A stretch of 64,000 bases of DNA, from positions 1 through 64,000 of the forward strand of contig CAILLO010000016.1 of the NCBI GenBank assembly GCA_903835065.1, in the 5' to 3' direction. The notes under the pieces were generated by a model. The model was not told where the DNA came from. It saw nothing but the letters and a program-made list of their open reading frames with translations, and did no database searches. This document shows, piece by piece, positions 1 through 64,000 of this stretch. The translations under genes and the position numbers were made by a program. The first letter of the stretch is position 1, and every line of letters begins with the position of its first letter. Source of the DNA: an uncultured Eubacteriales bacterium. GTDB taxonomy: Bacteria > Bacillota > Clostridia > Saccharofermentanales > UBA5734.

Positions 1-27
1 GAAGGCTCCGTCGAAGGAGGAGAACCC

Positions 28-267
28 ATGGCGAAGTACAAGCCCGTCAAGATTCTGAAGGACATCGACCAGTGCTGCCCGCTGACCGTCACGAGGGCCA
101 TCGGAGAGATCGAGAAGGTCGGCATCGGCGACGTCATCGAGATCCGGACGACCGACCCCGGTTCGGTCGCCGACTTCCCGGCCTGGGCGAAGACGACCGG
201 AAACGAGGTCCTGGAGATGAGCCAGGACGCGGGGCTCATCACGCTGTTCCTGAAGCGGCTGGTATGA
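28..267 (+). CDS. TusA/SirA-family sulfur carrier-like protein with altered CPxP motif
   Basis: This 79-residue protein has the size and core of the TusA (SirA/YeeD) fold, which carries sulfur as a persulfide on a Cys in a CPxP motif. The second half (DPGSVADFPAWAKTTGNEV) closely matches the second TusA-like gene at 49483 (DPGSIADFPAWARTTGQAV). At the active site the other copy has ACPMP while this one has CCPLT: the Cys-Pro is kept, the second Pro is Thr, and an extra Cys precedes it. An AGGAGG site lies just upstream of the ATG. Only 27 bases precede the gene, so its operon partners are outside the window. It may be a carrier with different partner specificity; family assignment is secure, function is not. 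Confidence 0.85.
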   Translation: MAKYKPVKILKDIDQCCPLTVTRAIGEIEKVGIGDVIEIRTTDPGSVADFPAWAKTTGNEVLEMSQDAGLITLFLKRLV

Positions 268-272
268 GGACC

Positions 273-698
273 CTACGGGACCGCCTTGTTCTTGTGCAGC
301 CGGCTTGCGAGGGCCCCGGCGAACACTGCGACGTAGATGAGGTAGGTCGCGAAGCTCGTGAAGATCATCGCGAAGTTGTCGTTGAGCAGCGCGAGTACCC
401 CATTCAGCACCAGCTGCACGGCCACCCAGCCGAGGCCGAGACAGACCGCGTTGCGCTCGGTTGCCGGCCGGCAGAACCAGTGCGCGGTCAGGAAGGCGAA
501 GAAGCCGAGCGGCAGCGCGCTGACGGCGAGTGAAATCGTGTAGGCTTCCGGCGAATCCGTCGGCAGCTGCGGGAAAAGGCCGTTGAAGACGATGCTCAGC
601 AGGAACATCAGGAGCAGCGTCACCAGGTAGAGCACCAGACCATAGGCGGAGATCTTGAACCAGAGCGGGTGGCGGGCGGTCATCGGCTCTTTTCTCAT
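273..698 (-). CDS. Hypothetical four-helix membrane protein
   Basis: The product is 141 residues. Four hydrophobic segments (about 14-40, 55-75, 83-105 and 110-132) are separated by short loops, and the C-terminus is basic (SRLHKNK), so it is very likely an integral membrane protein. The start was chosen at the ATG at 698 because AAGGAGG sits about 8 bases before it; an upstream in-frame ATG lacks this. It converges on the TusA-like gene with only a few bases between the stop codons. I do not recognise the family and propose no function. Confidence 0.7.
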   Translation of the reverse strand: MRKEPMTARHPLWFKISAYGLVLYLVTLLLMFLLSIVFNGLFPQLPTDSPEAYTISLAVSALPLGFFAFLTAHWFCRPATERNAVCLGLGWVAVQLVLNGVLALLNDNFAMIFTSFATYLIYVAVFAGALASRLHKNKAVP

Positions 699-806
699 GA
701 CGGATCCCTCCTTGCCGGGGTCGGCGGAGCGCCCGGTGGCAGGGCGCGTTCGGGATGCGGCATCCACCCTCCGATTATACACCCGAGGCGTTCGCAGCCC
801 TCCGGG

Positions 807-1517
807 TCAGGACTCCGACGGCTCGGTCCGTCCGGCCTGGGCCGCCCACGCGTCTTGTTGCCCGGCGGGCCGGCCCGTTCGCGCGTTGAGCATGTCGAGG
901 AAGGCGTATCCGTCGTCGCCGACCACGATGCGGCACAGCGTCGCATTGCCCGCGCGCAGGCGCCACATGTCGCGGCCCGGGATGCCGATCATCGAGGCCA
1001 TCAGGGCGACCGTCGGCCCCATGTGGGACACGACCAGCACGTCCCCCGCGTGCCGCTTCGCGAGTCCGGCACCGAAGGCGGCGACGCGGTCGTACAGGTC
1101 GAGGGAGCTCTCGCCGCCGGGGAAGCGGTAGCCCATGAAGTCCTGGCGCCAACGTTCGAACTCGGCCGGGTCGGTGGCCGCGATCTCCGCGCGGGTCATG
1201 TTCTCGAAGCGCCCGAAATGGTGCTCCTTCAGTGCGTCGTCGAAACGGATCCCAGCGGCGCGGGCGCGCTCCACGGCGGATCGCGGGGCGTCGGGGCCGA
1301 ACGGCGCGTCGAGGTCGCCGACCAGCAGCGCGGCGGTCTCGGCGGCGCGGGCGAGCGGACTTGCGTAGACGGCTTCGAACGTGCGCCGGCAGACCAGCGG
1401 GCGGAGGGACAGCGCCTGGGCGCGCCCGTCCACGTTGAGGGGGGCGTCGGTCCAGCCGCAGTAGCGGCCCTCGAGGTTGGGGTCGGTCTGGCCGTGGCGG
1501 ACGAGGAAGATGCGCAT
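807..1517 (-). CDS. Histidine phosphatase superfamily protein (CobC/phosphoglycerate mutase-like)
   Basis: The protein is 236 residues. It opens with the superfamily signature LVRHGQTDPN, in which the His is the phospho-acceptor, followed by GRYCGWTDAPLN, the pattern common in alpha-ribazole phosphatase (CobC)-like members. EHHFGRFENMT supplies the usual acidic residue and VVSHMG the second catalytic His. The start is the ATG at 1517, preceded by GGAGG; an open upstream extension is Arg/Pro-rich and non-coding in character. B12 uptake genes and a cobalamin riboswitch lie a few kb away, which makes a role in the cobalamin lower-ligand pathway tempting, but that is inference. The substrate could be another phosphomonoester. 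The C-terminal 20 or so residues are Gln/Ala-rich and probably disordered. Confidence 0.85.
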   Translation of the reverse strand: MRIFLVRHGQTDPNLEGRYCGWTDAPLNVDGRAQALSLRPLVCRRTFEAVYASPLARAAETAALLVGDLDAPFGPDAPRSAVERARAAGIRFDDALKEHHFGRFENMTRAEIAATDPAEFERWRQDFMGYRFPGGESSLDLYDRVAAFGAGLAKRHAGDVLVVSHMGPTVALMASMIGIPGRDMWRLRAGNATLCRIVVGDDGYAFLDMLNARTGRPAGQQDAWAAQAGRTEPSES

Positions 1518-1637
1518 GGGGACCTCCGGGGCGCCGGCCCGGGACCTTCCGGACGTCGGGCGCCACATCCATACTACCGCACGCGGGAAGCGGGCGACAA
1601 CCCGGCAAAATCGTGGGAGAAATCGCACGGGGCGATA

Positions 1638-1646
1638 TGCTAAAAT
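1638..1646 (+). promoter_or_regulatory. Extended -10 promoter for the pdxA operon
   Basis: TGC followed by TAAAAT forms an extended -10 element about 40 bases before the pdxA ATG, with a short A/T-rich leader that contrasts with the GC-rich surroundings. No convincing -35 is seen, as is usual for extended -10 promoters. It serves the rightward pdxA / ASKHA / cyclo-ligase operon; the phosphatase gene to the left runs the other way. Confidence 0.5.
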
Positions 1647-1684
1647 TCAATGTGTATGCACGAAAACCGACCAGGGAGGACCCC

Positions 1685-2752
1685 ATGGCAGATCAAGAGA
1701 GACTCGGACGGCCCCGGCCCGGCCTCGACGCCCGCATCCGGATCGTCGACGCGCCCGCGCCCCCCATGATCGGCGTGCCGATGGGCGACCCCGGCGGCAT
1801 CGGCCCCGAGATCGCCGTCCAGGCGGCCCTGTCGCCCGTCCTGCGCGAGCTCGGCGTGAAGCCCCTGCTGATTGGCGGCCCGAAGGTCGTCGACCGCACG
1901 GTCCGTCTGCTCGAGGCCACGGGAATCGCGCTCCCCGCCGGCGACCTGTTCGTCTACGCCGTGCCGGAGGCCGACCTCGACGCCTCCCCCTACGGCCGCG
2001 TCTCCGCCGAGGGCGGCCGGGCCGCCTACGCCTGCATCGCCGCCTCCGCGCGCCTCGCGCTCGACGGCCGGATCGACGCCGTCGCGACCGCGCCGATCAA
2101 CAAGGAGTCGATCCGCGCCGCCGGCATCGACTCGATCGGGCACACCGAGATGTATGCCGCCCTGACGGACACGAAGAACCCGATGACCCTCTTCCAGACG
2201 ATCACGCTGCGCGTCTTCTTCCTGACGCGCCACGTCTCGCTCGCCAGGGCCTGTTCGCTGGTCTCGACCGACCTCGTCGCCGAGGAGATCCGCGACAGCG
2301 TCGAGGGCCTCCGCAGCCTGGGTCTCGACACGACCTCCGCGCCGCTCGCGGTCGCCGGCCTCAACCCGCACAACGGTGAGCACGGCCTCTTCGGCGACGA
2401 GGAGGGCCGCTTCATCGAGCCCGCCGTCGCGCGGTGCCGCGCCGAGGGGATTTCGGTCGTCGGCCCCGTCCCGGCCGACTCGGTCTTCCACCAGGCCCTG
2501 CATGGCCGATACTCGGCCGTCCTGTCCCTCTATCACGACCAGGGCCACATCGCCACCAAGACCCTCGACTTCGAGCGGACGATCTCCCTGACGCTCGCGA
2601 TGCCCTTCCTGCGCACCTCCGTCGACCACGGCACCGCCTTCGACATCGCCGGCAAGGCCGTCGCGAGCCCCGTCAGCATGGTCGAGGCGATCCGCCTCGG
2701 CGCGCTGTACGGCCCTGCCTACGCGGCCTATTCGAAGTCCAAGAGGAACTGA
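1685..2752 (+). CDS. pdxA: 4-hydroxythreonine-4-phosphate dehydrogenase family protein (PdxA)
   Basis: PdxA oxidises 4-phosphohydroxy-L-threonine with NAD(P) in the DXP-dependent pyridoxal phosphate pathway; PdxA2 relatives act on four-carbon acid phosphates. The 355-residue product shows the family motifs in order: GVPMGDPGGIGPEI near the N-terminus, ATAPINKESI, SIGHTEMYA (first metal-binding His), GLNPHNGEHG, LYHDQGHIATK (second His) and DHGTAFDIAGKA (third His). The ATG at 1685 has GGGAGGA in front. It is followed after one base by the ferredoxin-ASKHA gene. No other pyridoxal synthesis gene is visible, and pairing with a corrinoid-activator-like protein leaves open that it is a PdxA2-type enzyme with another substrate. 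Confidence 0.9.
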   Translation: MADQERLGRPRPGLDARIRIVDAPAPPMIGVPMGDPGGIGPEIAVQAALSPVLRELGVKPLLIGGPKVVDRTVRLLEATGIALPAGDLFVYAVPEADLDASPYGRVSAEGGRAAYACIAASARLALDGRIDAVATAPINKESIRAAGIDSIGHTEMYAALTDTKNPMTLFQTITLRVFFLTRHVSLARACSLVSTDLVAEEIRDSVEGLRSLGLDTTSAPLAVAGLNPHNGEHGLFGDEEGRFIEPAVARCRAEGISVVGPVPADSVFHQALHGRYSAVLSLYHDQGHIATKTLDFERTISLTLAMPFLRTSVDHGTAFDIAGKAVASPVSMVEAIRLGALYGPAYAAYSKSKRN

Positions 2753-2753
2753 G

Positions 2754-4607
2754 ATGGCCCCCTCGACGCCTCACCCGGACCGCATCCACGTGACCTTCCA
2801 CCACGATGGGCGCACGACCCGTCTGGAGACCCGCACGGGCGAGTCGCTGCTGGACGCGCTGCGCTCCGCCGGCGTCGAGGTCAACTCGCACTGCAACGGC
2901 AAGGGCACGTGCGGCAAGTGCCGCGTGCACGTCGTTCACGGCGACGGCGAGGCGAACGAACGCGAACGGCACGTGCTCGGCGGGCTCGTCCGCGACGGCT
3001 GGCGCCTCGCGTGCCAGCTGGACGTCCACGAGGACGTCGAGGTGACCGTGCCGGACGCGAGGATGGCCCAGGTCGCGACCGACGGGACGATGCCGGACCT
3101 CGAGCTCAACCCCGTGATCGTCCGCGGCAAGGCCTGCCTCCCGCCGCCCGGCCTCGAGGACCAGTCCCCCGACGACGAGCGGTTCGCCGAGGTGACCGAC
3201 CTCGAGCTGCCCTACCGCTTCCTCGCGACGCTGCCCGACGCACTGCGCCGGACCGGCTTCTGCCCGTCCTACTTGTACCGCACGGACCGCGGCGAGGTCG
3301 TCCGCTTCTTCGACGAGGATGTCGACCGCACCGACCGTCCGCTGCTCGGCGCCGCGGTCGACATCGGCACGACCACGCTGGCCGTGTACCTGTACGACCT
3401 CGAGACCGGACGCCGGATCGGCACCGCCTCCGCCCTGAACCCGCAGCGTCCATACGGCGCCGACGTTATCTCCCGCATCGAGTACGCCTCCGCTGCGCCG
3501 GGCAATCTGCGGACCCTGCAGCGCCTCGTCGCCGAGCGCATCGGCACGCTCGCCGTCGGGCTCGCCGAACGCAACGGCTTCTCGAAGGACGACCTGCTGA
3601 CCTACACGCTCGCCGGCAACACGACGATGATGCACCTCCTCGCGAACCTGCCACCCAAGGCGATCGCCGTCGCACCCTTCATTCCCGTCTCCCTGTCCGC
3701 CCGCACCGTGTGGGCCGACGAGCTCGGCATCGCGGCCGGCGAGGGCGCCCTGTGCGTCCTGCTGCCCTGCGTGTCCGCATACGTCGGGGCCGACATCGTC
3801 GCCGGCGTCCTCGCGACCGGGCTCGACCGCCGCAGGGGTGCGCCCGCGCTGTTCGTCGACATCGGCACCAACGGGGAGATCCTGCTCGCGACGGACCATG
3901 GGATGACATCCTGCTCCACCGCGGCCGGCCCCGCCTTCGAGGGCGCGAACCTCCTGTTCGGGATGGGCGGCGTCGAGGGGGCGATCGACCACGTGCGACT
4001 CGAGGACGGCGACCTCGCCTTCACGACGATCGGCGGCGTCGAGCCCGCGGGACTCTGCGGCTCCGGCATCGTCGACGCCATGGCCTTCCTGCTCGACACC
4101 GGCGTCGTCGACGAGACCGGCCGGATCACGGACGAGCCCGAGGCGTTGCCCGCCGCCCTCGCCGCACGCGTCGTCGAGCACGAGGGACAGGCCGCCTTCC
4201 GCGTGACACCTCCCACCGGCGCGATTCCGAGCGGCATCCTGCTGACCCAGCGCGACGTCCGCGAACTGCAGAACGCCAAGGCCGCGGTGCGCGCCGGCAT
4301 CGAGATCCTGATCGAGACGTCCGGCACGAACGCCGAGGGCATCGCCGACCTCTACGTGGCCGGCGGCTTCGGCAACTACCTCGACGTCCGGAGCGCCTTC
4401 CGGATCGGGCTGTTCCCGCCCGAGCTCGCCGGGCGCACGCGCATGGCCGGCAACACGTCCGGCATCGGCGCCGTCCTGTGCCTGCTCGACTGCCGCCTCG
4501 TCAAGGCCGCGTCGAAGGCCGTCTCCCGCATCGACTACATCGAACTCAGTTCCGACAAGCGCTTCACCGACCACTACATCGAAGCGATGATGTTCCCCGA
4601 GCCATGA
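2754..4607 (+). CDS. 2Fe-2S ferredoxin / ASKHA-domain protein (corrinoid-protein reductive activator-like, DUF4445)
   Basis: This 617-residue protein joins an N-terminal plant-type ferredoxin to an actin-like ATPase, the layout of RACo/RamA proteins that reactivate oxidised corrinoid proteins by ATP-driven reduction. The 2Fe-2S ligands are visible as C47, C53, C56 and C87 (CX5CX2C plus a distant Cys). The ASKHA part has AAVDIGTTTLAVYLYD near residue 203, VDIGTNGEILL near 370, GLCGSGIVDA near 435 and YVAGGFGNYL near 535. It starts one base after the pdxA stop and its own stop overlaps the next start (ATGA), so the three genes are one operon. No corrinoid protein or methyltransferase is present in this window, so the client is unknown. 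Confidence 0.88.
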   Translation: MAPSTPHPDRIHVTFHHDGRTTRLETRTGESLLDALRSAGVEVNSHCNGKGTCGKCRVHVVHGDGEANERERHVLGGLVRDGWRLACQLDVHEDVEVTVPDARMAQVATDGTMPDLELNPVIVRGKACLPPPGLEDQSPDDERFAEVTDLELPYRFLATLPDALRRTGFCPSYLYRTDRGEVVRFFDEDVDRTDRPLLGAAVDIGTTTLAVYLYDLETGRRIGTASALNPQRPYGADVISRIEYASAAPGNLRTLQRLVAERIGTLAVGLAERNGFSKDDLLTYTLAGNTTMMHLLANLPPKAIAVAPFIPVSLSARTVWADELGIAAGEGALCVLLPCVSAYVGADIVAGVLATGLDRRRGAPALFVDIGTNGEILLATDHGMTSCSTAAGPAFEGANLLFGMGGVEGAIDHVRLEDGDLAFTTIGGVEPAGLCGSGIVDAMAFLLDTGVVDETGRITDEPEALPAALAARVVEHEGQAAFRVTPPTGAIPSGILLTQRDVRELQNAKAAVRAGIEILIETSGTNAEGIADLYVAGGFGNYLDVRSAFRIGLFPPELAGRTRMAGNTSGIGAVLCLLDCRLVKAASKAVSRIDYIELSSDKRFTDHYIEAMMFPEP

Positions 4608-5266
4608 GCGCGAAATCCGACCTCCGCCGCCGCATGAAGGAGCTCCGCGACGCGGAGCCGCCCGAGGCGCGCGCGGAGGCGTCCCGCATCGTCGCCGCCC
4701 GGCTGCTCGCGCTGCCCGAACTCGAGGCGTCCGTGGTCGAGAACCGCTTCGTGACGCTCTATTATCCGATCCGCAGCGAGCTCGACGTCCTCGGCGCCGT
4801 CGCTTTGCTCGCGCGCCGCGGCGCCCGCATCCTGCTGCCCACGATCATCCCCGACCCCGAGAACACCTCCTCGCTCGTTTTCGGCGAAGTCCCGCCCGAG
4901 GTCGCGCTCGCGTGCGACGAGCGCCCGGACGCCCTTCGGCAGTGGCTCGACCCCGGCTCCTTCCACCTGCTCGAGCCCTCCCTCGGGTCCCTGGTCCCGA
5001 TCGAGACCCTGCGGCACGCCCTTGCCTGCATGGTCGTGCCGGGACTGGCATTCGACGCGTCGGGCAACCGCCTCGGATACGGCAAAGGTTACTACGACGG
5101 ATTCCTCGCCCGCCTCACCGCGCACGTCCCGCTCGTCGCGGCGACGTTCGACTTCCAGCTGCTCGACGGGCCGCTGCCCTTGGAACCGTACGATGTGCCC
5201 ATGGATGTCGTCCTCACGCCGACCCGCCTCGTCCGCCCGGCACGCCTCTTCCGCCCGGTGCGCTGA
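4604..5266 (+). CDS. 5-formyltetrahydrofolate cyclo-ligase family protein
   Basis: 5-FCL converts 5-formyl-THF to 5,10-methenyl-THF using ATP. The 220-residue protein has the expected N-terminal basic helix (KSDLRRRMKELRD), the strand YYPIRSELD, and the C-terminal substrate/ATP signature GNRLGYGKGYYDGFLAR. Its ATG overlaps the stop of the ASKHA gene (ATGA), indicating translational coupling. Linking folate one-carbon repair to a corrinoid activator fits corrinoid/THF methyl-transfer chemistry, an inference from context. The gene is followed by about 500 bases holding a cobalamin riboswitch. Confidence 0.9.
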   Translation: MSAKSDLRRRMKELRDAEPPEARAEASRIVAARLLALPELEASVVENRFVTLYYPIRSELDVLGAVALLARRGARILLPTIIPDPENTSSLVFGEVPPEVALACDERPDALRQWLDPGSFHLLEPSLGSLVPIETLRHALACMVVPGLAFDASGNRLGYGKGYYDGFLARLTAHVPLVAATFDFQLLDGPLPLEPYDVPMDVVLTPTRLVRPARLFRPVR

Positions 5267-5309
5267 CCGTCGTCGCAAAATCCTCCACAAATTCGCACGG
5301 AATGCGGGA

Positions 5310-5338
5310 TTGCGCAACGCGTCCCGCTCGTCTACCAT
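5310..5338 (+). promoter_or_regulatory. Putative promoter of the cobalamin riboswitch transcript
   Basis: TTGCGC and TACCAT are separated by 17 bases just upstream of the riboswitch. The predicted start of transcription falls at about its first paired element. The -35 is a weak match, but the same TTGCGC hexamer precedes a -10 with a 17-base spacer at 18706. Confidence 0.4.
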
Positions 5339-5340
5339 TC

Positions 5341-5575
5341 AAGGTGCAACCCGACGCGGTTCGCCGACCCCGGCCCCGTCCCGCGAGGACAGGACCGGAC
5401 GACGTGAAAAGGGAAGCAGGTGCAAGACCTGCGCGGTCCCGCCGCTGTGAGAGGGAAGTCCACCGTCGATGACCCACTGGCCCCCGGCCGAAAAGCCGGA
5501 GCAAGGACCGGGAAGGGGACGGCAGGACGAGGATCCTCGAGCCAGAAGACCTGCCGGGGTCGGGACGCACCGGGA
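5341..5575 (+). promoter_or_regulatory. Cobalamin (adenosylcobalamin) riboswitch
   Basis: The aptamer's conserved pieces appear in order: a GGTGC start, GGGAAGCAGGTGCAA at about 5411-5425, a GCGGTCCCGCCGCTGTGA core at about 5431-5450, CCACTGG near 5474, and the B12-box GCCAGAAGACCTGCC at 5541-5555. The element lies directly upstream of a BtuFCD-type transporter and is followed by a hairpin-T-tract terminator at 5675. The expected behaviour is that bound cobalamin favours termination and lowers transporter expression; this follows from the known class, and the alternative pairings were not folded here. The outer boundaries are approximate. Confidence 0.92.
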
Positions 5576-5674
5576 ACTCCACGGGAGATGGAGGCGGTGA
5601 CGGCGCTTTCCGACTCGGTCCATCGGTCTTCGGGCCGGGGAAGCCGGGCGAAGGTCCGGCCCACGCCTTTCAGG

Positions 5675-5703
5675 AACCTCTCCGGAGCCCCGGGGAGGTT
5701 TTT
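5675..5703 (+). terminator. Intrinsic terminator of the cobalamin riboswitch expression platform
   Basis: An 11-bp stem (AACCTCTCCGG with CCGGGGAGGTT, one G-U pair) closes a 4-base loop and is followed by a run of T (5699-5703). It sits between the riboswitch aptamer and the substrate-binding-protein gene, where a regulated premature terminator is expected. Confidence 0.85.
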
Positions 5704-5786
5704 CGTCGTCCGCCCCCGTGGAGGAGTGGACCACCGCCCGGAGGAAGCGCGATCCGCGGCTCCGGGAACAGACCAGGAGGAATCGC

Positions 5787-6836
5787 ATGACCGTCACCCG
5801 CCGTCTCCTCGCCCTCGTCGCCCTGCTCGTCGTCGCCGCCGTCCTCGCGACCTCGTGCGCCGCCCCCACCGCGACGCCGACCGCCGGTCCCACTGCCGCG
5901 CCCACGAAGGCGCCCCTGTTCTGGAAGGCCGCCGGCACCGACTACCCCGTATCCCTCCAGACCGCCGACTCCCAGTACTTCACGATTACGGCCAAGCCCA
6001 TGAAGATCGTCTCGCTGCCGGTCTGGTCGACCGAGATGCTCTTCGAGATGGTCGACGTGTCCCGCGTCGTCGCGATCTCCAGCTGGACCGACGACCCGAA
6101 CACCTCCATGGCCGCCGACAAGGCCAAGCAGGTCGCCGTGCGCGTCAAGTCCAGCAACGCCGAGGAGATCATCGCCCTCAAGCCCGACCTGGTCATCGTG
6201 GACGACTTCAACGACTACGACGGCGCCCTGACGAAGACGCTGCGCGACGCGGGCATCGCGACCCTCTACGTCAAGTCGCCGACCAGCGTCGAGACTGCCG
6301 AGGATATGATTCCGCTGCTCGCGGCCGTCGTCGGCGAGTCCGCCAAGGGCGACGCGCTGCTCAAGGGGATGAAGGACAAGATCGCGGGAGTCGCGGCCAA
6401 GCTGGCCACGCTCGACGCGTCCAAGCGCCTCACCGCCATGTACGTCTACCCCTCCTATAACGACCCCGCCCAGTTCACCTCCTACAATTCCGAGACGCCC
6501 GTCAGCTCGATCATGACGACCGCCGGCCTCGTGAACGTCTGCGATGCGCCCAAGTACTCCGACGTCAGCAAGGAGAAGGTCGTGTCCGAATGGAAGCCCC
6601 AGGTGTTCCTGGTCCCCTCCAGCGCTTATCTGCCCGACTTCAGCGGCACGACCGACGACGGCGGCGCCGCCGCGAAGGCCGCGATCCTCGCCGACGCGAC
6701 CCTGAAGGACGTCCCCGCCGTCGTGGACGGACGGATCTACGGCATCTCCGACAAGTACATGACCTCCACGTCGCAGTACATGGCGGACGCCGTCGTGCTG
6801 CTGGCGCAGGCCGCATACCCGGATCTTTTCAAGTAG
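5787..6836 (+). CDS. btuF: Cobalamin ABC transporter substrate-binding lipoprotein (BtuF-like)
   Basis: The 349-residue protein starts with a signal peptide ending LATSC, a lipobox that would anchor it to the membrane, followed by a Thr/Pro/Ala-rich linker. The rest has the Fe/B12-type periplasmic-binding fold (Peripla_BP_2): KIVSLPVWSTEML, then EEIIALKPDLVIVDDF near residue 127, and a C-terminal lobe ending at QYMADAVVLLAQAAYPDLF. The ATG at 5787 follows AGGAGG; upstream in-frame codons lie inside the riboswitch leader and are rejected. The riboswitch upstream makes a corrinoid the likely ligand rather than an iron siderophore. Confidence 0.88.
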   Translation: MTVTRRLLALVALLVVAAVLATSCAAPTATPTAGPTAAPTKAPLFWKAAGTDYPVSLQTADSQYFTITAKPMKIVSLPVWSTEMLFEMVDVSRVVAISSWTDDPNTSMAADKAKQVAVRVKSSNAEEIIALKPDLVIVDDFNDYDGALTKTLRDAGIATLYVKSPTSVETAEDMIPLLAAVVGESAKGDALLKGMKDKIAGVAAKLATLDASKRLTAMYVYPSYNDPAQFTSYNSETPVSSIMTTAGLVNVCDAPKYSDVSKEKVVSEWKPQVFLVPSSAYLPDFSGTTDDGGAAAKAAILADATLKDVPAVVDGRIYGISDKYMTSTSQYMADAVVLLAQAAYPDLFK

Positions 6837-6839
6837 AAT
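6834..6839 (+). promoter_or_regulatory. Possible internal -10 giving a leaderless btuC transcript
   Basis: TAGAAT overlaps the btuF stop codon and ends 6 bases before the btuC ATG. No ribosome-binding site precedes that ATG. The same -10-N6-ATG layout recurs at 26645 and 44976. It may be chance; btuC is also reached by read-through from btuF. Confidence 0.3.
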
Positions 6840-6845
6840 GATGCC

Positions 6846-7943
6846 ATGAGCCGCAGGACCCGCAAGCTCCGCACTCCCGGCGCGCAGGCGCCCCGACGGA
6901 TCCCCGTCGCCACCCTCGTCGGCATGGGGACCGTCGCGGTGCTGGTCGCCGTCGTCTTCGCGACCGGCATCGGCACCGTCTACGTCCCACCCCTCGAGGT
7001 CCTCAATGCGATCCTCGCCGGTCTCGGCATTCTGCCGTCCTCCGCCGTCGCCCCCACGGACCTCACGATTGTGCTGTCCCTCCGCCTTCCGCGCGTCGCG
7101 ATGGCCCTCGTCGCAGGCGCTGGGCTCGCCCTCTCGGGCACCGTGCTGCAGGGCGTCTTCCGCAACCCCCTCGCAGACCCCGGCATCCTCGGCGTCACGA
7201 CCGGCGCGGGCCTCGGCGCCCTCCTCGCGATCGTCACGCCCTACGGCAAGCCGCTCGGCTTCTTCGCCCTCCCGGTCTTCGCCTTCGTCGGCGCTCTGCT
7301 CGCGGTCGGCATCATCCTCGCCGTCTCGTTCGCCGCGGGCGGGCAGGGGAGGGGCGACACCGTCACCCTGATCATGAGCGGCATGGCGACCAGCGCGATC
7401 TTCGCCGCCCTGATCTCGCTGACGGTCATGCTGTCCAACCAGTACCAGGTCACGAGCTACGTGTTCTGGACCATGGGTGGCCTCGCCAACCGGCGCTGGG
7501 AGCACGTCCTCGTGTCGCTCCCCATCGTCGCCGTTTCCGGCGCCTATATCGTCCTGCGCGCCCGCGACCTCGACATCCTCTTGCTCGGCGACGAGCAGGC
7601 CCGCTCGCTCGGCGTGCACCCGACCTCGACGCGCGTCTCGCTTCTCGCGGCCGCTACCTTCTGCACCGCCGCCGTCGTCGCCATGATCGGACCGATCGGC
7701 TTCGTCGGCCTGATCGTCCCGCACATCCTCCGCCTGCTGATCGGCCCTGCCCACCGCCCCCTCGCGGTCGCCGGCATCTTCGGCGGCGGGGTCTTCCTGC
7801 TGCTGTGCGACCTGCTGGTCCGCATCGGCGCACGCACCAGCGGCGGCGATGTCAGCGTCGGCGTCGTGACCGCCCTGATCGGCGGCCCCTACTTCCTGTT
7901 CCTGCTGCTGCGCTCCGGCAAGGGGAAGGGGGCGTTCCTGTGA
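6846..7943 (+). CDS. btuC: Cobalamin ABC transporter permease (FecCD/BtuC family)
   Basis: This is a 365-residue polytopic protein with about ten membrane segments, typical of BtuC/FecD permeases. The family region LRLPRVAMALVAGAGLALSG leads into VLQGVFRNPLADPGILGVTT, the characteristic permease stretch, and GFVGLIVPHILRLLIGP matches the cytoplasmic coupling-helix region. No Shine-Dalgarno sequence is seen ahead of the ATG. Its TGA overlaps the GTG start of the ATPase gene. It would form the membrane channel with BtuD and receive corrinoid from BtuF. Confidence 0.9.
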   Translation: MSRRTRKLRTPGAQAPRRIPVATLVGMGTVAVLVAVVFATGIGTVYVPPLEVLNAILAGLGILPSSAVAPTDLTIVLSLRLPRVAMALVAGAGLALSGTVLQGVFRNPLADPGILGVTTGAGLGALLAIVTPYGKPLGFFALPVFAFVGALLAVGIILAVSFAAGGQGRGDTVTLIMSGMATSAIFAALISLTVMLSNQYQVTSYVFWTMGGLANRRWEHVLVSLPIVAVSGAYIVLRARDLDILLLGDEQARSLGVHPTSTRVSLLAAATFCTAAVVAMIGPIGFVGLIVPHILRLLIGPAHRPLAVAGIFGGGVFLLLCDLLVRIGARTSGGDVSVGVVTALIGGPYFLFLLLRSGKGKGAFL

Positions 7944-8797
7944 GCCCGGATTCCGGACCCGCCCCCTATAGCCGCACCGCCCCGTCCACGCCGCCCTCCG
8001 CGCCCGGCCGCCCCGCCTTCTCGATCGACGCGGACGGTGTCGGCTTCTCGGTGGGGAAGGGCAAGGACCGCCTGCGCATCCTCCACGACGTGTCGTTCCA
8101 TGCGCGCTCCGGCGAGTTCATCGGCCTGCTCGGCCCCAACGGCTCGGGCAAGACGACCTTCCTCAAGCGCCTCGCCGGCATGCTGCCCGGCGACGGCGAG
8201 ATCTCCCTGGACGGCCGCCCGCAGGCCGAATACAAGGTCCGCGAACTCGCCCGCCTCGTCTCGTTCCTGCACCAGGACACGCGCGTGCCGTTCTCGTTCA
8301 CGGCCCGGGAGGTCGTCGGCATGGGCCGGCACCCGTATTCCAACGGCCTGTCCGCCTCGGAGGGCGAGGCCGACCGCAGGGCCGTCGAGAAGAGTCTGCG
8401 CGACGCCGGCTGCGCCGACTACGCCGACAAGCCCGTCACGACGCTGTCGGCCGGCGAGCGGCAGCGCGTCATGATCGCCCGCGTGCTCGCCCAGGAGACG
8501 CCGCTGGTCCTACTCGACGAGCCGACGTCCAACCTCGACGTCCTGCACGCCTCCGAGACCTTCGACCTGCTGCGCGACCTCGCGCACGACCAGGGCCGCT
8601 GCGTCGTCGCCGTGATGCACGACCTGCGCGCCGCGGCCAAGTACTGCACGCGCAATCTGCTCATGTACCGCGGCACCGTCGTCGCCGACGGCGAGCCCGA
8701 GGAAGTGCTCCACGAAGGGCACGTGGCCTACGTCTTCGAGGTTCCGGCGCGCACGTTCCGCAACCCCGCGGGCGAGTGGGACTACTACATCCTCTGA
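7940..8797 (+). CDS. btuD: Cobalamin ABC transporter ATP-binding protein (BtuD-like)
   Basis: The 285-residue ATPase has Walker A GPNGSGKTTFL, Q-loop region SFLHQDTRVPF, signature LSAGERQRVMIARVLAQ, Walker B LVLLDEPTSNLD and H-loop VVAVMHD, all intact. The start is a GTG at 7940 overlapping the permease stop (GTGA). The first 30 or so residues are a Pro/Ser-rich extension unusual for BtuD; a later start would remove it, but no better site is visible. It closes the riboswitch-controlled uptake operon. Confidence 0.9.
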   Translation: MSPDSGPAPYSRTAPSTPPSAPGRPAFSIDADGVGFSVGKGKDRLRILHDVSFHARSGEFIGLLGPNGSGKTTFLKRLAGMLPGDGEISLDGRPQAEYKVRELARLVSFLHQDTRVPFSFTAREVVGMGRHPYSNGLSASEGEADRRAVEKSLRDAGCADYADKPVTTLSAGERQRVMIARVLAQETPLVLLDEPTSNLDVLHASETFDLLRDLAHDQGRCVVAVMHDLRAAAKYCTRNLLMYRGTVVADGEPEEVLHEGHVAYVFEVPARTFRNPAGEWDYYIL

Positions 8798-8804
8798 CGA
8801 TATT

Positions 8805-8813
8805 TGCTATAAT
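8805..8813 (+). promoter_or_regulatory. Extended -10 promoter of the ECF S-component gene
   Basis: TGC followed by a perfect TATAAT (8808-8813) lies 47 bases before the downstream ATG, so this gene has its own promoter apart from the cobalamin operon. The leader holds only a small hairpin (8814-8830), too short for a known riboswitch, and a strong AAAGGAGG. Confidence 0.7.
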
Positions 8814-8860
8814 GTCGTTTCAAAGACGACCGCTTCCCCTGCAAAGGAGGCCCAAGACTC

Positions 8861-9457
8861 ATGAAACTGCTCCTCACGCCCAAGTCCTCGCTGGTCCGCA
8901 AGGTCGCCTTCGGCGGCATCTTCGCCGCTCTGTCGTTCGTCGTGACCTTCGTCTTCCCGATGCTGCTTCCTTTCCTGTCTCTCGCACCAATCGGCGGCAG
9001 TGGATATCTGAACCTCGGAGATAGCGTCATACTCATTGCGGCACTACTTTGCACGTCCGTATATGGTCCCTTGGGCGCGGCCCTTGGAGCAGGACTTTCG
9101 GACTTGATTCTCTTTCCTCTGTACGCTCCGTTCACTCTGGTCATCAAATTGATTGAGGCGTTCGCTGCAGGTATCCTTTTCCGTGCGTTGTTGAAGAGAA
9201 ATCCGACATCGTCGCACACCGCGCATTCAGGACTCCCCCTCATGCCCACGCTGATCATCTCCTGCGTTTTCGGCGGATTGATCATGGCGATCGGCTATTT
9301 CGTTTCGGAAGCAACAATCCTTACGGCGCTCCAATCCGGCTTCGGTTGGAAGGTCGCCGTCATCGACCTTCCTTGGAACTCGCTCCAAGGGGTTGCAGGA
9401 GCGGTTCTCGCCATACTGATGTACCCCGCCGTCTCCACCGCCGCGAAGGAAGAATAG
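8861..9457 (+). CDS. ECF transporter S component-like membrane protein
   Basis: This is a 198-residue hydrophobic protein with about six membrane segments. The N-terminal pattern VRKVAFGGIFAALSFVVTFV and the GYLNLGDSVILIAAL / GPLGAALGAGLSDLI segments are typical of S components, which bind a vitamin or metal and dock on a shared EcfAAT module. No EcfA or EcfT gene is in this window, so it would use the group II shared energiser. Ligand is unknown; GYLNLGD resembles DUF1393-type members. The central third has noticeably more A/T and less biased codons than its neighbours, a sign of possible transfer or relaxed selection. AAAGGAGG precedes the ATG. Confidence 0.78.
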   Translation: MKLLLTPKSSLVRKVAFGGIFAALSFVVTFVFPMLLPFLSLAPIGGSGYLNLGDSVILIAALLCTSVYGPLGAALGAGLSDLILFPLYAPFTLVIKLIEAFAAGILFRALLKRNPTSSHTAHSGLPLMPTLIISCVFGGLIMAIGYFVSEATILTALQSGFGWKVAVIDLPWNSLQGVAGAVLAILMYPAVSTAAKEE

Positions 9458-9506
9458 GCGGCTCGCCCCGCCGCCCCGCACGACCCGAAAGGAGCCGCCC
9501 CGCTGA

Positions 9507-9794
9507 ATGGACGAGAAGAACTCCCACTCCGCCTTCATCACCGTGATCGGACACGACCGCGTCGGCATCATCGCCGCCGTCAGCACCCTGCTCGCCGAGG
9601 CCGGCGTCAACATCAACGACATCTCGCAGACGATCCTGCAGGAAAACTTCACCATGATCATGTCGGTCGACCTCTCCAAGGCCACGCTCGACATCAAGGC
9701 GCTCGCCGACCGGCTCGAGGCGAAGGGCCGCGAGCTCGGGTTGTCGATCCTGATCCAGCACGCCGACATCTTCCACGCGATGCACAGGATCTGA
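9507..9794 (+). CDS. ACT domain-containing protein (UPF0237 family)
   Basis: The 95-residue protein is essentially a single ACT domain: [20 protein letters not shown] at the start is the classic regulatory fold entry, followed by [23 protein letters not shown]0237 proteins are small stand-alone ACT proteins whose ligand is not established. The stop is two bases before the next start, the UPF0210 gene, a pairing widely conserved in anaerobes and archaea. Confidence 0.9.
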
Positions 9795-9796
9795 CG

Positions 9797-11167
9797 ATGG
9801 CGAAGGGCATGTTCGAAGACTTCGAGATCCTCGAGACCATCCGGATGTTCCAGGAGGAACACCTCGACGTGCGCACGATCACCATGGGCATCTCGCTCAT
9901 GGACTGCGCCGCCGGCAGCGCCGACGAGACCTGCCGCCGCATCTACGACAAGATCTGCTCGCGCGCCGAACGCCTCGTCGCGGTCGGCGAGGACATCAGC
10001 CGCGAATACGGCATCCCGATCATCAACAAGCGCGTCTCCGTGACGCCGATCTCCCAGGTCGCGGCCTCCTCCCGCACGACGGACTACGCCGTGTTCGCCC
10101 GCGCCCTCGAGCGCGCCGCCGACAACGTCGGCGTCAACTTCATCGGCGGCTTCTCGGCGCTCGTGCACAAGGGGTACACGGACAGCGACCGCCGCCTGAT
10201 CGCCTCGATCCCCGAGGCGCTCGCCACGACCGAGAAGGTCTGCTCGTCGGTCAACGTCGCGACCACCCGCACCGGCATCAACATGGACGCCGTCCGCGAG
10301 ATGGGCGAAGTGATCGTCGAGACCGCCCGCCTCACCGCCGACCGCGACGCCCTCGGCTGCGCCAAACTCGTCGTCTTCGCCAACGCCCCCGAGGACAACC
10401 CGTTCATGGCCGGCGCCTTCACCGGTTCGGGCGAGCCCGAGTGCGTGATCAACGTCGGCGTCAGCGGCCCCGGGGTCGTCATGAAGGCCCTCGAGCGCTG
10501 CCCCGAGGCGGACTTCGGCGAGCTCGCCGACACGATCAAGCGCTCCGCCTTCAAGATCACGCGCGTCGGCCAGCTGGTCGCCCGCGAGGCTTCCCGCCGC
10601 CTCGGCGCCACCTTCGGCATCCTCGACCTCTCGCTCGCCCCGACGCCCGCCGTGGGCGACTCGGTCGCCCGGATCCTCGAAGCGATGGGGCTCGAGCGCG
10701 CCGGCGCCTGGGGCACCACCGCCGCCCTCGCCATGCTCAACGACGCCGTCAAGAAGGGCGGCACCATGGCTTCCTCGTACGTCGGCGGCCTGTCCGGCGC
10801 CTTCATTCCCGTCAGCGAGGACTCCGGGATGGTCGAGGCCGTCGAACTCGGCGCCCTGTCGCTCGAGAAGCTCGAGGCGATGACCTGCGTCTGCTCCGTC
10901 GGCATCGACATGGTCGCGATTCCCGGCAACGTTCCCGCCACCACGATCTCCGCCATCATCGCCGACGAGATGGCGATCGGCGTCTTCAACAACAAGACCA
11001 CCGCCGTCCGCCTGATCCCCGTGCCGGGCAAGGACGTCGGCGACCACGTCGAGTTCGGCGGCCTCCTCGGCGCCGCCCCGATCATGGCCGTCAACCCGTT
11101 CAGCGCCGCGGCCTTCATCCAGCGCGGCGGCCGCATCCCCGCGCCGATCCACAGCATGAGGAACTAG
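9797..11167 (+). CDS. PFL family protein (UPF0210/DUF711)
   Basis: This is a 456-residue member of the UPF0210 family, whose fold relates to glycyl-radical (pyruvate formate-lyase-like) barrels although no glycyl-radical loop is apparent. Recognisable stretches include [20 protein letters not shown] near the N-terminus, [13 protein letters not shown], a Cys-Ser pair at [20 protein letters not shown], and [19 protein letters not shown]. Length is normal for the family. It is two bases downstream of the ACT gene and six upstream of a TPR gene. The biochemical activity is unknown; the ACT partner suggests allosteric control by a small molecule. Confidence 0.9.
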
Positions 11168-11172
11168 CCGCC

Positions 11173-12984
11173 ATGCTGCGCGGATCCGAGCTGCACCGGG
11201 CCATCCTCGACGTCTTCGAGGACGCGATGGGCATCCTCCCCCTCGAGGGCGAGGACACGTCCGTCCAGCGCGCCGCGCTCGCCGCCGTCGCCGACGCGTC
11301 CGGAGCCGGCCTTTCGCGGCTCGAGAAGTCGATGGTCCACGCCGCCCTCGCCGCGCTGCGCATGCTGAAGAACGAGCGCGAGCTCGCCAAGTCCTCCGTC
11401 GTCGCCGCCCTCGAGGCCGCGCCGGACGGCTGGATGAGCCGCCTCGTCTCGCTCAAGTGGCGCTATACGTACGAGAATCCCGAGCCCGTCGAGCTCGAGG
11501 CCTGGGAGCTGTACGAGGAGTCCCTCGCCAAGGGCCGGTTGCGCATGCGCGCGATCTCCGGCCCCCGCGCGGCGCGCGTCGACCTCGGCGTCGGCCTGAA
11601 GTGGGCCTCTCTCGTGCACCTCGAGGCCGTCTCGTCGCTCGACGCCCCGTCCGACGCCGCCATCCTCCGCGCCCGCGAGACGCTGGAGCACGCCAGCGTC
11701 CAGGATCTGCCGCCCGAGATGCCCGGCCGCCTCGCCTGCCTCGTCCGCATCAACCGCATGCGTTCCGAGGACCGCGACGAGGAGGTGCTCGCCGTGATCG
11801 CCGAGTGGCGCGACAATTGCGCGAAGCACCCCGATTACGGCGACCCGGACGAGTTCCTCGCCGAGGAGGTCGACGCCCTGACCGAGCTCGAGCGCTACGA
11901 CGAGGCGATCGCCGCCTGCCGCGCGCTGTACACCAAGCGCGACGACCACCTCGACTTCATGCTCGAGGAGGCCCGCCTGCTCAAGGACAAGGAGGACTTC
12001 CAGGGCAGCGCCGACGCGTGCGAGAAGTACGTCGCCCTGCGGCCCGACGACCCCGAGGGCTACGTCGCCCGCGCCAACGCCTACTACAACCTCGCGAAGT
12101 ACGACCTCGTGGAGCGCGACGCGAAGCGGGCCATCGAGCTCGACCCCACGGGCCTGCAGGCCTGGCTCGCCCTCGGTTTCTCCAAGCTCCAGACCGGCGA
12201 CCACGAGGCCGCGCTCGGCCTCTTCGAATACGTCCTAGGGCTCGTGAAGCACCCCGACGCGCTGCTCGGCAAGGGCAAGTGCCTCGCGATGGCCGACCGC
12301 TTCTTCGAGGCCATGGAGATCTTCAAGCAATGCGGCGACCTCGACCCGGACAACCCGGCCGTGTACTACGAGATGGCCGACACGCTCTTCATGATGGGCT
12401 ACTTCGACGAGTCGGTGAAGTACGCGACCAAGTGCCTGACGCTCGACCCGAAGTTCGCCGGCGCCTATGTCGTACTCGGCATGATCGCCTCGCGCCTGCG
12501 CCAGGACGACAAGGCGGACCGGCTCATCGAGATGGCCCTGAAGTTCGACCCGACCAACCCCTTCGCCCTCAACGAGAAGGCCTACAGCCTGCACTCCGAG
12601 GGGCGCGACGACGAGGCCATGGTCTGCGTCGACCAGGCGATCGCGGAGTTCCCGACGTACTCCGACGCGTTCTGCACGCGCGGCATGATCCTCTACTACA
12701 AGAGCGACTTCGACGAGGCGCGCCGCATGTTCGACAAGGCGCTGCAGTACACGCCCGAGCACCTCGTCGCCCTGACGGGCAAGGCCAACGTGCTCGTCCA
12801 GGAGAACGACTACGACGAGGCCATGAGCCTCTACGACTTCGTGCTCAAGCAGAACCCCGACTTCGCCGAGGCCTGCTCCGGCAAGGCCATGCTCCTGCGC
12901 CTGCTGGGCCAGGAGGACGAGGCCCGCGAGTGGACCGAGCGCGCCAACAAGGCGTACGGTGACGACGAGGACGACGAGGAGTAG
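11173..12984 (+). CDS. Tetratricopeptide repeat protein
   Basis: The 603-residue protein has an N-terminal helical region of about 250 residues and then a long run of TPR-like repeats from about residue 255 onward, with recurrent patterns such as GYVARANAYYNLAKYDLVER and VYYEMADTLFMMGYFDESVK. The tail is strongly acidic (DDEDDEE). No signal peptide or membrane segment is seen, so it is a cytoplasmic scaffold. It begins five bases after the UPF0210 stop and likely shares its transcript. No specific partner can be named. Confidence 0.85.
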   Translation: MLRGSELHRAILDVFEDAMGILPLEGEDTSVQRAALAAVADASGAGLSRLEKSMVHAALAALRMLKNERELAKSSVVAALEAAPDGWMSRLVSLKWRYTYENPEPVELEAWELYEESLAKGRLRMRAISGPRAARVDLGVGLKWASLVHLEAVSSLDAPSDAAILRARETLEHASVQDLPPEMPGRLACLVRINRMRSEDRDEEVLAVIAEWRDNCAKHPDYGDPDEFLAEEVDALTELERYDEAIAACRALYTKRDDHLDFMLEEARLLKDKEDFQGSADACEKYVALRPDDPEGYVARANAYYNLAKYDLVERDAKRAIELDPTGLQAWLALGFSKLQTGDHEAALGLFEYVLGLVKHPDALLGKGKCLAMADRFFEAMEIFKQCGDLDPDNPAVYYEMADTLFMMGYFDESVKYATKCLTLDPKFAGAYVVLGMIASRLRQDDKADRLIEMALKFDPTNPFALNEKAYSLHSEGRDDEAMVCVDQAIAEFPTYSDAFCTRGMILYYKSDFDEARRMFDKALQYTPEHLVALTGKANVLVQENDYDEAMSLYDFVLKQNPDFAEACSGKAMLLRLLGQEDEAREWTERANKAYGDDEDDEE

Positions 12985-13061
12985 GGAAGCAAATCCGCTG
13001 CACCGGACAACGTTTCGTCCGATATCGAGTATCATCCGGATATCCGATCGTATCCCTCCCG

Positions 13062-13090
13062 TTGATATTCCCTATTTAATAGGGTATTTT
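13062..13090 (+). promoter_or_regulatory. Promoter with palindromic operator of the toxin-antitoxin locus
   Basis: TTGATA (13062-13067) and TATTTT (13085-13090) are 17 bases apart, and the spacer is filled by a perfect palindrome CCCTATT-T-AATAGGG (13070-13084). A symmetric site between -35 and -10 is where a dimeric HTH antitoxin would repress its own operon. The region is strikingly AT-rich against its neighbours. HigA binding is inferred, not shown. Confidence 0.65.
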
Positions 13091-13112
13091 CAATATAGGA
13101 GTCGGAGACTCC

Positions 13113-13474
13113 ATGGAACGAACCTTCATCATGACCCGTCGCTTCGACGAACAGTGGAATGACCTCGGCCTGGACGACAGGGATCTTGCCGAGTTCCAGA
13201 ATCAGCTGTTGGCGAATCCCCTCCAAGGCGACATGATTCAAGGCACGGCGGACTTAGGAAGATCCGCATCGGACTGTTCGGCCGCGGTAAACGGAGCGGG
13301 GCGCGGGTGACGTACCTGGATCTTCCGGAGCATGGGGTCTTCTACTTGCTGATGGTTTATGCAAAGAACGAGAAGCAGGATCTGACCCGAACGGAAATCA
13401 AGGATTTCAAGGTCCTGGTGGATAGAATCAAGAAGGCTCATCCGAGACGATGGATGAAAGGAAATTCGTTATGA
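13113..13474 (+). pseudogene. Frameshifted HigB/RelE-like toxin gene
   Basis: The first frame reads MERTFIMTRRFDEQWNDLG up to GTADLGRS and then stops at 13310. From about 13250 the next frame continues the family sequence: LRKIRIGLFGRGKRSGARV, then DLPEHGVFYLLMVYAKNE and LTRTEIKDFKVLVDRIKKA. Restoring one G near 13248 gives an uninterrupted 120-residue RelE/HigB-type protein with the canonical GTGGLRKIR core, so this is a single-base deletion rather than two genes. The rebuilt frame ends in a TGA overlapping the antitoxin ATG, as in intact higBA operons. The toxin should be inactive unless the base is a sequencing error. Confidence 0.8.
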
Positions 13475-13803
13475 GTTATGGCAATGAACTTCGCGCAAGC
13501 CTGGAGGAGGCCTTGGAAATCGCACAGGGCACGAAGAAACCGGCGCGAATCGTCCGGTGCTCCTTCACGCCGCCTCCGGTATATTCGTCGGAAGACATGA
13601 AGAGCATCCGCAAGAAGTTCCTCATGACGCAGGTCGGATTCGCGAATCTGCTGGGCGTTTCACCGAAGACCGTGGAGGCCTGGGAGACAGGCACGAACCA
13701 GCCGAGCGGCGCGGCGGCGCGCGCGATCCAGATCTTCGAAGCCCACCCGGAACTCACGAAAGAATTCCAGATCCTAAGAGGACTTCAGTCGAAACCCACA
13801 TGA
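13471..13803 (+). CDS. HigA-like antitoxin, XRE-family helix-turn-helix
   Basis: The 110-residue protein has an N-terminal region for toxin contact and a C-terminal HTH: LMTQVGFANLLGVSPKTVEA followed by WETGTNQPSGAAARAIQIFE. This HTH-last layout with a preceding toxin fits HigB-HigA systems. The ATG at 13471 is chosen because AAAGGA lies 8 bases upstream and it overlaps the toxin's reconstructed stop; an ATG at 13450 is less well placed. The reading frame is intact although its toxin is broken, so it may persist as a stand-alone repressor. Confidence 0.85.
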   Translation: MSYGNELRASLEEALEIAQGTKKPARIVRCSFTPPPVYSSEDMKSIRKKFLMTQVGFANLLGVSPKTVEAWETGTNQPSGAAARAIQIFEAHPELTKEFQILRGLQSKPT

Positions 13804-14422
13804 TTCCTGAAGAGTCGGTTGGCCAGGTCGACCGCTTCCTTTCTGCTTGAAGCAGGAGCGCTGACGAGCAGGCTGGACGTCTTGCCATCATAGGGGGACT
13901 GCAGGAGCACGAAGGTCGAGAAGAAGCCCTCCTGCATGAGCGAGGAATCGTAGACCGGGTCGAGATTGCCGGACGGGTCGAAGACGTTCAGAAAGCCCAT
14001 GGACCGGGGGCCTTGGTAGAATAGGGCGAGCGGCGCTCGGTGATCCGTCGACAGAGTGGTATCCGAGTAGTGGATGTCGCCGCTGAACTCGTCAGAAGTG
14101 AAAATCCGCAGCATGTAAAGATAATAGGTCCCTTCGACGGTGACCTGGACCGGTGTCGATTCCATGTTGTTCCCGTCCATCCAGAGCTGACCGGACAATT
14201 CCCGGTGCACCTGGATCGGAATCGGGAACAGGCCGCCGACGTCGAGCGCTTCGCCGTGGGCCATCCAGGAGGATGGGTCGGGCAGACCCTTGCCGGTCTC
14301 CCACTTGGAGACCGCTTTATCGGAGACGCGGAGACGCGGAGACGCGTCGCCAGCTCCTTCTGGGAGAGCCGCTTCTCCAACCGGAGTTCGGTGATGAATC
14401 GGCCGATCCGTGGGATATCCAT
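13785..14422 (-). pseudogene. XRE-family regulator frameshifted by an 8-bp repeat expansion (possibly phase-variable)
   Basis: From the ATG at 14422 (GAGGTG upstream) the frame reads MDIPRIGRFITELRLEKRLS and QKELATRLRVS, a clear HTH_3 N-terminus, then derails into Pro/Arg-rich sequence. The next frame continues exactly where the HTH should: SDKAVSKWETGKGLPDPS, followed by about 140 residues of a domain I do not recognise (VTVEGTYYLYMLRIFTSDEF onward). The shift occurs at three tandem 8-bp units (14322-14345). Removing one unit gives a continuous 209-residue protein. The last 19 bases overlap the convergent antitoxin gene. This is either a decayed gene or an on/off switch. Confidence 0.75.
14322..14345 (+). 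repeat. Three tandem copies of an 8-bp unit (GGAGACGC) inside an HTH gene
   Basis: Copies lie at 14322-14329, 14330-14337 and 14338-14345 and are identical. Two copies keep the XRE regulator in frame; three shift it. Repeats whose unit is not a multiple of three inside a coding region are typical substrates of slipped-strand mispairing. Confidence 0.9.
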
Positions 14423-14502
14423 GACGCCACCTCGCTGCAGGTGATTCCAGTATCGGCCAACGAACGACCGGCGGCAACCTACGCTCCGTGGAGTGGGCTT
14501 TC

Positions 14503-15165
14503 TCAGTCCGGAAATCTTCTCCAGTGCCCTTCGGAGACGACCTCGACCTCTCCGTCGACCACCTGCAGGCCGGTCTGGTCGTCGATCGCGTACGCCGGTC
14601 CCGACAGCTCCGCCGCCCACTTGACCGCCGCGGCCATATTGTTGTCCGGCAGCTTTTCGTGGTCCAGGTGGGGGAAGATCGAGAAATCGACCAGCCCCAA
14701 CGTGTCGTCGCCGCCTTCGGGGGGCCTCCAGCCGACGAAGTCCTCGCCGATCCGGGGGGTCAACACCATGCTGCCCGCGCTCAAGCCCACATAGACCGTG
14801 CGCAGCGAGGGCAGGAGGTCCGCCAGCCCCGATTGACGCATCCAGTAGCAGAGATACAGGGGGTCGCCGCCGTTCACGAGGAACACGTCGGTCTCCTGCA
14901 CCAGGGGAACCCAGTTCTCCCGGTCGACGCTGGGCAGGGCGGTGAGTTCCAGGATTCCCATGGACTTCCAGCCCAGTTCGACCATCGGCGTCGTGGCCTG
15001 CCCGCTGAGGAACCGCCACGCATGCATCGGCCCGTTGCGCATCGCGTGCACGGCGGTCGGGATGCACAGGGCGCTGGCTTCGGAGATCGGCTTGCCCAGC
15101 AGCCCGATCAACGCGTCGTGCAGACTCGGATTCTTGATACCGGCGGAAGTGAGCAGGTATTTCAT
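14503..15165 (-). CDS. Peptidase E-like (S51) / class I glutamine amidotransferase-like protein
   Basis: The 220-residue protein has the S51 (aspartyl dipeptidase/cyanophycinase-like) signature YVGLSAGSMVLTP, with the nucleophile Ser in GLSAGS, and the preceding FLVNGGDPLYLCYWMRQSG. The strand LVDFSIFPHLDHE supplies the His usually seen in the active site. The ATG at 15165 follows AGGAGGAG. It probably hydrolyses small acidic dipeptides; substrate is inferred from family only. It lies 41 bases from the neighbouring lipoprotein gene and may be co-transcribed. Confidence 0.85.
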   Translation of the reverse strand: MKYLLTSAGIKNPSLHDALIGLLGKPISEASALCIPTAVHAMRNGPMHAWRFLSGQATTPMVELGWKSMGILELTALPSVDRENWVPLVQETDVFLVNGGDPLYLCYWMRQSGLADLLPSLRTVYVGLSAGSMVLTPRIGEDFVGWRPPEGGDDTLGLVDFSIFPHLDHEKLPDNNMAAAVKWAAELSGPAYAIDDQTGLQVVDGEVEVVSEGHWRRFPD

Positions 15166-15206
15166 GTGGCATCTCCTCCTCGACGATCTGGTTTCCGCTG
15201 TCCGTC

Positions 15207-16799
15207 TCAGCCGTTCGCGAGGTCCCAGCGCAAGGCCTTCACGACCCAGTTCCCGTTCAGGTCCGCGATTCCTAGATACGGTCCGCGCTGCAATGCGAAG
15301 AAGGTTCCGTGCGTCGCGTGCGCCAGGTCCGCCTTCGATTGATAGCGCAGGTTCCCCTTCGCGTCGAGCACGAAGAAGCCGGGTCCATATGGATTTCCGT
15401 CCGAGGACGTGTGCACGATCGCATAATCGTCCGCCACCTCCAGCGAGGCGTCGCCGCCCAGCGCGTACAGAATTCTGCCCGAGACCAGGGAGACCACGCA
15501 CAGGGCGCCCGACTCCGTGCCCTGCAGGAAGAGCAGTTCGCCGACCGTTCCGGCCGATGACCCGTTCCTCGCATCGAGCGTCCACAGGGTCGCCCCGGTC
15601 GCGAGCGACACGGCGCGGATCCGTCCCGCGGTCTCGTCGTCCAGCAGCAGGCGGTCGCCCCTGCGGTCGAGATAGGATTCGCCCGCGGCGATCGCGACCG
15701 AATGGGCGTCGGTCCTTGTCCGGAAGGCGAGCCGTCCGCCTTGCGCACCGACCGCGAGCGAGTCGGTCCGCGCGACGCAGGGGATGCCCTGCACGTCGTA
15801 TGTCACGCCGGGGATCAGTCTGCCGCTCCGGTCGAGCGCATCCTTCAGCACGGGCTTCAGATCGGAACCGTAGACCACGCCGTCCTTGAGGAAATAGTCC
15901 GCGACTTCGAAATAGAACGACGCCTCTCGTTCGGCGCGAGCCAACGACTGGGGCTCGAGGAGACCATCGATGCCCGACATGAGCGTGCTGCCGTCGGAAC
16001 TGCGGATCGTGATGCCGGTCGAGACGTCGTCCACGACGAAGTATTTCATGCCCAGGAGCCCGACGGGTTCGATTCCGGGGACCTTCCACGCGCAATGGGC
16101 GAGGAGGATCCCGGACGACGTCAGGACGGTGAGGTCCGTCCCGTCGAGAGAGGGATCGTCGTCCGACCGGGATTGCTCGAACACGACGGTCCTGCCCTGC
16201 ACGTCGTCGACGCACATCTGGACGCCGGTGCCCGTCGCCACGGGAAATGAGAGGACCCGGACGACCTTGCCGGACGCGTCGTACAGGACGGCGTGGTACG
16301 TCTCCTGGTCCAGGCCCAGCTGGAAATAGCCGTTTCCGAACCGCTTGAGTTCGTCCGTCGGGTACCGGAGGACGACCCGGTCCTCGCCGACCCGGGAATG
16401 GGCGGCGAGCTCCGTCGCCGTATCGAGTCCCACGACGTCGAAGAGTTCATTCAGGGATTCGTCGAGACTAAGATTCCAAGGCACGTAGGAGAAGGATTGG
16501 ACCCAGGCGCCGGTCCCGTCGAGGATGTCGAATCGGGAGCCCTCCCCCTTGAGAACGGCATAGAGCCCGGAAGGGAAAAGCCGGCCGGCGGGCTGGACGG
16601 GCGGGGGCAGGACGACGGAGGCGGGGAGCGGCGTCGGGGACGGAACGGGACTCGGGGTCGGCGACGACGCGACGGTGGGACCGGGGGTCGGGGAATATGG
16701 AATCGGCGACGCCACGGCGCAGGCTGCGAGCCACGCGACCGCTCCGGTGAGCAGCAGCGCGACGAGGGGGCCGAGGACGGCCCGGGCACCGCGATTCAT
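15207..16799 (-). CDS. Lipoprotein with PQQ-like beta-propeller repeats
   Basis: This is a 530-residue exported protein with a signal peptide ending WLAAC (lipobox) and then a 35-residue Ser/Pro/Thr linker (SPTP repeats). The remainder looks like WD/PQQ-type blades: repeated strand pairs such as SLATGATLWTLDARNGSS and SLVSGRILYALGGDA, about 60 residues apart. It starts one base after the stop of the PstS-like gene upstream, so the two are translationally linked. The ATG at 16799 is preferred over one 57 bases upstream because it directly precedes the signal peptide. The role is unknown; a surface sensor or assembly factor for the binding protein is possible. Confidence 0.75.
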   Translation of the reverse strand: MNRGARAVLGPLVALLLTGAVAWLAACAVASPIPYSPTPGPTVASSPTPSPVPSPTPLPASVVLPPPVQPAGRLFPSGLYAVLKGEGSRFDILDGTGAWVQSFSYVPWNLSLDESLNELFDVVGLDTATELAAHSRVGEDRVVLRYPTDELKRFGNGYFQLGLDQETYHAVLYDASGKVVRVLSFPVATGTGVQMCVDDVQGRTVVFEQSRSDDDPSLDGTDLTVLTSSGILLAHCAWKVPGIEPVGLLGMKYFVVDDVSTGITIRSSDGSTLMSGIDGLLEPQSLARAEREASFYFEVADYFLKDGVVYGSDLKPVLKDALDRSGRLIPGVTYDVQGIPCVARTDSLAVGAQGGRLAFRTRTDAHSVAIAAGESYLDRRGDRLLLDDETAGRIRAVSLATGATLWTLDARNGSSAGTVGELLFLQGTESGALCVVSLVSGRILYALGGDASLEVADDYAIVHTSSDGNPYGPGFFVLDAKGNLRYQSKADLAHATHGTFFALQRGPYLGIADLNGNWVVKALRWDLANG

Positions 16800-16800
16800 G

Positions 16801-17745
16801 TCAGGAAACCGGGAGAGCGGGCACGTAGCCGCAGTCGGACAGAAGCTTCTGGCCATTCGCCGAGAGCAGCCATTCGAGCACCGTCTTCGCCTGCGACGTC
16901 GGGTGGAGCGGAATCACGCCGTAGAAAGGACTCGTGTAGCCGTAGGCTTTCCGGCGGATCGTGTCGTTGGAGGGCAGGACGCCGTCGACGGCGACGAAGC
17001 GCAGGTCCGGCTTCGTGTACATGTTCTTCGCGTAGTAGTAGACGGAATAGCCGATCGCGTTCGAACTCCCGTTGTAGGCGGCGATGTCCTCGATCAGGCC
17101 GTCCATCGAGTCGGCGACGAGTTCCTTCGTCGGCGTCGTCATCGCGGTGTCCTTCATCAGGAGGTCGAGCATGAGCGTCTGGCTGCCGCTCAGGGTCGGG
17201 CGCTGGAAGGCGACGATGGGCAGGTCGAGGCCGCCGACCTGCTTCCAGTTCGTGATCGCGCCGCTGTAGATGCCGCGCACCTGCGCGGACGTGAGCGACT
17301 TCACCGGGTTGTCGTCGTTGACGATGAATACGAGCGCGTCGAGCCCGATTTCCCGAACGTCCATCCCGTGGAAGACGTCGAGCTTGTCGACCGTCGGCTG
17401 AGCGGGCGGGTAGACCAGCAGCAGGTCCGCCTTGCCGTCCGCCAGGGCCTGGTAACTGGCGTCGGTCGTGTGGAAGGCGACCGTCTCCTCCGCCTGCGCC
17501 TCGGTGCAACCTGCGAGGCGCTTCAGGAGGCCGATCGCGAGCGGGATCGTGGCGGTCGAGCCGTCGAGGACGGGGAAGACCGCGAGGGTCAGGGAGGCGA
17601 GCGGGACGGTCGGAACCGGCGAGGGAATCGGGCTCGGGCTCCCATGGGTGGGCGAAGGCGAGGAAGCGGAGCCGCAGGACGCGAGGGCCAGCGCAAGAAC
17701 AAGGGCTGCGGAAAGAACGAGAATTGCGGAAAGCACCTTTTTCAT
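16801..17745 (-). CDS. PstS-like substrate-binding lipoprotein
   Basis: The 314-residue protein has a signal peptide with lipobox ALASC, a Pro/Ser linker, and a PstS-type binding domain: FPVLDGSTATIPLAIGLLKR contains the DGST segment that contacts anions in phosphate-binding relatives. SAQVRGIYSGAITNWKQVGG is the well-conserved family stretch. No pstC, pstA or pstB is nearby, and its operon partner is a propeller-like lipoprotein, so it may sense or bind a ligand without transport. GGGAG precedes the ATG. Confidence 0.82.
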   Translation of the reverse strand: MKKVLSAILVLSAALVLALALASCGSASSPSPTHGSPSPIPSPVPTVPLASLTLAVFPVLDGSTATIPLAIGLLKRLAGCTEAQAEETVAFHTTDASYQALADGKADLLLVYPPAQPTVDKLDVFHGMDVREIGLDALVFIVNDDNPVKSLTSAQVRGIYSGAITNWKQVGGLDLPIVAFQRPTLSGSQTLMLDLLMKDTAMTTPTKELVADSMDGLIEDIAAYNGSSNAIGYSVYYYAKNMYTKPDLRFVAVDGVLPSNDTIRRKAYGYTSPFYGVIPLHPTSQAKTVLEWLLSANGQKLLSDCGYVPALPVS

Positions 17746-17790
17746 TCGGAACCCACTCCCAGAGGACCAACCCGTGATCCCGCTGGAATC

Positions 17791-17796
17791 ATTGTA
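17791..17796 (-). promoter_or_regulatory. Possible -10 of the PstS-like operon
   Basis: Read leftward, TACAAT occurs about 45 bases before the PstS-like ATG in the 190-base divergent spacer. No good -35 accompanies it. Apart from this and the nagB -10 at 17885 I see nothing else in the spacer. Confidence 0.3.
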
Positions 17797-17884
17797 CTAC
17801 AGCCCTGTCGCCGTTCCCCCGGTGGAATCGGGCGTTTGCGGGGCTCTTGCCGGAATTTCGACGGTCATTCGCGTCCGGAACCTC

Positions 17885-17890
17885 TATAAT
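17885..17890 (+). promoter_or_regulatory. -10 element of nagB
   Basis: A perfect TATAAT lies 45 bases before the nagB start. The nearest -35-like sequence (TTCGAC at about 17857) is too far for standard spacing, so an activator-dependent promoter is possible. Confidence 0.5.
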
Positions 17891-17934
17891 GAACCCGATG
17901 CCGCTTTCAGTCCCGGAAACGAAAGGAAGGCCCC

Positions 17935-18690
17935 ATGATGGACCGGTCCGCCCGCGCCGCCCTCGATGCCCGCACCGTCGTCGCCCCGGACTACGATGCC
18001 CTCTGCGACAAGGTCGCCGCCGCGACGTCCGACTGGATCGTCCGCCACCCCGGTTCTCTCGTCTGCCTCGCCGCCGGCGACACGCCCCTTCCGGTCTACC
18101 ACCGCCTCGTCGCCCGCCAGCAGGCCGGAAAGGTGGACCTCTCGTCGGTCTTCTACGCCGGACTCGACGAGTGGGTCGGCCTCGGTCGCGCCGACCGCGG
18201 ATCCTGCCTGCAGGTCATGTCGGACGGATTCTACGTCCCCGCCGGCATCCCGCTGGACCGCCGTCGCGTCTTCGACGGTCTCGCCGACCCCGTGGCCGAG
18301 TGCCGCGCGATGGACCAGTGGATCCGCGCCCGCGGCGGCATCCGCTTCACCCTGCTCGGCATCGGGCTCAACGGCCACATCGGCTTCAACGAGCCCGGCG
18401 CACCCGACCAGGACGGCAGCATCGTAGTCGATCTCGACGACACGACCCGGGCCGTCAGCGCCAAGTACTTCGGTGCCACGCTCCCCGTGCGCCAGGGCGT
18501 CTCCGTCAGCGCCCGCTCCCTTCTGCGCGCCGAGACGGTCCTGCTGATGGCGTCGGGCGCGAAGAAGGCCCCCATCGTCGAGCGCCTGCGCTCCGGAGCC
18601 CCCGTCCGCGAAGTTCCCGCCGCGCGCCTTCTGGACCATCCCGGCCTCCGTCTCTTCCTCGACCGCGACGCCGCCGGTTCCGTGAGCTGA
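17935..18690 (+). CDS. nagB: Glucosamine-6-phosphate deaminase
   Basis: NagB converts glucosamine-6-phosphate to fructose-6-phosphate and ammonia. The 251-residue protein has the family motifs LVCLAAGDTPLPVYHRL (sugar-phosphate loop), VFYAGLDEWVGLG (catalytic Asp region) and LLGIGLNGHIGFNEPG (catalytic His region). Length is typical of the short bacterial form. Two Met codons open the frame; either could initiate, with GGAAGG upstream. NagA and a PTS are absent nearby, so it stands alone. Confidence 0.92.
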   Translation: MMDRSARAALDARTVVAPDYDALCDKVAAATSDWIVRHPGSLVCLAAGDTPLPVYHRLVARQQAGKVDLSSVFYAGLDEWVGLGRADRGSCLQVMSDGFYVPAGIPLDRRRVFDGLADPVAECRAMDQWIRARGGIRFTLLGIGLNGHIGFNEPGAPDQDGSIVVDLDDTTRAVSAKYFGATLPVRQGVSVSARSLLRAETVLLMASGAKKAPIVERLRSGAPVREVPAARLLDHPGLRLFLDRDAAGSVS

Positions 18691-18705
18691 CCCCGGCGAT
18701 ACTTC

Positions 18706-18734
18706 TTGCGCCGCGACCCCGAGACCCATAGAAT
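18706..18734 (+). promoter_or_regulatory. Promoter of the DUF3592 gene pair
   Basis: TTGCGC (18706-18711) and TAGAAT (18729-18734) are exactly 17 bases apart, with the first gene starting about 60 bases downstream. Confidence 0.55.
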
Positions 18735-18792
18735 GGTGTGGGACGGCAGGGCGGGCCTGTCGTCTTTTCCATGCAGCAGGGAGAGCACAACG

Positions 18793-19392
18793 ATGTCGAA
18801 CGAAGGACGCGACGCGTCCGAGGTCCTCGAGGATCTCCAGTCCGATGCCCAGCAGGTCCTGAAGAAGATGAACGACCAGGCCGCGGCCACCGAAGCCGCC
18901 AAGTCGAAGCAGACGACGACGCGCGGCCAGAAGGTCTTCGGAGGTCTCTTCACGGTCTTCATGGGCCTGGTCCTGGTCCTCGTCGGATTCATGCAGATGG
19001 ACCTGCTCTTCTTCGGCCCGACCGTGCCCGGCACCGTCGTCTCCGCCGGCGTCGAGAACGTGAAGATCGCGCACGGCAGCGGCCACACCGAGTATTTCAC
19101 CTACGAGGACCGCCTCGTCGTCGAGTACGACTACACGACGCCCGACGGCTCCGACATCAGCGCCACCTACGACCAGGATCCCTCCGCCGTCGCCCCCGAG
19201 GCCGGCTCCGACCTCACGGTCCGCTACCTCTCGCTCCTGCCGGCACAGGCCTTCGTGGTCGGCGTGGACCCGCCGTCGTTCTGGCTCGCCCTGCTCCTCC
19301 CGGGCGGCGCGCTGCTCGTCTGGCTGGGCTTCGTCATCGTGTTCCCCCGCAAGAAGGAGCAGGCCGTGCCGTCGGGCACGGCGGGCCAGTAG
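18793..19392 (+). CDS. DUF3592-type membrane protein
   Basis: The 199-residue protein has an N-terminal soluble helix rich in Gln/Lys/Ala, a membrane segment (about 50-72), an extracytoplasmic beta-rich part (VPGTVVSAGVENVKIAHGSG, then a Tyr-rich strand), and a second membrane segment (about 162-183) with a basic tail. This two-helix plus small beta-domain layout is typical of DUF3592 proteins, whose function is unknown. GGGAG precedes the ATG. The next gene, 18 bases on, encodes a protein with the same C-terminal domain. Confidence 0.75.
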   Translation: MSNEGRDASEVLEDLQSDAQQVLKKMNDQAAATEAAKSKQTTTRGQKVFGGLFTVFMGLVLVLVGFMQMDLLFFGPTVPGTVVSAGVENVKIAHGSGHTEYFTYEDRLVVEYDYTTPDGSDISATYDQDPSAVAPEAGSDLTVRYLSLLPAQAFVVGVDPPSFWLALLLPGGALLVWLGFVIVFPRKKEQAVPSGTAGQ

Positions 19393-19410
19393 AACGCAGA
19401 AAGGCGAGGC

Positions 19411-20313
19411 ATGTCGTCGTACAACGTTCGTACCTGCAGGAACTGCGGAAGTCCGCTGTCCGACAACCAGCACCTGTGCACGGTCTGCTGGTCGCCCGTC
19501 GAGTCCGCGGAGGAAGCAAGGCCGGCCCCGGCAGCGGAAGCCGGTCAGATGCCGGCGCCCACCCCGGCGGGGACGCCTGCTCCGATCGCGAGGCCTCCTT
19601 GGGCCGCGGTGACCGTGGCGGAGCCGCCGCCGATCGAACAGCCTATCTGGGCGGCCCCGGTCGAGGCACCCGCCCCGGCCGTCCCGAAGACCGAGTCCGC
19701 TCTTCTGATCCGTCACCGACGCATCGCGCCCGCGCTCCGTCGTTTCCCCTCCACGGCGCGTCGATTCTCCGCGACGGCCTGGCATTTCCTCCGAACGCTG
19801 CACCGGCGACCCCTTTCCGCCGAAGCGCGAGGGGGACTCCGGGTCGGCGCGCTCATCGCGGTGTGCCTGGGGTTCGCCCTGATCCTGATCGCCGGGCAGG
19901 CGATGACCCTCCGCTTCTTCGGCACGGAGACCCAGGGGAAGGTACGGCGCAACAGCGTCGAGACGCTCCAGGTCCTTCACGGCGGGTCCGGGGGGACGAC
20001 CTACACCTATGTCAAGGCGCGCTATATCGATTACGTATACCAGGCCGCGAACGGCGCGACCTTCGTCAGCACCTTCTCGCTGGACGAATCCGTGGCCGGC
20101 CCGGCCGTCGGGTCATCGGTCCTCGTGCACTACCGCGGCAGCCGACCGAGCGACAGCTATCTCGTGGGAATCGACCCGCCTTCGCTCCTGCAGCTCCTGA
20201 AGATTCCGCTCGGTCTGCTCCTGCTCGCTCTCGGCGGCTGGATGTTCCGGATGCCGCTCGTCGCGCCCGGAAAAGAGGCGGCCCCGGAGTCCCCGGAACC
20301 GCCTTCGGCCTGA
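19411..20313 (+). CDS. Zinc-ribbon plus DUF3592-type membrane protein
   Basis: The 300-residue protein begins with a zinc ribbon (CRNCG then CTVCW, four Cys), continues through an 80-residue Ala/Pro-rich linker, and ends with the same two-helix beta domain as its upstream neighbour: a helix around 145-168, TQGKVRRNSVETLQVLHGG, VLVHYRGSRPSDSYLVGIDP, and a final helix. The matching DPPS segments just before the last helix in both proteins point to duplication. No enzymatic motif is seen. Confidence 0.75.
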   Translation: MSSYNVRTCRNCGSPLSDNQHLCTVCWSPVESAEEARPAPAAEAGQMPAPTPAGTPAPIARPPWAAVTVAEPPPIEQPIWAAPVEAPAPAVPKTESALLIRHRRIAPALRRFPSTARRFSATAWHFLRTLHRRPLSAEARGGLRVGALIAVCLGFALILIAGQAMTLRFFGTETQGKVRRNSVETLQVLHGGSGGTTYTYVKARYIDYVYQAANGATFVSTFSLDESVAGPAVGSSVLVHYRGSRPSDSYLVGIDPPSLLQLLKIPLGLLLLALGGWMFRMPLVAPGKEAAPESPEPPSA

Positions 20314-20349
20314 TTCGATTCAGCTGGGGTCGAGAATCCGGATCCGCCG

Positions 20350-21729
20350 CTACAGCGCCGCGAGCCACAGGTCCGTCTCGTCGAGCATCTTCTCCACCGC
20401 TGACGGCGCCGGTCCGCCCGGCAGCGCGCGACCCATCACGCACCGATCCAGCGACAGCGCCTCGTACACGTCCTCCGCGAACAGCGGCGAGAACGACAGG
20501 AATTCGTCCAGCGACAGATCCTCCAGCGACGTCCCCGCCGCCAGGCAATACTTCACGGTCTTGCCCGACACCTCGTGCGCGCTGCGGAAGGGAAGCCCCT
20601 TGCGCACCAGGTAGTCCGCGAGGTCCGTCGCGTTCGTGAACCCGCCGGCCGCCGCGCGCCGCATCGCCTCGCGCTTCACGGTCATCGTCGCGACCATCCC
20701 GGTGAACGGCACGAGGCACGCCTCGACCGTGTCGACCGCGTCGAAGATCGCCTCCTTGTCCTCCTGCATGTCCTTGTTGTAGGCGAGGGGCAACCCTTTC
20801 ATGACCGTCAGCAGCGCGACCAGCGACCCGAACACGCGCCCGGACTTGCCTCGCGTCAGCTCGGCGACGTCGGGGTTCTTCTTCTGCGGCATGATGCTGC
20901 TGCCCGTGCTGTACGCGTCGTCGAGCTCGACGAAGCCGAACTCCTGCGACGACCAGAGCACGATCTCCTCGGAGAAGCGCGAGAGGTGGACCATCACGAT
21001 CGAGAGCGCCGCGGCGAGCTCGATCGCGAAGTCGCGGTCGGACACCCCGTCGAGACTGTTCGCCGTGATGCCGGACAGGCCGAGCGTCTCGGCCACCGCC
21101 GCCCGGTCGAGCGGGTAGGGCGTCCCGGCCAGCGCGCCCGAACCCAGCGGCGACACGTCCATGCGCATCGCGCAGTCCGCGAGCCGGCCGTGGTCGCGCC
21201 GGAACATCTGGATATAGGCGCCCAGGTGGTGGGCGAACGTGACCGGCTGCGCGCGCTGCAGGTGGGTGTAGCCCGGCATGACGGTCCCGAGGTGCTCGCG
21301 CGCGAGCCGCGACAGCGTCGAGACCAGCGTCTCGAGTTGGCGCGAGATCACGCCGCACTCGTCCATCAGATAGAGCCGGAGGTCCAGCGCGACCTGGTCG
21401 TTGCGGCTGCGCCCCGTGTGCAGGCGCTTGCCGGCCTCACCGACGCGCTCCGTCAGGACCGCCTCGACGAACATGTGCACGTCTTCCGCCGTCGGGTCGA
21501 AGGCCAGCGCCCCCGTCTCCAGGTCGGCCAGGATCCCGAGTAGCCCCGCTTCGATCGCGTCGGCATCCGCGGACGGGAGCACCCCGACCTTGGCGAGCAT
21601 GCGCGCGTGGGCGACGCTGCCCCGGATATCCTGCCGGAACAGGCGCCGGTCGAACCCGATCGACGAGTTGAACCCGTCGACCGCGGCGTCCGTCGCCTTC
21701 CCGAACCGGCCGTCCCAGAGCTTGCCCAT
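20350..21729 (-). CDS. argH: Argininosuccinate lyase
   Basis: ArgH cleaves argininosuccinate to arginine and fumarate, the last step of arginine synthesis. The 459-residue product is of normal length and has the fumarase/aspartase superfamily signature GSSIMPQKKNPDVAELTRGK, the HTGRSRNDQVALDLRLYLMD segment and TVMPGYTHLQRAQPVTFAHH with the catalytic-region His. Its ATG shares one base with the argG stop (TAATG), so the pair is translationally coupled in the order argG-argH. Confidence 0.96.
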   Translation of the reverse strand: MGKLWDGRFGKATDAAVDGFNSSIGFDRRLFRQDIRGSVAHARMLAKVGVLPSADADAIEAGLLGILADLETGALAFDPTAEDVHMFVEAVLTERVGEAGKRLHTGRSRNDQVALDLRLYLMDECGVISRQLETLVSTLSRLAREHLGTVMPGYTHLQRAQPVTFAHHLGAYIQMFRRDHGRLADCAMRMDVSPLGSGALAGTPYPLDRAAVAETLGLSGITANSLDGVSDRDFAIELAAALSIVMVHLSRFSEEIVLWSSQEFGFVELDDAYSTGSSIMPQKKNPDVAELTRGKSGRVFGSLVALLTVMKGLPLAYNKDMQEDKEAIFDAVDTVEACLVPFTGMVATMTVKREAMRRAAAGGFTNATDLADYLVRKGLPFRSAHEVSGKTVKYCLAAGTSLEDLSLDEFLSFSPLFAEDVYEALSLDRCVMGRALPGGPAPSAVEKMLDETDLWLAAL

Positions 21730-22943
21730 TACAGCAGGCCGTTCTTCTTCTTCATGTTGGAGACGACCTTCATCGGCAGCCCGTAGAGGTTGATGAAGCC
21801 CGTCGCGTCGCCCTGGTTGTAGACCTCGTCCTTGCCGAAGGTCGAAAGCGCCTCGCTGTACAGCGAGTAGGGGGACGTCGAGCCGGCCGGCATGCAGTTG
21901 CCCTTGTAGAGCTTCAGGCGCACTTTGCCGGTGACGGTCTTCTGGGTCTCGTCGACGAACGCGGACAGCGCCTCGCGCAGCGGGTGGAACCACTGCCCGT
22001 AATAGACGAGCTCGGCGAAGCGCAGCGCGACCTGCTCCTTGTAATGCAGCGTGTCGCGGTCGAGGCAGAGCTGCTCGAGTTCGCGGTGCGCCGCATACAG
22101 CACGGTGCCGCCGGGGGTCTCGTACACGCCGCGCGATTTCATGCCGACGAGGCGGTTCTCGACGAGGTCCACGATGCCCACGCCGTTCTTGCCGGCGACC
22201 TTGTTGAGGTAGGCGACGATCTCGACCGGGCCGGTCACCTTGCCGTCGACGCGGACGGGGATGCCCTTCTCGAACTCGACCTCGACGTACGTCGGCTCGT
22301 CCGGCGCGAATTCGGGGCTCTTCATGAGCTTGAGCATCTTGGCGTACATCGGCTCGTTGGCCGGGTCCTCGAGGTCCTGCCCCTCGTGGCTCAGGTGCCA
22401 GAGGTTGCGGTCCATCGAGTAGTTGTCCTTCTTCGTGACGGGAATCGGGATGCCGTGGCCGATCGCGTAGTCGATCTCCTCTTCGCGGGAACGGATATCC
22501 CACGTGCGCCACGGGGCGATGATCTTGAGCTCGGGGGCGAGCGCCTTGACGGTCAGCTCGAAGCGGACCTGGTCGTTGCCCTTGCCCGTCGCGCCGTGGG
22601 CCACCGCGGTGGCGCCCTCGCGCTTGGCGATTTCGACCATGCGCTTGGCGATCAGCGGGCGCGCGAACGACGTGCCGAGCAGGTACTTGCCCTCGTACAC
22701 CGCGCCGGCCTTGAGGGTCGGGAAGATGTAGTCGGTCACGAACTCCTTCTTCAGGTCCTCGATGAAGATCTTGGAGGCGCCGGTCCTGATCGCCTTTTCG
22801 TTCAGCGGGTCGAGCTCCTCGCCCTGCCCGACGTCGGCGGCCATCGCGATCACTTCGCAGTCGTAATGCTCCAGCAGCCAGGGGATGATGATCGAGGTGT
22901 CGAGTCCTCCGGAATATGCGAGTACGATCTTCTCCTTCGCCAT
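21729..22943 (-). CDS. argG: Argininosuccinate synthase
   Basis: ArgG joins citrulline and aspartate with ATP. The 404-residue product begins with the N-type ATP pyrophosphatase P-loop [17 protein letters not shown] and contains [17 protein letters not shown] and [20 protein letters not shown], all standard. AAGGAGG lies 9 bases before the ATG at 22943. It is the first gene of argGH, with a leftward promoter at 23007-23035. Confidence 0.97.
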
Positions 22944-22981
22944 GGTCGATCCTCCTTGCGCAGTCCGGTCTCCGCCGGCTC

Positions 22982-22995
22982 TGCATATTTATGTA
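22982..22995 (-). promoter_or_regulatory. Candidate ArgR operator in the argGH leader
   Basis: TGCATATTTATGTA is a 14-bp near-palindrome (one mismatch) in an AT-rich island just downstream of the argG -10, where arginine repressor sites are often found. Resemblance to known ARG boxes is partial and no argR gene is in the window. Confidence 0.35.
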
Positions 22996-23006
22996 AAATT
23001 GTGGAT

Positions 23007-23035
23007 ATTATACTCCTGGACCATCCGTCGTACAA
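23007..23035 (-). promoter_or_regulatory. Promoter of argGH
   Basis: Read leftward, TTGTAC (23035-23030) and a perfect TATAAT (23012-23007) are separated by 17 bases, about 65 bases ahead of argG. The about 260-base spacer to the next rightward gene also contains a short perfect inverted repeat TACGGT-AC-ACCGTA (23196-23209) of unknown meaning. Confidence 0.65.
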
Positions 23036-23220
23036 TCCTCATGAAGCCCGGACCGCCTTTCCATGCTTCCGGCCGCATCCGAGGACGTCCTTCGAATTTC
23101 TTCTCCAGTATACCTCGGAACCGCACCAGGCTTGAAGGGCAACTTCCTTCGCGTCGCGCCGTACGTGCGGAATCCGGGACCGTCGCGCAACGTCCTACGG
23201 TACACCGTACCCCCTGCATC

Positions 23221-23249
23221 TTGACCGCGCATCGCACTTCCATGACAAT
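23221..23249 (+). promoter_or_regulatory. Promoter of the membrane protein / MBL / M48 operon
   Basis: TTGACC and GACAAT are 17 bases apart, followed by AGAGAGG and an ATG at 23276. The match is moderate. Confidence 0.4.
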
Positions 23250-23275
23250 GAGACCGGAAGAGAGGTCCAATCCGA

Positions 23276-23743
23276 ATGCCGGAAATTCCCGAAACTCCCG
23301 AAACGCCCGCATCCCCCGACGCACCCGAATCGCCCCGGTCCGAGCTCGCTATCGAGGGCAGGGCGATGCTGCCCGAAGTGATCGGGCACACGGTCCGCGA
23401 CTTCGCTTTGCGCGCGATTCCCGCCGCCCTGCTGTTCAGCCTGTCGCTGGCCTTCTTCGACGTCCTCGGTTGGAAACTCGCCGCCATCCTCGTCACCAGC
23501 GTCTTCGCCGCCGCCGCGATCTTCTTCGACGCCCCGCTCGTCGTCCGCGGGGCGATTCACCTCGCGTTTCTGACCCGACTGCCCCGGCAGACGGTCCGGA
23601 CGGAAAGCGGGGTCAAGCCGATGCTGTCCGTGATGTCCCGGATCGGTCTCGCCTCGATGTCACTGCTGATCCTGGTGCCGATCGCCAACGTCGCGCTCGA
23701 CGTCGCACTGGTGCTGCGCCTGATCGTCGTGGAATCCCGATGA
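23276..23743 (+). CDS. Hypothetical membrane protein
   Basis: The 155-residue protein has a Pro/Glu-rich N-terminus (PETPETPASPDAPESP), then three or four hydrophobic segments (about 45-65, 68-88 and 125-150). Its TGA overlaps the ATG of the MBL-fold gene (ATGA). I do not recognise a family. Tight coupling to the hydrolase and M48 peptidase genes suggests it belongs to the same membrane-associated process. Confidence 0.65.
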   Translation: MPEIPETPETPASPDAPESPRSELAIEGRAMLPEVIGHTVRDFALRAIPAALLFSLSLAFFDVLGWKLAAILVTSVFAAAAIFFDAPLVVRGAIHLAFLTRLPRQTVRTESGVKPMLSVMSRIGLASMSLLILVPIANVALDVALVLRLIVVESR

Positions 23744-24408
23744 TCGAGAAGCTGGTCCTCGCCAATTCCGTCAACGACGTCAACGGATATATCCTCGACC
23801 TCGACGGCGACTGCTACGTCGTCGACCCCGGCGGGGAAGGCGCGCGCCTCATCGAGCACGTGCACCGGCGCGGACTCGCGGTCGTCGGCATCCTGCTGAC
23901 CCACGCCCACATCGACCACATCGGCGCGCTCGACGCCTTCGACGTGCCGGTCTTCCTGTTCGAGGACGAAATCGCCCTGCTGCGCGACCGCGTCGCCAAT
24001 GGAAGCGCCCTCTTCCGCACTCCGCTTCCGTTCGCCGTCGAGGACCTCGACCTCGTGCCGCTGCGCGACGGCGCGGCCCTCCCGTTCGGTCAAGGCGGGG
24101 ACCGCGTGCACGTCCTGCACACGCCCGGGCACACGCACGGCAGCGTCTGCTACCGCTTCCGCGACGACCTCCTGACCGGCGACACGCTGTTCCAGTCCGC
24201 CGTCGGACGGTACGACTTCCCCACGGGCAGCCGCGCCGAGCTGCAGGCGAGCGTGGTCGCCCTGGTCGACGGCCTCGACGACGACGTCCGGATCCACCCC
24301 GGTCACGGCGACTCCAGCACGATCGGCGAGGAGCGGCGCACCAACCCCTACTACCTGCGCTGGAAGCGCGAGGCGGCCGCCGGAAGTCCCGCGAAGGCCG
24401 ACCCGTGA
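23740..24408 (+). CDS. MBL-fold metallo-hydrolase (glyoxalase II-like)
   Basis: This 222-residue protein has the complete metallo-beta-lactamase metal set: THAHIDHIG (HxHxDH), HTPGHTHGS, LLTGDTLFQ and IHPGHGDSS. The length and motif order match the short glyoxalase-II-like hydrolases common in Firmicutes; thioester substrate is inferred from family only. Both ends overlap neighbours by four bases, so it is the middle gene of a coupled three-gene operon. Confidence 0.88.
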   Translation: MIEKLVLANSVNDVNGYILDLDGDCYVVDPGGEGARLIEHVHRRGLAVVGILLTHAHIDHIGALDAFDVPVFLFEDEIALLRDRVANGSALFRTPLPFAVEDLDLVPLRDGAALPFGQGGDRVHVLHTPGHTHGSVCYRFRDDLLTGDTLFQSAVGRYDFPTGSRAELQASVVALVDGLDDDVRIHPGHGDSSTIGEERRTNPYYLRWKREAAAGSPAKADP

Positions 24409-26441
24409 AAAGACCCGAGACCTACCTTCGCGTCGCCTCCTGGGGCGCCGTGGCGTTTCTGGCTGCCTCCTGCGCCGCGGGAGCCGCGGCCACGGCACTC
24501 GGTCGCGACGACTGGACCCGGCTCGAATGGATCGGCATCCCCGGCATCGCGGGCGTCTTGTACCTGTTCGTCGCCGGCTACGTGCGGTCCTTCCTCAAGC
24601 CCCGCACCGAGGAAGACCGGCGCGCGTCCTTCGAAGTCCTCGCCGACCGCGCCGCAGCCTCCCCGGACGCCTTCTCGAGACGCCTCCGCCGCCTGACGCA
24701 CCTCGGCGAAGCGTATGCCGGCGCGCTGCTGCTGCTCGACGCGCTGGCCCTGGTCGGCATCCTCGGGCTGGCCATCGACTCCGATGTCTCCGGCGGCGTC
24801 TGGGGCACCTTCATCGTGGGCGTCCTCGCCGTCGCCTACATCGTGCTGCGCGCGCTGTGGATCCCGAAGGAGGAACCGGAGGGCCTGCCGCTCGACCCGA
24901 AGGAGTACCCGGCCGTGCACGCGCTACTCGCCCGCGCCGTCCGCACCGCCGGCGACCCGCGCATCGAAGCCGTCTCCTGCCTGCCCGACGCGAACTGCCG
25001 CGTCGCCCGCGTGCCGCTCGGCTTCGGCCTGCGGTCGCGGACGACCCTGACCGTCGGCCTGCACCTGCTGGCGCTGCTGGATGATCCGGAGCTCGAGGCG
25101 GTGCTGCACCACGAACTCGCGCATGTCGTCTCCCGCGACGTCGACACCGGACGGGGCCTGGTCCGGGCCGTCTCCCGCTGGTCCCGCATCGCCGACGCGT
25201 GCCGACCGCGCGGGCTCATGGTCCAGTCGCTGCTCGCCGGGTTCGCCGCCGCCTACGTCGAAGCGCTCGAAGCGCGCGCCGCCGCCGTCTCCCGCGAGCG
25301 CGAGCTCCTCGCCGACGCCGCGACCGTGCGCTCCGTGCCCGTCGGCGTGTTCGCGTCGGCCCTCGTCAAGACCGCCCTGCTCGGCCACTTCGCGGCCCGG
25401 TTCGCCGGCGTCGGCCCCAACGACATCCGCGCGCTGCCCCAGCCCCCGAAGGACTACTTCACGTTCTTCCACCGCGACTTCCGCGCCGCCGCCGCCCTGC
25501 ACGCGTCCGCCTGGCAGGCCGCGCTCGCCCGGCGCGTCTCCCTCCGCACGGACACGCACCCGAGCCTCGCCGAGCGCCTCGCGCGCCTCGGCGCCGACCC
25601 GCTCGCGCCGGTCGAATTCCCGCTGGGCGGGCGGTCCACCGCCGCCGAGTCGGGCCGCATCGTCGCCACATTCGACGCGCACCTCCACGACAAGCTCGAG
25701 CCGAACTGGCAGGAGATCCGCGATTCCTACCTGCGCAGCCTCGACGCAACGAAGGCGCCACCCCGTCCCGACGCCCCCGACCCCGGCCCCGCACTGGCGT
25801 ATGGGCTCGCCCTCGAGGAGATCGGCCGCCACGACGAGGCGCTGGCCTTCTTCGAGAATCTCCTCGTCCGCTTCCCCGAACACCCGGCCGTCCTCTTCCG
25901 CGTCGGCGTCCTGCGCCTGCATCGGGACGACCCGGCCGGAATCGAACCGCTCCAGGCGGCCCTCGAGCGCAGCCCCCTCGCCGCCGAGGACGGGCTGGCG
26001 ACGCTCGACGGCTTCCTGCTCGCGAACGGCCTGCTGGACCGCCGCGAGGCGCTGCGGCCCTGGACCGGGGCGCTCCGGGCGAAGGCCGCCCTGCAGCGCG
26101 CCGACCTCGAGGAAATCCACCCCGCCGATGCCTTCCTGCCGCACGGGCTCGACCCGCAGGCGCTCGAACGGCTGCGCGAGGGGCTCGAGCGCAACGCATC
26201 GGTCAAGCAGGCCTTCCTCGTGCGCAAGCCGCTCCGGAACCTGCCGGGCACGATGCTCGTCCTCGGCGTCCTCCCGGCGACCCGCGCTCCGGTCGACGGC
26301 CGCCCGGTCCAGGCCCTGATCGACCCGCTCGCAGATCATACCTTCCTGTTCGACATCCGCTCGGACGGCTTCCGTTTCACCCGTCCGATCTCCAACGTGC
26401 CCGGCTCCGAGATCTTCCGGAGGGTCAAGGCGAAGAAATAG
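24405..26441 (+). CDS. M48-family metallopeptidase with TPR-like C-terminus
   Basis: The 678-residue protein has an N-terminal membrane region (four hydrophobic segments up to about residue 155), then an M48 zinc peptidase with HHELAHVVSRD (H236, E237, H240) and the third ligand Glu in ERELLADAA (E300). After about residue 470 come TPR-like helices (LALEEIGRHDEALAFFENLL) and a further uncharacterised region. The start is a GTG overlapping the MBL gene stop (GTGA). M48 proteins of this type act in membrane protein quality control; the TPR part may select substrates. Confidence 0.85.
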   Translation: MKRPETYLRVASWGAVAFLAASCAAGAAATALGRDDWTRLEWIGIPGIAGVLYLFVAGYVRSFLKPRTEEDRRASFEVLADRAAASPDAFSRRLRRLTHLGEAYAGALLLLDALALVGILGLAIDSDVSGGVWGTFIVGVLAVAYIVLRALWIPKEEPEGLPLDPKEYPAVHALLARAVRTAGDPRIEAVSCLPDANCRVARVPLGFGLRSRTTLTVGLHLLALLDDPELEAVLHHELAHVVSRDVDTGRGLVRAVSRWSRIADACRPRGLMVQSLLAGFAAAYVEALEARAAAVSRERELLADAATVRSVPVGVFASALVKTALLGHFAARFAGVGPNDIRALPQPPKDYFTFFHRDFRAAAALHASAWQAALARRVSLRTDTHPSLAERLARLGADPLAPVEFPLGGRSTAAESGRIVATFDAHLHDKLEPNWQEIRDSYLRSLDATKAPPRPDAPDPGPALAYGLALEEIGRHDEALAFFENLLVRFPEHPAVLFRVGVLRLHRDDPAGIEPLQAALERSPLAAEDGLATLDGFLLANGLLDRREALRPWTGALRAKAALQRADLEEIHPADAFLPHGLDPQALERLREGLERNASVKQAFLVRKPLRNLPGTMLVLGVLPATRAPVDGRPVQALIDPLADHTFLFDIRSDGFRFTRPISNVPGSEIFRRVKAKK

Positions 26442-26644
26442 AGGAGGGCGGCGGGCGCGCCGAATCATGGTTCGCACAAGCCCTCGTCCGGTCTGCGAAA
26501 GGAGAGCCAGGAACGACATTCTTGCACGCTTGCCGCGCGACACAGCCCCCAATGCATCCTGCGAGCCTGCAGCGCGCGACGACCCGGCGCACACGGGAAG
26601 GTGGCGGAACGGTTCCTGCCCTTCAAGTGAAAGGGGTGGCATGA
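26442..26644. other. Intergenic region without an identified gene
   Basis: About 200 bases between the M48 gene and the acetyltransferase. Short open stretches exist on both strands but show no codon bias or good ribosome site. No tRNA-like fold, terminator T-tract or repeat was noticed. Confidence 0.6.
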
Positions 26645-26650
26645 TATGAT
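26645..26650 (+). promoter_or_regulatory. -10 element placed for a leaderless acetyltransferase transcript
   Basis: TATGAT ends 6 bases before the ATG at 26657, with TTCAAG 17 bases upstream as a weak -35. The ATG has no Shine-Dalgarno sequence (TTCCTCC precedes it), so initiation on a leaderless message is plausible. Confidence 0.4.
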
Positions 26651-26656
26651 TCCTCC

Positions 26657-27229
26657 ATGGATGATCAAGCGCCGGTCTTCCTTGGCAATCCAGCGCTCGA
26701 GACGGAGCGTCTCCTCCTTCGACGGCTCTCGCTCGAGGATGCGGAAGCGGTCTACGCCTACGCATCCGACCCCGAGGTCACCCGGTTCTTACTCTGGCCG
26801 ACCCACGGGAGTCTGGACGACTCGCGCGCCTTCCTCCAGGCCACGCTCGACCGCTATGCGAGGGACGAGTGCGGCGAGTGGGGCATCGCGCTGAAGGAGA
26901 CCGGCCGGCTGATCGGCACGATCGGCATCGTGCAGGCGCACCCCGCGCGCGGCTGGTGCGAGATCGGCTACGTGGTCGGCCGTCCGCACTGGCGCCTCGG
27001 CTATGCGCCCGAGGCCGTCCGCCGCGTGATCCGCTTCGCGTTCGAGGACATGCACCTCAACCGCGTCGAGGCGTGCCACAACGTGGAGAACGGCGCGTCC
27101 GGGCGGGTCATGGAGAAGGCCGGGATGGCCTGCGAGGGACTCCAGCGACAGAAGCTCTTCTGCAAGGGCGCCTTCTGGGATATCAGGCTGTACGCGATCC
27201 TGCGCGAGGACTTCGAGGGGACGCTGTAG
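26657..27229 (+). CDS. GNAT N-acetyltransferase (RimJ/RimL-like)
   Basis: The 190-residue protein has the RimJ-type architecture: LETERLLLRRLSLEDAEAVY at the start, GIALKETGRLIGTIGIV, then WCEIGYVVGRPHWRLGYAPE (the acetyl-CoA pyrophosphate-loop region) and NRVEACHNVENGASGRVMEK. Substrate may be a protein N-terminus or a small amine; it cannot be told from sequence. It converges on a minus-strand gene with a 33-base gap. Confidence 0.88.
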   Translation: MDDQAPVFLGNPALETERLLLRRLSLEDAEAVYAYASDPEVTRFLLWPTHGSLDDSRAFLQATLDRYARDECGEWGIALKETGRLIGTIGIVQAHPARGWCEIGYVVGRPHWRLGYAPEAVRRVIRFAFEDMHLNRVEACHNVENGASGRVMEKAGMACEGLQRQKLFCKGAFWDIRLYAILREDFEGTL

Positions 27230-27262
27230 GCGAGGGCGGGCGGTGCACCGCGCCGCGCAGCC

Positions 27263-28204
27263 CTACGGCCTCCAGACGATCCGGTCGAACTCGCGCAGCA
27301 GGCGCATGTTCCGGATGGCCAGGTCGGCCTTCCACCACTTCTCGCTGATCGCGAATTCGTTCGGGAACGCGCCCCAGGTCCACGGAATGTCCCACACGCC
27401 TTCCTTGTTGCGCGTCGATAGCAGGTAGTCGAGTTCCTGCTCCAGGACCGCCTCGTTGCCTGCAAGGAACGTACTGTCCGACGACCGCACGAACCACGAC
27501 GGCCGGCACGTGTAGCCGGTCCACTTCGCCGGGTCGCGCTCGACCAGTTCGTCCGCCCGCCGGTGCGCCAGCGCCGCCGCCGCCTCCCACGCCACATCGT
27601 CCTTCCGCTCCGCCTCGTCGACCGCGTCGAGCAGGCGGATCATGCACTCCAGCGGGTGGAAGTCCAGGGGAGCCCCGTGCACGAACTCGTCGACCAGTCT
27701 GCGCGCGAAGTCCACGGTCTTCTGGTACTCGTCCGTCGTGCAGTCGTCGAAGCGCAGCAGGAAGCCGACCAGCAGGGCCGACGGGTTGAAGGCCGACCGC
27801 TCGGGGCTGTCCGATGTCGTGTTCCACCACGGCGCGCAGGGGTGCAGGTCGTTCGACGGCACGGTCAGGCGCCACCGCCCGTCCGTCCCTCGGTCGCAGC
27901 CGCTGTGCAGGTAGCGCAGCATGCCCTGCACGACCGGGTGCTCCGCGTCCTCGAACCCGAGCTCGTCCAGGATCGACACGGCCTGGCTCGTCTGCAGCGG
28001 CGAGGAGTCCGGGTTCCACGAATCCGGCTCCAGCGCGTGCCCGAACCCGCCGTCCGGGTTCTGGTAGGCGGCGAGTGCCTTGACCACGTCGTCCTTTCGG
28101 CGCTCCTCGAAGTGGAAGCGCCATCTCGCGAAGTCCAGCGGCCGCGCGCTGCGGTGGAGCCATCCCTGGATGCGGTCGAACTCGTCGGTCGGAAGTTCTC
28201 TCAT
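27263..28204 (-). CDS. Prenyltransferase/squalene-cyclase-fold protein of unknown function
   Basis: The 313-residue protein contains an alpha/alpha-barrel type repeat ALAAYQNPDGGFGHALEPD, as in squalene cyclase and prenyltransferase-like domains, with later Trp- and Asp-rich repeats (EGVWDIPWTWGAFPNEF). No DXDD or metal-binding catalytic set is obvious, so it is likely a non-canonical member. The ATG at 28204 follows GGAGGA; an upstream ATG is less well placed. No signal peptide. Confidence 0.7.
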   Translation of the reverse strand: MRELPTDEFDRIQGWLHRSARPLDFARWRFHFEERRKDDVVKALAAYQNPDGGFGHALEPDSWNPDSSPLQTSQAVSILDELGFEDAEHPVVQGMLRYLHSGCDRGTDGRWRLTVPSNDLHPCAPWWNTTSDSPERSAFNPSALLVGFLLRFDDCTTDEYQKTVDFARRLVDEFVHGAPLDFHPLECMIRLLDAVDEAERKDDVAWEAAAALAHRRADELVERDPAKWTGYTCRPSWFVRSSDSTFLAGNEAVLEQELDYLLSTRNKEGVWDIPWTWGAFPNEFAISEKWWKADLAIRNMRLLREFDRIVWRP

Positions 28205-28281
28205 GGCCTTGTCCTCCAGATCCCGGGAGCACCGAAGAAAGGAATCCTGCCTCCATTGTAGCACCGGCCCCGCAACCGCCG

Positions 28282-28287
28282 TAGAAT
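28282..28287 (+). promoter_or_regulatory. -10 element of the double acetyltransferase gene
   Basis: TAGAAT lies about 42 bases before the ATG in the 125-base divergent spacer; a TTGTAG 20 bases upstream is a poor -35. Confidence 0.4.
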
Positions 28288-28329
28288 GGCAGGGTACGGG
28301 AAACTCGAATTCCCCCTCCAGGAGGTCCC

Positions 28330-29442
28330 ATGACCACGAATGCCGCCCCCGCGCCCGCCACCGCCCCCGCGATCCTCCCCGACGGCCTCCGCATCCTCTC
28401 TCTCCGCGATACCCCCGAACGCCTCGATGAAGCCGCCGAGTACTTCTCCACCAAGTGGGGCATCGCCCGCGTCACCTACGAGGACAGTCTCGCGCACAGC
28501 CTCGCCGACGCGACCGACAGCCCGCTGCCTCGCTGGTACCTGCTGCTGAAGGGCGACCGCGTCATCGGCTGCTTCGGCCTGATCGCCAACGACTTCACCA
28601 GCCGCTCGGACCTCTGGCCCTGGCTCTGCGCCCTCTTCATCGACCCCGACGAGCGCGGCCGCGCCTACGGCGCCCTCCTGATCGCCCACGCCCGCTCTGA
28701 AGCCGCCCGCCTCGGCTTCCCGAACATCTACCTCTCCACGGACCTCGTCGACTACTACGAAAAATACGGCTGGCGCTTCCTCGGCACCTGCTACGGGCCA
28801 TCCGGCGACCCCTCCCGCCTCTACGGCACGACGAGCGGAGGACCGGGCGTCCGCGCCTCGTCCGCCGCGCCCGGACCCACGGTCTCCGTTCCGCCCGTGG
28901 CGCTCGAGACCGACCGCCTGCGCCTCCGCCCCTTCCGCTCCGACGACTTCGAGGCGGTCCACCGCTACGCCGGAAGCCTCGACAATCTCCGCATGACCTC
29001 CTGGGGCCCCAACACCGAGGAGCAGACGCACGAATTCCTGCGCACCGCGCAGGCACGGCCCCTGCAGTCCCCCCGCCTCGACTTCGACTTCGCGGTCGAG
29101 CGCAAGGACACCGGCGAGCTGATCGGCGGCGTCGGCCTCACCCTCGACGATTCGGGCACCCAGGCCGAGATCGGCTGGACGCTGCGCCTCGACCAGCACC
29201 ACCGGGGCTACGCCACCGAAGCCGCCCGCGCGCTGCTCCGCTTCGGCTTCGAGACGCACGCCCTGCACCGGATCCGGGCCACCACCCGCGCGGACAACGC
29301 CGGCTCATTCCGCGTCATGGAGCGCCTCGGCATGCGCCGCGAGGCCCTCCTGCTCCAGTCGCGACCCGGCCGCCCCTGCGACCCGCTGCCCTGGTACGAC
29401 GGCCTCCTGTACGCCATCCTCGACTCGGAGTGGCACCCGTGA
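28330..29442 (+). CDS. Two-domain GNAT acetyltransferase
   Basis: The 370-residue protein fuses two GNAT folds. The N-terminal domain (about 15-160) has WPWLCALFIDPDERGRAYGA, the acetyl-CoA binding turn, and a typical LVDYYEKYGWRFLG ending. A Ser/Pro linker (about 165-195) leads to a RimJ-like domain with LETDRLRLRPFRSDDFEAVH and QHHRGYATEAARALLRFGFE. AGGAGG precedes the ATG. The two halves may modify different substrates or one may be regulatory. Confidence 0.85.
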   Translation: MTTNAAPAPATAPAILPDGLRILSLRDTPERLDEAAEYFSTKWGIARVTYEDSLAHSLADATDSPLPRWYLLLKGDRVIGCFGLIANDFTSRSDLWPWLCALFIDPDERGRAYGALLIAHARSEAARLGFPNIYLSTDLVDYYEKYGWRFLGTCYGPSGDPSRLYGTTSGGPGVRASSAAPGPTVSVPPVALETDRLRLRPFRSDDFEAVHRYAGSLDNLRMTSWGPNTEEQTHEFLRTAQARPLQSPRLDFDFAVERKDTGELIGGVGLTLDDSGTQAEIGWTLRLDQHHRGYATEAARALLRFGFETHALHRIRATTRADNAGSFRVMERLGMRREALLLQSRPGRPCDPLPWYDGLLYAILDSEWHP

Positions 29443-29482
29443 TCCGCTTCGAGTCAGGTGGAGCGGGAACAGGGGTGATGAA

Positions 29483-30727
29483 TCATTGCGGCGGCTTGCA
29501 GACGCTGCAGGGCGCCAGCCCCATGGTCTTCGCATCGGAGAGCGAAAGGGCGATCCTGGACTTCGACAGGTACTGGCAGCCATCGAGGTGGTACTTCATG
29601 CCGGTGGCCGTCCGATAGACCGTCGTCGTGGCGTCGACCGGCGCGGAAGTCACTGCCGGTTTCGTCGTGGGGTTCGCGACGGTCGTCCCGCCGCTTCCGT
29701 CGATGCTCGTGTCCTTGAAGGAGAACTGCAGGCTCGATCCGTCGCTCTTCACGACGATCGTGCCGTCCAGGTCCGTGCGGTGGACCTCCGCTCCGACTGC
29801 GGCGAGATTCGCCAGCGTGCCCGCCGTCGGGTGGCCGTAGGTGTTTCCGGCTCCGACGGAGATGACCGCGTATTCCGGGGAGACGGCCTGGAGGAAGGCC
29901 GGGGTCGAGGAGGTGTCGGAGCCATGGTGGCCCACCTTCAGCACATCCGCCGTCAGGGTCGCCCCGGATGCCAGCATCTCCTGCTCGTCCAGGGCCTGCG
30001 CATCCCCGCAGAACAGGAAGGCGAAGCGACCGTAGGTCATCCGGATCACGATCGAGTATTCGTTGAGGTCCGGATAGGAAGCGCTCGCGGGGCTCAGCAC
30101 GACGAAATGCGCGCTTCCCAGGTCGTAGGCCGCTCCGACCTTCGGTACCGTGATCTTCGCGCCCTTGGCCGCGATCGCGTCGAGCACGTCCTCGTACGTC
30201 GCCGTGTTGTTGGTGGCGTTCGGCAGGAGGATCCGGCCGATCCCGAAGGCGCTGATCACGGCGTCCAGTCCGCCGATATGGTCTTCGTGCGGGTGCGTGC
30301 CCACGACATAGTCGAGAGTCTTGACGCCCTGGCTCTTCAGATAGCCCACGACGCCGACCGAATCGTTGTTGTTGCCGGCGTCGATGAGCATGGCGTGGGA
30401 GCCGACCTGGATCAGGATGCTGTCCGCCTGCCCGACGTCCAGGAACTGCACGGTGAGAGAGTCCACAGGCAGGACCGGCTCGGGCGACGGGGTCGGCTGC
30501 TGGGTCGGCGGCATCGTGGCCGTGGGTTCGAGCGTGGGGCCTTCGACGGTCGGCGCGGCGGTCGAGGTGGCGATTGCGGAGATCGTCGGTGAAGGCGTCC
30601 CGGTGCCGACCGGCAGGCAGCCCGTCAGGCCCGAAGCCAGGAGCGCGACGATCAGGAGAGGGAGAAGAAGACGGGGTCTCCCGAAGTCCACGGACCTCAT
30701 GCCCGAACCTGGAGTCGTTTTCCGCAT
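29483..30727 (-). CDS. Secreted ComEC/Rec2-like MBL-fold lipoprotein
   Basis: The 414-residue protein has a signal peptide with lipobox GLTGC, a 45-residue Thr/Pro-rich linker, and the ComEC-type MBL domain: VQFLDVGQADSILIQVGSHA, VVGTHPHEDHIGGLDAVI (HxHxDH), and DVLKVGHHGSDTSST. The C-terminal 40 residues (KYHLDGCQYLSKS, LAPCSVC) match the small Cys-paired domain seen after such domains in Firmicutes. The channel part of ComEC is absent, so it is a free extracellular enzyme, probably a nuclease or phosphodiesterase. GGAAGGAG precedes the ATG at 30727. Confidence 0.85.
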   Translation of the reverse strand: MRKTTPGSGMRSVDFGRPRLLLPLLIVALLASGLTGCLPVGTGTPSPTISAIATSTAAPTVEGPTLEPTATMPPTQQPTPSPEPVLPVDSLTVQFLDVGQADSILIQVGSHAMLIDAGNNNDSVGVVGYLKSQGVKTLDYVVGTHPHEDHIGGLDAVISAFGIGRILLPNATNNTATYEDVLDAIAAKGAKITVPKVGAAYDLGSAHFVVLSPASASYPDLNEYSIVIRMTYGRFAFLFCGDAQALDEQEMLASGATLTADVLKVGHHGSDTSSTPAFLQAVSPEYAVISVGAGNTYGHPTAGTLANLAAVGAEVHRTDLDGTIVVKSDGSSLQFSFKDTSIDGSGGTTVANPTTKPAVTSAPVDATTTVYRTATGMKYHLDGCQYLSKSRIALSLSDAKTMGLAPCSVCKPPQ

Positions 30728-31033
30728 GGTCTGCAGCTCCTTCCAACCGAATCGAAACCAATACTTTCATCATAGGGCTTGCGCGATTCCATTGATACGG
30801 CGGAAACGTGCCGTTCGCGCGGCCGAGGCGAGGAGGTCATGTCGCGCGGGCCATCGTACCGATCTTCCCCGAAAGCGCATGAAGGAGGGGCGGGTCCGCG
30901 AAATCCGACGAATCCGGGCCTGCGATAGGCACGCGCTCCATATATCCCGCCCCGCAAAGCATGTATTATGGTGGAAAACCGTCATGCACGCCGCAGGACC
31001 GTTCGTTCCAGGTCGTCGCGCGCGCTGAGGCCG
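30728..31033. other. Intergenic region with probable promoter elements
   Basis: About 300 bases. Leftward, TATGAT (30774-30769) could be the -10 of the MBL lipoprotein. Rightward, TATTAT (30964-30969) could serve the exporter remnant and FMN reductase. A 29-codon frame at 30839 has a ribosome site too close to its ATG. Nothing else was identified. Confidence 0.4.
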
Positions 31034-31153
31034 TTCCGGAAGAACGGCGCGATCCGCAAGGACGGCACGCACGAGACGCTGATCGAGAAGAACGGGAACT
31101 ACGCCCGTCTTGACGACCTGCAGTTCGAGAACGGAAAGGAGACCCGGAGATGA
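31034..31153 (+). pseudogene. C-terminal remnant of an ABC exporter ATPase
   Basis: This frame ends with KNGAIRKDGTHETLIEKNG followed by NYARLDDLQFE, the standard final helix region of MsbA/LmrA-type exporters (GTHEELLAKNG-YARLYxLQFE). Only about 38 codons remain; no Walker, signature or membrane segment lies upstream. The stop overlaps the ATG of the next gene (ATGA), so the lost exporter was once coupled to the FMN reductase. A deletion boundary near 31034 is inferred. Confidence 0.7.
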
Positions 31154-31755
31154 AAGTGCTTTTGATCAACGGCAGCCCGCATGCGAAGGGCTGCACATAC
31201 ACGGTGCTGCGCGAGGTCGCGGGGGAGCTCGAGAAGGAGAACATCGAGACCGAGTTCTTCCACGTCGGGATCCAGCCTATCCGCGGGTGCACGGGCTGCT
31301 ACAGTTGCCGCAAGCCCGCGACGGCCGGCCGGTGCATCTATTCGGACGACCCGGTGAACTTCCTGGCCGAGAAGGCCGCCGCCGCGGACGGCATCGTCAT
31401 CGGGTCGCCCGTCCACTACGCCGGGGCGTCCGGCGCCGTGACGTCGCTGCTCGACCGCATGTTCTTCTCCCACGCCGGCGCCTTCCGGTTCAAGCCGGGC
31501 GCGGTCGTGGCCAGCTGCCGCAGGGCCGGCTCGACCACCGCGCTCGACCAGCTGCAGAAGTACCTGACGATCTCCGAGATGCCGGTCGTGTCCTCGACAT
31601 ACTGGAACATGGTCCACGGGATGACCCCCGAAGACCTCGCCAAGGACGGCGAAGGCATGCGGACGATGCGCAACCTGGGTCGGAACATGGCCTGGATGCT
31701 GAAGTGCATCGAAGCCGGGAAGGCGGCGGGGCTGGGCCTCCCCGAGCGGGAGTAG
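31150..31755 (+). CDS. Flavodoxin-fold NADPH-dependent FMN reductase-like protein
   Basis: The 201-residue protein begins with the FMN phosphate loop MKVLLINGSPHAKGCTYTVL, continues with a Cys cluster (GCTGCYSCRKP) typical of iron-sulfur flavoprotein-like reductases, and has DGIVIGSPVHYAGASGAV for the isoalloxazine contact. Electrons would pass between a nicotinamide or reduced partner and an unknown acceptor. AAAGGAG lies ahead of the ATG, which overlaps the stop of the exporter remnant. Confidence 0.88.
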   Translation: MKVLLINGSPHAKGCTYTVLREVAGELEKENIETEFFHVGIQPIRGCTGCYSCRKPATAGRCIYSDDPVNFLAEKAAAADGIVIGSPVHYAGASGAVTSLLDRMFFSHAGAFRFKPGAVVASCRRAGSTTALDQLQKYLTISEMPVVSSTYWNMVHGMTPEDLAKDGEGMRTMRNLGRNMAWMLKCIEAGKAAGLGLPERE

Positions 31756-31757
31756 CG

Positions 31758-32858
31758 CTAGGCCTCCGGTTCCCGGAGAATTTCCCTGACCTGCTCCGTT
31801 CGTTCGAAGAGCAGGCACCCGCCCGCGTGGTCGCCGCGGAGGACGCCGTCCCGCTCCAGTCGGCGGAACAGGGGCGAGTCGAGCGCGTCCAGCAGGCTCG
31901 CGCTCTTCAAGCTGGTGTCCGAGTACGGAGAGAACGGACAGGGCTCGGCGCCGCCTTCCGGGTTGATGTGGAAGAAGCCGCGCCCGGCCGCGAGACAGCC
32001 GTCCAGGTACCGCTCGTCGCCCGGGAAGGAGAGAAAGGGAACGCCCCGATGCTCCGACCGCAGCGCTTCGAGGCGCCCCTCGAGAAGACCGCGCTCGGCG
32101 TCGCCGGGGGCGAGCGGCACGGAGTCCGGCGCGACGGGGACGTACTCGATGAACAGGACCACCCCGCACCCGCGGGACAGCAGGTCCCGGATGAACCGAT
32201 CGCTTGAAACGACCGCGAGATTCCGGGTCGTCACCGTGATGGAAGCGCCGAAGAGGATGCCTTTCCGCCGGAAGGCCTCCATGGAGGCCACGAGGAGTCC
32301 GTCGGTCCCGCTGCCGCGGCGCGCGTCGGTTTCCTCGCGGTCGCCTTCGAGGCTGAGAATCGGGACGAGGTTCCGGTGGTGGTCGAAGAGGCGGATGGAA
32401 TGCGGGTCCAGCAGGGTCCCGTTGGTGAAGACGGGGAAGACGACATCCGTCTCCAGGGCGGCCCTCTCGAGGACGTCCGGCCGCAGAAGGGGCTCTCCGC
32501 CGGCCAAAAGGACGAAGCCGATGCCGAGGGACCGGGCTTCCCGGAAGAGTTCGCCCCACCGGTCCGTGGACAGCGCGGCATCCTGCCGGGACTCGTGGCA
32601 CGCGCGGTTGGCGCGGGCGTAGCACCCGGTGCAATAGAGGTTGCAGCGGTCCGTGATGCTCGCGATCAGGAAGGACGGCACGTGGCGGCCCTGTGCGGCG
32701 AAGGTCGCCCGGATCCGGGTGGCGCGGCGCTGGATGCGGGAGGTCCGGAGCAGGAAGAGGAATTCTCTCGGATGCCGGACCGCGGCGCGCATCGCCGTTC
32801 GGACCAGCGCCCGGTTGGAGTCGGCGAGGTAGCGGGACAGGTCGAGTGATGCATCCAT
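31758..32858 (-). CDS. Radical SAM protein with SPASM-like C-terminus
   Basis: The 366-residue enzyme carries the 4Fe-4S radical SAM motif CNLYCTGCY (CX3CX2C) near residue 79, then LLAGGEPLLRPDVLE (GGEP, SAM binding) and a TNGTLLDP strand. The C-terminal part has Cys residues at LDGCLAAGRGF, EPCPFSPYSDTSL and GGCLLFE, enough for an auxiliary cluster in a SPASM/twitch-like domain. It starts two bases after a small membrane protein gene. Peptide or cofactor maturation is typical for such proteins, but no precursor peptide was found alongside. Confidence 0.85.
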   Translation of the reverse strand: MDASLDLSRYLADSNRALVRTAMRAAVRHPREFLFLLRTSRIQRRATRIRATFAAQGRHVPSFLIASITDRCNLYCTGCYARANRACHESRQDAALSTDRWGELFREARSLGIGFVLLAGGEPLLRPDVLERAALETDVVFPVFTNGTLLDPHSIRLFDHHRNLVPILSLEGDREETDARRGSGTDGLLVASMEAFRRKGILFGASITVTTRNLAVVSSDRFIRDLLSRGCGVVLFIEYVPVAPDSVPLAPGDAERGLLEGRLEALRSEHRGVPFLSFPGDERYLDGCLAAGRGFFHINPEGGAEPCPFSPYSDTSLKSASLLDALDSPLFRRLERDGVLRGDHAGGCLLFERTEQVREILREPEA

Positions 32859-32860
32859 CG

Positions 32861-33196
32861 CTATGCGACCCCCAACCAGCCCAGCACCAGGGCGACGACC
32901 AGGACGACGCACGCGGCGACGAATCCGTACCGGGACAGGGCTCCGAGCATGCTTCTCATCCGGGGGCGCCGCTCGAGCAGGGCGCGCGAGACTTCGGCGG
33001 GCGTCCGTCCGTTGCGCGCCGGCGCCAGGTGGAAGTACATCACGGCGAAGATTCCGAGGACGATGCCGAGGAGGAGCGTCGGGAGGTCCGACGGATAGCC
33101 CTTGGCTTCCGCGAGGTCGCGGACGAGCAGTGCGCACGTGCCGATATACAGCATGACGACGTAGAGGGTCGCGACGACGAACAGGACGGTCGGCAA
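32861..33196 (-). CDS. Small two-helix membrane protein coupled to the radical SAM gene
   Basis: The product is about 111 residues with hydrophobic segments near each end (VLFVVATLYVVMLYIGTCAL and FVAACVVLVVALVLGWLG), a third around 45-60, and a basic middle. The TTG at 33196 is preferred as start because GAGGAG lies 9 bases upstream; a GTG at 33205 abuts the ribosome site. Two bases separate it from the radical SAM gene, so the pair is probably a functional unit, perhaps tethering the enzyme to the membrane. Confidence 0.65.
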   Translation of the reverse strand: MPTVLFVVATLYVVMLYIGTCALLVRDLAEAKGYPSDLPTLLLGIVLGIFAVMYFHLAPARNGRTPAEVSRALLERRPRMRSMLGALSRYGFVAACVVLVVALVLGWLGVA

Positions 33197-33200
33197 GGTG

Positions 33201-33217
33201 TTCACCTCCTCGGTGAA
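33201..33217 (-). promoter_or_regulatory. Ribosome site inside a small hairpin
   Basis: TTCACC and GGTGAA form a perfect 6-bp stem with a 5-base loop that contains the Shine-Dalgarno of the small membrane protein gene. It could mute translation initiation, or be chance. Confidence 0.3.
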
Positions 33218-33353
33218 GTGGATTCCGTTCCATCAGCATAGAAGGTTCGCACCGGCATTTCAATGGACGGCGAGGAGCGGATCGATGGTGAGGAGAGCGT
33301 GAACATACCGTTTTCGGGCATTCTCTTGAATCTTCGTTGCTTTGGAGTGGAAA

Positions 33354-33575
33354 ATGGTGATATCCGTGTTCTTTCGGAATATCACCTTGAACGTGAAGAA
33401 CGCGTTCGGCCTCGTCCTGAAGAGTCCCGTCTGGGGCGCGCAGTCCGACATCGCGGTCAACATCCTCGAGGACGCGACGAACTTCCATTCCGTGGACTGC
33501 TGCGCGGTCAAGACGAGCTACGACGCCGCGAAGGCCACGCTCGACGCGATCCGGGACAGCTTCAAGGTCAAGTAG
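33354..33575 (+). CDS. Hypothetical small protein
   Basis: This 73-residue frame starts MVISVFFRNITLNVKNAFG and ends DAAKATLDAIRDSFKVK. GGAG sits 6 bases ahead of the ATG. The second half has the strong G/C third-position bias of genuine genes here; the first third is AT-richer and could instead belong to a different start. No family recognised. It lies between a leftward radical SAM operon and rightward sbcDC. Confidence 0.5.
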   Translation: MVISVFFRNITLNVKNAFGLVLKSPVWGAQSDIAVNILEDATNFHSVDCCAVKTSYDAAKATLDAIRDSFKVK

Positions 33576-33611
33576 GCGAAGGCCGCAGGACCCGCCCTTG
33601 CATTCCCCGAA

Positions 33612-33620
33612 TGGTAGAAT
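33612..33620 (+). promoter_or_regulatory. Extended -10 promoter of sbcDC
   Basis: TGG followed by TAGAAT lies 41 bases before the sbcD ATG; a good -35 is lacking, consistent with an extended -10 type. Confidence 0.5.
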
Positions 33621-33660
33621 CGAGGGAGCAAGGTCCCCGAGCGCCCTTCAGGAGGTCCCC

Positions 33661-34884
33661 ATGAAGATCCTGCACACATCGGACTGGCACCTCGGCAGTT
33701 CCCTCTACGACCGCAAGCGCACCGACGAGCACGCGGCGTTCCTCGGCTGGCTGGTCGACCGGATCGGCGAGCTGGACGTGGACGCGCTGCTGGTGGCCGG
33801 AGACGTCTTCGACAACACCTCGCCGAGCAACCGGGCACAGGAACAATACTATGGATTCCTGCACGACGTCTCGCGGACGGGCTGCCGGCACGTGGTCGTC
33901 GTGGGCGGGAACCACGACTCGCCGTCGTTCCTGGATGCCCCGAAGTCGCTGCTGCGGGCGTTGAGCGTGCACGTGGTGGGGGAGAAGCGCGAGGACCCCG
34001 CGGAGGAGATCGTGGCCCTGAAGGACCGCCAGGGGCGCCTCGAGGCGGTCGCGTGCGCCGTGCCCTACCTGCGGGACCGGGACCTCCGGACCGTCGAGGC
34101 GGGCGAGACGCAGGAGGACCGTTCGCGCAAGCTCGTCGAAGGTTTGCGGGCGCACTACGCCGCCGTGTGCGAGACCGCCGAGCGGATCCGATCGGGCGCG
34201 GACGTGCCGCTGATCGCGATGGGGCACCTGTTCGCGACCGGCGGGCGGACCGTTGACGGGGACGGGGTCAGGGAACTCTACGTGGGGTCGCTTGCGCGGA
34301 TCGGCGCCGACTCGTTCCCGGCGGGGATCGACTACCTGGCGCTGGGGCATCTGCACGTGCCCCAGGTCGTGGGCGGCTCGGAGAGGCTGCGCTATTCCGG
34401 CTCGCCGATCCCGATGGGATACAGCGAATCGACCCAGGTGAAGAAGGTCGTGCTCGTGGAGTTCGTCGGGCGGACGGCCCGGCCGACGGAGATCGACGTC
34501 CCGTGCTTCCAGCCGCTCGTGCGCGTGTCCGGCGGGCTGGACCGGATCCTGGAGCGGATCGCGGAACTGAAGAAGGCGGACAGCGACGCCTGGCTCGAGG
34601 TCGAATATACCGGCGAAGAATTCGTCGGAAATCTGCAGGAACGGGTGACCGAGGCGCTGGAGGGTGGCCGGATGGAATGCCGTCGGGTCCGGAACCGGCG
34701 GATTTCAGAGCAGGCGTTGCGGGCGGTCGACGAGAGCGAGACACTGGACGACCTGGACCTGGACGACGTGTTCGCGAGGTGCCTCGACAAGCACGCGGTG
34801 CCGCCCGACTTGCGGCCGGGGCTGGTGCTGTCCTACCGGGAGATCGTCCAGGGCATGCTCGAAGCGGACGCGAAGGCGGAGTGA
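33661..34884 (+). CDS. sbcD: Exonuclease subunit SbcD
   Basis: SbcD is the nuclease subunit of SbcCD (bacterial Mre11), which cuts hairpins and blocked DNA ends. The 407-residue protein has all phosphoesterase motifs: HTSDWHLG, VAGDVFDN, VVGGNHDSP, AMGHLFA and LALGHLHVPQ, which coordinate two Mn ions. The C-terminal capping region follows. AGGAGG precedes the ATG. sbcC begins 11 bases after its stop. Confidence 0.95.
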   Translation: MKILHTSDWHLGSSLYDRKRTDEHAAFLGWLVDRIGELDVDALLVAGDVFDNTSPSNRAQEQYYGFLHDVSRTGCRHVVVVGGNHDSPSFLDAPKSLLRALSVHVVGEKREDPAEEIVALKDRQGRLEAVACAVPYLRDRDLRTVEAGETQEDRSRKLVEGLRAHYAAVCETAERIRSGADVPLIAMGHLFATGGRTVDGDGVRELYVGSLARIGADSFPAGIDYLALGHLHVPQVVGGSERLRYSGSPIPMGYSESTQVKKVVLVEFVGRTARPTEIDVPCFQPLVRVSGGLDRILERIAELKKADSDAWLEVEYTGEEFVGNLQERVTEALEGGRMECRRVRNRRISEQALRAVDESETLDDLDLDDVFARCLDKHAVPPDLRPGLVLSYREIVQGMLEADAKAE

Positions 34885-34895
34885 GGGGGCGCGGC

Positions 34896-37800
34896 ATGAA
34901 GATTCTCGAGCTCCGGTTCCAGAACCTCAATTCCCTCTACGGCGAGTGGAGGATCGACTTCACGGCGCCCGAATTCGAGAGCGACGGCATCTTCGCGATC
35001 ACGGGGCCGACCGGATCCGGCAAGTCGACGATCATGGACGCGATCTGCCTCGCGCTGTATGGGAGGACGCCGCGTCTCGGCCTGATCTCCGCGAGCGAGA
35101 ACGGGATCATGTCCCGGAAGACCGGCGAATGCTTCGCGGAGGTGGTCTTCGCGTCGCAGGCGGGGCGGTTCCGCTGCCGCTGGAGCCAGCACCGCGCGCG
35201 CAACCGGCCCGACGGCAAGCTGGCCCAGGCGGAGCACGAGATCTCGGATGCCGTGTCGGGCGGAATTCTCGAGTCGAAGCTGAAGGATACGCGGGACGCG
35301 ATCGAGGAGAGAACGGGCATGGACTTCGACCGCTTCACGCGCTCGATCCTGCTCGCCCAGGGCGGATTCTCGGCCTTCCTTGCTGCGAAGCCCGACGAGC
35401 GCGCGCCCGTGCTCGAGCAACTGACCGGCACGGAGGTGTACAGCGAGATCTCGAGGCTCGTGCACGAGCGGCACAGGACCGAGACGGAAGCGCTGGAACG
35501 GCTCGAGAGGGAGGTCGCCGGGATCGAGGTGCTGACCCCCGAAGCGGTCGCGGCGCTGCAGGAGGACCTGTCACGGCTCGAGGCGGCGGAGAAGGTGGAG
35601 ACGGAGTGCGCGGCCCGTCTGCGGGATGCGGTCCTCTGGCTGGAGGGCCTGGCTTCGCTGCGCTCGGGTCTCGAACGGGTGGCCGCGGAGGCGTCGACGC
35701 TGGAACGGGAGGTCGTGGCGTTCCAACCCGAACGCGAACGGCTCGATCGGGGAAGGAAGGCGGCGGAGCTCGAAGGCGCGCACGCCGCGCTGACGGCCCT
35801 GCGGCTGCAGCGGAAGGCGGACCGGGAGGCGCTGCCGGGGCTCGAGGCGGAGCGGAAGGCGGCGGAGGTCGCGCAGGAGACCTGCCGGTCGGAGCAGGAA
35901 CTGGCGCAAGCCGCGCTCCAGCGGGCGAAGGACGAGACCGCTCGGGTGGCGCCGCTGCTGGTGCGCGTGCGCGCCCTCGACCTGCAGGTCGAGGCGCAGG
36001 CGAAGGCGGTAGCGGGGCTGCACGAATCGCTCGAGAATGAGCGGCGGCTGGCTCGGGAGAACCAGAACCTGCTGGACGGGGCGACGAAGGACGTGCAGGC
36101 GTCGCAGGACGTCCTGGCCGGAATCGACGCGTTCCTTGCGAAGCACGCCGGCGACGAGGTTCTGGCGGGGCGCTTCGAGACCCTCGGGGATCGGCTGGAG
36201 GCGTTGAAGGCCGATTCCGCGTCGGCGGCGGCCAGGACGGCGGAACGGGACAAGGCGCTCGCGCGCCTCGCGACGTGCGATGCTGACGACAGGCGGCTGC
36301 AGGGAGTCCTCGAGATTTTGACGACGAGTCACGCGGCGCAGGTCGCGGCGGTCGAGGCGAAGCGCGCCGAACGGGTGACGCTGCTCGACGGGCGGGCGCT
36401 TCGCGAATTCCGGGCGGAGCGGGATGCCGCCCTTCGGGAACTTGCGCTCGTGAACCGGATCGAGAGCCTGGAGGCGCAGCGGAAGACACTCGAAGACGGG
36501 AAGCCGTGCCCGCTGTGCGGGGCGACCGAGCACCCCTATGCGGCGGGGAACCGGCCCGAGTCGAGCGGAGTCGAGGCGCGGATCGCGGCGCTTGCGTCGC
36601 GGATCCACGCCGCGGAGAACCTGGAGATCGAAATCGGGACGCTCGAGGAAGGTGCGAAGCAGGCGGAATCCGAAGCGCGCAAGGCCGAGGACGACCGGAA
36701 GCGTGCCTCCTTCGAACGGACGGCCGCCGCGTCCGAAGCGGAGCGGCTGGCGCGGGAGATCGCGGGGCTCGAAGGACAGGTGGCGGAACGTCGGTCGGAC
36801 TTGCTGTCGGTACTGCGGCCGCTCGGCTACGAGGAGTCGGACCTCGGGTCGCCGGACGCGCTGCGCGAACGGCTGACGGAGCGCGTCGGCCGGTGGACGG
36901 TGCAGTCGGGCCTCAGGGCTAGGGAAGCGCAACGTCTCCAGGAGCGGCAGAGCAAGGCCGCGGAGATGTCGGCCGTGCAGCGGACGCTGGAGGCTCCTCT
37001 AGCGACGAGGAACGCGGATGCGGCGGCAGCGGAACAGGTGGAGAAGGGCCTGCGCTCCGAGCGGCGCGACGCGTTCGGAGAGCGGAGGGTCGACGACGAG
37101 GAACAGGCGCTCTCCAAGGCCGTCGTCGGGTGCGAGACGGCGGAGGCCTTTGCGCGGAAGCGGCTGGGGGAAGCGGAAGCGGCGGTCCGGATCCTGGCGA
37201 CGAAGATCGGGACGCTGCAGGAAGGCCTCGCGCAGCGAGAACCTTCATGGACAGCGGCCGAACGGGAGTTCACCGAGCGGGCGGCCGCGTCGGGATTCGC
37301 CGGCGAACCGGCGTTCCTCGCGGCGAGCCTGCCGGTCGAGGAGCGACGATCGCTGGAGGTCCGGTCGACGGACCTCGGCGAGCGCGCGTCGGGCATTTCG
37401 TCCCGCCGGAAGGACCTCGAGGAGCGGCTTCTGTGCGAAGAGGCCCGCGCGGTCACGGACGAGGACGTCGACGTCCTGCGGGCGGAATTCTCCGAACGGG
37501 AGACGATGGTGAGGCGGATGGCCCAGGACATGGGCGGCGTGCGGCAGAAGCTGGCCGAGAACGAGAAGGCCGGCGAGCGGGTGCGTACCAGGATGGAACG
37601 AATCGGAGCCGCGAGGCTCGAAGTGGGGCGTTGGGCGAACCTGCGCGAACTGATCGGGTCGGCGGACGGAAAAAAGTACCGGAACTTCGCCCAGGGCATC
37701 ACGTTCGAGATGATGGTGGGGCACGCCAACCGGCAACTGCAGAAGCTGACCGACCGCTACCTGCTGGCCTGCGCGGATGACCTGCCGCTGGAACTCGAGG

Positions 37801-38147
37801 TGATCGACAACTACCAGGGTGGCGAGCGGCGCTCGACCAAGAACCTGTCGGGCGGCGAGAGCTTCCTCGTGAGCCTGGCGCTCGCGCTGGGGCTGTCGAA
37901 GATGGCCAGCCGCAAGGTGCGCGTCGATTCGCTGTTCCTGGACGAAGGGTTCGGCACGTTGGACGAGCAGGCGCTGGAGACGGCGCTCGAGACGCTGGCG
38001 GGCCTGCACCAGGACGGCAAGCTGATCGGCGTGATCTCGCACGTCTCGGCGCTGAAGGAGCGGATCGCGACGAGGATCGCGATCGTGCCGAAGTCGGGCG
38101 GGAGGAGCACCGTGCAGGGGCCTGGCGTGGAAGCGGTCGGGACCTGA
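34896..38147 (+). CDS. sbcC: Exonuclease subunit SbcC (SMC-like ATPase)
   Basis: The 1083-residue protein has an N-terminal Walker A (GPTGSGKST, residues 37-45), a Q-loop region at SILLAQGGFSAFL, long coiled coils from about 170 to 950, a zinc hook with CPLC (C538, C541) at the midpoint, and the C-terminal ABC signature NLSGGESFLVSLALAL (about 983) with Walker B DSLFLDEGFGTLD. It drives the nuclease SbcD and tethers DNA ends. Length is as expected for the family. Confidence 0.95.
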   Translation: MKILELRFQNLNSLYGEWRIDFTAPEFESDGIFAITGPTGSGKSTIMDAICLALYGRTPRLGLISASENGIMSRKTGECFAEVVFASQAGRFRCRWSQHRARNRPDGKLAQAEHEISDAVSGGILESKLKDTRDAIEERTGMDFDRFTRSILLAQGGFSAFLAAKPDERAPVLEQLTGTEVYSEISRLVHERHRTETEALERLEREVAGIEVLTPEAVAALQEDLSRLEAAEKVETECAARLRDAVLWLEGLASLRSGLERVAAEASTLEREVVAFQPERERLDRGRKAAELEGAHAALTALRLQRKADREALPGLEAERKAAEVAQETCRSEQELAQAALQRAKDETARVAPLLVRVRALDLQVEAQAKAVAGLHESLENERRLARENQNLLDGATKDVQASQDVLAGIDAFLAKHAGDEVLAGRFETLGDRLEALKADSASAAARTAERDKALARLATCDADDRRLQGVLEILTTSHAAQVAAVEAKRAERVTLLDGRALREFRAERDAALRELALVNRIESLEAQRKTLEDGKPCPLCGATEHPYAAGNRPESSGVEARIAALASRIHAAENLEIEIGTLEEGAKQAESEARKAEDDRKRASFERTAAASEAERLAREIAGLEGQVAERRSDLLSVLRPLGYEESDLGSPDALRERLTERVGRWTVQSGLRAREAQRLQERQSKAAEMSAVQRTLEAPLATRNADAAAAEQVEKGLRSERRDAFGERRVDDEEQALSKAVVGCETAEAFARKRLGEAEAAVRILATKIGTLQEGLAQREPSWTAAEREFTERAAASGFAGEPAFLAASLPVEERRSLEVRSTDLGERASGISSRRKDLEERLLCEEARAVTDEDVDVLRAEFSERETMVRRMAQDMGGVRQKLAENEKAGERVRTRMERIGAARLEVGRWANLRELIGSADGKKYRNFAQGITFEMMVGHANRQLQKLTDRYLLACADDLPLELEVIDNYQGGERRSTKNLSGGESFLVSLALALGLSKMASRKVRVDSLFLDEGFGTLDEQALETALETLAGLHQDGKLIGVISHVSALKERIATRIAIVPKSGGRSTVQGPGVEAVGT

Positions 38148-38152
38148 ACGGC

Positions 38153-38185
38153 GAGAGACCCCCGGACGGCGTCCGGGGGCCTCTC
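38153..38185 (+). terminator. Terminator-like hairpin after sbcC
   Basis: A stem of 5 plus 9 base pairs with one mismatch (GAGAG-A-CCCCCGGAC / GTCCGGGGG-C-CTCTC) closes a 3-base loop 6 bases after the sbcC stop. The T-tract is nearly absent (TTC), so termination may be inefficient or factor-assisted. Confidence 0.6.
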
Positions 38186-38291
38186 TTCAATGGAGCGGAA
38201 CCCCGTCGCACCCCCTTGGCAGAAGCGCACTTTTCGATTACTCCGGGGGAGATATCTTGATTATCAAACGAATCCCCTCGGAGGTGCGCGC

Positions 38292-39929
38292 ATGAAGTTC
38301 CACGGGAATCTCGCGATCACGGCCTGCATCCTGGTCGTCTCCCTCGTCCTGAGCCTCTTCGTCCTCTATACGCCGGTCGTGCCGTACGATCCGACCGCCT
38401 CCGGATTCAGCGCCGTCCGGGCCGCGACGACGATCGGCATCCTCGCGCAGGCACCGCATTCCGTGGTAGACCGCACCGCGCACGAGGCCGTCCGTCAGTA
38501 TATCGAGGGACGGCTGACCTCGACGGTCGGCGCCGCGAACGTCACGGAGCAGGACTACACGGTCGAGGACCCGGACTTCGGGACCCTTCCGATCCGCAAC
38601 CTCCTCGCGAAGATTCCCGGCGATTCGGACACGGCGATCCTGCTCGTGGCCCACTACGATTCGCGCGGCTACATCGGGCGCTCCGCGGAGCTCGGCCAGT
38701 CCTACGGGGCGGCCGACGACGGGTACGGCGTCGCGACGCTTCTGGAAATCGCCCGCCTCTACCACGGCCAATCGATGAAGAACTCGATCTACCTGCTCTT
38801 CACGGACGGCGAGGAGCCCGGACTCTACGGGGCCGAGAAGGCCGCGGGGGAAAGCTGGCTCGCGAAGGTCGGCCTCGTCGTCAACGTCGAAGCGCGCGGA
38901 AATTCGGGCGCGGCCTACATGTTCGAGACCGGGAAGAAGAACGAGCGGGCCATCGACTTCTACGCCCACGCCGGCCTCCCCGTCTCCTACAACCTCGCGA
39001 CGGCCGTCTACTCGGTCATGCCCAACAGCACCGACTTCACCGAGTTCGTGCAGGCGCGCAAGCAGGGCCTCAACTTCGCGGTCCTGGGCGGCCTGAAGGA
39101 CTACCACTCCCCGGCCGACAGCTTCGCGAACATCAGCCAGACCAGCCTCCAGCACTACGGCGCCCAGATCGTCCCCCTGGTCGAGGAGTTCGTGTCGAAC
39201 GCGAAATATTCCGACCCCGCCTACTTCACCGGTGTCCAGGACCAGGTCTTCTTCACGCTGTTCGCGGGTGTCTTCGTGCACTACCCGGCCTCGACGGCCG
39301 TCGCGATGAACCTCGCCGCGCTGGCGCTGCTGATCGGTCTGATCGTCCTGCTCGCCCTGCGGAAGAGCCTTCGCCTCGGGAGCTACGGCCGCCAGTTGCA
39401 GCGCGCGTTCGTGTCGCTGATCGCCGCCGCGGTCGTGGGATATGTCGTCAGCGTGGCGACCGCCTTCCTCGGCAAGGTGCCGTGGAAGGTCACGTACGTG
39501 CGCATGCCGGGCACGGAGATTCCGACGCTGCTGGCCATGCTGGCCGTGGTCGCCGCACTGGGCTTCTGGATGAGCCGCAAGCTCCCGAAGGCCGAGGACC
39601 GGCGCGCGTTCCTGCTCGCGGGCGTCACGATCGACCTGCTGCTCTCCACGCTGACGGGCTTCGTGCTCAGTGGCGCGTCGTTCGTGTTCTTCGTACCGGC
39701 GGCGGTCGGGCTCGCGACCGTCTTCCTGGCCGAATTCCTCAAGGGCCCGGTCTGGCGGCACGTCCTGCTCGGGCAGAATCTGCTGTGGAATCTGCTCCTG
39801 CTCGTGCCGAGCCTGTATTCGCTCTTCATCGCGCTGACCGTGGGCGGCCTGCTCGCGCTGCTGCTCATCCTGATGCTGTACGCGATCGTGATGGTGCCGT
39901 CCTTCCTGCTGGAGGCGCAACGGGAATAG
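38292..39929 (+). CDS. M28-family membrane-anchored aminopeptidase-like protein
   Basis: The 545-residue protein has one N-terminal membrane segment (about 8-30), an extracytoplasmic M28 zinc peptidase domain (about 40-310), and about seven membrane helices to the end. Metal and catalytic residues are visible as VAHYDSRG (His), AADDGYG (Asp), TDGEEPGL (Glu-Glu), VNVEARGN (Glu/Asp position) and LKDYHSPADS (His). This peptidase-plus-multispan layout resembles Fxna/Ermp1-type and bacterial M28 membrane proteins. GGAGG precedes the ATG at 38292. Confidence 0.85.
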   Translation: MKFHGNLAITACILVVSLVLSLFVLYTPVVPYDPTASGFSAVRAATTIGILAQAPHSVVDRTAHEAVRQYIEGRLTSTVGAANVTEQDYTVEDPDFGTLPIRNLLAKIPGDSDTAILLVAHYDSRGYIGRSAELGQSYGAADDGYGVATLLEIARLYHGQSMKNSIYLLFTDGEEPGLYGAEKAAGESWLAKVGLVVNVEARGNSGAAYMFETGKKNERAIDFYAHAGLPVSYNLATAVYSVMPNSTDFTEFVQARKQGLNFAVLGGLKDYHSPADSFANISQTSLQHYGAQIVPLVEEFVSNAKYSDPAYFTGVQDQVFFTLFAGVFVHYPASTAVAMNLAALALLIGLIVLLALRKSLRLGSYGRQLQRAFVSLIAAAVVGYVVSVATAFLGKVPWKVTYVRMPGTEIPTLLAMLAVVAALGFWMSRKLPKAEDRRAFLLAGVTIDLLLSTLTGFVLSGASFVFFVPAAVGLATVFLAEFLKGPVWRHVLLGQNLLWNLLLLVPSLYSLFIALTVGGLLALLLILMLYAIVMVPSFLLEAQRE

Positions 39930-39955
39930 AACTACCGCCGCGGCCCGCGAAGGCA

Positions 39956-39961
39956 TATAAT
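39956..39961 (+). promoter_or_regulatory. -10 element of the DUF6629 gene
   Basis: A perfect TATAAT lies 59 bases before the ATG at 40021; no clear -35 was found. Confidence 0.5.
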
Positions 39962-40020
39962 CGCGGGACCGAGGTACACATCCGAGAACCACGTCCGCGA
40001 CACACAGAGGAGGCGCAGCC

Positions 40021-40704
40021 ATGTGCTTTTCCGCGTTGTCCAGCTTCATCGGGGGAGGCGTCCTGACCGCGATCGGAACCGGGACGATTCTCCAGAACAA
40101 GGAGCCCGACCGGCGGCTCTTCGCCGCGATTCCGTTCGTCTTCGGCGTCCAGCAGCTCTCGGAGGGCGTCGTCTGGCTGACGCTGCCGGCGTCGGGGCAC
40201 GAAGCCGTGCTGCACGTCGCGCGGACGGTCTTCCTGATCGCCGCCGGGATCGTCTGGCCGACGGTGGTCCCGCTGTCGATGCTGCTCATGGAGAAGGTGC
40301 GCATACGGCGGACCGCCCTGTGGGCGATGCTCGCCGTGGGCGTCGCGACGTCCCTCGCGCATTTCGTCGGCATGCTGACCTTCACGGTGCATTCGGAGAT
40401 CCTCGGCTTCCACATCCGCTATTCGCTCGATTCCCCCGTGCCCTGGGCCCTGGCTTCCATGATCGGGTACCTCGTCGCGACGCTCGTGCCGCTCTACGTG
40501 TCGAGCCACCGGCGGATGATCTGGTTCGCGGTCATCGTGACCGTCGCCTACGCCGTGACGCAGATTTTCTACCAGGAGTTCCTCGTGTCGGTCTGGTGCT
40601 TCTTCGCGGCCCTCGCGAGCGCCTCGATCTGGTGGATCCAGCGCGTGCCGGGCCCGATTGCGGAAGTTGCCGCGCCCGTCGGATTGCTGGAACCGGAGGT
40701 CTGA
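40021..40704 (+). CDS. DUF6629-like membrane protein
   Basis: The 227-residue protein has about seven membrane segments. Its opening MCFSALSSFIGGGVLTAIGT and the following FVFGVQQLSEGVVWLTL match the pattern of DUF6629 proteins, which have no known function. GGAGG precedes the ATG. The DUF1295 gene begins about 28 bases after its stop, so they may be co-expressed. Confidence 0.75.
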   Translation: MCFSALSSFIGGGVLTAIGTGTILQNKEPDRRLFAAIPFVFGVQQLSEGVVWLTLPASGHEAVLHVARTVFLIAAGIVWPTVVPLSMLLMEKVRIRRTALWAMLAVGVATSLAHFVGMLTFTVHSEILGFHIRYSLDSPVPWALASMIGYLVATLVPLYVSSHRRMIWFAVIVTVAYAVTQIFYQEFLVSVWCFFAALASASIWWIQRVPGPIAEVAAPVGLLEPEV

Positions 40705-40732
40705 CCGCAAGCTGGCCACTCGCGTCTCCAGG

Positions 40733-41602
40733 TTGAACCGAAGCCTCTCGCTGGTCTTCATCGGTTTCGTCTACCTGCTGGCCGCCGCGCTGGGCGGCGC
40801 CGTCTACGCGCACTGGGGCGGCTCGCCCTGGCTGCGCCTGCTGGTGGCGGACGTCGCGGCGACGCTCTTCATCTGGCTGTGCAGCCTGCTGGTCGACAAC
40901 GCGTCCGTGTACGACCCCTACTGGAGCGTGCAACCCATCGCGATCCTCGACCTCTGGGTCCTCGGCACCGGGCGCTTCGACACCTCGTCGCTGCTGCTCT
41001 GCCTCGTCGTGAACCTCTGGGGCCTTCGCCTGACGTACAACTGGGCGACGACCTTCCGGGGCATCCTCGTCCAGGATTGGCGCTACGACGCGATCCGCGA
41101 GCGGACCGGCGCGTTCTACCCCCTCGCGAACCTTTTCGGCATCCAGCTCATGCCGACGCTCGTCGTCTACGCCTGCGTCCTGCCCGCCGTGATGTTCCTG
41201 TCGCAGGGCGGCCGGATCGGCCCGGTGGGCGCGCTGGGGCTCGCGGTCAGCATGGCCGGCTGGACGCTCGAAGCGGTGGCCGACGCGCGGAGCCACGCGT
41301 TCCGCAGGGCGGCCGCCGACCGGTCGCGGCTGATCCGCAGCGGTCTGTGGCGGCGCTCGCGACACCCGAACTACCTCGGAGAGATCCTGATGTGGTGGGG
41401 CGTCGACATCGTCTTCCTGTCGGCCTTCCCGAGCCAGTGGAAGCTGGGCTTCGGCGCGCTCGTGAACACGGCGCTGTTCCTGTTCATCAGCATCCCGATG
41501 GCCGAGAAGCGGCTTTCGACCTACAAGGCCGGCTACGAGGACTACTGCGCCGAGACGCCGAAACTGCTGCCATTCCAGGTGGGGAAGAAGGACCGGGGCT
41601 GA
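40733..41602 (+). CDS. DUF1295 / steroid-reductase-like membrane protein
   Basis: The 289-residue protein has about seven membrane segments and the C-terminal DUF1295/isoprenylcysteine-methyltransferase-like region: SGLWRRSRHPNYLGEILMWW, then EKRLSTYKAGYEDYCAETPK. These enzymes bind NADPH or SAM and act on lipids; activity here is unknown. The start is uncertain: a TTG at 40733 begins the hydrophobic region, but a rare CTG at 40712 lies a better distance from GGAGG at 40695. Confidence 0.75.
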   Translation: MNRSLSLVFIGFVYLLAAALGGAVYAHWGGSPWLRLLVADVAATLFIWLCSLLVDNASVYDPYWSVQPIAILDLWVLGTGRFDTSSLLLCLVVNLWGLRLTYNWATTFRGILVQDWRYDAIRERTGAFYPLANLFGIQLMPTLVVYACVLPAVMFLSQGGRIGPVGALGLAVSMAGWTLEAVADARSHAFRRAAADRSRLIRSGLWRRSRHPNYLGEILMWWGVDIVFLSAFPSQWKLGFGALVNTALFLFISIPMAEKRLSTYKAGYEDYCAETPKLLPFQVGKKDRG

Positions 41603-41741
41603 TGCGGCCGGTCCGTGTTCGGTAACCTGCAGCGTGGACGGCGACGGCAGACGCCGTGCACAATTGGATTGAGTCGACCGCTCCGGCGTCTCGGGTTCGA
41701 GCCGTCGGACGTAGGTTCCGGTCGACCGGAAGGAGTCCCGC

Positions 41742-42125
41742 ATGCGATCCTGTTCGAAGACGCCCTTGCTTCGCGCCGTGGCGCTGTTCCTGGTGGCGGT
41801 TTCCGTCCTGTCCTTCGCTTCCTTCGCGCTCGTGTCGGCCGCAGAGAACGAAAAGGACGACAAGGCGGACGTCACGGGCTCCGCGACGCAGGCGACCGCG
41901 ACGCCGTCGCCGTCGCTGACGCCCGAACCGACGTCGACGCCCTACCCGACGCCGGAGAACTCCCTGACGCCATATCCCACGCAGGGCCCGACGTCGACGC
42001 CCGCCCCGACGGCTGCGCCGGTCGCGACCGCGTCGGGCTGGCCCGCTGCGAACTGGGTGGTCGTCGGGATCTATGGGCTGATCCTCGTCGGCTCGGTACC
42101 GTTGCTATTCCGGAAGAAAGCCTAG
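41742..42125 (+). CDS. Small Thr/Pro-rich surface protein with C-terminal membrane anchor
   Basis: The 127-residue protein has a signal peptide (1-33), an acidic patch, a Thr/Pro/Ser-rich stalk (about 45-95) with TPYPT repeats, and a C-terminal membrane helix followed by FRKKA. The layout resembles a wall- or membrane-anchored stalk, though no LPXTG precedes the helix. GGAAGGAG precedes the ATG. It is one of several exported proteins here with such linkers. Confidence 0.75.
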   Translation: MRSCSKTPLLRAVALFLVAVSVLSFASFALVSAAENEKDDKADVTGSATQATATPSPSLTPEPTSTPYPTPENSLTPYPTQGPTSTPAPTAAPVATASGWPAANWVVVGIYGLILVGSVPLLFRKKA

Positions 42126-42201
42126 AAGACCGGTTTCCGCCTTTGCACGATTCGTCGCGAACTCCGGGTGTACGCTGATCGTATCCACGGAGGTGATTCC
42201 C

Positions 42202-42364
42202 ATGTGCTTCGGAAGGCTCTTCTCCCTTCGACCCAGGTCCGCACGACGGCGAGGAGACGTACCAGGGATTCTCGGAACGGAACACGTCCTATTCCACGGT
42301 CGACGGAATGATGGGGGACGACGGCGAGGAAGACGGTTCCGGCACCGACGGGCCGGACAAGTGA
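42202..42364 (+). pseudogene. Possible small gene broken by a frameshift
   Basis: ATG at 42202 has a strong GGAGGTG site and reads MCFGRLFSLRPR. The frame one base over then reads GPHDGEETYQGFSERNTSYS and an acidic DGMMGDDGEEDGSG tail to a stop at 42364, with the codon bias of real genes. That second frame has no start of its own. A one-base change near 42235 would join them. It may instead be chance; I put low weight on it. Confidence 0.35.
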
Positions 42365-42442
42365 GCCGGTACGGGAGGAGGGTGTCGACCTGAAGCGTTG
42401 CAGGAGACGTCACCGTTGCCTGTCGTTCCGTGTCCGCTAGGA

Positions 42443-42466
42443 ATTCCCATGGGGAATGTCTATAAT
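42443..42466 (+). promoter_or_regulatory. Promoter with operator-like palindrome before the c-di-GMP gene
   Basis: A perfect TATAAT (42461-42466) is immediately preceded by the inverted repeat ATTCCC-ATG-GGGAAT (42443-42457), which occupies the -35/-10 spacer. The downstream ATG is at 42501. The position suggests repressor or activator control. Confidence 0.5.
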
Positions 42467-42500
42467 CAGTGGGAGCATTTCGTTCCGTTGGGGGTTTCGC

Positions 42501-43919
42501 ATGGCGGACCAGGGTCTTGCACCTTCAACCCTCGAAAACCTGCATGACGCGTTCGTGTTGATAGACCGGACGTGGCACTTCACCTGTGTGAACCAGGGCG
42601 CCTCCCGGATCTTCTCCCGCGAATCCTCCGAATACGTCGGCAAGCTCCTATGGGACGCGTTCCCGGTCCTGTCCGGGTCTCCGGAAGGGGAGGTCCTGCG
42701 TCGCACCATGGATCGCGGAGAATTCGCCCGACTGGAGATCCAGGGGACGGAGACGGGGCGCTGGTTCAACGTCTTCGTGGCGCCTTCCGCGGACGGGATC
42801 GCCGCCTATTGGCACGACGTCACGGAGTGGAAGGATAGCGGGATCCGCCTTCAGGAAGCGAAGCTCAGCGCCGAGCGCGAGGAACGGATCGCCTACCTCA
42901 GCTTCCATGACGTGCTGACCGGGCTCTACAACCGCCGCTACATGGAGGAGGAGATCCGGCGTCTCGACACGCCGCGCAACCTACCGATCTCGGTGATCGA
43001 GGGCGACGTCAACCGGCTGAAGCTGGTGAACGACGCGTTCGGGCACGAACGGGGCGACGAACTGCTGCGGATCGCCGCGGACACGCTGCGCGCGAGCTGC
43101 CGGCCGGAGGACCTGGTCGCCCGATGGGGCGGGGACGAGTTCATGGTGTTCCTGCCGCGGACCAGCCGGGAGGACGCCGAGAAGATCGTGGCACGGATCC
43201 GCGCGAACGCCGCTGTCCGGGAGGTCCAGTCGATTCCCGTCAGCATTTCGCTGGGTGTCGGCACGAAGACGTCGTCGGACCAGACGATCCTGTCGGTCGT
43301 GATCGCCGCGGACGATGCGATGTACCAGGTCAAGTCGAAAGAGAGCGAGCGCAGCCGGCGCCAGATGGTCGACACGATCGTCGGGATGTTCTACAGCAAG
43401 TACCCTTACGAGGAAAGCCACGCGAAACGGGTCGGTCAATTGTGCGAACGGACGGCGGAGGCGCTGGGATATGGGCCGGAGCGCGTGAAGAAGGTCGCCC
43501 TGGCCGGTCTGATGCACGATATCGGCAAGGTCGGCGTCGGCATCGAGATCATCGGCAAGCCCGGAGACCTGAACGAGGAGGAGTGGGTCAAGGTGCGGCG
43601 CCATTCCGAAATGGGGTATCGGATCGTCGGCTCGGCCGAGGAGATGATCGAGGTCGGCAACGCGATCCTCGCGCACCATGAGCGGGTCGACGGCACGGGG
43701 TACCCGAGTGGGACCCGGCGGGAGGAGATCCCCGAGGCGGCGCGCATCATCGCGGTCGTCGACGGGTTCGCCACGATGACCGGGCCGAGCCCGTACCGCA
43801 GGCCGATGAAGAAGGAAGCGGCCGTGGCGGAGATCCGCCGCAACGAAGGAACGCAGTTCGACCGGGAGATCGCCGAAGTCTTCATCGAGAAAGTGCTGTG
43901 CAAGGAGGTCTCCGGATGA
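42501..43919 (+). CDS. PAS-GGDEF-HD-GYP cyclic-di-GMP enzyme
   Basis: The 472-residue cytoplasmic protein has a PAS sensor domain (about 10-115), a GGDEF diguanylate cyclase domain with intact RWGGDEF at about 208-214 and a canonical RxxD inhibitory site (RPED) five residues before GGDEF, and a C-terminal HD-GYP phosphodiesterase domain with LMHDIGKVGV and HHERVDGTGYP. The usual DAxT near the end is ATMT. It may both make and degrade c-di-GMP. Start at 42501 is chosen because an earlier ATG precedes the predicted transcription start. Its stop overlaps the Rieske gene ATG. Confidence 0.9.
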   Translation: MADQGLAPSTLENLHDAFVLIDRTWHFTCVNQGASRIFSRESSEYVGKLLWDAFPVLSGSPEGEVLRRTMDRGEFARLEIQGTETGRWFNVFVAPSADGIAAYWHDVTEWKDSGIRLQEAKLSAEREERIAYLSFHDVLTGLYNRRYMEEEIRRLDTPRNLPISVIEGDVNRLKLVNDAFGHERGDELLRIAADTLRASCRPEDLVARWGGDEFMVFLPRTSREDAEKIVARIRANAAVREVQSIPVSISLGVGTKTSSDQTILSVVIAADDAMYQVKSKESERSRRQMVDTIVGMFYSKYPYEESHAKRVGQLCERTAEALGYGPERVKKVALAGLMHDIGKVGVGIEIIGKPGDLNEEEWVKVRRHSEMGYRIVGSAEEMIEVGNAILAHHERVDGTGYPSGTRREEIPEAARIIAVVDGFATMTGPSPYRRPMKKEAAVAEIRRNEGTQFDREIAEVFIEKVLCKEVSG

Positions 43920-44890
43920 TCCAGAACCAGTGGTATGCGGTGCTGCCGTCGAAGAAGGTGCCGAAAGGCCGGCTCGTGGCCGTGCGCCGCCTGAACCTCG
44001 ATCTCGTCCTGTTCCGCGACGAGAAGGGGGAGCTCGGTTGCGTCGTCGACCAGTGCCCGCACCGCGGCGTCGCGCTGAGCCACGGCAAGCTCAAGGGGAA
44101 CTGCGTTCAGTGCCCGTTCCACGGGCTGGAGTTCGACGGGAAGGGCCAGTGCCGCCTCGTCCCGGCAATCGGACGGGCGACGAAGACCGACCTCGGCCGG
44201 TACAACGTGAAGAGCTGCGCCGTGCGCGAGGCGAACGGCATCGTCTACCTCTGGAACGGAGAGGCGTCGACGGCGACGGATGGCCCGCTGCCGTGGTTCG
44301 CGGACTTCGTGGACGACTCGTATTCGATGAGCGAGATCGAGGATCCGTGGAACACGCACTATTCCCGGGCGATCGAGAACCAGCTCGACGTCGTGCACCT
44401 GCCGTTCGTGCACCACAACACGATCGGTCGGGGGAACCGGACGCTGGTCCACGGCCCGAAAGTGGTCTTCGAGGACGGGCGGATCGTGACCAGCGCGAAC
44501 AACGAGGTCGACGTCGGGCAGGAGATCCGGCCGGAGGCCGAGTGCACGATCAACTCCACGTATCTGATGTTCCGCTTCCCGAACGTCTGGATGAACCACA
44601 TCTCGGACAAGATCAAGGTGGCCGTGTATTTCGCGCCGGTCGACGACGAGAACACGATCCTATACCTCCGGTTCTACGGAAAGGCGACGGGGCTGCGGCC
44701 GCTGAACGCGTTCATGGCCTGGACGGGCAAGTACGCGAACCGCGTGATCGAGCGCCAGGACAAGCGGGTGGTGGTCACGCAGAAGCCGAAGGCGTCGGAG
44801 TACCGTTCGGGCGAGAAGCTCGTGCCGGGCGACCGGCCGATTGTGGTATACCGGAAGCTGCGGGACGAGAAGAAGGGCGCGAAGGCGTAG
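43916..44890 (+). CDS. Rieske-type (2Fe-2S) oxygenase alpha-subunit-like protein
   Basis: The 324-residue protein has a Rieske cluster (C47-x-H49 in QCPHRG and C66-x2-H69 in QCPFHG) and a catalytic non-haem iron site with N155, D158, H161 and H166 (ENQLDVVHLPFVHH). It matches single-component Rieske oxygenases such as vanillate demethylase or pheophorbide-type enzymes. No reductase partner is nearby. The ATG overlaps the stop of the c-di-GMP gene and AAGGAGG lies inside that gene's end, so the two are translationally coupled, a combination I have not seen described. Confidence 0.88.
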   Translation: MIQNQWYAVLPSKKVPKGRLVAVRRLNLDLVLFRDEKGELGCVVDQCPHRGVALSHGKLKGNCVQCPFHGLEFDGKGQCRLVPAIGRATKTDLGRYNVKSCAVREANGIVYLWNGEASTATDGPLPWFADFVDDSYSMSEIEDPWNTHYSRAIENQLDVVHLPFVHHNTIGRGNRTLVHGPKVVFEDGRIVTSANNEVDVGQEIRPEAECTINSTYLMFRFPNVWMNHISDKIKVAVYFAPVDDENTILYLRFYGKATGLRPLNAFMAWTGKYANRVIERQDKRVVVTQKPKASEYRSGEKLVPGDRPIVVYRKLRDEKKGAKA

Positions 44891-44945
44891 TCGTTCCGTT
44901 CTTGACAGGTCGGCGACCGCAATCCCCTACCACTCGGCGCCTCCG

Positions 44946-44971
44946 GCCGGCGGCCCGGAAGGGCCGCCGGC
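44946..44971 (+). other. Perfect 11-bp hairpin with GGAA tetraloop
   Basis: GCCGGCGGCCC and GGGCCGCCGGC pair fully around GGAA, a GNRA-type loop. It lies 55 bases after the Rieske stop, downstream of a consensus TTGACA (44902-44907), and just before the ABC ATPase -10. There is no T-tract, so it may be a rho-independent-like barrier, an mRNA stabiliser or a protein-binding site. Confidence 0.7.
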
Positions 44972-44972
44972 A

Positions 44973-44981
44973 TGCTATCAT
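44973..44981 (+). promoter_or_regulatory. Extended -10 giving a possibly leaderless ABC ATPase transcript
   Basis: TGC plus TATCAT (44976-44981) ends 6 bases before the ATG at 44988. No Shine-Dalgarno is present, the same arrangement as at 26645 and 6834. Confidence 0.5.
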
Positions 44982-44987
44982 GGCGGT

Positions 44988-45707
44988 ATGGACAGAGAAC
45001 CGCGCCCCGACTTCATCGTCCTCCAGGACGTCCACAAGACCTACCGGGTCGGCGAACAGGAGATCCGCGCCGTCGACGGCGTCGACTTCACGGTCGGCCG
45101 CGGTGAATTCGCGATTGTAGCCGGCGCCAGCGGCGCAGGCAAGACGACCGTCCTCAACCTGATCGGCGGGATGGACCACGTGACGAGCGGCTGCCTCTCC
45201 GTCGACGACCGCGTCGTCAGCGGTCTCGATGCGCGCCGCCTGACCGAGTACCGCCGCAACGACATCGGCTTCGTCTTCCAATACTACAACCTCGTGCCCA
45301 ACCTGACCGCGCTCGAGAACGTCGAGCTCGCGACCGAGATCCGCCGCGAGCACCTCGACCCGAAGACGACGCTCGAGCAGGTCGGCCTGGGCGACCGCCT
45401 GCAGAACTTCCCGGCGCAGCTGTCGGGCGGCGAGCAGCAGCGCGTCGCGATCGCCCGCGCCCTGGCCAAGAACCCGAAACTCCTCCTGTGCGACGAGCCG
45501 ACCGGAGCGCTCGACTACCAGACCGGCAAGCAGATCCTGACGCTGCTGCAGGATACGTGCCGGAGGACCGGCACGACGGTCGTCGTGATCACGCACAACC
45601 TCGCGATCGCCCCCATGGCCGACCGCGTGATCCGCATGAAGAGCGGCCGCGCGGAGAGCGTGACCGAGAATCCCGCCGCGAAGTCCGTGCAGGAGATCGA
45701 GTGGTGA
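44988..45707 (+). CDS. MacB/LolD-type ABC transporter ATP-binding protein
   Basis: The 239-residue ATPase has Walker [19 protein letters not shown], the [21 protein letters not shown]-loop region typical of the LolD/MacB group, signature [15 protein letters not shown], and Walker [13 protein letters not shown]. It partners the FtsX-type permease whose GTG overlaps its stop (GTGA). Such pairs act in mechanotransmission or in lipid or peptide export rather than import. No accessory MacA-like protein is adjacent. Confidence 0.92.
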
Positions 45708-48700
45708 GAGCCCGCGCATTCCGACGCGACGCCTTCCGGGAGATCCGCCGCACGCTGCCCCGCTTCATCGCGATCGTGGCCATCGTCGCGCTCGGGACGG
45801 CCTTCTTCGTCGGCATCAAGACGACCAATCCCGACATGAAGGCGACGGCGGCCAACTACTTCGCCGAGACCGGCTTCTACGATTTCCGGCTGCTGTCGAA
45901 CGTCGGCTTCACCGAAGCCGACGTCGAGGCGTTGCGCGGCGTCGAGGGCGTGACGGGCGTGCAGCCCGCCGACTCGCTCGACGCGGTCGTGCGGGTGGGG
46001 TCGAGCGAGAAGGTGTTCCGGGTCGAGTCGCTGCCCGACGCGGACGGCCCGATGCCCGGAACGGCGGCGTCGATCGACCGCCCGCACGTCGTCGCCGGGC
46101 GGCTTCCGACCGCGAGCGGGGAGTGCGTCGTCGAACGCAACACGCTGGCCGACATCGACTACGCCGTGGGCGACCGGATCCACCTGACGTCGGGCGACGG
46201 CAGCGACCTCGCCGCGAAGATCGCCACGGCCGACTACACGGTCGTGGGCATCGTCGAGACACCCGAGTACGTTTCGAAGGACCGCGGCACGACGACGATC
46301 GGCAATGGCGTCGTGTCCTCCTTCGTGCTCGTGCCGCTGTCGGACTTCCGGCAGACCGTCTACAGCGGCGTATACGTCGCCATGGCGAATCCGACCGGCG
46401 CCAGGGCCTACTCGGCGGCGTACGACGACCTGTCGGCCGTCGTGAAGGTGCGGCTCGATGCGCTGTCGGCCGAACAGGCGCCCCGCCGGACACTGCAGAT
46501 CCTCTCCGATGCCTGGGACGCCTGGAGGGCGGCCTCCGCGGAGTACGACCGTTCGGCTTACGACGCCCGGCAGCAGATGTCCGACGCGTGGGCGAAGATC
46601 GCCGACGGCCAGGCGAAGGTCGACGATGGTCGGGCGCAGCTCGCCGCTGCAGAAAAGTCGGCCGCCGCGCGGTTCGCGTCCGCCGGCAAGGACCTCGCCG
46701 CCGGCCGGGCGGCCTGGCAGTCCAGTGAGACGTCGTACGAGGCGAACCGCGCCGCCTTCGACGCGGCGGTCGCCCAGGCGAAGCAGCTGGGCGACTACGA
46801 CGCGCAGAAGCCCGCGTTCGACGCCCGACAGGCGCAGCTCGACGCCGCGCAGGCACAGCTGGCGGCCGGAAAGGCCGCGCTCGACGCACAGGTCGCGACG
46901 CTCGCGAAATCGAAGCGGGACGCCGCGGCCGCATTCGCCGCGACGAAGGCGACGCTGGACGCCTCGCAGTCCGACCTCGACCAGGGGAAGAAGGATTACG
47001 CGACCCAGAAGGCCGACGCGGACCAGAAGCTCGCCGACGGCTACGCGACGCTCATGGACGGGCGCGCGAAGCTGGACGACCTCCCGACCGCGACGTGGTA
47101 CGTGCTCGACCGCAGCACCAACGTCGGCTACGTCGACTACGGCGCCGCGGCGGACCGGCTCGACGCGATCGCCCGGGTGTTCCCCGTGCTGTTCGTCCTC
47201 GTCGCGATGCTGATCTGCTTCGCGAGCATGAGCCGGATGGTCGAGGAACAGCGGACCTACATGGGCACGCTCAAGTCGCTCGGGTACTCCCGGCTGCGCA
47301 TCGCCTCCAAGTTCCTGCTCTACGCCTTCTCCGCAAGCGTGCTGGGCGCGGCGGCCGGCCTGTACTTCGGATTCGAATTCTTCCCGCCGACGATCTACCA
47401 CGCGTATTCGGCGCTATACACCATACCGAACCTCGTGCTGCTGTTCGACGGCCCCTTCGCCGCCGCCGCGCTGGCCGCCGGCGTGGCCGTCACGTGCGGC
47501 GCCGCGCTGCTCGTCGCGTTCGAGGAGCTCGCTTCCACGGCGGCGACCCTGATGCGCCCGCGCGCGCCGAAGCCCGGCCGCGTGATCCTGCTGGAACGCA
47601 TCCGGCCGCTGTGGAGGCGCATGAGCTTCACGTGGAAGGTCACGGCGCGCAACATCCTCCGCTACCGGGCGCGGTTCCTCATGACCGTCGTCGGGGTCGG
47701 TGGCTGCACGGCGCTGCTGCTCGTGGGCTTCGGCCTGCGCGACGCGGTGAAGACCATCGTGGACGAGCAATACGGCAGCCTGTTCCTCTACCAGGCGACG
47801 GTGACGCTGCAGGACGGCGCGACCGACGCGCAGCGCGCGGCCGTGAAGACCGCGGTGGAAGCGGAGACGCACTACGCCGCATCGCTCGACCGGCGCATCG
47901 AGTCGGTGACGGTGTCGGCCGGTGACGGCGGCGTTTCCATGGACGCGAGCCTGCTGGTCCCGGCGGACCCGGCCGGGATGGCCCCCTTCATCGTTCTGCG
48001 CGACCGGGTGACGCAGGCCTCGATCGTGCTCGGGGACGAAGGCGTCGTGCTGACCGAGAAACTGGCCGGCAGGGTCGGCCTCAAGGCGGGGGACGCGGTG
48101 ACGCTGACCGACGCGGACGGGAAGTCGGTGCGCACGAAGGTGACCGCCGTCACGGAGAACTACCTGCGGCACTTCGTCTACATGACGCCGTCGCTGTATG
48201 CGCGGCTTTACGGTTCGGCGCCGGTCGACAATTCGATCCTGGTCGACCTGACCGTCCGGAGCGCGGAAGCCCAGCAGACCTTCTCGAAGACCGTCGTGAC
48301 GACCGGGGGGATCTCGTCGGTCGTGCTGACGAGCGACAACGTATCCAAGTTCGACGATTCCATGAAGAGCATCTATTCGATCGTCCTCGTGCTGATCTTC
48401 TCGGCGGGGCTGCTCTCGTTCATCGTGCTGTACACGCTGACCGACATCAACATCACCGAGCGGACGCGCGAGATCGCGACGATCAAGGTGCTGGGCTTCT
48501 TCGACCGCGAGGTGGCCTCCTACATCTTCCGGGAGAACCTCGTCCTCACGCTGGCGGGCGTCGCCGCGGGGCTGCTCGCCGGGTCGCCGCTGTCGCACTA
48601 CGTGATCGGATCCGCGGAGGTCGACTTGGTCATGTTCGGTCGGCGCATCCTGCCGGCGAGCTTCGCCGAGGCCGCTGCGCTGACGCTCGCCTTCTCGCTC

Positions 48701-48772
48701 GCGGTGACCTTCGCCATGGTCTACCGGCTGCGCCGCATCGACATGATCGAGGCGCTGAAGACCTCGGAATAG
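45704..48772 (+). CDS. Large FtsX/MacB-family permease with periplasmic coiled coil
   Basis: The 1022-residue protein has an N-terminal membrane helix (RFIAIVAIVALGTAFFVGIK), a first extracytoplasmic region with a long Ala/Gln/Asp-rich helical stretch (about 270-455, periodic ADGQAKVDDGRAQL and LDAAQAQLAAGKAAL), a first FtsX core (about 475-615), a second helix set starting NILRYRARFLMTVVGVGG, and a second FtsX core near the C-terminus (DITERTREIATIKVLGFF). This duplicated, coiled-coil-bearing layout is typical of large Firmicutes ABC permeases. The start is a GTG overlapping the ATPase stop; AGGAG lies upstream. Confidence 0.88.
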   Translation: MRARAFRRDAFREIRRTLPRFIAIVAIVALGTAFFVGIKTTNPDMKATAANYFAETGFYDFRLLSNVGFTEADVEALRGVEGVTGVQPADSLDAVVRVGSSEKVFRVESLPDADGPMPGTAASIDRPHVVAGRLPTASGECVVERNTLADIDYAVGDRIHLTSGDGSDLAAKIATADYTVVGIVETPEYVSKDRGTTTIGNGVVSSFVLVPLSDFRQTVYSGVYVAMANPTGARAYSAAYDDLSAVVKVRLDALSAEQAPRRTLQILSDAWDAWRAASAEYDRSAYDARQQMSDAWAKIADGQAKVDDGRAQLAAAEKSAAARFASAGKDLAAGRAAWQSSETSYEANRAAFDAAVAQAKQLGDYDAQKPAFDARQAQLDAAQAQLAAGKAALDAQVATLAKSKRDAAAAFAATKATLDASQSDLDQGKKDYATQKADADQKLADGYATLMDGRAKLDDLPTATWYVLDRSTNVGYVDYGAAADRLDAIARVFPVLFVLVAMLICFASMSRMVEEQRTYMGTLKSLGYSRLRIASKFLLYAFSASVLGAAAGLYFGFEFFPPTIYHAYSALYTIPNLVLLFDGPFAAAALAAGVAVTCGAALLVAFEELASTAATLMRPRAPKPGRVILLERIRPLWRRMSFTWKVTARNILRYRARFLMTVVGVGGCTALLLVGFGLRDAVKTIVDEQYGSLFLYQATVTLQDGATDAQRAAVKTAVEAETHYAASLDRRIESVTVSAGDGGVSMDASLLVPADPAGMAPFIVLRDRVTQASIVLGDEGVVLTEKLAGRVGLKAGDAVTLTDADGKSVRTKVTAVTENYLRHFVYMTPSLYARLYGSAPVDNSILVDLTVRSAEAQQTFSKTVVTTGGISSVVLTSDNVSKFDDSMKSIYSIVLVLIFSAGLLSFIVLYTLTDINITERTREIATIKVLGFFDREVASYIFRENLVLTLAGVAAGLLAGSPLSHYVIGSAEVDLVMFGRRILPASFAEAAALTLAFSLAVTFAMVYRLRRIDMIEALKTSE

Positions 48773-48859
48773 GCGCATCGAGATATGCGCGATAACCGTA
48801 ACGGATGCGACGAAAATCGTGCGCGGCACTCGGTGTTCCGAACCCGATAGACCCACCGA

Positions 48860-48888
48860 TTGACAAGAGAATCGATTGCGATGATATT
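48860..48888 (+). promoter_or_regulatory. Promoter of the DsrE-TusA-DsrMK operon
   Basis: A consensus TTGACA (48860-48865) and GATATT (48883-48888) are 17 bases apart, 44 bases before the first ATG. Upstream a short perfect stem (48773-48790, 6-bp arms) follows the permease stop and may end that transcript. Confidence 0.65.
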
Positions 48889-48931
48889 GAGTGGGATGGT
48901 CCGGAATCGACACGAAGAGGAGGAACCCGTC

Positions 48932-49468
48932 ATGGACTTCGAAAAGGAACTGCTGGCCCTGAAACAACAGGTCGCGGACAAGCCGGGTCCGGAGAACAAG
49001 CTGACGATGATCGTCTTCTCGGGCGAGCTCGACAAGCACCTCGCCGCGCTCATCATCGCCACTGGCGCCGCCGCGATGGGCATGAAGGTCGTCCTCTTCT
49101 ACACGTTCTGGGGCACCGCGGCCCTCCGCTCGCCCAAGAAGAAGGCCAATGGCAAGAACCTGATTGAGAAGATGTTCGGCATCATGCTGCCCCGCGGCAA
49201 CAACAAGCTGATCCTTTCCAAGATGCACACGCTGGGCGCCGGCACCGCCATGATCAAGGGCCTCATGAAGAAGAAGCACATCGCGAGCCTCGACGAGATG
49301 TACGAGATGGCCGGCGCGCTCGGCGTCCAGATCTACGTCTGCGAGATGTCGATGGACCTGATGGGCATGAAGATGGAAGAGATGATCGACTATCCGAACA
49401 TGCGGAGCGCCGGCGTCGCCACCATGCTCGCCGATGCCAAGGAATCGTCCGTCCAGTTCTTCATCTGA
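48932..49468 (+). CDS. DsrE/DsrF/DrsH-family sulfur-transfer protein
   Basis: The 178-residue protein has the DsrE-type flavodoxin-like core: MIVFSGELDKHLAALIIATG, VVLFYTFWGTAALR, and a conserved Cys at C137 (QIYVCEMSMDLMGM), the expected sulfur-accepting position. It matches the longer DsrE3/DrsH-like members that hand sulfane sulfur to or from TusA. AGAGGAGG precedes the ATG at 48932; an earlier ATG lies in the promoter. The TusA gene follows after 14 bases. Confidence 0.88.
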   Translation: MDFEKELLALKQQVADKPGPENKLTMIVFSGELDKHLAALIIATGAAAMGMKVVLFYTFWGTAALRSPKKKANGKNLIEKMFGIMLPRGNNKLILSKMHTLGAGTAMIKGLMKKKHIASLDEMYEMAGALGVQIYVCEMSMDLMGMKMEEMIDYPNMRSAGVATMLADAKESSVQFFI

Positions 49469-49482
49469 GAAGGAGAGAGACA

Positions 49483-49722
49483 ATGGCCGACTACGAGATC
49501 AAGAAGACCCTCGACTACAAGGGGCTCGCCTGCCCGATGCCGATCGTCAAGACCAGCATGGAGATGCCGAAGATCGCCGTAGGCGACGTCGTCGAGATTC
49601 TGTCCACCGACCCCGGCTCGATCGCCGACTTCCCGGCCTGGGCCCGCACGACCGGACAGGCCGTGCTCGAGGTCAAGCAGGAGCCCGGACTGATCCGCAT
49701 CTACGTCAAGCGCCAGAAATAG
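49483..49722 (+). CDS. TusA-family sulfur carrier
   Basis: The 79-residue protein has an intact active-site motif LACPMPIV (CPxP) and the rest of the TusA fold. TusA carries sulfur as a persulfide on the Cys. Placement between a DsrE homologue and a DsrM/DsrK pair implies the carried sulfur is oxidised or reduced through the membrane complex. AAGGAGAG precedes the ATG. A paralogue with an altered motif lies at 28-267. Confidence 0.93.
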   Translation: MADYEIKKTLDYKGLACPMPIVKTSMEMPKIAVGDVVEILSTDPGSIADFPAWARTTGQAVLEVKQEPGLIRIYVKRQK

Positions 49723-49777
49723 TCGGCCGCCCCCGCAGGCCGACTCGCACGACGACTACCCTGAAGGAGGTCCGAAG

Positions 49778-50737
49778 ATGGCATTCGGGTTGTTCTCCCT
49801 GTCTGCGCCCGTCTTGATCGACGCGCTCGCCAAGGCCACCGCGAAGGCGACGGCGACGCCGATTCCGACGCTGGCCCCGACGCTGGCCCCGACCGCGACG
49901 CTCGCGGCCGGCGTGTCGCCGACCCTGACCCCGCTCGCCACGCTGACGCCCTTCGCGACCGTGACGCCCGACGTGATCGGCAGCGGCTCGATCGTCGTCG
50001 CGCAGCACACCGGGCTTCTCTGGGTGTTCGACCAGCTCGAATATCTGATCATGGTCCCGCTGGTCTATCTTTCGATCCTGTTCTGCATCGGGATGCTGGT
50101 CTATCGGATCGTCCAGATCTGGCGCGCCCCCCGGTCGCCCTTCACCCTGCAGGTCTTCCCGTCGATGAAGAAGCCCAGGATCGCCGCGCTCGGCGACACC
50201 TTCGCGATGCCGCAGGTCCGCCGCCACCAGCCGCTCTTCTGGGTCTTCCTGATGATCTTCCACGTCTCGCTCGTATTGCTGGTCCTGGGGCACCTCGACC
50301 TGCTGCCCCAGATCAGCCTGGTGCCGGAAAGCTCGCGCGACATGCTGGGCGGCGGACTCGTCGGCGTCGGCGTGACCGTTCCGCTGTTCTACTTCCTGTT
50401 CCGGCGCTTCAAGACGCCCAACCGGGAGATCAGCGTGCTCGCGGACTACCTCCTGCTGATTCTCGTGATCTTCCTCGCCCTGTTCGGCGACCTGATGAGC
50501 TGGGGCAACTCCTGGACCACGACCGGCTTCATCCTCACCAAGCAGCACTTCGCGGGCTACCTGGACAGCCTCGTCCGGTTCACGTTCCTCGACCCTCGCT
50601 ACTGGCTCAGCGGCACGCACTACCACTTCGCCGTGCTGCACGTCCTGCTGGCCGAGCTGTTCTTCGTGGTGGTCCCGTTCTCCAAGATCGTGCACGCCTT
50701 CCTGGCGCTGCCGGTCAACCTCCTGAGGAGGAAATAG
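49778..50737 (+). CDS. DsrM/NarI-like membrane cytochrome b subunit with Thr/Pro-rich N-terminus
   Basis: The 319-residue protein has five membrane segments (about 88-113, 150-175, 190-212, 220-245 and 285-312). His pairs in RRHQPLFW, MIFHVSLVLLVLGH and GTHYHFAVLHVLL could ligate two b-type haems and quinone, as in NarI, DsrM and HdrE. Residues 15-68 are an unusual Ala/Thr/Pro repeat (TPIPTLAPTLAPT) ahead of the first helix, absent from usual family members. It ends one base before the DsrK-like gene; GGAGG precedes the ATG. Confidence 0.85.
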   Translation: MAFGLFSLSAPVLIDALAKATAKATATPIPTLAPTLAPTATLAAGVSPTLTPLATLTPFATVTPDVIGSGSIVVAQHTGLLWVFDQLEYLIMVPLVYLSILFCIGMLVYRIVQIWRAPRSPFTLQVFPSMKKPRIAALGDTFAMPQVRRHQPLFWVFLMIFHVSLVLLVLGHLDLLPQISLVPESSRDMLGGGLVGVGVTVPLFYFLFRRFKTPNREISVLADYLLLILVIFLALFGDLMSWGNSWTTTGFILTKQHFAGYLDSLVRFTFLDPRYWLSGTHYHFAVLHVLLAELFFVVVPFSKIVHAFLALPVNLLRRK

Positions 50738-50738
50738 C

Positions 50739-51998
50739 ATGGATGCCGTGATGCAGGCCGAACTCAAGCGTCTCTTCGAGACGAAGCTCAACCGGGCCAT
50801 GCGCCTCTACCTCGAGACCTGCACGCACTGCGGCGTCTGCGTCGAGGCATGCCACGTCTGGCAGTCGATGCCGGAGTCGAAGTACACGGCCGTCGGCCGC
50901 GCGGAGATCGTCCGCAAGGTCTTCCTGAAGTACTTCTCGCTGGAAGGGCGGATCGCCCCCTGGGCCGGCGAGACGATCGAGCTCGACGACGTCGCGGTGG
51001 AGCGGTTCTACGACGCCGCCTACTCGTGCACGGGCTGCCGCCGGTGCATGGTCTACTGCCCGTTCGGCATCGACACGCAGCAGATCATGAGCATCGCCAA
51101 GCTTCTCCTCGTGGGCGCCGACAAGGAGCCCAAGCTGCTGTCCATGCTCGCCGACATGAGCATCGCCAAGGGCGAGGACGTCGAGAGCTCCTCCGCGGGC
51201 TTCGCCGAGGCGATCGCGAACCTCGAGCCCCAGGTCGAGGCACTGTACCCGACCCCGGCCGGCCGGAAGACGATTCCGCTCGGCGTCCAGAAGGCGGACG
51301 TCATGTTCGTCGGCCTGTCCGGCGCGCACTCGATCGTGCCCGCCGCCGCGATCCTCAATGCCGCCGGCATCAACTGGACCCTCAGTTCCTTCGAGGCCGT
51401 GAACTTCGGCGCGTTCATGGGCGACCCGAAGCGCACGAAGGCGATCGCCCAGCGCATCGTCGCCGAGGCCGAGCGCCTGCAGGCCAAGCGCGTCGCAATC
51501 GTCGAATGCGGCACCGCGTACCGCGTCATGAAGTACCAGACCGGGGAGCACTCCTTCGAGACCGTGGCCTTCGTGGAGCTGATCGCCAAGTACCTGAAGG
51601 GCGGCATGATCCGTCTGCGCCGCAACGTCGACAAGCGCCTGACCTACCACGACCCCTGCCAGGTCGCCCGCAACGGCGGCATCTACGAAGCCCCGCGCTT
51701 CGTGATCTCGAAGCTCGCGCAGGACTTCGTGGAACTGACCCCGAATCGCGAGTACAACTGGTGCTGCGGCGGGGGCGGCGGCCTGATCGCCATGGGCGAA
51801 CTGGAGTTCCGCATGAAGTCCTCGCGCGTCAAGATGGAGCAGGTCAAGGCGACCGGCGCGGGCGCGATCTGCACGATCTGCGAAAACTGCCACACGCAGT
51901 TGACCGACCTGAACGCCCATTACGACATGGGGCTCGACGTGCATTCCCTGACCATGCTCGCGGCGCACGCGCTGGTGAAGCCGGGCGAGAAGGCCTAG
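50739..51998 (+). CDS. HdrD/DsrK-like iron-sulfur protein
   Basis: The 419-residue protein has two 4Fe-4S motifs, CTHCGVCVEAC and CTGCRRCMVYC, with the last Cys followed by Pro, then two CCG-type domains. The C-terminal CCG domain is complete (YHDPCQVAR, WCCGGGGGL, ICENCHTQL) and could hold the non-cubane 4Fe-4S cluster that handles disulfides in HdrB/HdrD. The first CCG domain is degenerate, with a single Cys in VECGTAYRV. It would pass electrons between the membrane subunit and a thiol/persulfide substrate, plausibly TusA-bound sulfur; that last step is inference. Confidence 0.9.
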   Translation: MDAVMQAELKRLFETKLNRAMRLYLETCTHCGVCVEACHVWQSMPESKYTAVGRAEIVRKVFLKYFSLEGRIAPWAGETIELDDVAVERFYDAAYSCTGCRRCMVYCPFGIDTQQIMSIAKLLLVGADKEPKLLSMLADMSIAKGEDVESSSAGFAEAIANLEPQVEALYPTPAGRKTIPLGVQKADVMFVGLSGAHSIVPAAAILNAAGINWTLSSFEAVNFGAFMGDPKRTKAIAQRIVAEAERLQAKRVAIVECGTAYRVMKYQTGEHSFETVAFVELIAKYLKGGMIRLRRNVDKRLTYHDPCQVARNGGIYEAPRFVISKLAQDFVELTPNREYNWCCGGGGGLIAMGELEFRMKSSRVKMEQVKATGAGAICTICENCHTQLTDLNAHYDMGLDVHSLTMLAAHALVKPGEKA

Positions 51999-52022
51999 AC
52001 GGGCGGGGATCCGTCACGGCTT

Positions 52023-52081
52023 CGCGACCTGCATCCACAGGTCGCGGCGATCGGCCCGGTCCGCACGACCGGGCCTTTTTT
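52023..52081 (+). terminator. Tandem hairpins with intrinsic terminator after the DsrK-like gene
   Basis: A first perfect 9-bp stem (CGCGACCTG/CAGGTCGCG, 52023-52046) is followed by a second perfect 9-bp stem (GGCCCGGTC/GACCGGGCC, 52053-52075) and six T. The second is a strong rho-independent terminator. Confidence 0.9.
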
Positions 52082-52099
52082 CGCCATGGCCGTTCCCGG

Positions 52100-52129
52100 T
52101 TCCCATTCTACGGGGCGGTGCGCTATAAT
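52100..52129 (+). promoter_or_regulatory. Promoter of the aminotransferase-htpG operon
   Basis: TTCCCA and a perfect TATAAT (52124-52129) are 18 bases apart, 35 bases before the GTG start. Confidence 0.6.
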
Positions 52130-52164
52130 CGACACGTCCATTCTTCAAGGAGGTGCCAACGACC

Positions 52165-53037
52165 GTGGGATACCCGCTGCTCGAGGAGAACGTCGGCCGC
52201 TACGTCTGCGTCAACGGCACGCTCGTCGATTCGGAGGGTCTCGCGGGGCTCGCCCTGCGCACGCCCGTCGACGACGACGCGGTGTACGAGGTGATCCGCG
52301 TCGTGGACGGCGTCCCGCTGTTCTGGGAAGACCACCTCGCCCGCCTTTCCGCTTCGCTCCACTCCGCCGGCCTGCCCCAGGTCGACCCGTCCGCGCTGGC
52401 GCACGACGCCGCGCTCCTGGTCCGCGAACTGCCGCTCGCCGTCGGCAACCTCCGCGTCGTCGCGACCGAGTCGATGCGCGTGATGCACCAGCGCAAGCAT
52501 GCCTACCCGGCCGAGGAGACCTACTGGAACGGCGTGGCCGTCGGCACGATGGCCTGGGACCGCGTCAAGCCCGGCGAGAAGGCCGTGCGCCCGGACTACA
52601 AGAAGGCCGTGGCCGCCAAGCTCGCCCAAAGCGGCCCGTTCGGCCGATACTACGAGACCCTGCTCGTCTCCTCCGACGGCCGCGTGACCGAGGGCAGCCG
52701 CTCGAACGCCTTCTTCCTCGACCGCGCCACCGGAATCCTGCGCACGACACCCGATGCCGACGTGCTGCTGGGTGTCACGCGCCGCCACGTGCTGGAGGCC
52801 GTGCGCCGCGCCGGAGTCCCGCTCCGCCAGGATGCCGCGACCGCATCCGACGTCCTGGCCGGCCGATACGCCGCCGTCTTCCTGACGGGCACGTCGATCG
52901 GCGTCCTGCCGGTCTCTTCCATCGAGGGCAGGGCGCTCGCCTCCGCGCGCGACGAGACGATCGCCCGCATCCGCACCGAATACGACCGGATCGTCAGCGA
53001 ATACATCCGAGATCACAGAGGAGGTCCGACCCCATGA
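52165..53037 (+). CDS. Class IV aminotransferase (branched-chain / aminodeoxychorismate lyase-like)
   Basis: The 290-residue PLP enzyme has the class IV features YEVIRVVDGVPLFWEDHLAR near the N-terminus, the PLP-Lys region RPDYKKAVAAKLAQ, and the signature VTEGSRSNAFFLD. It could be a branched-chain or D-amino-acid aminotransferase or PabC-like; sequence alone does not decide. The GTG at 52165 is chosen because AAGGAGG (52147-52153) is 11 bases upstream; a GTG at 52153 overlaps that site. Its stop overlaps the htpG ATG. Confidence 0.87.
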   Translation: MGYPLLEENVGRYVCVNGTLVDSEGLAGLALRTPVDDDAVYEVIRVVDGVPLFWEDHLARLSASLHSAGLPQVDPSALAHDAALLVRELPLAVGNLRVVATESMRVMHQRKHAYPAEETYWNGVAVGTMAWDRVKPGEKAVRPDYKKAVAAKLAQSGPFGRYYETLLVSSDGRVTEGSRSNAFFLDRATGILRTTPDADVLLGVTRRHVLEAVRRAGVPLRQDAATASDVLAGRYAAVFLTGTSIGVLPVSSIEGRALASARDETIARIRTEYDRIVSEYIRDHRGGPTP

Positions 53038-54956
53038 AACAGGAAAAGGGCACCGTTTCCGTCCGCACCGAGAACATCTTCCCGATCATCCGCAAGTGGC
53101 TCTACTCCGACCACGACATCTTCCTGCGCGAGCTCGTGTCGAACGCGGCGGACGCCCTGAGCAAGATGAAGAGGCTCGCGACACTGGGCGAGGCGGCGGT
53201 GCCGGAGGGGACCGTCTACTGCATCGACGTCGTCGAGGACATGGAGAAGGGCACGTTGTCCTTCACCGACAACGGCATCGGGATGACCCCGGACGAGGTC
53301 CGCAAGTACATCAACGAAATCGCCTTCTCGGGCGCCGTGGACTTCGTCGAGAAGTACAAGGACGCGTCGGCGGAGAGCTCCGGCATCATCGGCCACTTCG
53401 GCCTCGGCTTCTACTCGGCGTTCATGGTGTCCGACCGCGTGCGCATCGACACGCTGTCCTTCCAGGACGGCGCCGAAGCGGCGCGCTGGGAGAGCGAGAA
53501 CGGCACCGAGTACGAGATGGGTTCGTCCGACCGCACCGAGCGTGGCACGACCGTGACGCTGTTCCTGTCCGAGGAGGGGAAGGCGCTGCTCGAGCCGGGC
53601 AAGGCGCGCAGCGTGCTCGAGAAGTACTGCTCCTTCATGCCATACCCGATCCACCTCGACGGCGCCGAGGAGCCGATCAACGACACGTCGCCGCTCTGGC
53701 TCAAGAACCCCAAGGAGTGCACGGACGAGGAATACCGCGCGTTCTACCGCAAGGCGTTCTCGGACTACCGGGAGCCCCTGTTCTGGATCCACCTGAACCT
53801 GGACTATCCCTTCAGCCTCAAGGGCATCCTGTACTTCCCGCCGCTCGAGAACGTCTACGAGACGCTCGAGGGCCGCATCAAGCTCTACTACAACCAGGTT
53901 TTCGTGGCGGACAACATCAAGGAAGTGATTCCCGAGTTCCTGTTCCTGCTGAAGGGCTGCATCGACTGCCCGGACCTGCCCCTGAACGTATCGCGCAGCT
54001 TCCTGCAGAACGACGGGTACGTCCAGAAGCTGTCGACGCATATCGTGCGCAAGGTGTCGGACAAACTGACGGCGCTGTTCGAGACGTCGCGCGCCGAGTA
54101 CGAGGGATTCTGGCCCGACATCGGGCCGTTCGTGAAATACGGCTGCCTGCGAGAGGACAAGTTCTACGACCGCATGAAGGACGCCCTTCTCTACAAGACG
54201 ACCGACGGGACCTTCACGACGCTCGACGCGTATCTCGAGGCCAACAAGGAGAAAGCGCCGGTGAAGGTCTGGTACACCGTGGACGCCACGAAGCAGGGGA
54301 GCTACCTGAAGATGGCGGCCTCGCGCGGCATCGGCGTCGTCGTGATGGACCACGAGCTCGACAACCCGTTCATGAGCATGATCGAATACAAGCACGGGAA
54401 GGTGCATTTCCAGCGCATCGACTCGGAACTGTCGGGCGAGGCCGCGGACAAGGAGTCCGTCGACCGCTTGGCGCGCCTGTTCCGCGAGGCGGCCCGCGAC
54501 GAGAAGCTCGACGTGCAGGTCCGTTCGCTGGGCGCGGACGGGCTGCCCGCGATGCTGACGGAGTCCGAGCAGTCGCGGCGCATGCAGGAGATGAGGAAGC
54601 AGTTCGAGGAGCAGCGCCGGAGGACGGCCGCGAAGGCGAAGAAGTCCGGCGAGGGCGCCGCGGCCGGGGCCGAGAGTGAAGACGACGCGGACCCGTTCGC
54701 GGACGGGAAGATCGACGAGCTGTTCCCGCTGGAGCGCCAGCTGGTGCTGAACCACGACAGCGCACTCGTGAGGCGGCTGGAGCTGCTGGCGGAGCTGCCG
54801 GGCAAGCGGGAGGACGCGCACGAGGTGGCGATGCACCTTTACGACCTGGCCCGCCTCGGGCACGGGTCGCTGGCGGCGGCGGAGATGCACGCGTTCCTGG
54901 AACGCAGCGTGAAGTTGCTGGAGAAGGCCGCGGACGGCCTTCGGCAGGAAGGCTGA
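53034..54956 (+). CDS. htpG: Molecular chaperone HtpG (bacterial Hsp90)
   Basis: The 640-residue protein has the GHKL ATPase motifs FLRELVSNAADALSKM, FTDNGIGMTPDEV and GHFGLGFYSAFM, followed by the middle domain (ESENGTEYEM, RGTTVTLFLSEEGKALLEPG, SRSFLQNDGYVQK) and a C-terminal dimerisation region. An insert rich in Lys/Glu/Ala (about 525-560) precedes the last 80 residues. The ATG overlaps the aminotransferase stop, an unexpected coupling for a chaperone gene. AGGAGG lies 8 bases before the ATG. Confidence 0.95.
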   Translation: MKQEKGTVSVRTENIFPIIRKWLYSDHDIFLRELVSNAADALSKMKRLATLGEAAVPEGTVYCIDVVEDMEKGTLSFTDNGIGMTPDEVRKYINEIAFSGAVDFVEKYKDASAESSGIIGHFGLGFYSAFMVSDRVRIDTLSFQDGAEAARWESENGTEYEMGSSDRTERGTTVTLFLSEEGKALLEPGKARSVLEKYCSFMPYPIHLDGAEEPINDTSPLWLKNPKECTDEEYRAFYRKAFSDYREPLFWIHLNLDYPFSLKGILYFPPLENVYETLEGRIKLYYNQVFVADNIKEVIPEFLFLLKGCIDCPDLPLNVSRSFLQNDGYVQKLSTHIVRKVSDKLTALFETSRAEYEGFWPDIGPFVKYGCLREDKFYDRMKDALLYKTTDGTFTTLDAYLEANKEKAPVKVWYTVDATKQGSYLKMAASRGIGVVVMDHELDNPFMSMIEYKHGKVHFQRIDSELSGEAADKESVDRLARLFREAARDEKLDVQVRSLGADGLPAMLTESEQSRRMQEMRKQFEEQRRRTAAKAKKSGEGAAAGAESEDDADPFADGKIDELFPLERQLVLNHDSALVRRLELLAELPGKREDAHEVAMHLYDLARLGHGSLAAAEMHAFLERSVKLLEKAADGLRQEG

Positions 54957-54970
54957 AAAGACGGACGAGC

Positions 54971-55009
54971 GAGGGCGCGCGGGGGAGGACCTCCGCGCGC
55001 CTCGGTTTT
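54971..55009 (+). terminator. Intrinsic terminator after htpG
   Basis: A GC-rich stem (GAGG-GCGCGCGG with CCGCGCGC-CTC, one bulged G) is followed by GGTTTT. It lies between htpG and purL. Confidence 0.7.
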
Positions 55010-55022
55010 CGGGGAGGTCGGG

Positions 55023-58000
55023 ATGGGCAAGACCGGGAATGTGCGCCGGCTGTATGTGGAAAAGCGCGCGGGATTCGAGGTCGAGGCGGAGGGCCTCCTG
55101 CACGACCTCACGGTCGGGCTGGGCGCGAAGAGCCTCGCGAAGGTGCGCGTGCTCAACCGATACGACGTGTCCGGCCTGTCGGACGAAGAGTTCGCGAAGG
55201 CGCGCGGCCTCGTGTTCTCGGAACCCATGGTCGACGCAGTGCATGACGAGGCGGTCGACCTGTCCGACGCGGCGGCGGTCGTCGCCGTGGAGCCGCTGCC
55301 GGGGCAGTACGACCAGCGCGCGGATTCGGCGGCGCAGTGCGTGCAGATCCTGACCTGCGGAGAGCGTCCGCTGGTGCGCACGGCGCGCGTGGTGGCCCTG
55401 TACGGGGAGGTCGACGACGCGTGGCGGCGGAGGATCGAAGGCTACCTGATCAACCCGGTCGAGAGCCGCCGGGCCGCGGAGGAGAAACCCGCGACGCTGG
55501 AGCAGGCGCTGCCGCCGCCGGAGGACGTGCCCGTGGCGGGCGGATTCCGCGGGCTGCCGGACTACGGTCTCGAAACGATGCGCAAGGCGTGGGGCTTCGC
55601 GATGAGCCTCGACGACCTCGCGTTCTGCCAGAAGCATTTCCGCGCCGAGGGGCGCGACCCGACCGAGACCGAGCTGCGCGTGCTCGACACGTACTGGTCC
55701 GACCACTGCCGGCACACGACCTTCCTGACGCGCATCGAGGACGTCGCGTTCGAACCGTCGATCGGAGGCGCGGGGGAGGATCCGGGCCATCCCGGCGGAT
55801 TCGCCGCGTTCCTGCGCGACGTGCACGAGGACTACCGGGCGACGCGCCGCGTGCTGTACGCGGGACGCCTCGAGCAGAGGCCCGAGTGCCTGATGGACCT
55901 CGCCACGATCGCCATGAAGAAGCTGCGCCAAGACGGCCTGCTGGCCGACCTCGACGAGTCCGAGGAGATCAACGCCTGCAGCCTGCGCGCCACGGTCGAA
56001 GTGGACGGGAAGCCGCAGGACTGGCTCGTCATGTTCAAGAACGAGACGCACAACCACCCGACGGAGATCGAGCCGTTCGGCGGCGCGGCGACCTGTCTCG
56101 GCGGCGCGATCCGCGACCCGCTGTCCGGGCGCTCGTACGTCTACCAGGCGATGCGCGTGACCGGTGCCGCCGACCCGCGGACGCCGTTCGACAGGACGCT
56201 GCCGGGCAAGTTGCCCCAGCGGCGCATCACCGTTGGCGCGGCGGCGGGCTACAGTTCCTACGGGAACCAGATCGGCCTCGCGACGGGTCTGGTCGACGAG
56301 GTCTACCACCCCGGGTACGTGGCCAAGCACATGGAGATCGGCGCGGTGATCGCGGCGGCTCCGGCGGCCAACGTGGTGCGCGAGCGGCCGCGGCCGGGCG
56401 ACCGCATCGTGCTGCTGGGCGGCCGGACGGGGCGCGACGGCATCGGCGGCGCGACGGGCTCCTCGAAGGAGCACGACGAGTCGTCGGTCGAGACCGCCGC
56501 GAGCGAAGTGCAGAAGGGGAATCCCCCGACCGAGCGCAAGATCCAGCGCCTGTTCCGCGACCCGGACGTGTCGCGCCGCATCCGCCGCTGCAACGACTTC
56601 GGCGCGGGCGGCGTGTGCGTGGCGGTGGGCGAGCTCGCCGAGGGCCTGCGCATCGACCTCGACCGCGTGACGCGCAAGTACGAGGGCCTCTCGGGCACCG
56701 AGATCGCGATCTCCGAGTCGCAGGAGCGGATGGCGGTGGTGCTGGCACCCGAGGACGTGGCGCCGTTCCTGGCCGCCGCGCGCCGCGAGAACCTCGAGGC
56801 GAACGAAGTCGCGGAGGTGGTGGCGGAGCCGCGCATGACCATGGTGTGGCGCGGGCGGACGCTGGTCGACCTGCCACGCGATTTCGTCGACTCGAACGGC
56901 GCCCCGTCGCGCACGGCCGTGAAGGTGGCCGCGCCGGACGATGCGGGCGGGTATTTCACGGCGGTGCACCCGGACGCGGCAGCGGCCGGGGACGGGGCGG
57001 GGTTCGCGGCGCGCCTGGCGGGCGTGCTGGGCGGCCTCGCGGGCGGCTCGCGGCGCGGGCTGGCCGAGCGGTTCGACGCGACGATCGGCGCGGGCTCCGT
57101 GCTCATGCCCTTCGGCGGCAAGCGCCAGCTGACGCCCGAGGAGGGCATGGCGGCCCGGATTCCCGTGCTCGACGGCGAGACCGACGACTGCACCCTGATG
57201 ACATACGGCTTCGACCCGTTCCTTTCCTCGCGCAGTCCCTTCCATGGCGCCGTCTACGCCGTCGTCGAATCGCTCGCGCGCATCGCCGCGCTGGGCGGCG
57301 ACCCCGCGAAGGCGCGCCTGACGCTGCAGGAGTACTTCCCGAAGACCGGCCCCGACCCGGCGCGCTGGGGTGCCCCGTTCGCCGCGCTGCTCGGCGCGTA
57401 CCACGCGCAGACGAAGCTCGGCGTGCCCGCCATCGGCGGCAAGGACAGCATGTCCGGCACGTTTCGAGACCTCGACGTGCCGCCGACGCTGGTTTCGTTC
57501 GCCGTCGCCCTGTCGAAGGCGTCGTGCACGACCGGCGCGGCCTTCACGGCGCCGCACCGGACCGTCTGGCATGTGCCCGTCCCGCAGGGCCCCTTCGGAC
57601 TTCCGGACCTCGACCGGTATCGCGAAGTGCTGTCCGCGGTGGCGCGCCTCCAGGCGACCGGCGCTGTGACCGCCGCCGCGACGGTGCGTTCGACCGGCGT
57701 GGCCGCGACCGTGGCCCGCATGGCCTTCGGCAACGGAGTCGGCTTCCGGTTCCTTTCCCCTGCGGAGGGCGGTCGGATCTCCGGCGACGCGCTGTTCACG
57801 CCGGGCAACGGCGGTCTCGTGCTCGAGATGCGCGGCCTCAATCGGACCCTGCCCTGCAGCGACGCCTTTGACGCGCTCGAGGAGATCGGGGCGTACCGGC
57901 TCGGGGCGACGACCGAAGAGCCGCGCATCGCCACGAGCGATGGCGGGTCGATCGGACTCGCCGAGGCTCTCGCGGCCTTCGAATCGCCGTTGTCGGATGT

Positions 58001-58925
58001 GTTCCCGACGCAGGCCGCGCATGGCGTAGCCGTCTCCACGGACTTCCCCGACGCGCCGGCGCCCGCTCGCGCCGACGACCCCCGCCGGTCGCCGGCGGTG
58101 CATCTCCGCGCCCCCCGACCTCGCGTCTTCATCCCCGTGTTCCCCGGCACGAACTGCGAGTACGACTCGGCGCGCGCCTTCGTCCGCGCCGGCGCCGAAC
58201 CCGACGTCTTCGTGCTGCGCAACCTCGACCGCGCCGACATCGAGGCGTCGATGAAGGAGATGGCCGAGCGCATCGGCAGGGCGCAGATGGTCATGCTGCC
58301 GGGCGGCTTCAGCGGCGGCGACGAGCCCGACGGATCGGGCAAGTTCATCGCGACGGCCTTCCGAAATCCCTTCGTCGCGGACGCGACGATGGCCCTCCTG
58401 CACAATCGGGACGGGCTGGTCCTCGGCATCTGCAACGGCTTCCAGGCGCTCGTGAAGCTCGGCCTGGTGCCGTACGGCGAGATCCGCGACCTGACCGCCT
58501 CCGACCCGACGCTGACGTTCAATTCGATCGGCCGGCATGTCTCGCGCTACGTGCGCACCCGCGTCCAGAGCGCGACGTCGCCCTGGCTGGCGCGTTGCGC
58601 GCCCGGAGACCTGCACTGGATCCCCGTCTCGCACGGAGAGGGCCGGTTCTTCGCGGGTGACGCCCAGACCCGTGCGCTGTTCGCCGCGGGACAGGTCGCG
58701 ACGCGCTATGTGGACGAGGCGGGGCGGCCGACCGGCGACCCGCGCTTCAACCCGAACGGGTCCGTGGAGGCAGTGGAAGGCATCACGAGCCCCGACGGCC
58801 GCGTGTTGGGCAAGATGGGCCACTCCGAGAGGCGCGGGACGAACCTCGTGCGCAACCTCGGCGGCGTCCCGGAGGATTTCGACCAACACCTGTTCGAGGC
58901 CGGCACCGCGTACTTCGCCGGCTGA
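55023..58925 (+). CDS. purL: Phosphoribosylformylglycinamidine synthase, single-chain form
   Basis: This enzyme makes FGAM from FGAR, glutamine and ATP in purine synthesis. The 1300-residue protein fuses PurS-like, PurL and PurQ-like parts: TYWSDHCRHTTFLT near 228, FKNETHNHPTEIEPFGGAAT near 340, GGKDSMSGTF near 805, and a class I glutaminase with GICNGFQ (C1137), H1204 and E1206 in VSHGEG. Length fits the large clostridial/Bacteroides-type form. GGGGAGG precedes the ATG. No other pur gene is nearby. Confidence 0.95.
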   Translation: MGKTGNVRRLYVEKRAGFEVEAEGLLHDLTVGLGAKSLAKVRVLNRYDVSGLSDEEFAKARGLVFSEPMVDAVHDEAVDLSDAAAVVAVEPLPGQYDQRADSAAQCVQILTCGERPLVRTARVVALYGEVDDAWRRRIEGYLINPVESRRAAEEKPATLEQALPPPEDVPVAGGFRGLPDYGLETMRKAWGFAMSLDDLAFCQKHFRAEGRDPTETELRVLDTYWSDHCRHTTFLTRIEDVAFEPSIGGAGEDPGHPGGFAAFLRDVHEDYRATRRVLYAGRLEQRPECLMDLATIAMKKLRQDGLLADLDESEEINACSLRATVEVDGKPQDWLVMFKNETHNHPTEIEPFGGAATCLGGAIRDPLSGRSYVYQAMRVTGAADPRTPFDRTLPGKLPQRRITVGAAAGYSSYGNQIGLATGLVDEVYHPGYVAKHMEIGAVIAAAPAANVVRERPRPGDRIVLLGGRTGRDGIGGATGSSKEHDESSVETAASEVQKGNPPTERKIQRLFRDPDVSRRIRRCNDFGAGGVCVAVGELAEGLRIDLDRVTRKYEGLSGTEIAISESQERMAVVLAPEDVAPFLAAARRENLEANEVAEVVAEPRMTMVWRGRTLVDLPRDFVDSNGAPSRTAVKVAAPDDAGGYFTAVHPDAAAAGDGAGFAARLAGVLGGLAGGSRRGLAERFDATIGAGSVLMPFGGKRQLTPEEGMAARIPVLDGETDDCTLMTYGFDPFLSSRSPFHGAVYAVVESLARIAALGGDPAKARLTLQEYFPKTGPDPARWGAPFAALLGAYHAQTKLGVPAIGGKDSMSGTFRDLDVPPTLVSFAVALSKASCTTGAAFTAPHRTVWHVPVPQGPFGLPDLDRYREVLSAVARLQATGAVTAAATVRSTGVAATVARMAFGNGVGFRFLSPAEGGRISGDALFTPGNGGLVLEMRGLNRTLPCSDAFDALEEIGAYRLGATTEEPRIATSDGGSIGLAEALAAFESPLSDVFPTQAAHGVAVSTDFPDAPAPARADDPRRSPAVHLRAPRPRVFIPVFPGTNCEYDSARAFVRAGAEPDVFVLRNLDRADIEASMKEMAERIGRAQMVMLPGGFSGGDEPDGSGKFIATAFRNPFVADATMALLHNRDGLVLGICNGFQALVKLGLVPYGEIRDLTASDPTLTFNSIGRHVSRYVRTRVQSATSPWLARCAPGDLHWIPVSHGEGRFFAGDAQTRALFAAGQVATRYVDEAGRPTGDPRFNPNGSVEAVEGITSPDGRVLGKMGHSERRGTNLVRNLGGVPEDFDQHLFEAGTAYFAG

Positions 58926-59033
58926 TTTCTCCGGCCGTTTGTCGCGACTTGTCCCGGTTCGGCCGCCGACCGTCGGTTTCCGGGCCATCCGTCGCTCTCG
59001 CCGCCCCATTACGATGGGGGTGAGGTGATGCCC

Positions 59034-60050
59034 ATGCGCAGACAGAACGGTCCTTCCACCCTCCTCCGCCGCATGCCCCGGTTCCGCCGCGCGCTCCGCC
59101 ACTTGCGCGCCTTCGCCGCGTCGAGCCGCCGTGCCGCCTCCCGCAGGGGCGCGCCCGCGCGCCTCGCGCTCGCCGTCCTGCTCGGCTCGGCGCTGTTCGC
59201 GACGCTCGCCACCGGCGGCCTGTCCGGCGCCTTCGCGGCCCCGTCCCCCGCGGCCGCGACCGCCTCGCCGGACCTATCGTCCGCCGCGTCGGGAGGCGCC
59301 CGTCCCTCGTCCGCCGCCGCGACGCCGGGCGCCCCGTCGGGTCCGCTCCCGTCCGTCCCCGCCGCATCCGTCTCCCCCGGCGCCCCCTCGGACCCCGCCG
59401 CCCCGCCCGGGCCGTCGAGCTCCGCGACCGGCGCCGCGGTGCCGCAGGGCCTTGGAGCCGGTTTCGGCACGTACTGCGGCACGAGCTCGCAGGGCGAGCG
59501 CGACCTCGCGCCGCTGCGCGCGCAGACGGCCCTGGAATCCACGGCGCTGCGCTTCGCGGACCACCTCGACGCGCTCGTCGCGTCGCTGTCCGGCACGCCG
59601 TATGCATTCGCGGACCTGTCGCTCGACCCGTCGGCCGGAACGCGCGCGTTCGTTTTCGCTGACTCCGTCGCGGGAGCCGAGAACCTGAACGGCTACTTCT
59701 ACTTCCTGTACGATCCGAACGCCTCCCGCTCCGGACTCGCCCCGCTGGTTCTGGTCGTCGACAAGCTGTTCGAGGAGGACGAGCGCGGGCGCGCGACGTC
59801 CGACCGGACCTTCGCGACGCCCGCGGTCGAGGACGCTCTGCGCGCCGCCTTCGACGCCCTGTTCGGGGCGGTCGAGGGGAAGCGGGCGGCCGACTTCGCG
59901 ACGGGCATCTACCGGGCGGTCTTCTCCGCCCGCGTGGACGGTGCCCCGCCGGTCGAGACCCGCCGGTACCTCGCCCTGCCGTCGACCACCGTGGTCTTCC
60001 AGGACTCGTACATGACCTATGTGGAATTCCTCCCGGGAGGCGCGCCGTGA
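59034..60050 (+). CDS. Secreted Ala/Pro/Ser-rich protein of unknown function
   Basis: The 338-residue protein has a long basic N-terminus, a signal-peptide-like helix (ARLALAVLLGSALFATLATG), and an 80-residue Ala/Pro/Ser linker. A globular part follows from about 150 (GTYCGTSSQGERDLAPLRAQ) ending TTVVFQDSYMTYVEFLPGG. I do not recognise a family. The ATG at 59034 is 8 bases after GAGG; an ATG at 59028 and a GTG at 59025 are less well spaced. Its stop overlaps the GTG start of the next secreted gene. Confidence 0.65.
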   Translation: MRRQNGPSTLLRRMPRFRRALRHLRAFAASSRRAASRRGAPARLALAVLLGSALFATLATGGLSGAFAAPSPAAATASPDLSSAASGGARPSSAAATPGAPSGPLPSVPAASVSPGAPSDPAAPPGPSSSATGAAVPQGLGAGFGTYCGTSSQGERDLAPLRAQTALESTALRFADHLDALVASLSGTPYAFADLSLDPSAGTRAFVFADSVAGAENLNGYFYFLYDPNASRSGLAPLVLVVDKLFEEDERGRATSDRTFATPAVEDALRAAFDALFGAVEGKRAADFATGIYRAVFSARVDGAPPVETRRYLALPSTTVVFQDSYMTYVEFLPGGAP

Positions 60051-61613
60051 TTCGCGCCGTACGCCCTTCCCGGGCCCGCCGCGGCGCGGCGTCTGTCCTG
60101 CGCGCCGTCGCCGTGCTGCTGTCGCTCGTCCTGCCGTGCCTCGTGCCGCTCCCGAAGCTGACCGGCGCGCTCGTGCCCGGCTTCGCAGCCGCCGCGGCCG
60201 CTCCGGCGGGGATTTCGGACCAGGTTTCGTTCGAGGCCTGGCTCGCGGCCGCCGGACGCCCCGTCGCGAGCCGCTACCACGCCTACCGGGCAAGTTTCGC
60301 GACCTACCGCGACTTCGGCCTGCTCGTCTACGGCTCGCCGTACCTCGTGTCGAACAACCGGTACGATGCCGCTTCCGGCCAGTACCGCTATCTGGGATAC
60401 TCCTACGACGAATTCACCTACACCAACACGTTCTTCCCCCCCCGACGCACCGGTCGGTGACCCCCAGAGCACGCCGTGGCAGTGGACGGGAAGCTGGCAG
60501 GAGATCGCCCTCGGCACCGACGCGGCCGTGAGCTGGCTGCGGCTGAGCGCGCGTGAGAAGGAGCACGTGAAGGCGTCGGTCCTTTACTACAGTGGCAGCA
60601 GCTACGGCGGGATGAACTTCCCGGCCCTCGGCCTGTCGGAGCAGAACACGGTCGTGCTGTCGCCTCCGTCCTGGACGCTCGGGTTCGCGCTGTACACGAA
60701 GCACTACTGGGGTACGGGCAACCTGCGCTACGCGACTTTCACCGGCAGGGGAATCGGGAACGTGGCCGTGGCCTGCGCGCTGGAGGAGACCGTCCACCCG
60801 GCGGACGGCACCTACGTCATCCCGGCGGATGCGGCTTCCGTGAGGATTCCCGTCCGGGTCACGGGGCGGATCGCATCCTACGGGGGCCTCGCCCGGGCCG
60901 GCGACGTCGCGCGCGTCGGGGCGTCCGCCGGCACGGCGGCCGTCGAGGGGACGGGCGCCGCGGACGAATCGGCCGAAGGCTGGTTCGAGGTGCGGAAGGA
61001 CCAGCTGGCGGGCGCCGCGTCCGCGAGCCTGACCCTGACCGGTTCGGCCTGGGCCGTGTCTGTCTTCGGGGATCCGGTCTTCGCCTCGACCGACCTGACC
61101 GTGACCGTCGCGGACGGGGCGAAGTCCGGCAGCCCGTTCCTGGAGCTCCGCATCGTCGGAGACATCGGGTACTTCCGCGGACAGACCGACCTGCTCGGGC
61201 GCTCCGTCGACCGGGACCCGCTCCGGTTCCTCGGGCTCGAGACGGTGACGGTCACCGCCGTCTTCTCGCGGACGCCGGACCGGGTCGTGTTCACTCCCGT
61301 CGGGCTGCTGTACGCCGCCGAGTTCCGCGATCCGTTCGGAAACCTGTACGCGCTGTCGCGGCTCGGCCGCCGCAGTCCGGCGTATCCGGCCGACTTCACG
61401 GTGATCCCCGCGCCGGGGCAGACGAAGGTCGCGTTCCGCTACATGCTGCCGCTCGCTCCGTCGACCGTGTCGTGGGAGGGCAGGGCGCTCCGCGGCGGCT
61501 ACCGCTTCGAGGTGAGGGCGGAATCCGCGGGCCAGTCCTGGACGCGGGCGCTGACCGGCATCGGGATCACCGGCGACGTCTTCGACGTGGTGCACCTCCA
61601 GCCCGCGGGATGA
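60047..61613 (+). pseudogene. Secreted protein gene interrupted by a C8-tract frameshift
   Basis: From a GTG overlapping the previous stop (GTGA, GGGAGG upstream) the frame encodes a signal peptide (VAVLLSLVLPCLVPLPKL) and reads to YTNTFFPP, then hits a run of eight C and stops at 60460. The frame one base over continues seamlessly as PPDAPVGDPQSTPWQWTG to a stop at 61613. With seven C the product would be a 521-residue beta-rich secreted protein (SVLYYSGSSYGGMNFPALGL). It may be a true frameshift, a sequencing error in the homopolymer, or a slippage switch. Family not recognised. Confidence 0.7.
60436..60443 (+). repeat. Poly-C (C8) tract at a frameshift point
   Basis: Eight consecutive C between TTCTT and GACG set the frame of the surrounding secreted-protein gene; seven would keep it open. 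Homopolymers of this length are prone to slippage and to sequencing error. Confidence 0.95.
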
Positions 61614-61668
61614 ACCCGCGGGTCGGGCCCGTCGTCCCGCAGACGGTTGCGCCGCGTTTCTCCGATTC

Positions 61669-61677
61669 TGCTATACT
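61669..61677 (+). promoter_or_regulatory. Extended -10 promoter of the SNF2 gene
   Basis: TGC plus TATACT (61672-61677) lies 40 bases before the TTG start. A TTGCGC at 61647 is 19 bases upstream, slightly far. Confidence 0.5.
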
Positions 61678-61716
61678 TGTTGCATCCATGCAGTTGCAGA
61701 AAAGGAGTCTCCGACG

Positions 61717-64000
61717 TTGAAACCGCATCTCGACGATGGCATCGTCTTCAGCCTCACCTCCCGTCCGACCACCTATGCCAGGGGCCGGGCCTATTTCGAG
61801 CAGGGGCGGGTCTTCTCGCTCCGGTACGACGAGCCGTCGCGCCTGCTGTCCGCCTCCGTGCGCGGCACCGAGACCTACGACGTGACGGTCCGGTTCTCGG
61901 GCGAAGGCGCCTATGAGACCTGCCGCTGCGAGTGCGAGGACTTCGCGGCCGCCGAGGGACCCTGCAAGCACGTCGTCGCCGCGATGATCGCGTCCGTCGA
62001 GCAGCAGGCGTACCGCACGGGTCGCCGCTTCGGACCGGGTTCCGAGCTGATCGAGGCGCTCGAGGGGATCGGCGAGGAGAAGACCCGGACCGAGGTGCAC
62101 CTCGAGGTCGCCCTGGCGCTGGATACGGCGGACAGCCAGCCGGTCCGCCCGGCCCTGGAGTTCCGCATCGGCATCGACAAGCTCTACAGCATCCGCAACC
62201 TCGCCGAATTCTGCGAGGCGCTGCGCACGGGCGCCGCGACGGAGGTCGGCCGCGGATTCCTGTTCGACCCGCGGCACCACCGCTTCTCCGCGACGGACCA
62301 GCGGCTCGTCGACCTGCTCGAGGAGCTCTGGGACTCCGAAGCCTTCCGCTCGCGCACCGGCCTCGTGCCGGGCAGCATCTCGCGCTCGTCCGGCCACGGC
62401 CTGTTCAAGGGCCGCCGCGTCTACCTCCCCCCGCAGGTCTTCGTGCGCACGCTGGAGCTCCTCGAGGGTTTCCGCTTCCTGTTGCGCCTGCCCGACAAGG
62501 ACGTCGGCCCGACCGTCGTCCTCCGGTCGGAGATGCCGATCGACCTCCAGATCGACCGCCGCGGCGACGGGCTGCGCCTGTCGATCCACGACGTCCCCGC
62601 CCCCGTGCCCCTGACCGAGAACGGACGCTACTGCCTGCGCGGCGAATTCGTCTTCCGGCTGGACGGCGAGCAGAAGCGCACGCTGCCGCCGATCCTGCGC
62701 GCCCTGGCCCGTTCTCCGGGCGGCATCGCCTTCTCGCCCGACGAGGAGGCCAAGGTCGTCTCCCGCGTGCTGCCACGCCTGCGCCTCGCCGGCAAGGTGC
62801 ACGTCGACGCCGACCTCGCGGACAGCCTCTACAGCGCCGGCCTCTCGCCGCGGATCTACTTCGACCGCGCGGGCGACGGCATCGCCGCCACCGTCGAGTT
62901 CTGGTACGAGGACCTCTGCATCAATCCCTTCGCCGAACCGCCGACGCAGCCCACGCCTTCGACGTCGTCCAAGGACCGGATCCTGATCCGCGACTTCGAC
63001 ACCGAGCGCGCCCTGATCGCCTTCTTCGACCGCGGCGATTTCCGCTTCCGCAACGGCACGGCCGTCCTCGTCGACGAGGACCGGCTGTACGCCTTCCTGC
63101 GGGACGACCTGCCGCTGCTCGCCGAACAGGCCGAGCTCTTCCTCTCGGAGGAGTTCCGGCGCCTGCGGATCCGCGACGCGCGCGCCTTCCGCACCGGTCT
63201 CCGCTTCGAGGAGGGCCGCAACCTCCTGTCGTTCACGTTCCAGCACGCGGAGATCACCGACCAGGAGCTCGCCCTGATCCTGTCCGCCCTGCAGAAGAAG
63301 AAGCGCTATTTCCGCCTCCGGGACGGCACCTTCGTCGACCTCGAGGACGGCCTGCTGCAGACCGTGTCCCGCACCATGGAGGAGCTCGGCCTCGACGGAG
63401 ACGCCCTGCGCAAGGGCTCGGTCGAAATGCCGACCTACCGGGCGCTCTACCTCGATTCCGAGCTCCAGCGCCTCGAGCAGGGGCGCGTCGAGCGCAACCA
63501 GGCCTTCAAGCACCTGGTGATGAGCCTTCGCGAACCGCAGGACACGGACTATCCCGTCCCCGAGGAAGTGGCCGGCGTGCTGCGCGACTACCAGCGGACC
63601 GGGTTCCGCTGGATGCGCACCCTATCCGACTTCGGCATGGGCGGCATCCTCGCGGACGACATGGGACTCGGCAAGACCCTGCAGACGTTCGCCTACCTGC
63701 TGTCCGTCCGAAAGCCCGATGACCCGCCCGCGCTGGTCGTCGCACCCTCGTCGCTGCTGTTCAACTGGCAGCAGGAGGCGGCGCGCTTCGCGCCGTCGCT
63801 GCGCACGATCGTCGTGTCGGGGCCGCCGTGCCAGCGGCAGGAGCTCATGAAGGAGTTCTCGCAGACCGACATCGTGATCACGTCGTACCCGCTGCTCCGC
63901 CGCGACATCGAGGTCTACGCGGAAATCCCCTTCTCCGCCTGCTTCCTCGACGAGGCGCAGCACATCAAGAACGCGTCCTCGGTCAACGCCCGCGCGGTCA
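61717..64000 (+). CDS. SWIM zinc-finger SNF2-family helicase (partial, cut by window end)
   Basis: At least 761 residues are visible. The N-terminus has a SWIM zinc finger (C71-x-C73 and C83-x-H85). A long middle region (about 110-600) follows, then the SNF2 ATPase start: LRDYQRTGFRWMRTLSDFGM, Walker A ADDMGLGKT near 650, ALVVAPSSLLFNW and motif II DEAQHIKN near 745. The layout matches bacterial SWIM-SNF2 proteins (DUF3670-like arrangement not confirmed), involved in DNA remodelling or repair. The TTG start follows AAGGAG by 9 bases; no ATG is well placed. The helicase C-terminal lobe lies beyond the window. Confidence 0.9.
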   Translation, partial: MKPHLDDGIVFSLTSRPTTYARGRAYFEQGRVFSLRYDEPSRLLSASVRGTETYDVTVRFSGEGAYETCRCECEDFAAAEGPCKHVVAAMIASVEQQAYRTGRRFGPGSELIEALEGIGEEKTRTEVHLEVALALDTADSQPVRPALEFRIGIDKLYSIRNLAEFCEALRTGAATEVGRGFLFDPRHHRFSATDQRLVDLLEELWDSEAFRSRTGLVPGSISRSSGHGLFKGRRVYLPPQVFVRTLELLEGFRFLLRLPDKDVGPTVVLRSEMPIDLQIDRRGDGLRLSIHDVPAPVPLTENGRYCLRGEFVFRLDGEQKRTLPPILRALARSPGGIAFSPDEEAKVVSRVLPRLRLAGKVHVDADLADSLYSAGLSPRIYFDRAGDGIAATVEFWYEDLCINPFAEPPTQPTPSTSSKDRILIRDFDTERALIAFFDRGDFRFRNGTAVLVDEDRLYAFLRDDLPLLAEQAELFLSEEFRRLRIRDARAFRTGLRFEEGRNLLSFTFQHAEITDQELALILSALQKKKRYFRLRDGTFVDLEDGLLQTVSRTMEELGLDGDALRKGSVEMPTYRALYLDSELQRLEQGRVERNQAFKHLVMSLREPQDTDYPVPEEVAGVLRDYQRTGFRWMRTLSDFGMGGILADDMGLGKTLQTFAYLLSVRKPDDPPALVVAPSSLLFNWQQEAARFAPSLRTIVVSGPPCQRQELMKEFSQTDIVITSYPLLRRDIEVYAEIPFSACFLDEAQHIKNASSVNARAV

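Follow-up and report, generated by a model that had tools for sequence, protein, structure and literature searches.

The window, a stretch of 64,000 nucleotides from the draft genome of an uncultured Eubacteriales bacterium, carries a compact four-gene unit on its forward strand. In this order it codes for a DsrE2-like protein, TusA, a DsrM/NarI-like membrane protein and a DsrK-like CCG iron-sulfur protein:

48860..48888, + strand: promoter-like site, TTGACA - 17 - GATATT, 10/12 matches
48932..49468, + strand: DsrE2-like protein, 178 aa, single cysteine C137 (PF13686, 162.8 bits)
49483..49722, + strand: TusA-type sulfur carrier, 79 aa, CPMP motif, C17 as its sole cysteine (PF01206, 78.1 bits)
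49778..50737, + strand: DsrM/NarI-like membrane protein of 319 aa (nitrate reductase gamma family PF02665, 37.7 bits)
50739..51998, + strand: DsrK-like iron-sulfur protein, 419 aa (PF02754, 49.1 bits, and PF13183, 4Fe-4S dicluster)
52053..52075, + strand: terminator-like hairpin of 9 pairs with TTTTTT after it

The genes lie where a first-pass annotation of this DNA had placed them, and their Pfam matches exceeded the cut-offs (25 bits for PF13686, 28.6 for PF01206, 22.9 for PF02665 and 20.6 for PF02754). Each of the four starts is preceded by a Shine-Dalgarno-like purine-rich stretch. Judged by open reading frames and a Pfam scan these four genes alone make up the operon; genes for DsrC, DsrAB, DsrJOP, YedE or a cytochrome c are absent from it. 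The one promoter and one terminator claimed earlier both have a counterpart: a promoter-like site precedes the unit and a terminator-like hairpin follows it. These calls are consensus matches, which by themselves are no proof of function; in the 3.5 kb scanned, 3 promoter-like sites were found vs 0.4 (s.d. 0.7) in shuffled sequences, and 4 terminator-like sites vs 1.4 (s.d. 1.3). The GC content was 64.7% for the unit and 68.0% for the window. An assembly chimera is unlikely because a genus-mate (locus L079) has the unit preceded by the same sequence (blastn: 73.9% over 3.2 kb; 81.4% over 1.55 kb).

Is this arrangement peculiar to the window? In a genome scan based on the DsrK-like protein 80 loci were kept. 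According to record titles the hosts belong to Bacillota, Spirochaetota, Eisenbacteria and, mostly, Desulfobacterota. Of these, 66 have the complete set of four genes in unchanged order; among the 14 others, 10 are no more than 1.9 kb away from a contig end. By gene order, the arrangement is beyond chance, because 66/80 loci share it and the genus-mate has the unit behind the same upstream sequence. The 'minimal operon' of the first-pass annotation thus stood as a four-gene unit, but it is widespread rather than private. The DsrK-like protein was found in 3/118 genomes, the window's genome counted. Plasmid-borne copies were discounted since the best of 29 plasmid records was only 30% identical, i.e. 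too distant. Literature searches aimed at the genes returned no description of the four-gene unit.

Both soluble carriers possess a single cysteine. TusA is intact as claimed; it belongs to PF01206 and has the cysteine of the CPxP motif, C17, which was kept in 71/71 relatives. The protein first described as a DsrE homologue is indeed of the DsrE family and can be specified as DsrE2-type by its membership in PF13686. Its score against the NCBIfam DsrE2 equivalog NF047629 was 62.7 bits, below the cut-off of 210; the nearest solved chain was 3pnx (98.9 bits). C137 was kept in all 67 aligned relatives which have a residue at this position. Exceptions at the level of loci are L030 and L033, which have no DsrE2, and L054 with neither carrier.

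The membrane protein has about five hydrophobic helices by hydropathy and a Thr/Pro-rich N-terminal extension. It scored 34.3 bits with TmcC and 26.6 with NarI, each under its NCBIfam cut-off, and had no match to the DsrM equivalog NF038037 at E ≤ 0.001. Five histidines are invariant, H162 in 73/73 and H172, H281, H288 and H306 in 74/74 relatives. Four of these, H162, H172, H288 and H306, presumably are heme ligands and correspond to the four heme histidines expected of DsrM. In a weak alignment (E 0.0034) with the NarI chain of E. coli, H162, H288 and H306 were opposite NarI histidines and H172 was located at the GH motif.

The DsrK-like protein has two CxxCxxCxxxC [4Fe-4S] motifs and, as the first-pass annotation had it, one complete CCG domain. 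The ferredoxin-type cysteines were conserved in 80/80 relatives and C257, C307, C342, C343, C381 and C384 in 79/79. The score against the DsrK equivalog NF045796 was 249.1 bits with a cut-off of 400, whereas canonical DsrK copies, present in 8 of the 10 genomes searched in the unit-bearing clade, scored 716-765 bits. Identity with Tmc or Hmc proteins was rejected: TmcB (217.4 bits, cut-off 735) and HmcF (192.7, cut-off 750) were the next NCBIfam models and neither cut-off was reached. In a phylogenetic tree 36 DsrKs of the unit kind formed one side of a branch with an SH-aLRT of 100; canonical DsrK from those genomes fell outside this group. This tree was from a quick search, sampled 35 of the 80 loci in addition to the window and carries a long-branch warning (L114, L101 and L110); among its loci L033, L054 and L082 have no or varied carriers and L007, L008 and L011 are cut off upstream. 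As classified by sequence, the membrane pair is DsrMK-like and not canonical DsrMK because the DsrKs group separately and the equivalog cut-off was missed. The earlier assignment held for the NarI-type and CCG families, yet not for DsrMK proper. The best PDB match of the DsrK-like protein was EtfD from Mycobacterium smegmatis, by sequence (entry 9ojn) and, with the same entry, by structure; the structure model is weak (mean pLDDT 63.4, residues 16-145 below 50), so that it informs on the later half of the protein only. Its racemase-like structural matches were disregarded.

The absence of DsrAB and DsrC, first noted for the operon, extends to the whole draft genome. Profile searches returned 0 matches for DsrC, for which of 14 controls only E. 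coli matches (1/14), and 0 for the sulfite reductase hemoprotein PF01077, which was found in 11/14 controls. A second CCG protein was not detected in the draft genome; the DsrK-like protein of the unit is its sole CCG match. A canonical DsrMK with its partner encoded elsewhere was rejected on the lack of DsrC and sulfite reductase matches, and an Hdr set elsewhere in the genome is improbable as judged by CCG proteins; both cases had been named as refuting the proposal. The proposal that TusA/DsrE2 instead of DsrC is the soluble partner of the membrane pair is supported by these three absences. Co-occurrence was determined in 50 of the 80 genomes, with 17 outside Desulfobacterota separated by record titles. 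In these 17, DsrA was found in 0 and DsrC in one, an Eisenbacteria genome. Neither is present in Rectinema subterraneum strain SURF-ANA1, where the unit's DsrK is the only match to the DsrK model. The other 33 genomes are different: 30 have DsrC, and in many Desulfobacterota the unit coexists with DsrA, DsrC and canonical DsrK. Because of this frequency the unit may be linked to DsrC there. Five genomes had sub-threshold dsrA matches; they may hold other sulfite reductases since the dsrA model gave matches below its cut-off in 8/14 controls.

The neighbourhood of the unit was inspected as well. All neighbour counts are lower bounds because greedy gene calling took antisense ORFs in GC-rich loci and contig ends were uncorrected. 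A MarR-type regulator is located upstream in at least 31/80 loci, with three cysteines in 31/31, and an ArsR-type regulator in at least 5/80, with cysteines at three columns, 4/5 each. A rhodanese/metallo-beta-lactamase protein is nearby in at least 4/80 and a FadL-like protein in at least 21/80 loci. Pfam scans covered 3/31 MarR-type, 3/5 ArsR-type, 2/4 rhodanese/metallo-beta-lactamase and 2/21 FadL-like proteins; the remainder was assigned by BLAST clustering. A cluster of small ORFs near DsrK (cluster 21) had no Pfam match. Elsewhere in the window's genome, a protein (G000:C18) joins a CoA-disulfide-reductase-like flavoprotein, rhodanese, TusA and DsrE2 in one chain. With 462.7 bits it is below the CoA-disulfide reductase equivalog cut-off of 578.8; in the literature search no paper on such a fusion was found. 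Through this fusion, the two carriers of the unit also occur linked to a disulfide reductase.

Menaquinone as the redox partner had been assumed earlier, and this is weakened. MenB and the futalosine genes MqnA and MqnD had no match in the window's genome, hence de novo menaquinone synthesis is unsupported; one MenA-like prenyltransferase is present. From this gene complement the quinone would have to come from scavenged DHNA. UbiA-family matches were obtained in 17/17 unit-bearing genomes outside Desulfobacterota, as in all 14 controls; 10 of these UbiA-family proteins, encoded in 9 of the 17 unit-bearing genomes, were scanned and proved MenA- or MqnP-like.

How does the unit relate to known systems? 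TmcBC and HmcEF also combine a CCG iron-sulfur protein with a NarI-like membrane anchor, but the unit is far under their equivalog cut-offs and has no cytochrome c gene. EtfD from Mycobacterium, the best structural match of the weak DsrK model, is longer (742 residues in the matched structure vs 419 aa) and serves its partner ETF. DsrMK of the DsrMKJOP complex, which operates with DsrC in sulfate reducers and sulfur oxidisers, shares with the unit the NarI-type membrane protein, the CCG/[4Fe-4S] protein and a presumed partner that is a small sulfur carrier of the cytoplasm. It differs in that the unit has TusA and DsrE2 in place of DsrC, DsrAB and DsrJOP and a DsrK which groups apart. Seven assemblies with basal-clade DsrMK in which no DsrAB was found have been described; the excerpted text gives no TusA/DsrE operon (PMC10504309). 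In the tusA-dsrE2/dsrE3A-hdr (sHdr) clusters of sulfur oxidisers, TusA and DsrE2 are located beside a heterodisulfide-reductase-like enzyme, also without DsrC (PMC4175335). There, the enzyme is HdrC1B1A-hyp-HdrC2B2 and not a membrane DsrMK-like pair, and no HdrB-type CCG subunit was matched in the window's genome. TusA and a DsrE-family protein occur together in anaerobes in the YTD cluster, where a yedE-related gene and a pair of conserved hypothetical genes accompany tusA and dsrE (PMC13047784), and in DsrEFH type II, which archaea combine with, for example, dsrMK or qmoAB (PMC13293266). The four-gene operon lacks yedE and the hypothetical pair, and its DsrE is of the PF13686 kind. The fusion protein G000:C18 ties the same two carrier domains to a disulfide-reductase-like enzyme, yet this is a flavoprotein with a pyridine-nucleotide fold in contrast to the membrane and iron-sulfur pair.

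With a probability of about one half, the unit would act as a persulfide reductase at the membrane, with TusA and DsrE2 replacing DsrC as the sulfur carrier. Most likely it would use quinol to reduce sulfane sulfur carried by TusA/DsrE2, with sulfide as the product. Polysulfide, thiosulfate or a low-molecular persulfide would donate this sulfur to C17 of TusA. C137 of DsrE2 might hand the sulfur on, or furnish the other thiol when a mixed disulfide or trisulfide forms; the DsrK-like protein would split this at its CCG cluster, releasing sulfide. Electrons would pass from the (demethyl)menaquinol pool through a pair of hemes b in the DsrM-like protein to two [4Fe-4S] clusters of the DsrK-like protein. 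In anaerobes without sulfite reductase this could serve as an electron sink or for clearing sulfane sulfur, in parallel to the soluble fusion protein. The conserved gene order, the invariant carrier cysteines, heme-type histidines and cluster cysteines and the separate DsrK branch argue for a persulfide reductase, as do the lack of DsrC, sulfite reductase and a second CCG protein in the window's genome and the near absence of DsrA and DsrC from the 17 genomes outside Desulfobacterota. The carrier-disulfide reductase fusion, the cysteine-bearing regulators upstream, the rhodanese/metallo-beta-lactamase neighbours and the general occurrence of UbiA-family proteins point in the same direction. 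Moreover, persulfide transfer from TusA to DsrE has been demonstrated in another system (PMC13293266).

Other data argue against a persulfide reductase. TusA and the DsrE2-like protein have one cysteine each, whereas DsrC uses two (PMC3397948), and DsrE2B of Metallosphaera cuprina was unreactive with every sulfur compound tried (PMC4175335). The missing quinone genes, the loci without carriers and DsrC in 30 of the 33 other genomes do not fit easily, and CCG and NarI-like proteins also serve other partners, as the match to EtfD illustrates. DsrMK-like might be a quinone oxidoreductase for another soluble electron carrier, as EtfD is for ETF, with TusA/DsrE2 only regulating or maturing it. The EtfD matches and the TmcB and HmcF models next in rank fit this; however, no ETF or other carrier was present in the recurrent neighbour clusters scanned (4, 5, 13, 20 and 21) and TusA and DsrE2 recur with invariant cysteines, which makes it improbable. 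The reduction of polysulfide by menaquinol is uphill by redox potentials, and this favours the reverse direction. The same complex would then oxidise sulfide or TusA-persulfide, SQR-like or to a TusA/DsrE2 trisulfide, and deliver electrons to the quinone pool, which is downhill to menaquinone. We consider this unlikely: several hosts come from lineages which, by record titles, we take to be fermentative anaerobes, an acceptor for sulfide oxidation is not evident, and the window's genome has no sulfite reductase match to consume a trisulfide. Precedents nevertheless exist, as DsrMKJOP is proposed to oxidise persulfidated DsrC (PMC6018796) and tusA-dsrE2 is tied to Hdr-like complexes in DsrC-less sulfur oxidisers (PMC4175335). 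Very improbable is a carrier supply for biosynthesis (tRNA thiolation, Moco, Fe-S) in which DsrMK-like merely keeps carrier thiols reduced. E. coli TusA does serve tRNA and Moco pathways (PMC4175335), and a Tus relay is described (PMC3397948). Yet no biosynthetic gene was found by Pfam in the unit or in neighbour clusters 4, 5, 13, 20 and 21, the carriers are tightly linked to a membrane redox pair, and a protein present in 3/118 genomes is unlike an essential route.

Provided that the unit is a persulfide reductase, it could, more tentatively, represent a further Hdr-like relay with TusA (and DsrE2) in place of DsrC. In anaerobes that lack both sulfite reductase and DsrC, the DsrMK-like complex would respire sulfane sulfur bound to TusA; in sulfate-reducing Desulfobacterota it would constitute a separate DsrC-free route for this sulfur. 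TusA would then be the substrate of a membrane CCG enzyme, and sulfane-sulfur respiration would extend to lineages, e.g. Spirochaetota and Bacillota, which are missed by the markers dsrAB, dsrC, psrA/phsA and YTD. It would be a sulfur-respiration route for bacteria without sulfite reductase or DsrC. As a caution, dsrK- and dsrM-like genes should not be taken as signs of sulfite or sulfate reduction. With four genes and neither DsrC nor DsrAB, the unit is a simple test case for the action of a CCG cluster on protein-bound sulfur.

Four tightly packed genes were found on the + strand of the window. The signals around them are:

48932..51998, + strand: genes for a DsrE2-like protein, TusA, a NarI/DsrM-like membrane protein and a DsrK-like CCG iron-sulfur protein, in this order
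start at 48860: promoter-like site, 10/12 matches to the consensus
end at 52075: terminator-like hairpin of 9 pairs

The preceding open reading frame ends at 48772, upstream of the unit, and each of the four genes starts with a Shine-Dalgarno-like stretch. The four-gene operon proposed in the first-pass annotation was borne out. In gene-directed literature searches, covering mostly open papers, no title or abstract opening among those listed describes this unit; a description may exist elsewhere.

The DsrK protein search returned 2719 relatives; 120 were listed, and 16 of those listed were aligned with the window DsrK. A DsrK scan of genomes in which each species is represented once confirmed 105 loci, of which the best 80 were used. 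These belong to Bacillota, Spirochaetota, Eisenbacteria and chiefly Desulfobacterota (lineages as named in the records). The complete unit, on one strand and in one order, was present at 66 of these best 80 loci, with median gaps between matched stretches of 44, 63 and 6 bases. Ten of the remaining 14 sit at most 1.9 kb from a contig end; at one of them, L031, DsrE2 and DsrM are present and the gap holds a partial TusA match. L030 and L033 retained TusA-DsrM-DsrK with DsrE2 not detected, L082 had an altered gene order and a split DsrE2 match, and at L054 neither TusA nor DsrE2 was detected. At this last locus (L054:5953-11368) a DsrM-DsrK pair of the unit's group has more DsrK-like genes at both flanks.

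Residues were counted at the loci of the best 80, over sequences with a residue at the given column. C137 of DsrE2 (67/67) and C17 of TusA (71/71) were invariant, as were H162 (73/73), H172, H281, H288 and H306 (74/74 each) of DsrM, the eight ferredoxin-type cysteines of DsrK (80/80), and its C257, C307, C342, C343, C381 and C384 (79/79). In a weak alignment with the E. coli NarI chain (E 0.0034) H162, H288 and H306 match histidines and H172 falls at a GH motif; we take these four to be heme ligands. Because carrier cysteines, DsrM histidines and DsrK cysteines are kept, the unit looks to be under selection as a redox system with two single-cysteine carriers.

How does it relate to canonical DsrK? 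The window DsrK scored below cut-off with the DsrK equivalog (249.1 bits, cut-off 400), TmcB (217.4 bits, cut-off 735) and HmcF (192.7 bits, cut-off 750). Ten genomes holding a DsrK of the unit's kind, that of L054 included, were searched with the DsrK model; eight carry canonical copies (716-765 bits) elsewhere, not at the loci of the unit's DsrK. In Rectinema subterraneum SURF-ANA1 the unit's DsrK is the single match. Against the window DsrK, at 30 loci from the ten genomes, unit-kind DsrKs scored at least 510 bits and other paralogs at most 247.5; neither TusA nor DsrE2 was found beside the latter within their short stretches. A tree was built from 56 proteins (36 unit-kind, 8 canonical, 12 other) by a quick search, and has some long branches; all 36 unit-kind DsrKs fell on one side of a branch with an SH-aLRT of 100. 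The window DsrK clusters with those of Bacillota, within a group shared by Bacillota and Spirochaetota. At E <= 1e-100 only 3 of 118 genomes, its own counted, hold a DsrK of this kind. Together this suggests a patchy distribution and probably horizontal inheritance.

The absence of a DsrC or sulfite reductase partner, noted earlier for the operon, extends to the whole draft assembly of the host (82 contigs, 98.5% complete, 3.9% contamination): neither DsrC nor sulfite reductase hemoprotein gave a match, and the unit's DsrK is the only CCG protein. Among 50 of the 80 genomes with unit loci DsrC was found in 31 and DsrA in 27 (22 exceeding the cut-off). Split by the lineage named in the records, DsrC was present in 30 and DsrA in 27 of 33 Desulfobacterota-like genomes; of the 17 others one had DsrC (G010:C179:1538-1837, an Eisenbacteria MAG) and none DsrA. 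Incomplete assemblies weaken single absences; the 0/17 for DsrA, which includes one named strain, is stronger.

A second DsrE-family match in the host genome is a single 837-aa chain (G000:C18:165-2678) that joins a CoA-disulfide-reductase-like domain to rhodanese, TusA and DsrE2 domains. There the TusA and DsrE2 pair belongs to the same chain as a soluble disulfide-reductase-like enzyme; in the window the pair is operon-linked to a membrane one. Mainly because of this parallel the unit may, by analogy, be read as a persulfide/disulfide reductase whose carriers are TusA and DsrE2.

More specifically, it would use electrons from quinol to reduce sulfane sulfur bound to the carriers, a reading to which we assign a probability of roughly 0.5. 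The main rival, the same system running in reverse, we consider rather unlikely. Redox potentials count against a quinol-linked reductase. So do the single cysteines of both carriers and the match of the DsrK structural model to EtfD, which indicates that DsrK-like modules can serve other partners. Also on this side, DsrE2B of Metallosphaera is reported to be unreactive (PMC4175335).

Menaquinone, the electron carrier named in the first-pass annotation, fared less clearly. The host genome gave no match for MqnA/MqnD (controls positive 4/14) or MenB (11/14). It has one UbiA-family protein, a MenA-like prenyltransferase (L086:5974-6942, on G000:C47), whose best models are DHNA polyprenyltransferases at scores below their cut-offs. 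A quinone in this organism would therefore require scavenged DHNA, on which it possibly depends. UbiA-family matches occurred in 17/17 genomes outside Desulfobacterota, but in 14/14 controls too. Ten such proteins from 9 of the 17 genomes were scanned: the four best hits from Spirochaetota look MqnP-like, and one of them shares its reading frame with a menaquinone decarboxylase exceeding its cut-off; the other six look MenA-like, two exceeding a cut-off. A quinone link of the unit is plausible.

The neighbours of the unit in relatives include:

L081:5828-6310: MarR-type regulator, upstream of the unit
L057:3906-5159 and L036:9704-10969: FadL/TodX-family outer-membrane protein, downstream of DsrK (Pfam on both)
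L081:9394-10551 and L032:5483-6628: rhodanese plus metallo-beta-lactamase protein (Pfam on both)
L065:5552-6694 and L078:3349-4614: rhodanese plus metallo-beta-lactamase protein

Next to the unit in the window itself, neither a MarR-type nor an ArsR-type regulator was identified. A MarR-type gene precedes DsrE2 at 31/80 loci (Pfam run on three); with three cysteines invariant in 31/31 it is a candidate persulfide or thiol sensor. ArsR-type genes take this position at 5/80 loci (Pfam run on three), with cysteine in 4/5 at each of three columns. The OmpP1/FadL/TodX-family protein (21/80 loci, Pfam run on two) might import hydrophobic sulfur compounds, and the rhodanese-metallo-beta-lactamase protein (4/80, Pfam run on two) is possibly persulfide-dioxygenase-like. 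Thiol-based sensing and uptake of hydrophobic sulfur compounds would be consistent with a carrier reductase. Elsewhere in the window, 43898-44890 encodes a Rieske / VanA_C-type oxygenase-like protein, with an ABC transporter downstream of it; in an anaerobic host such a protein would be odd.
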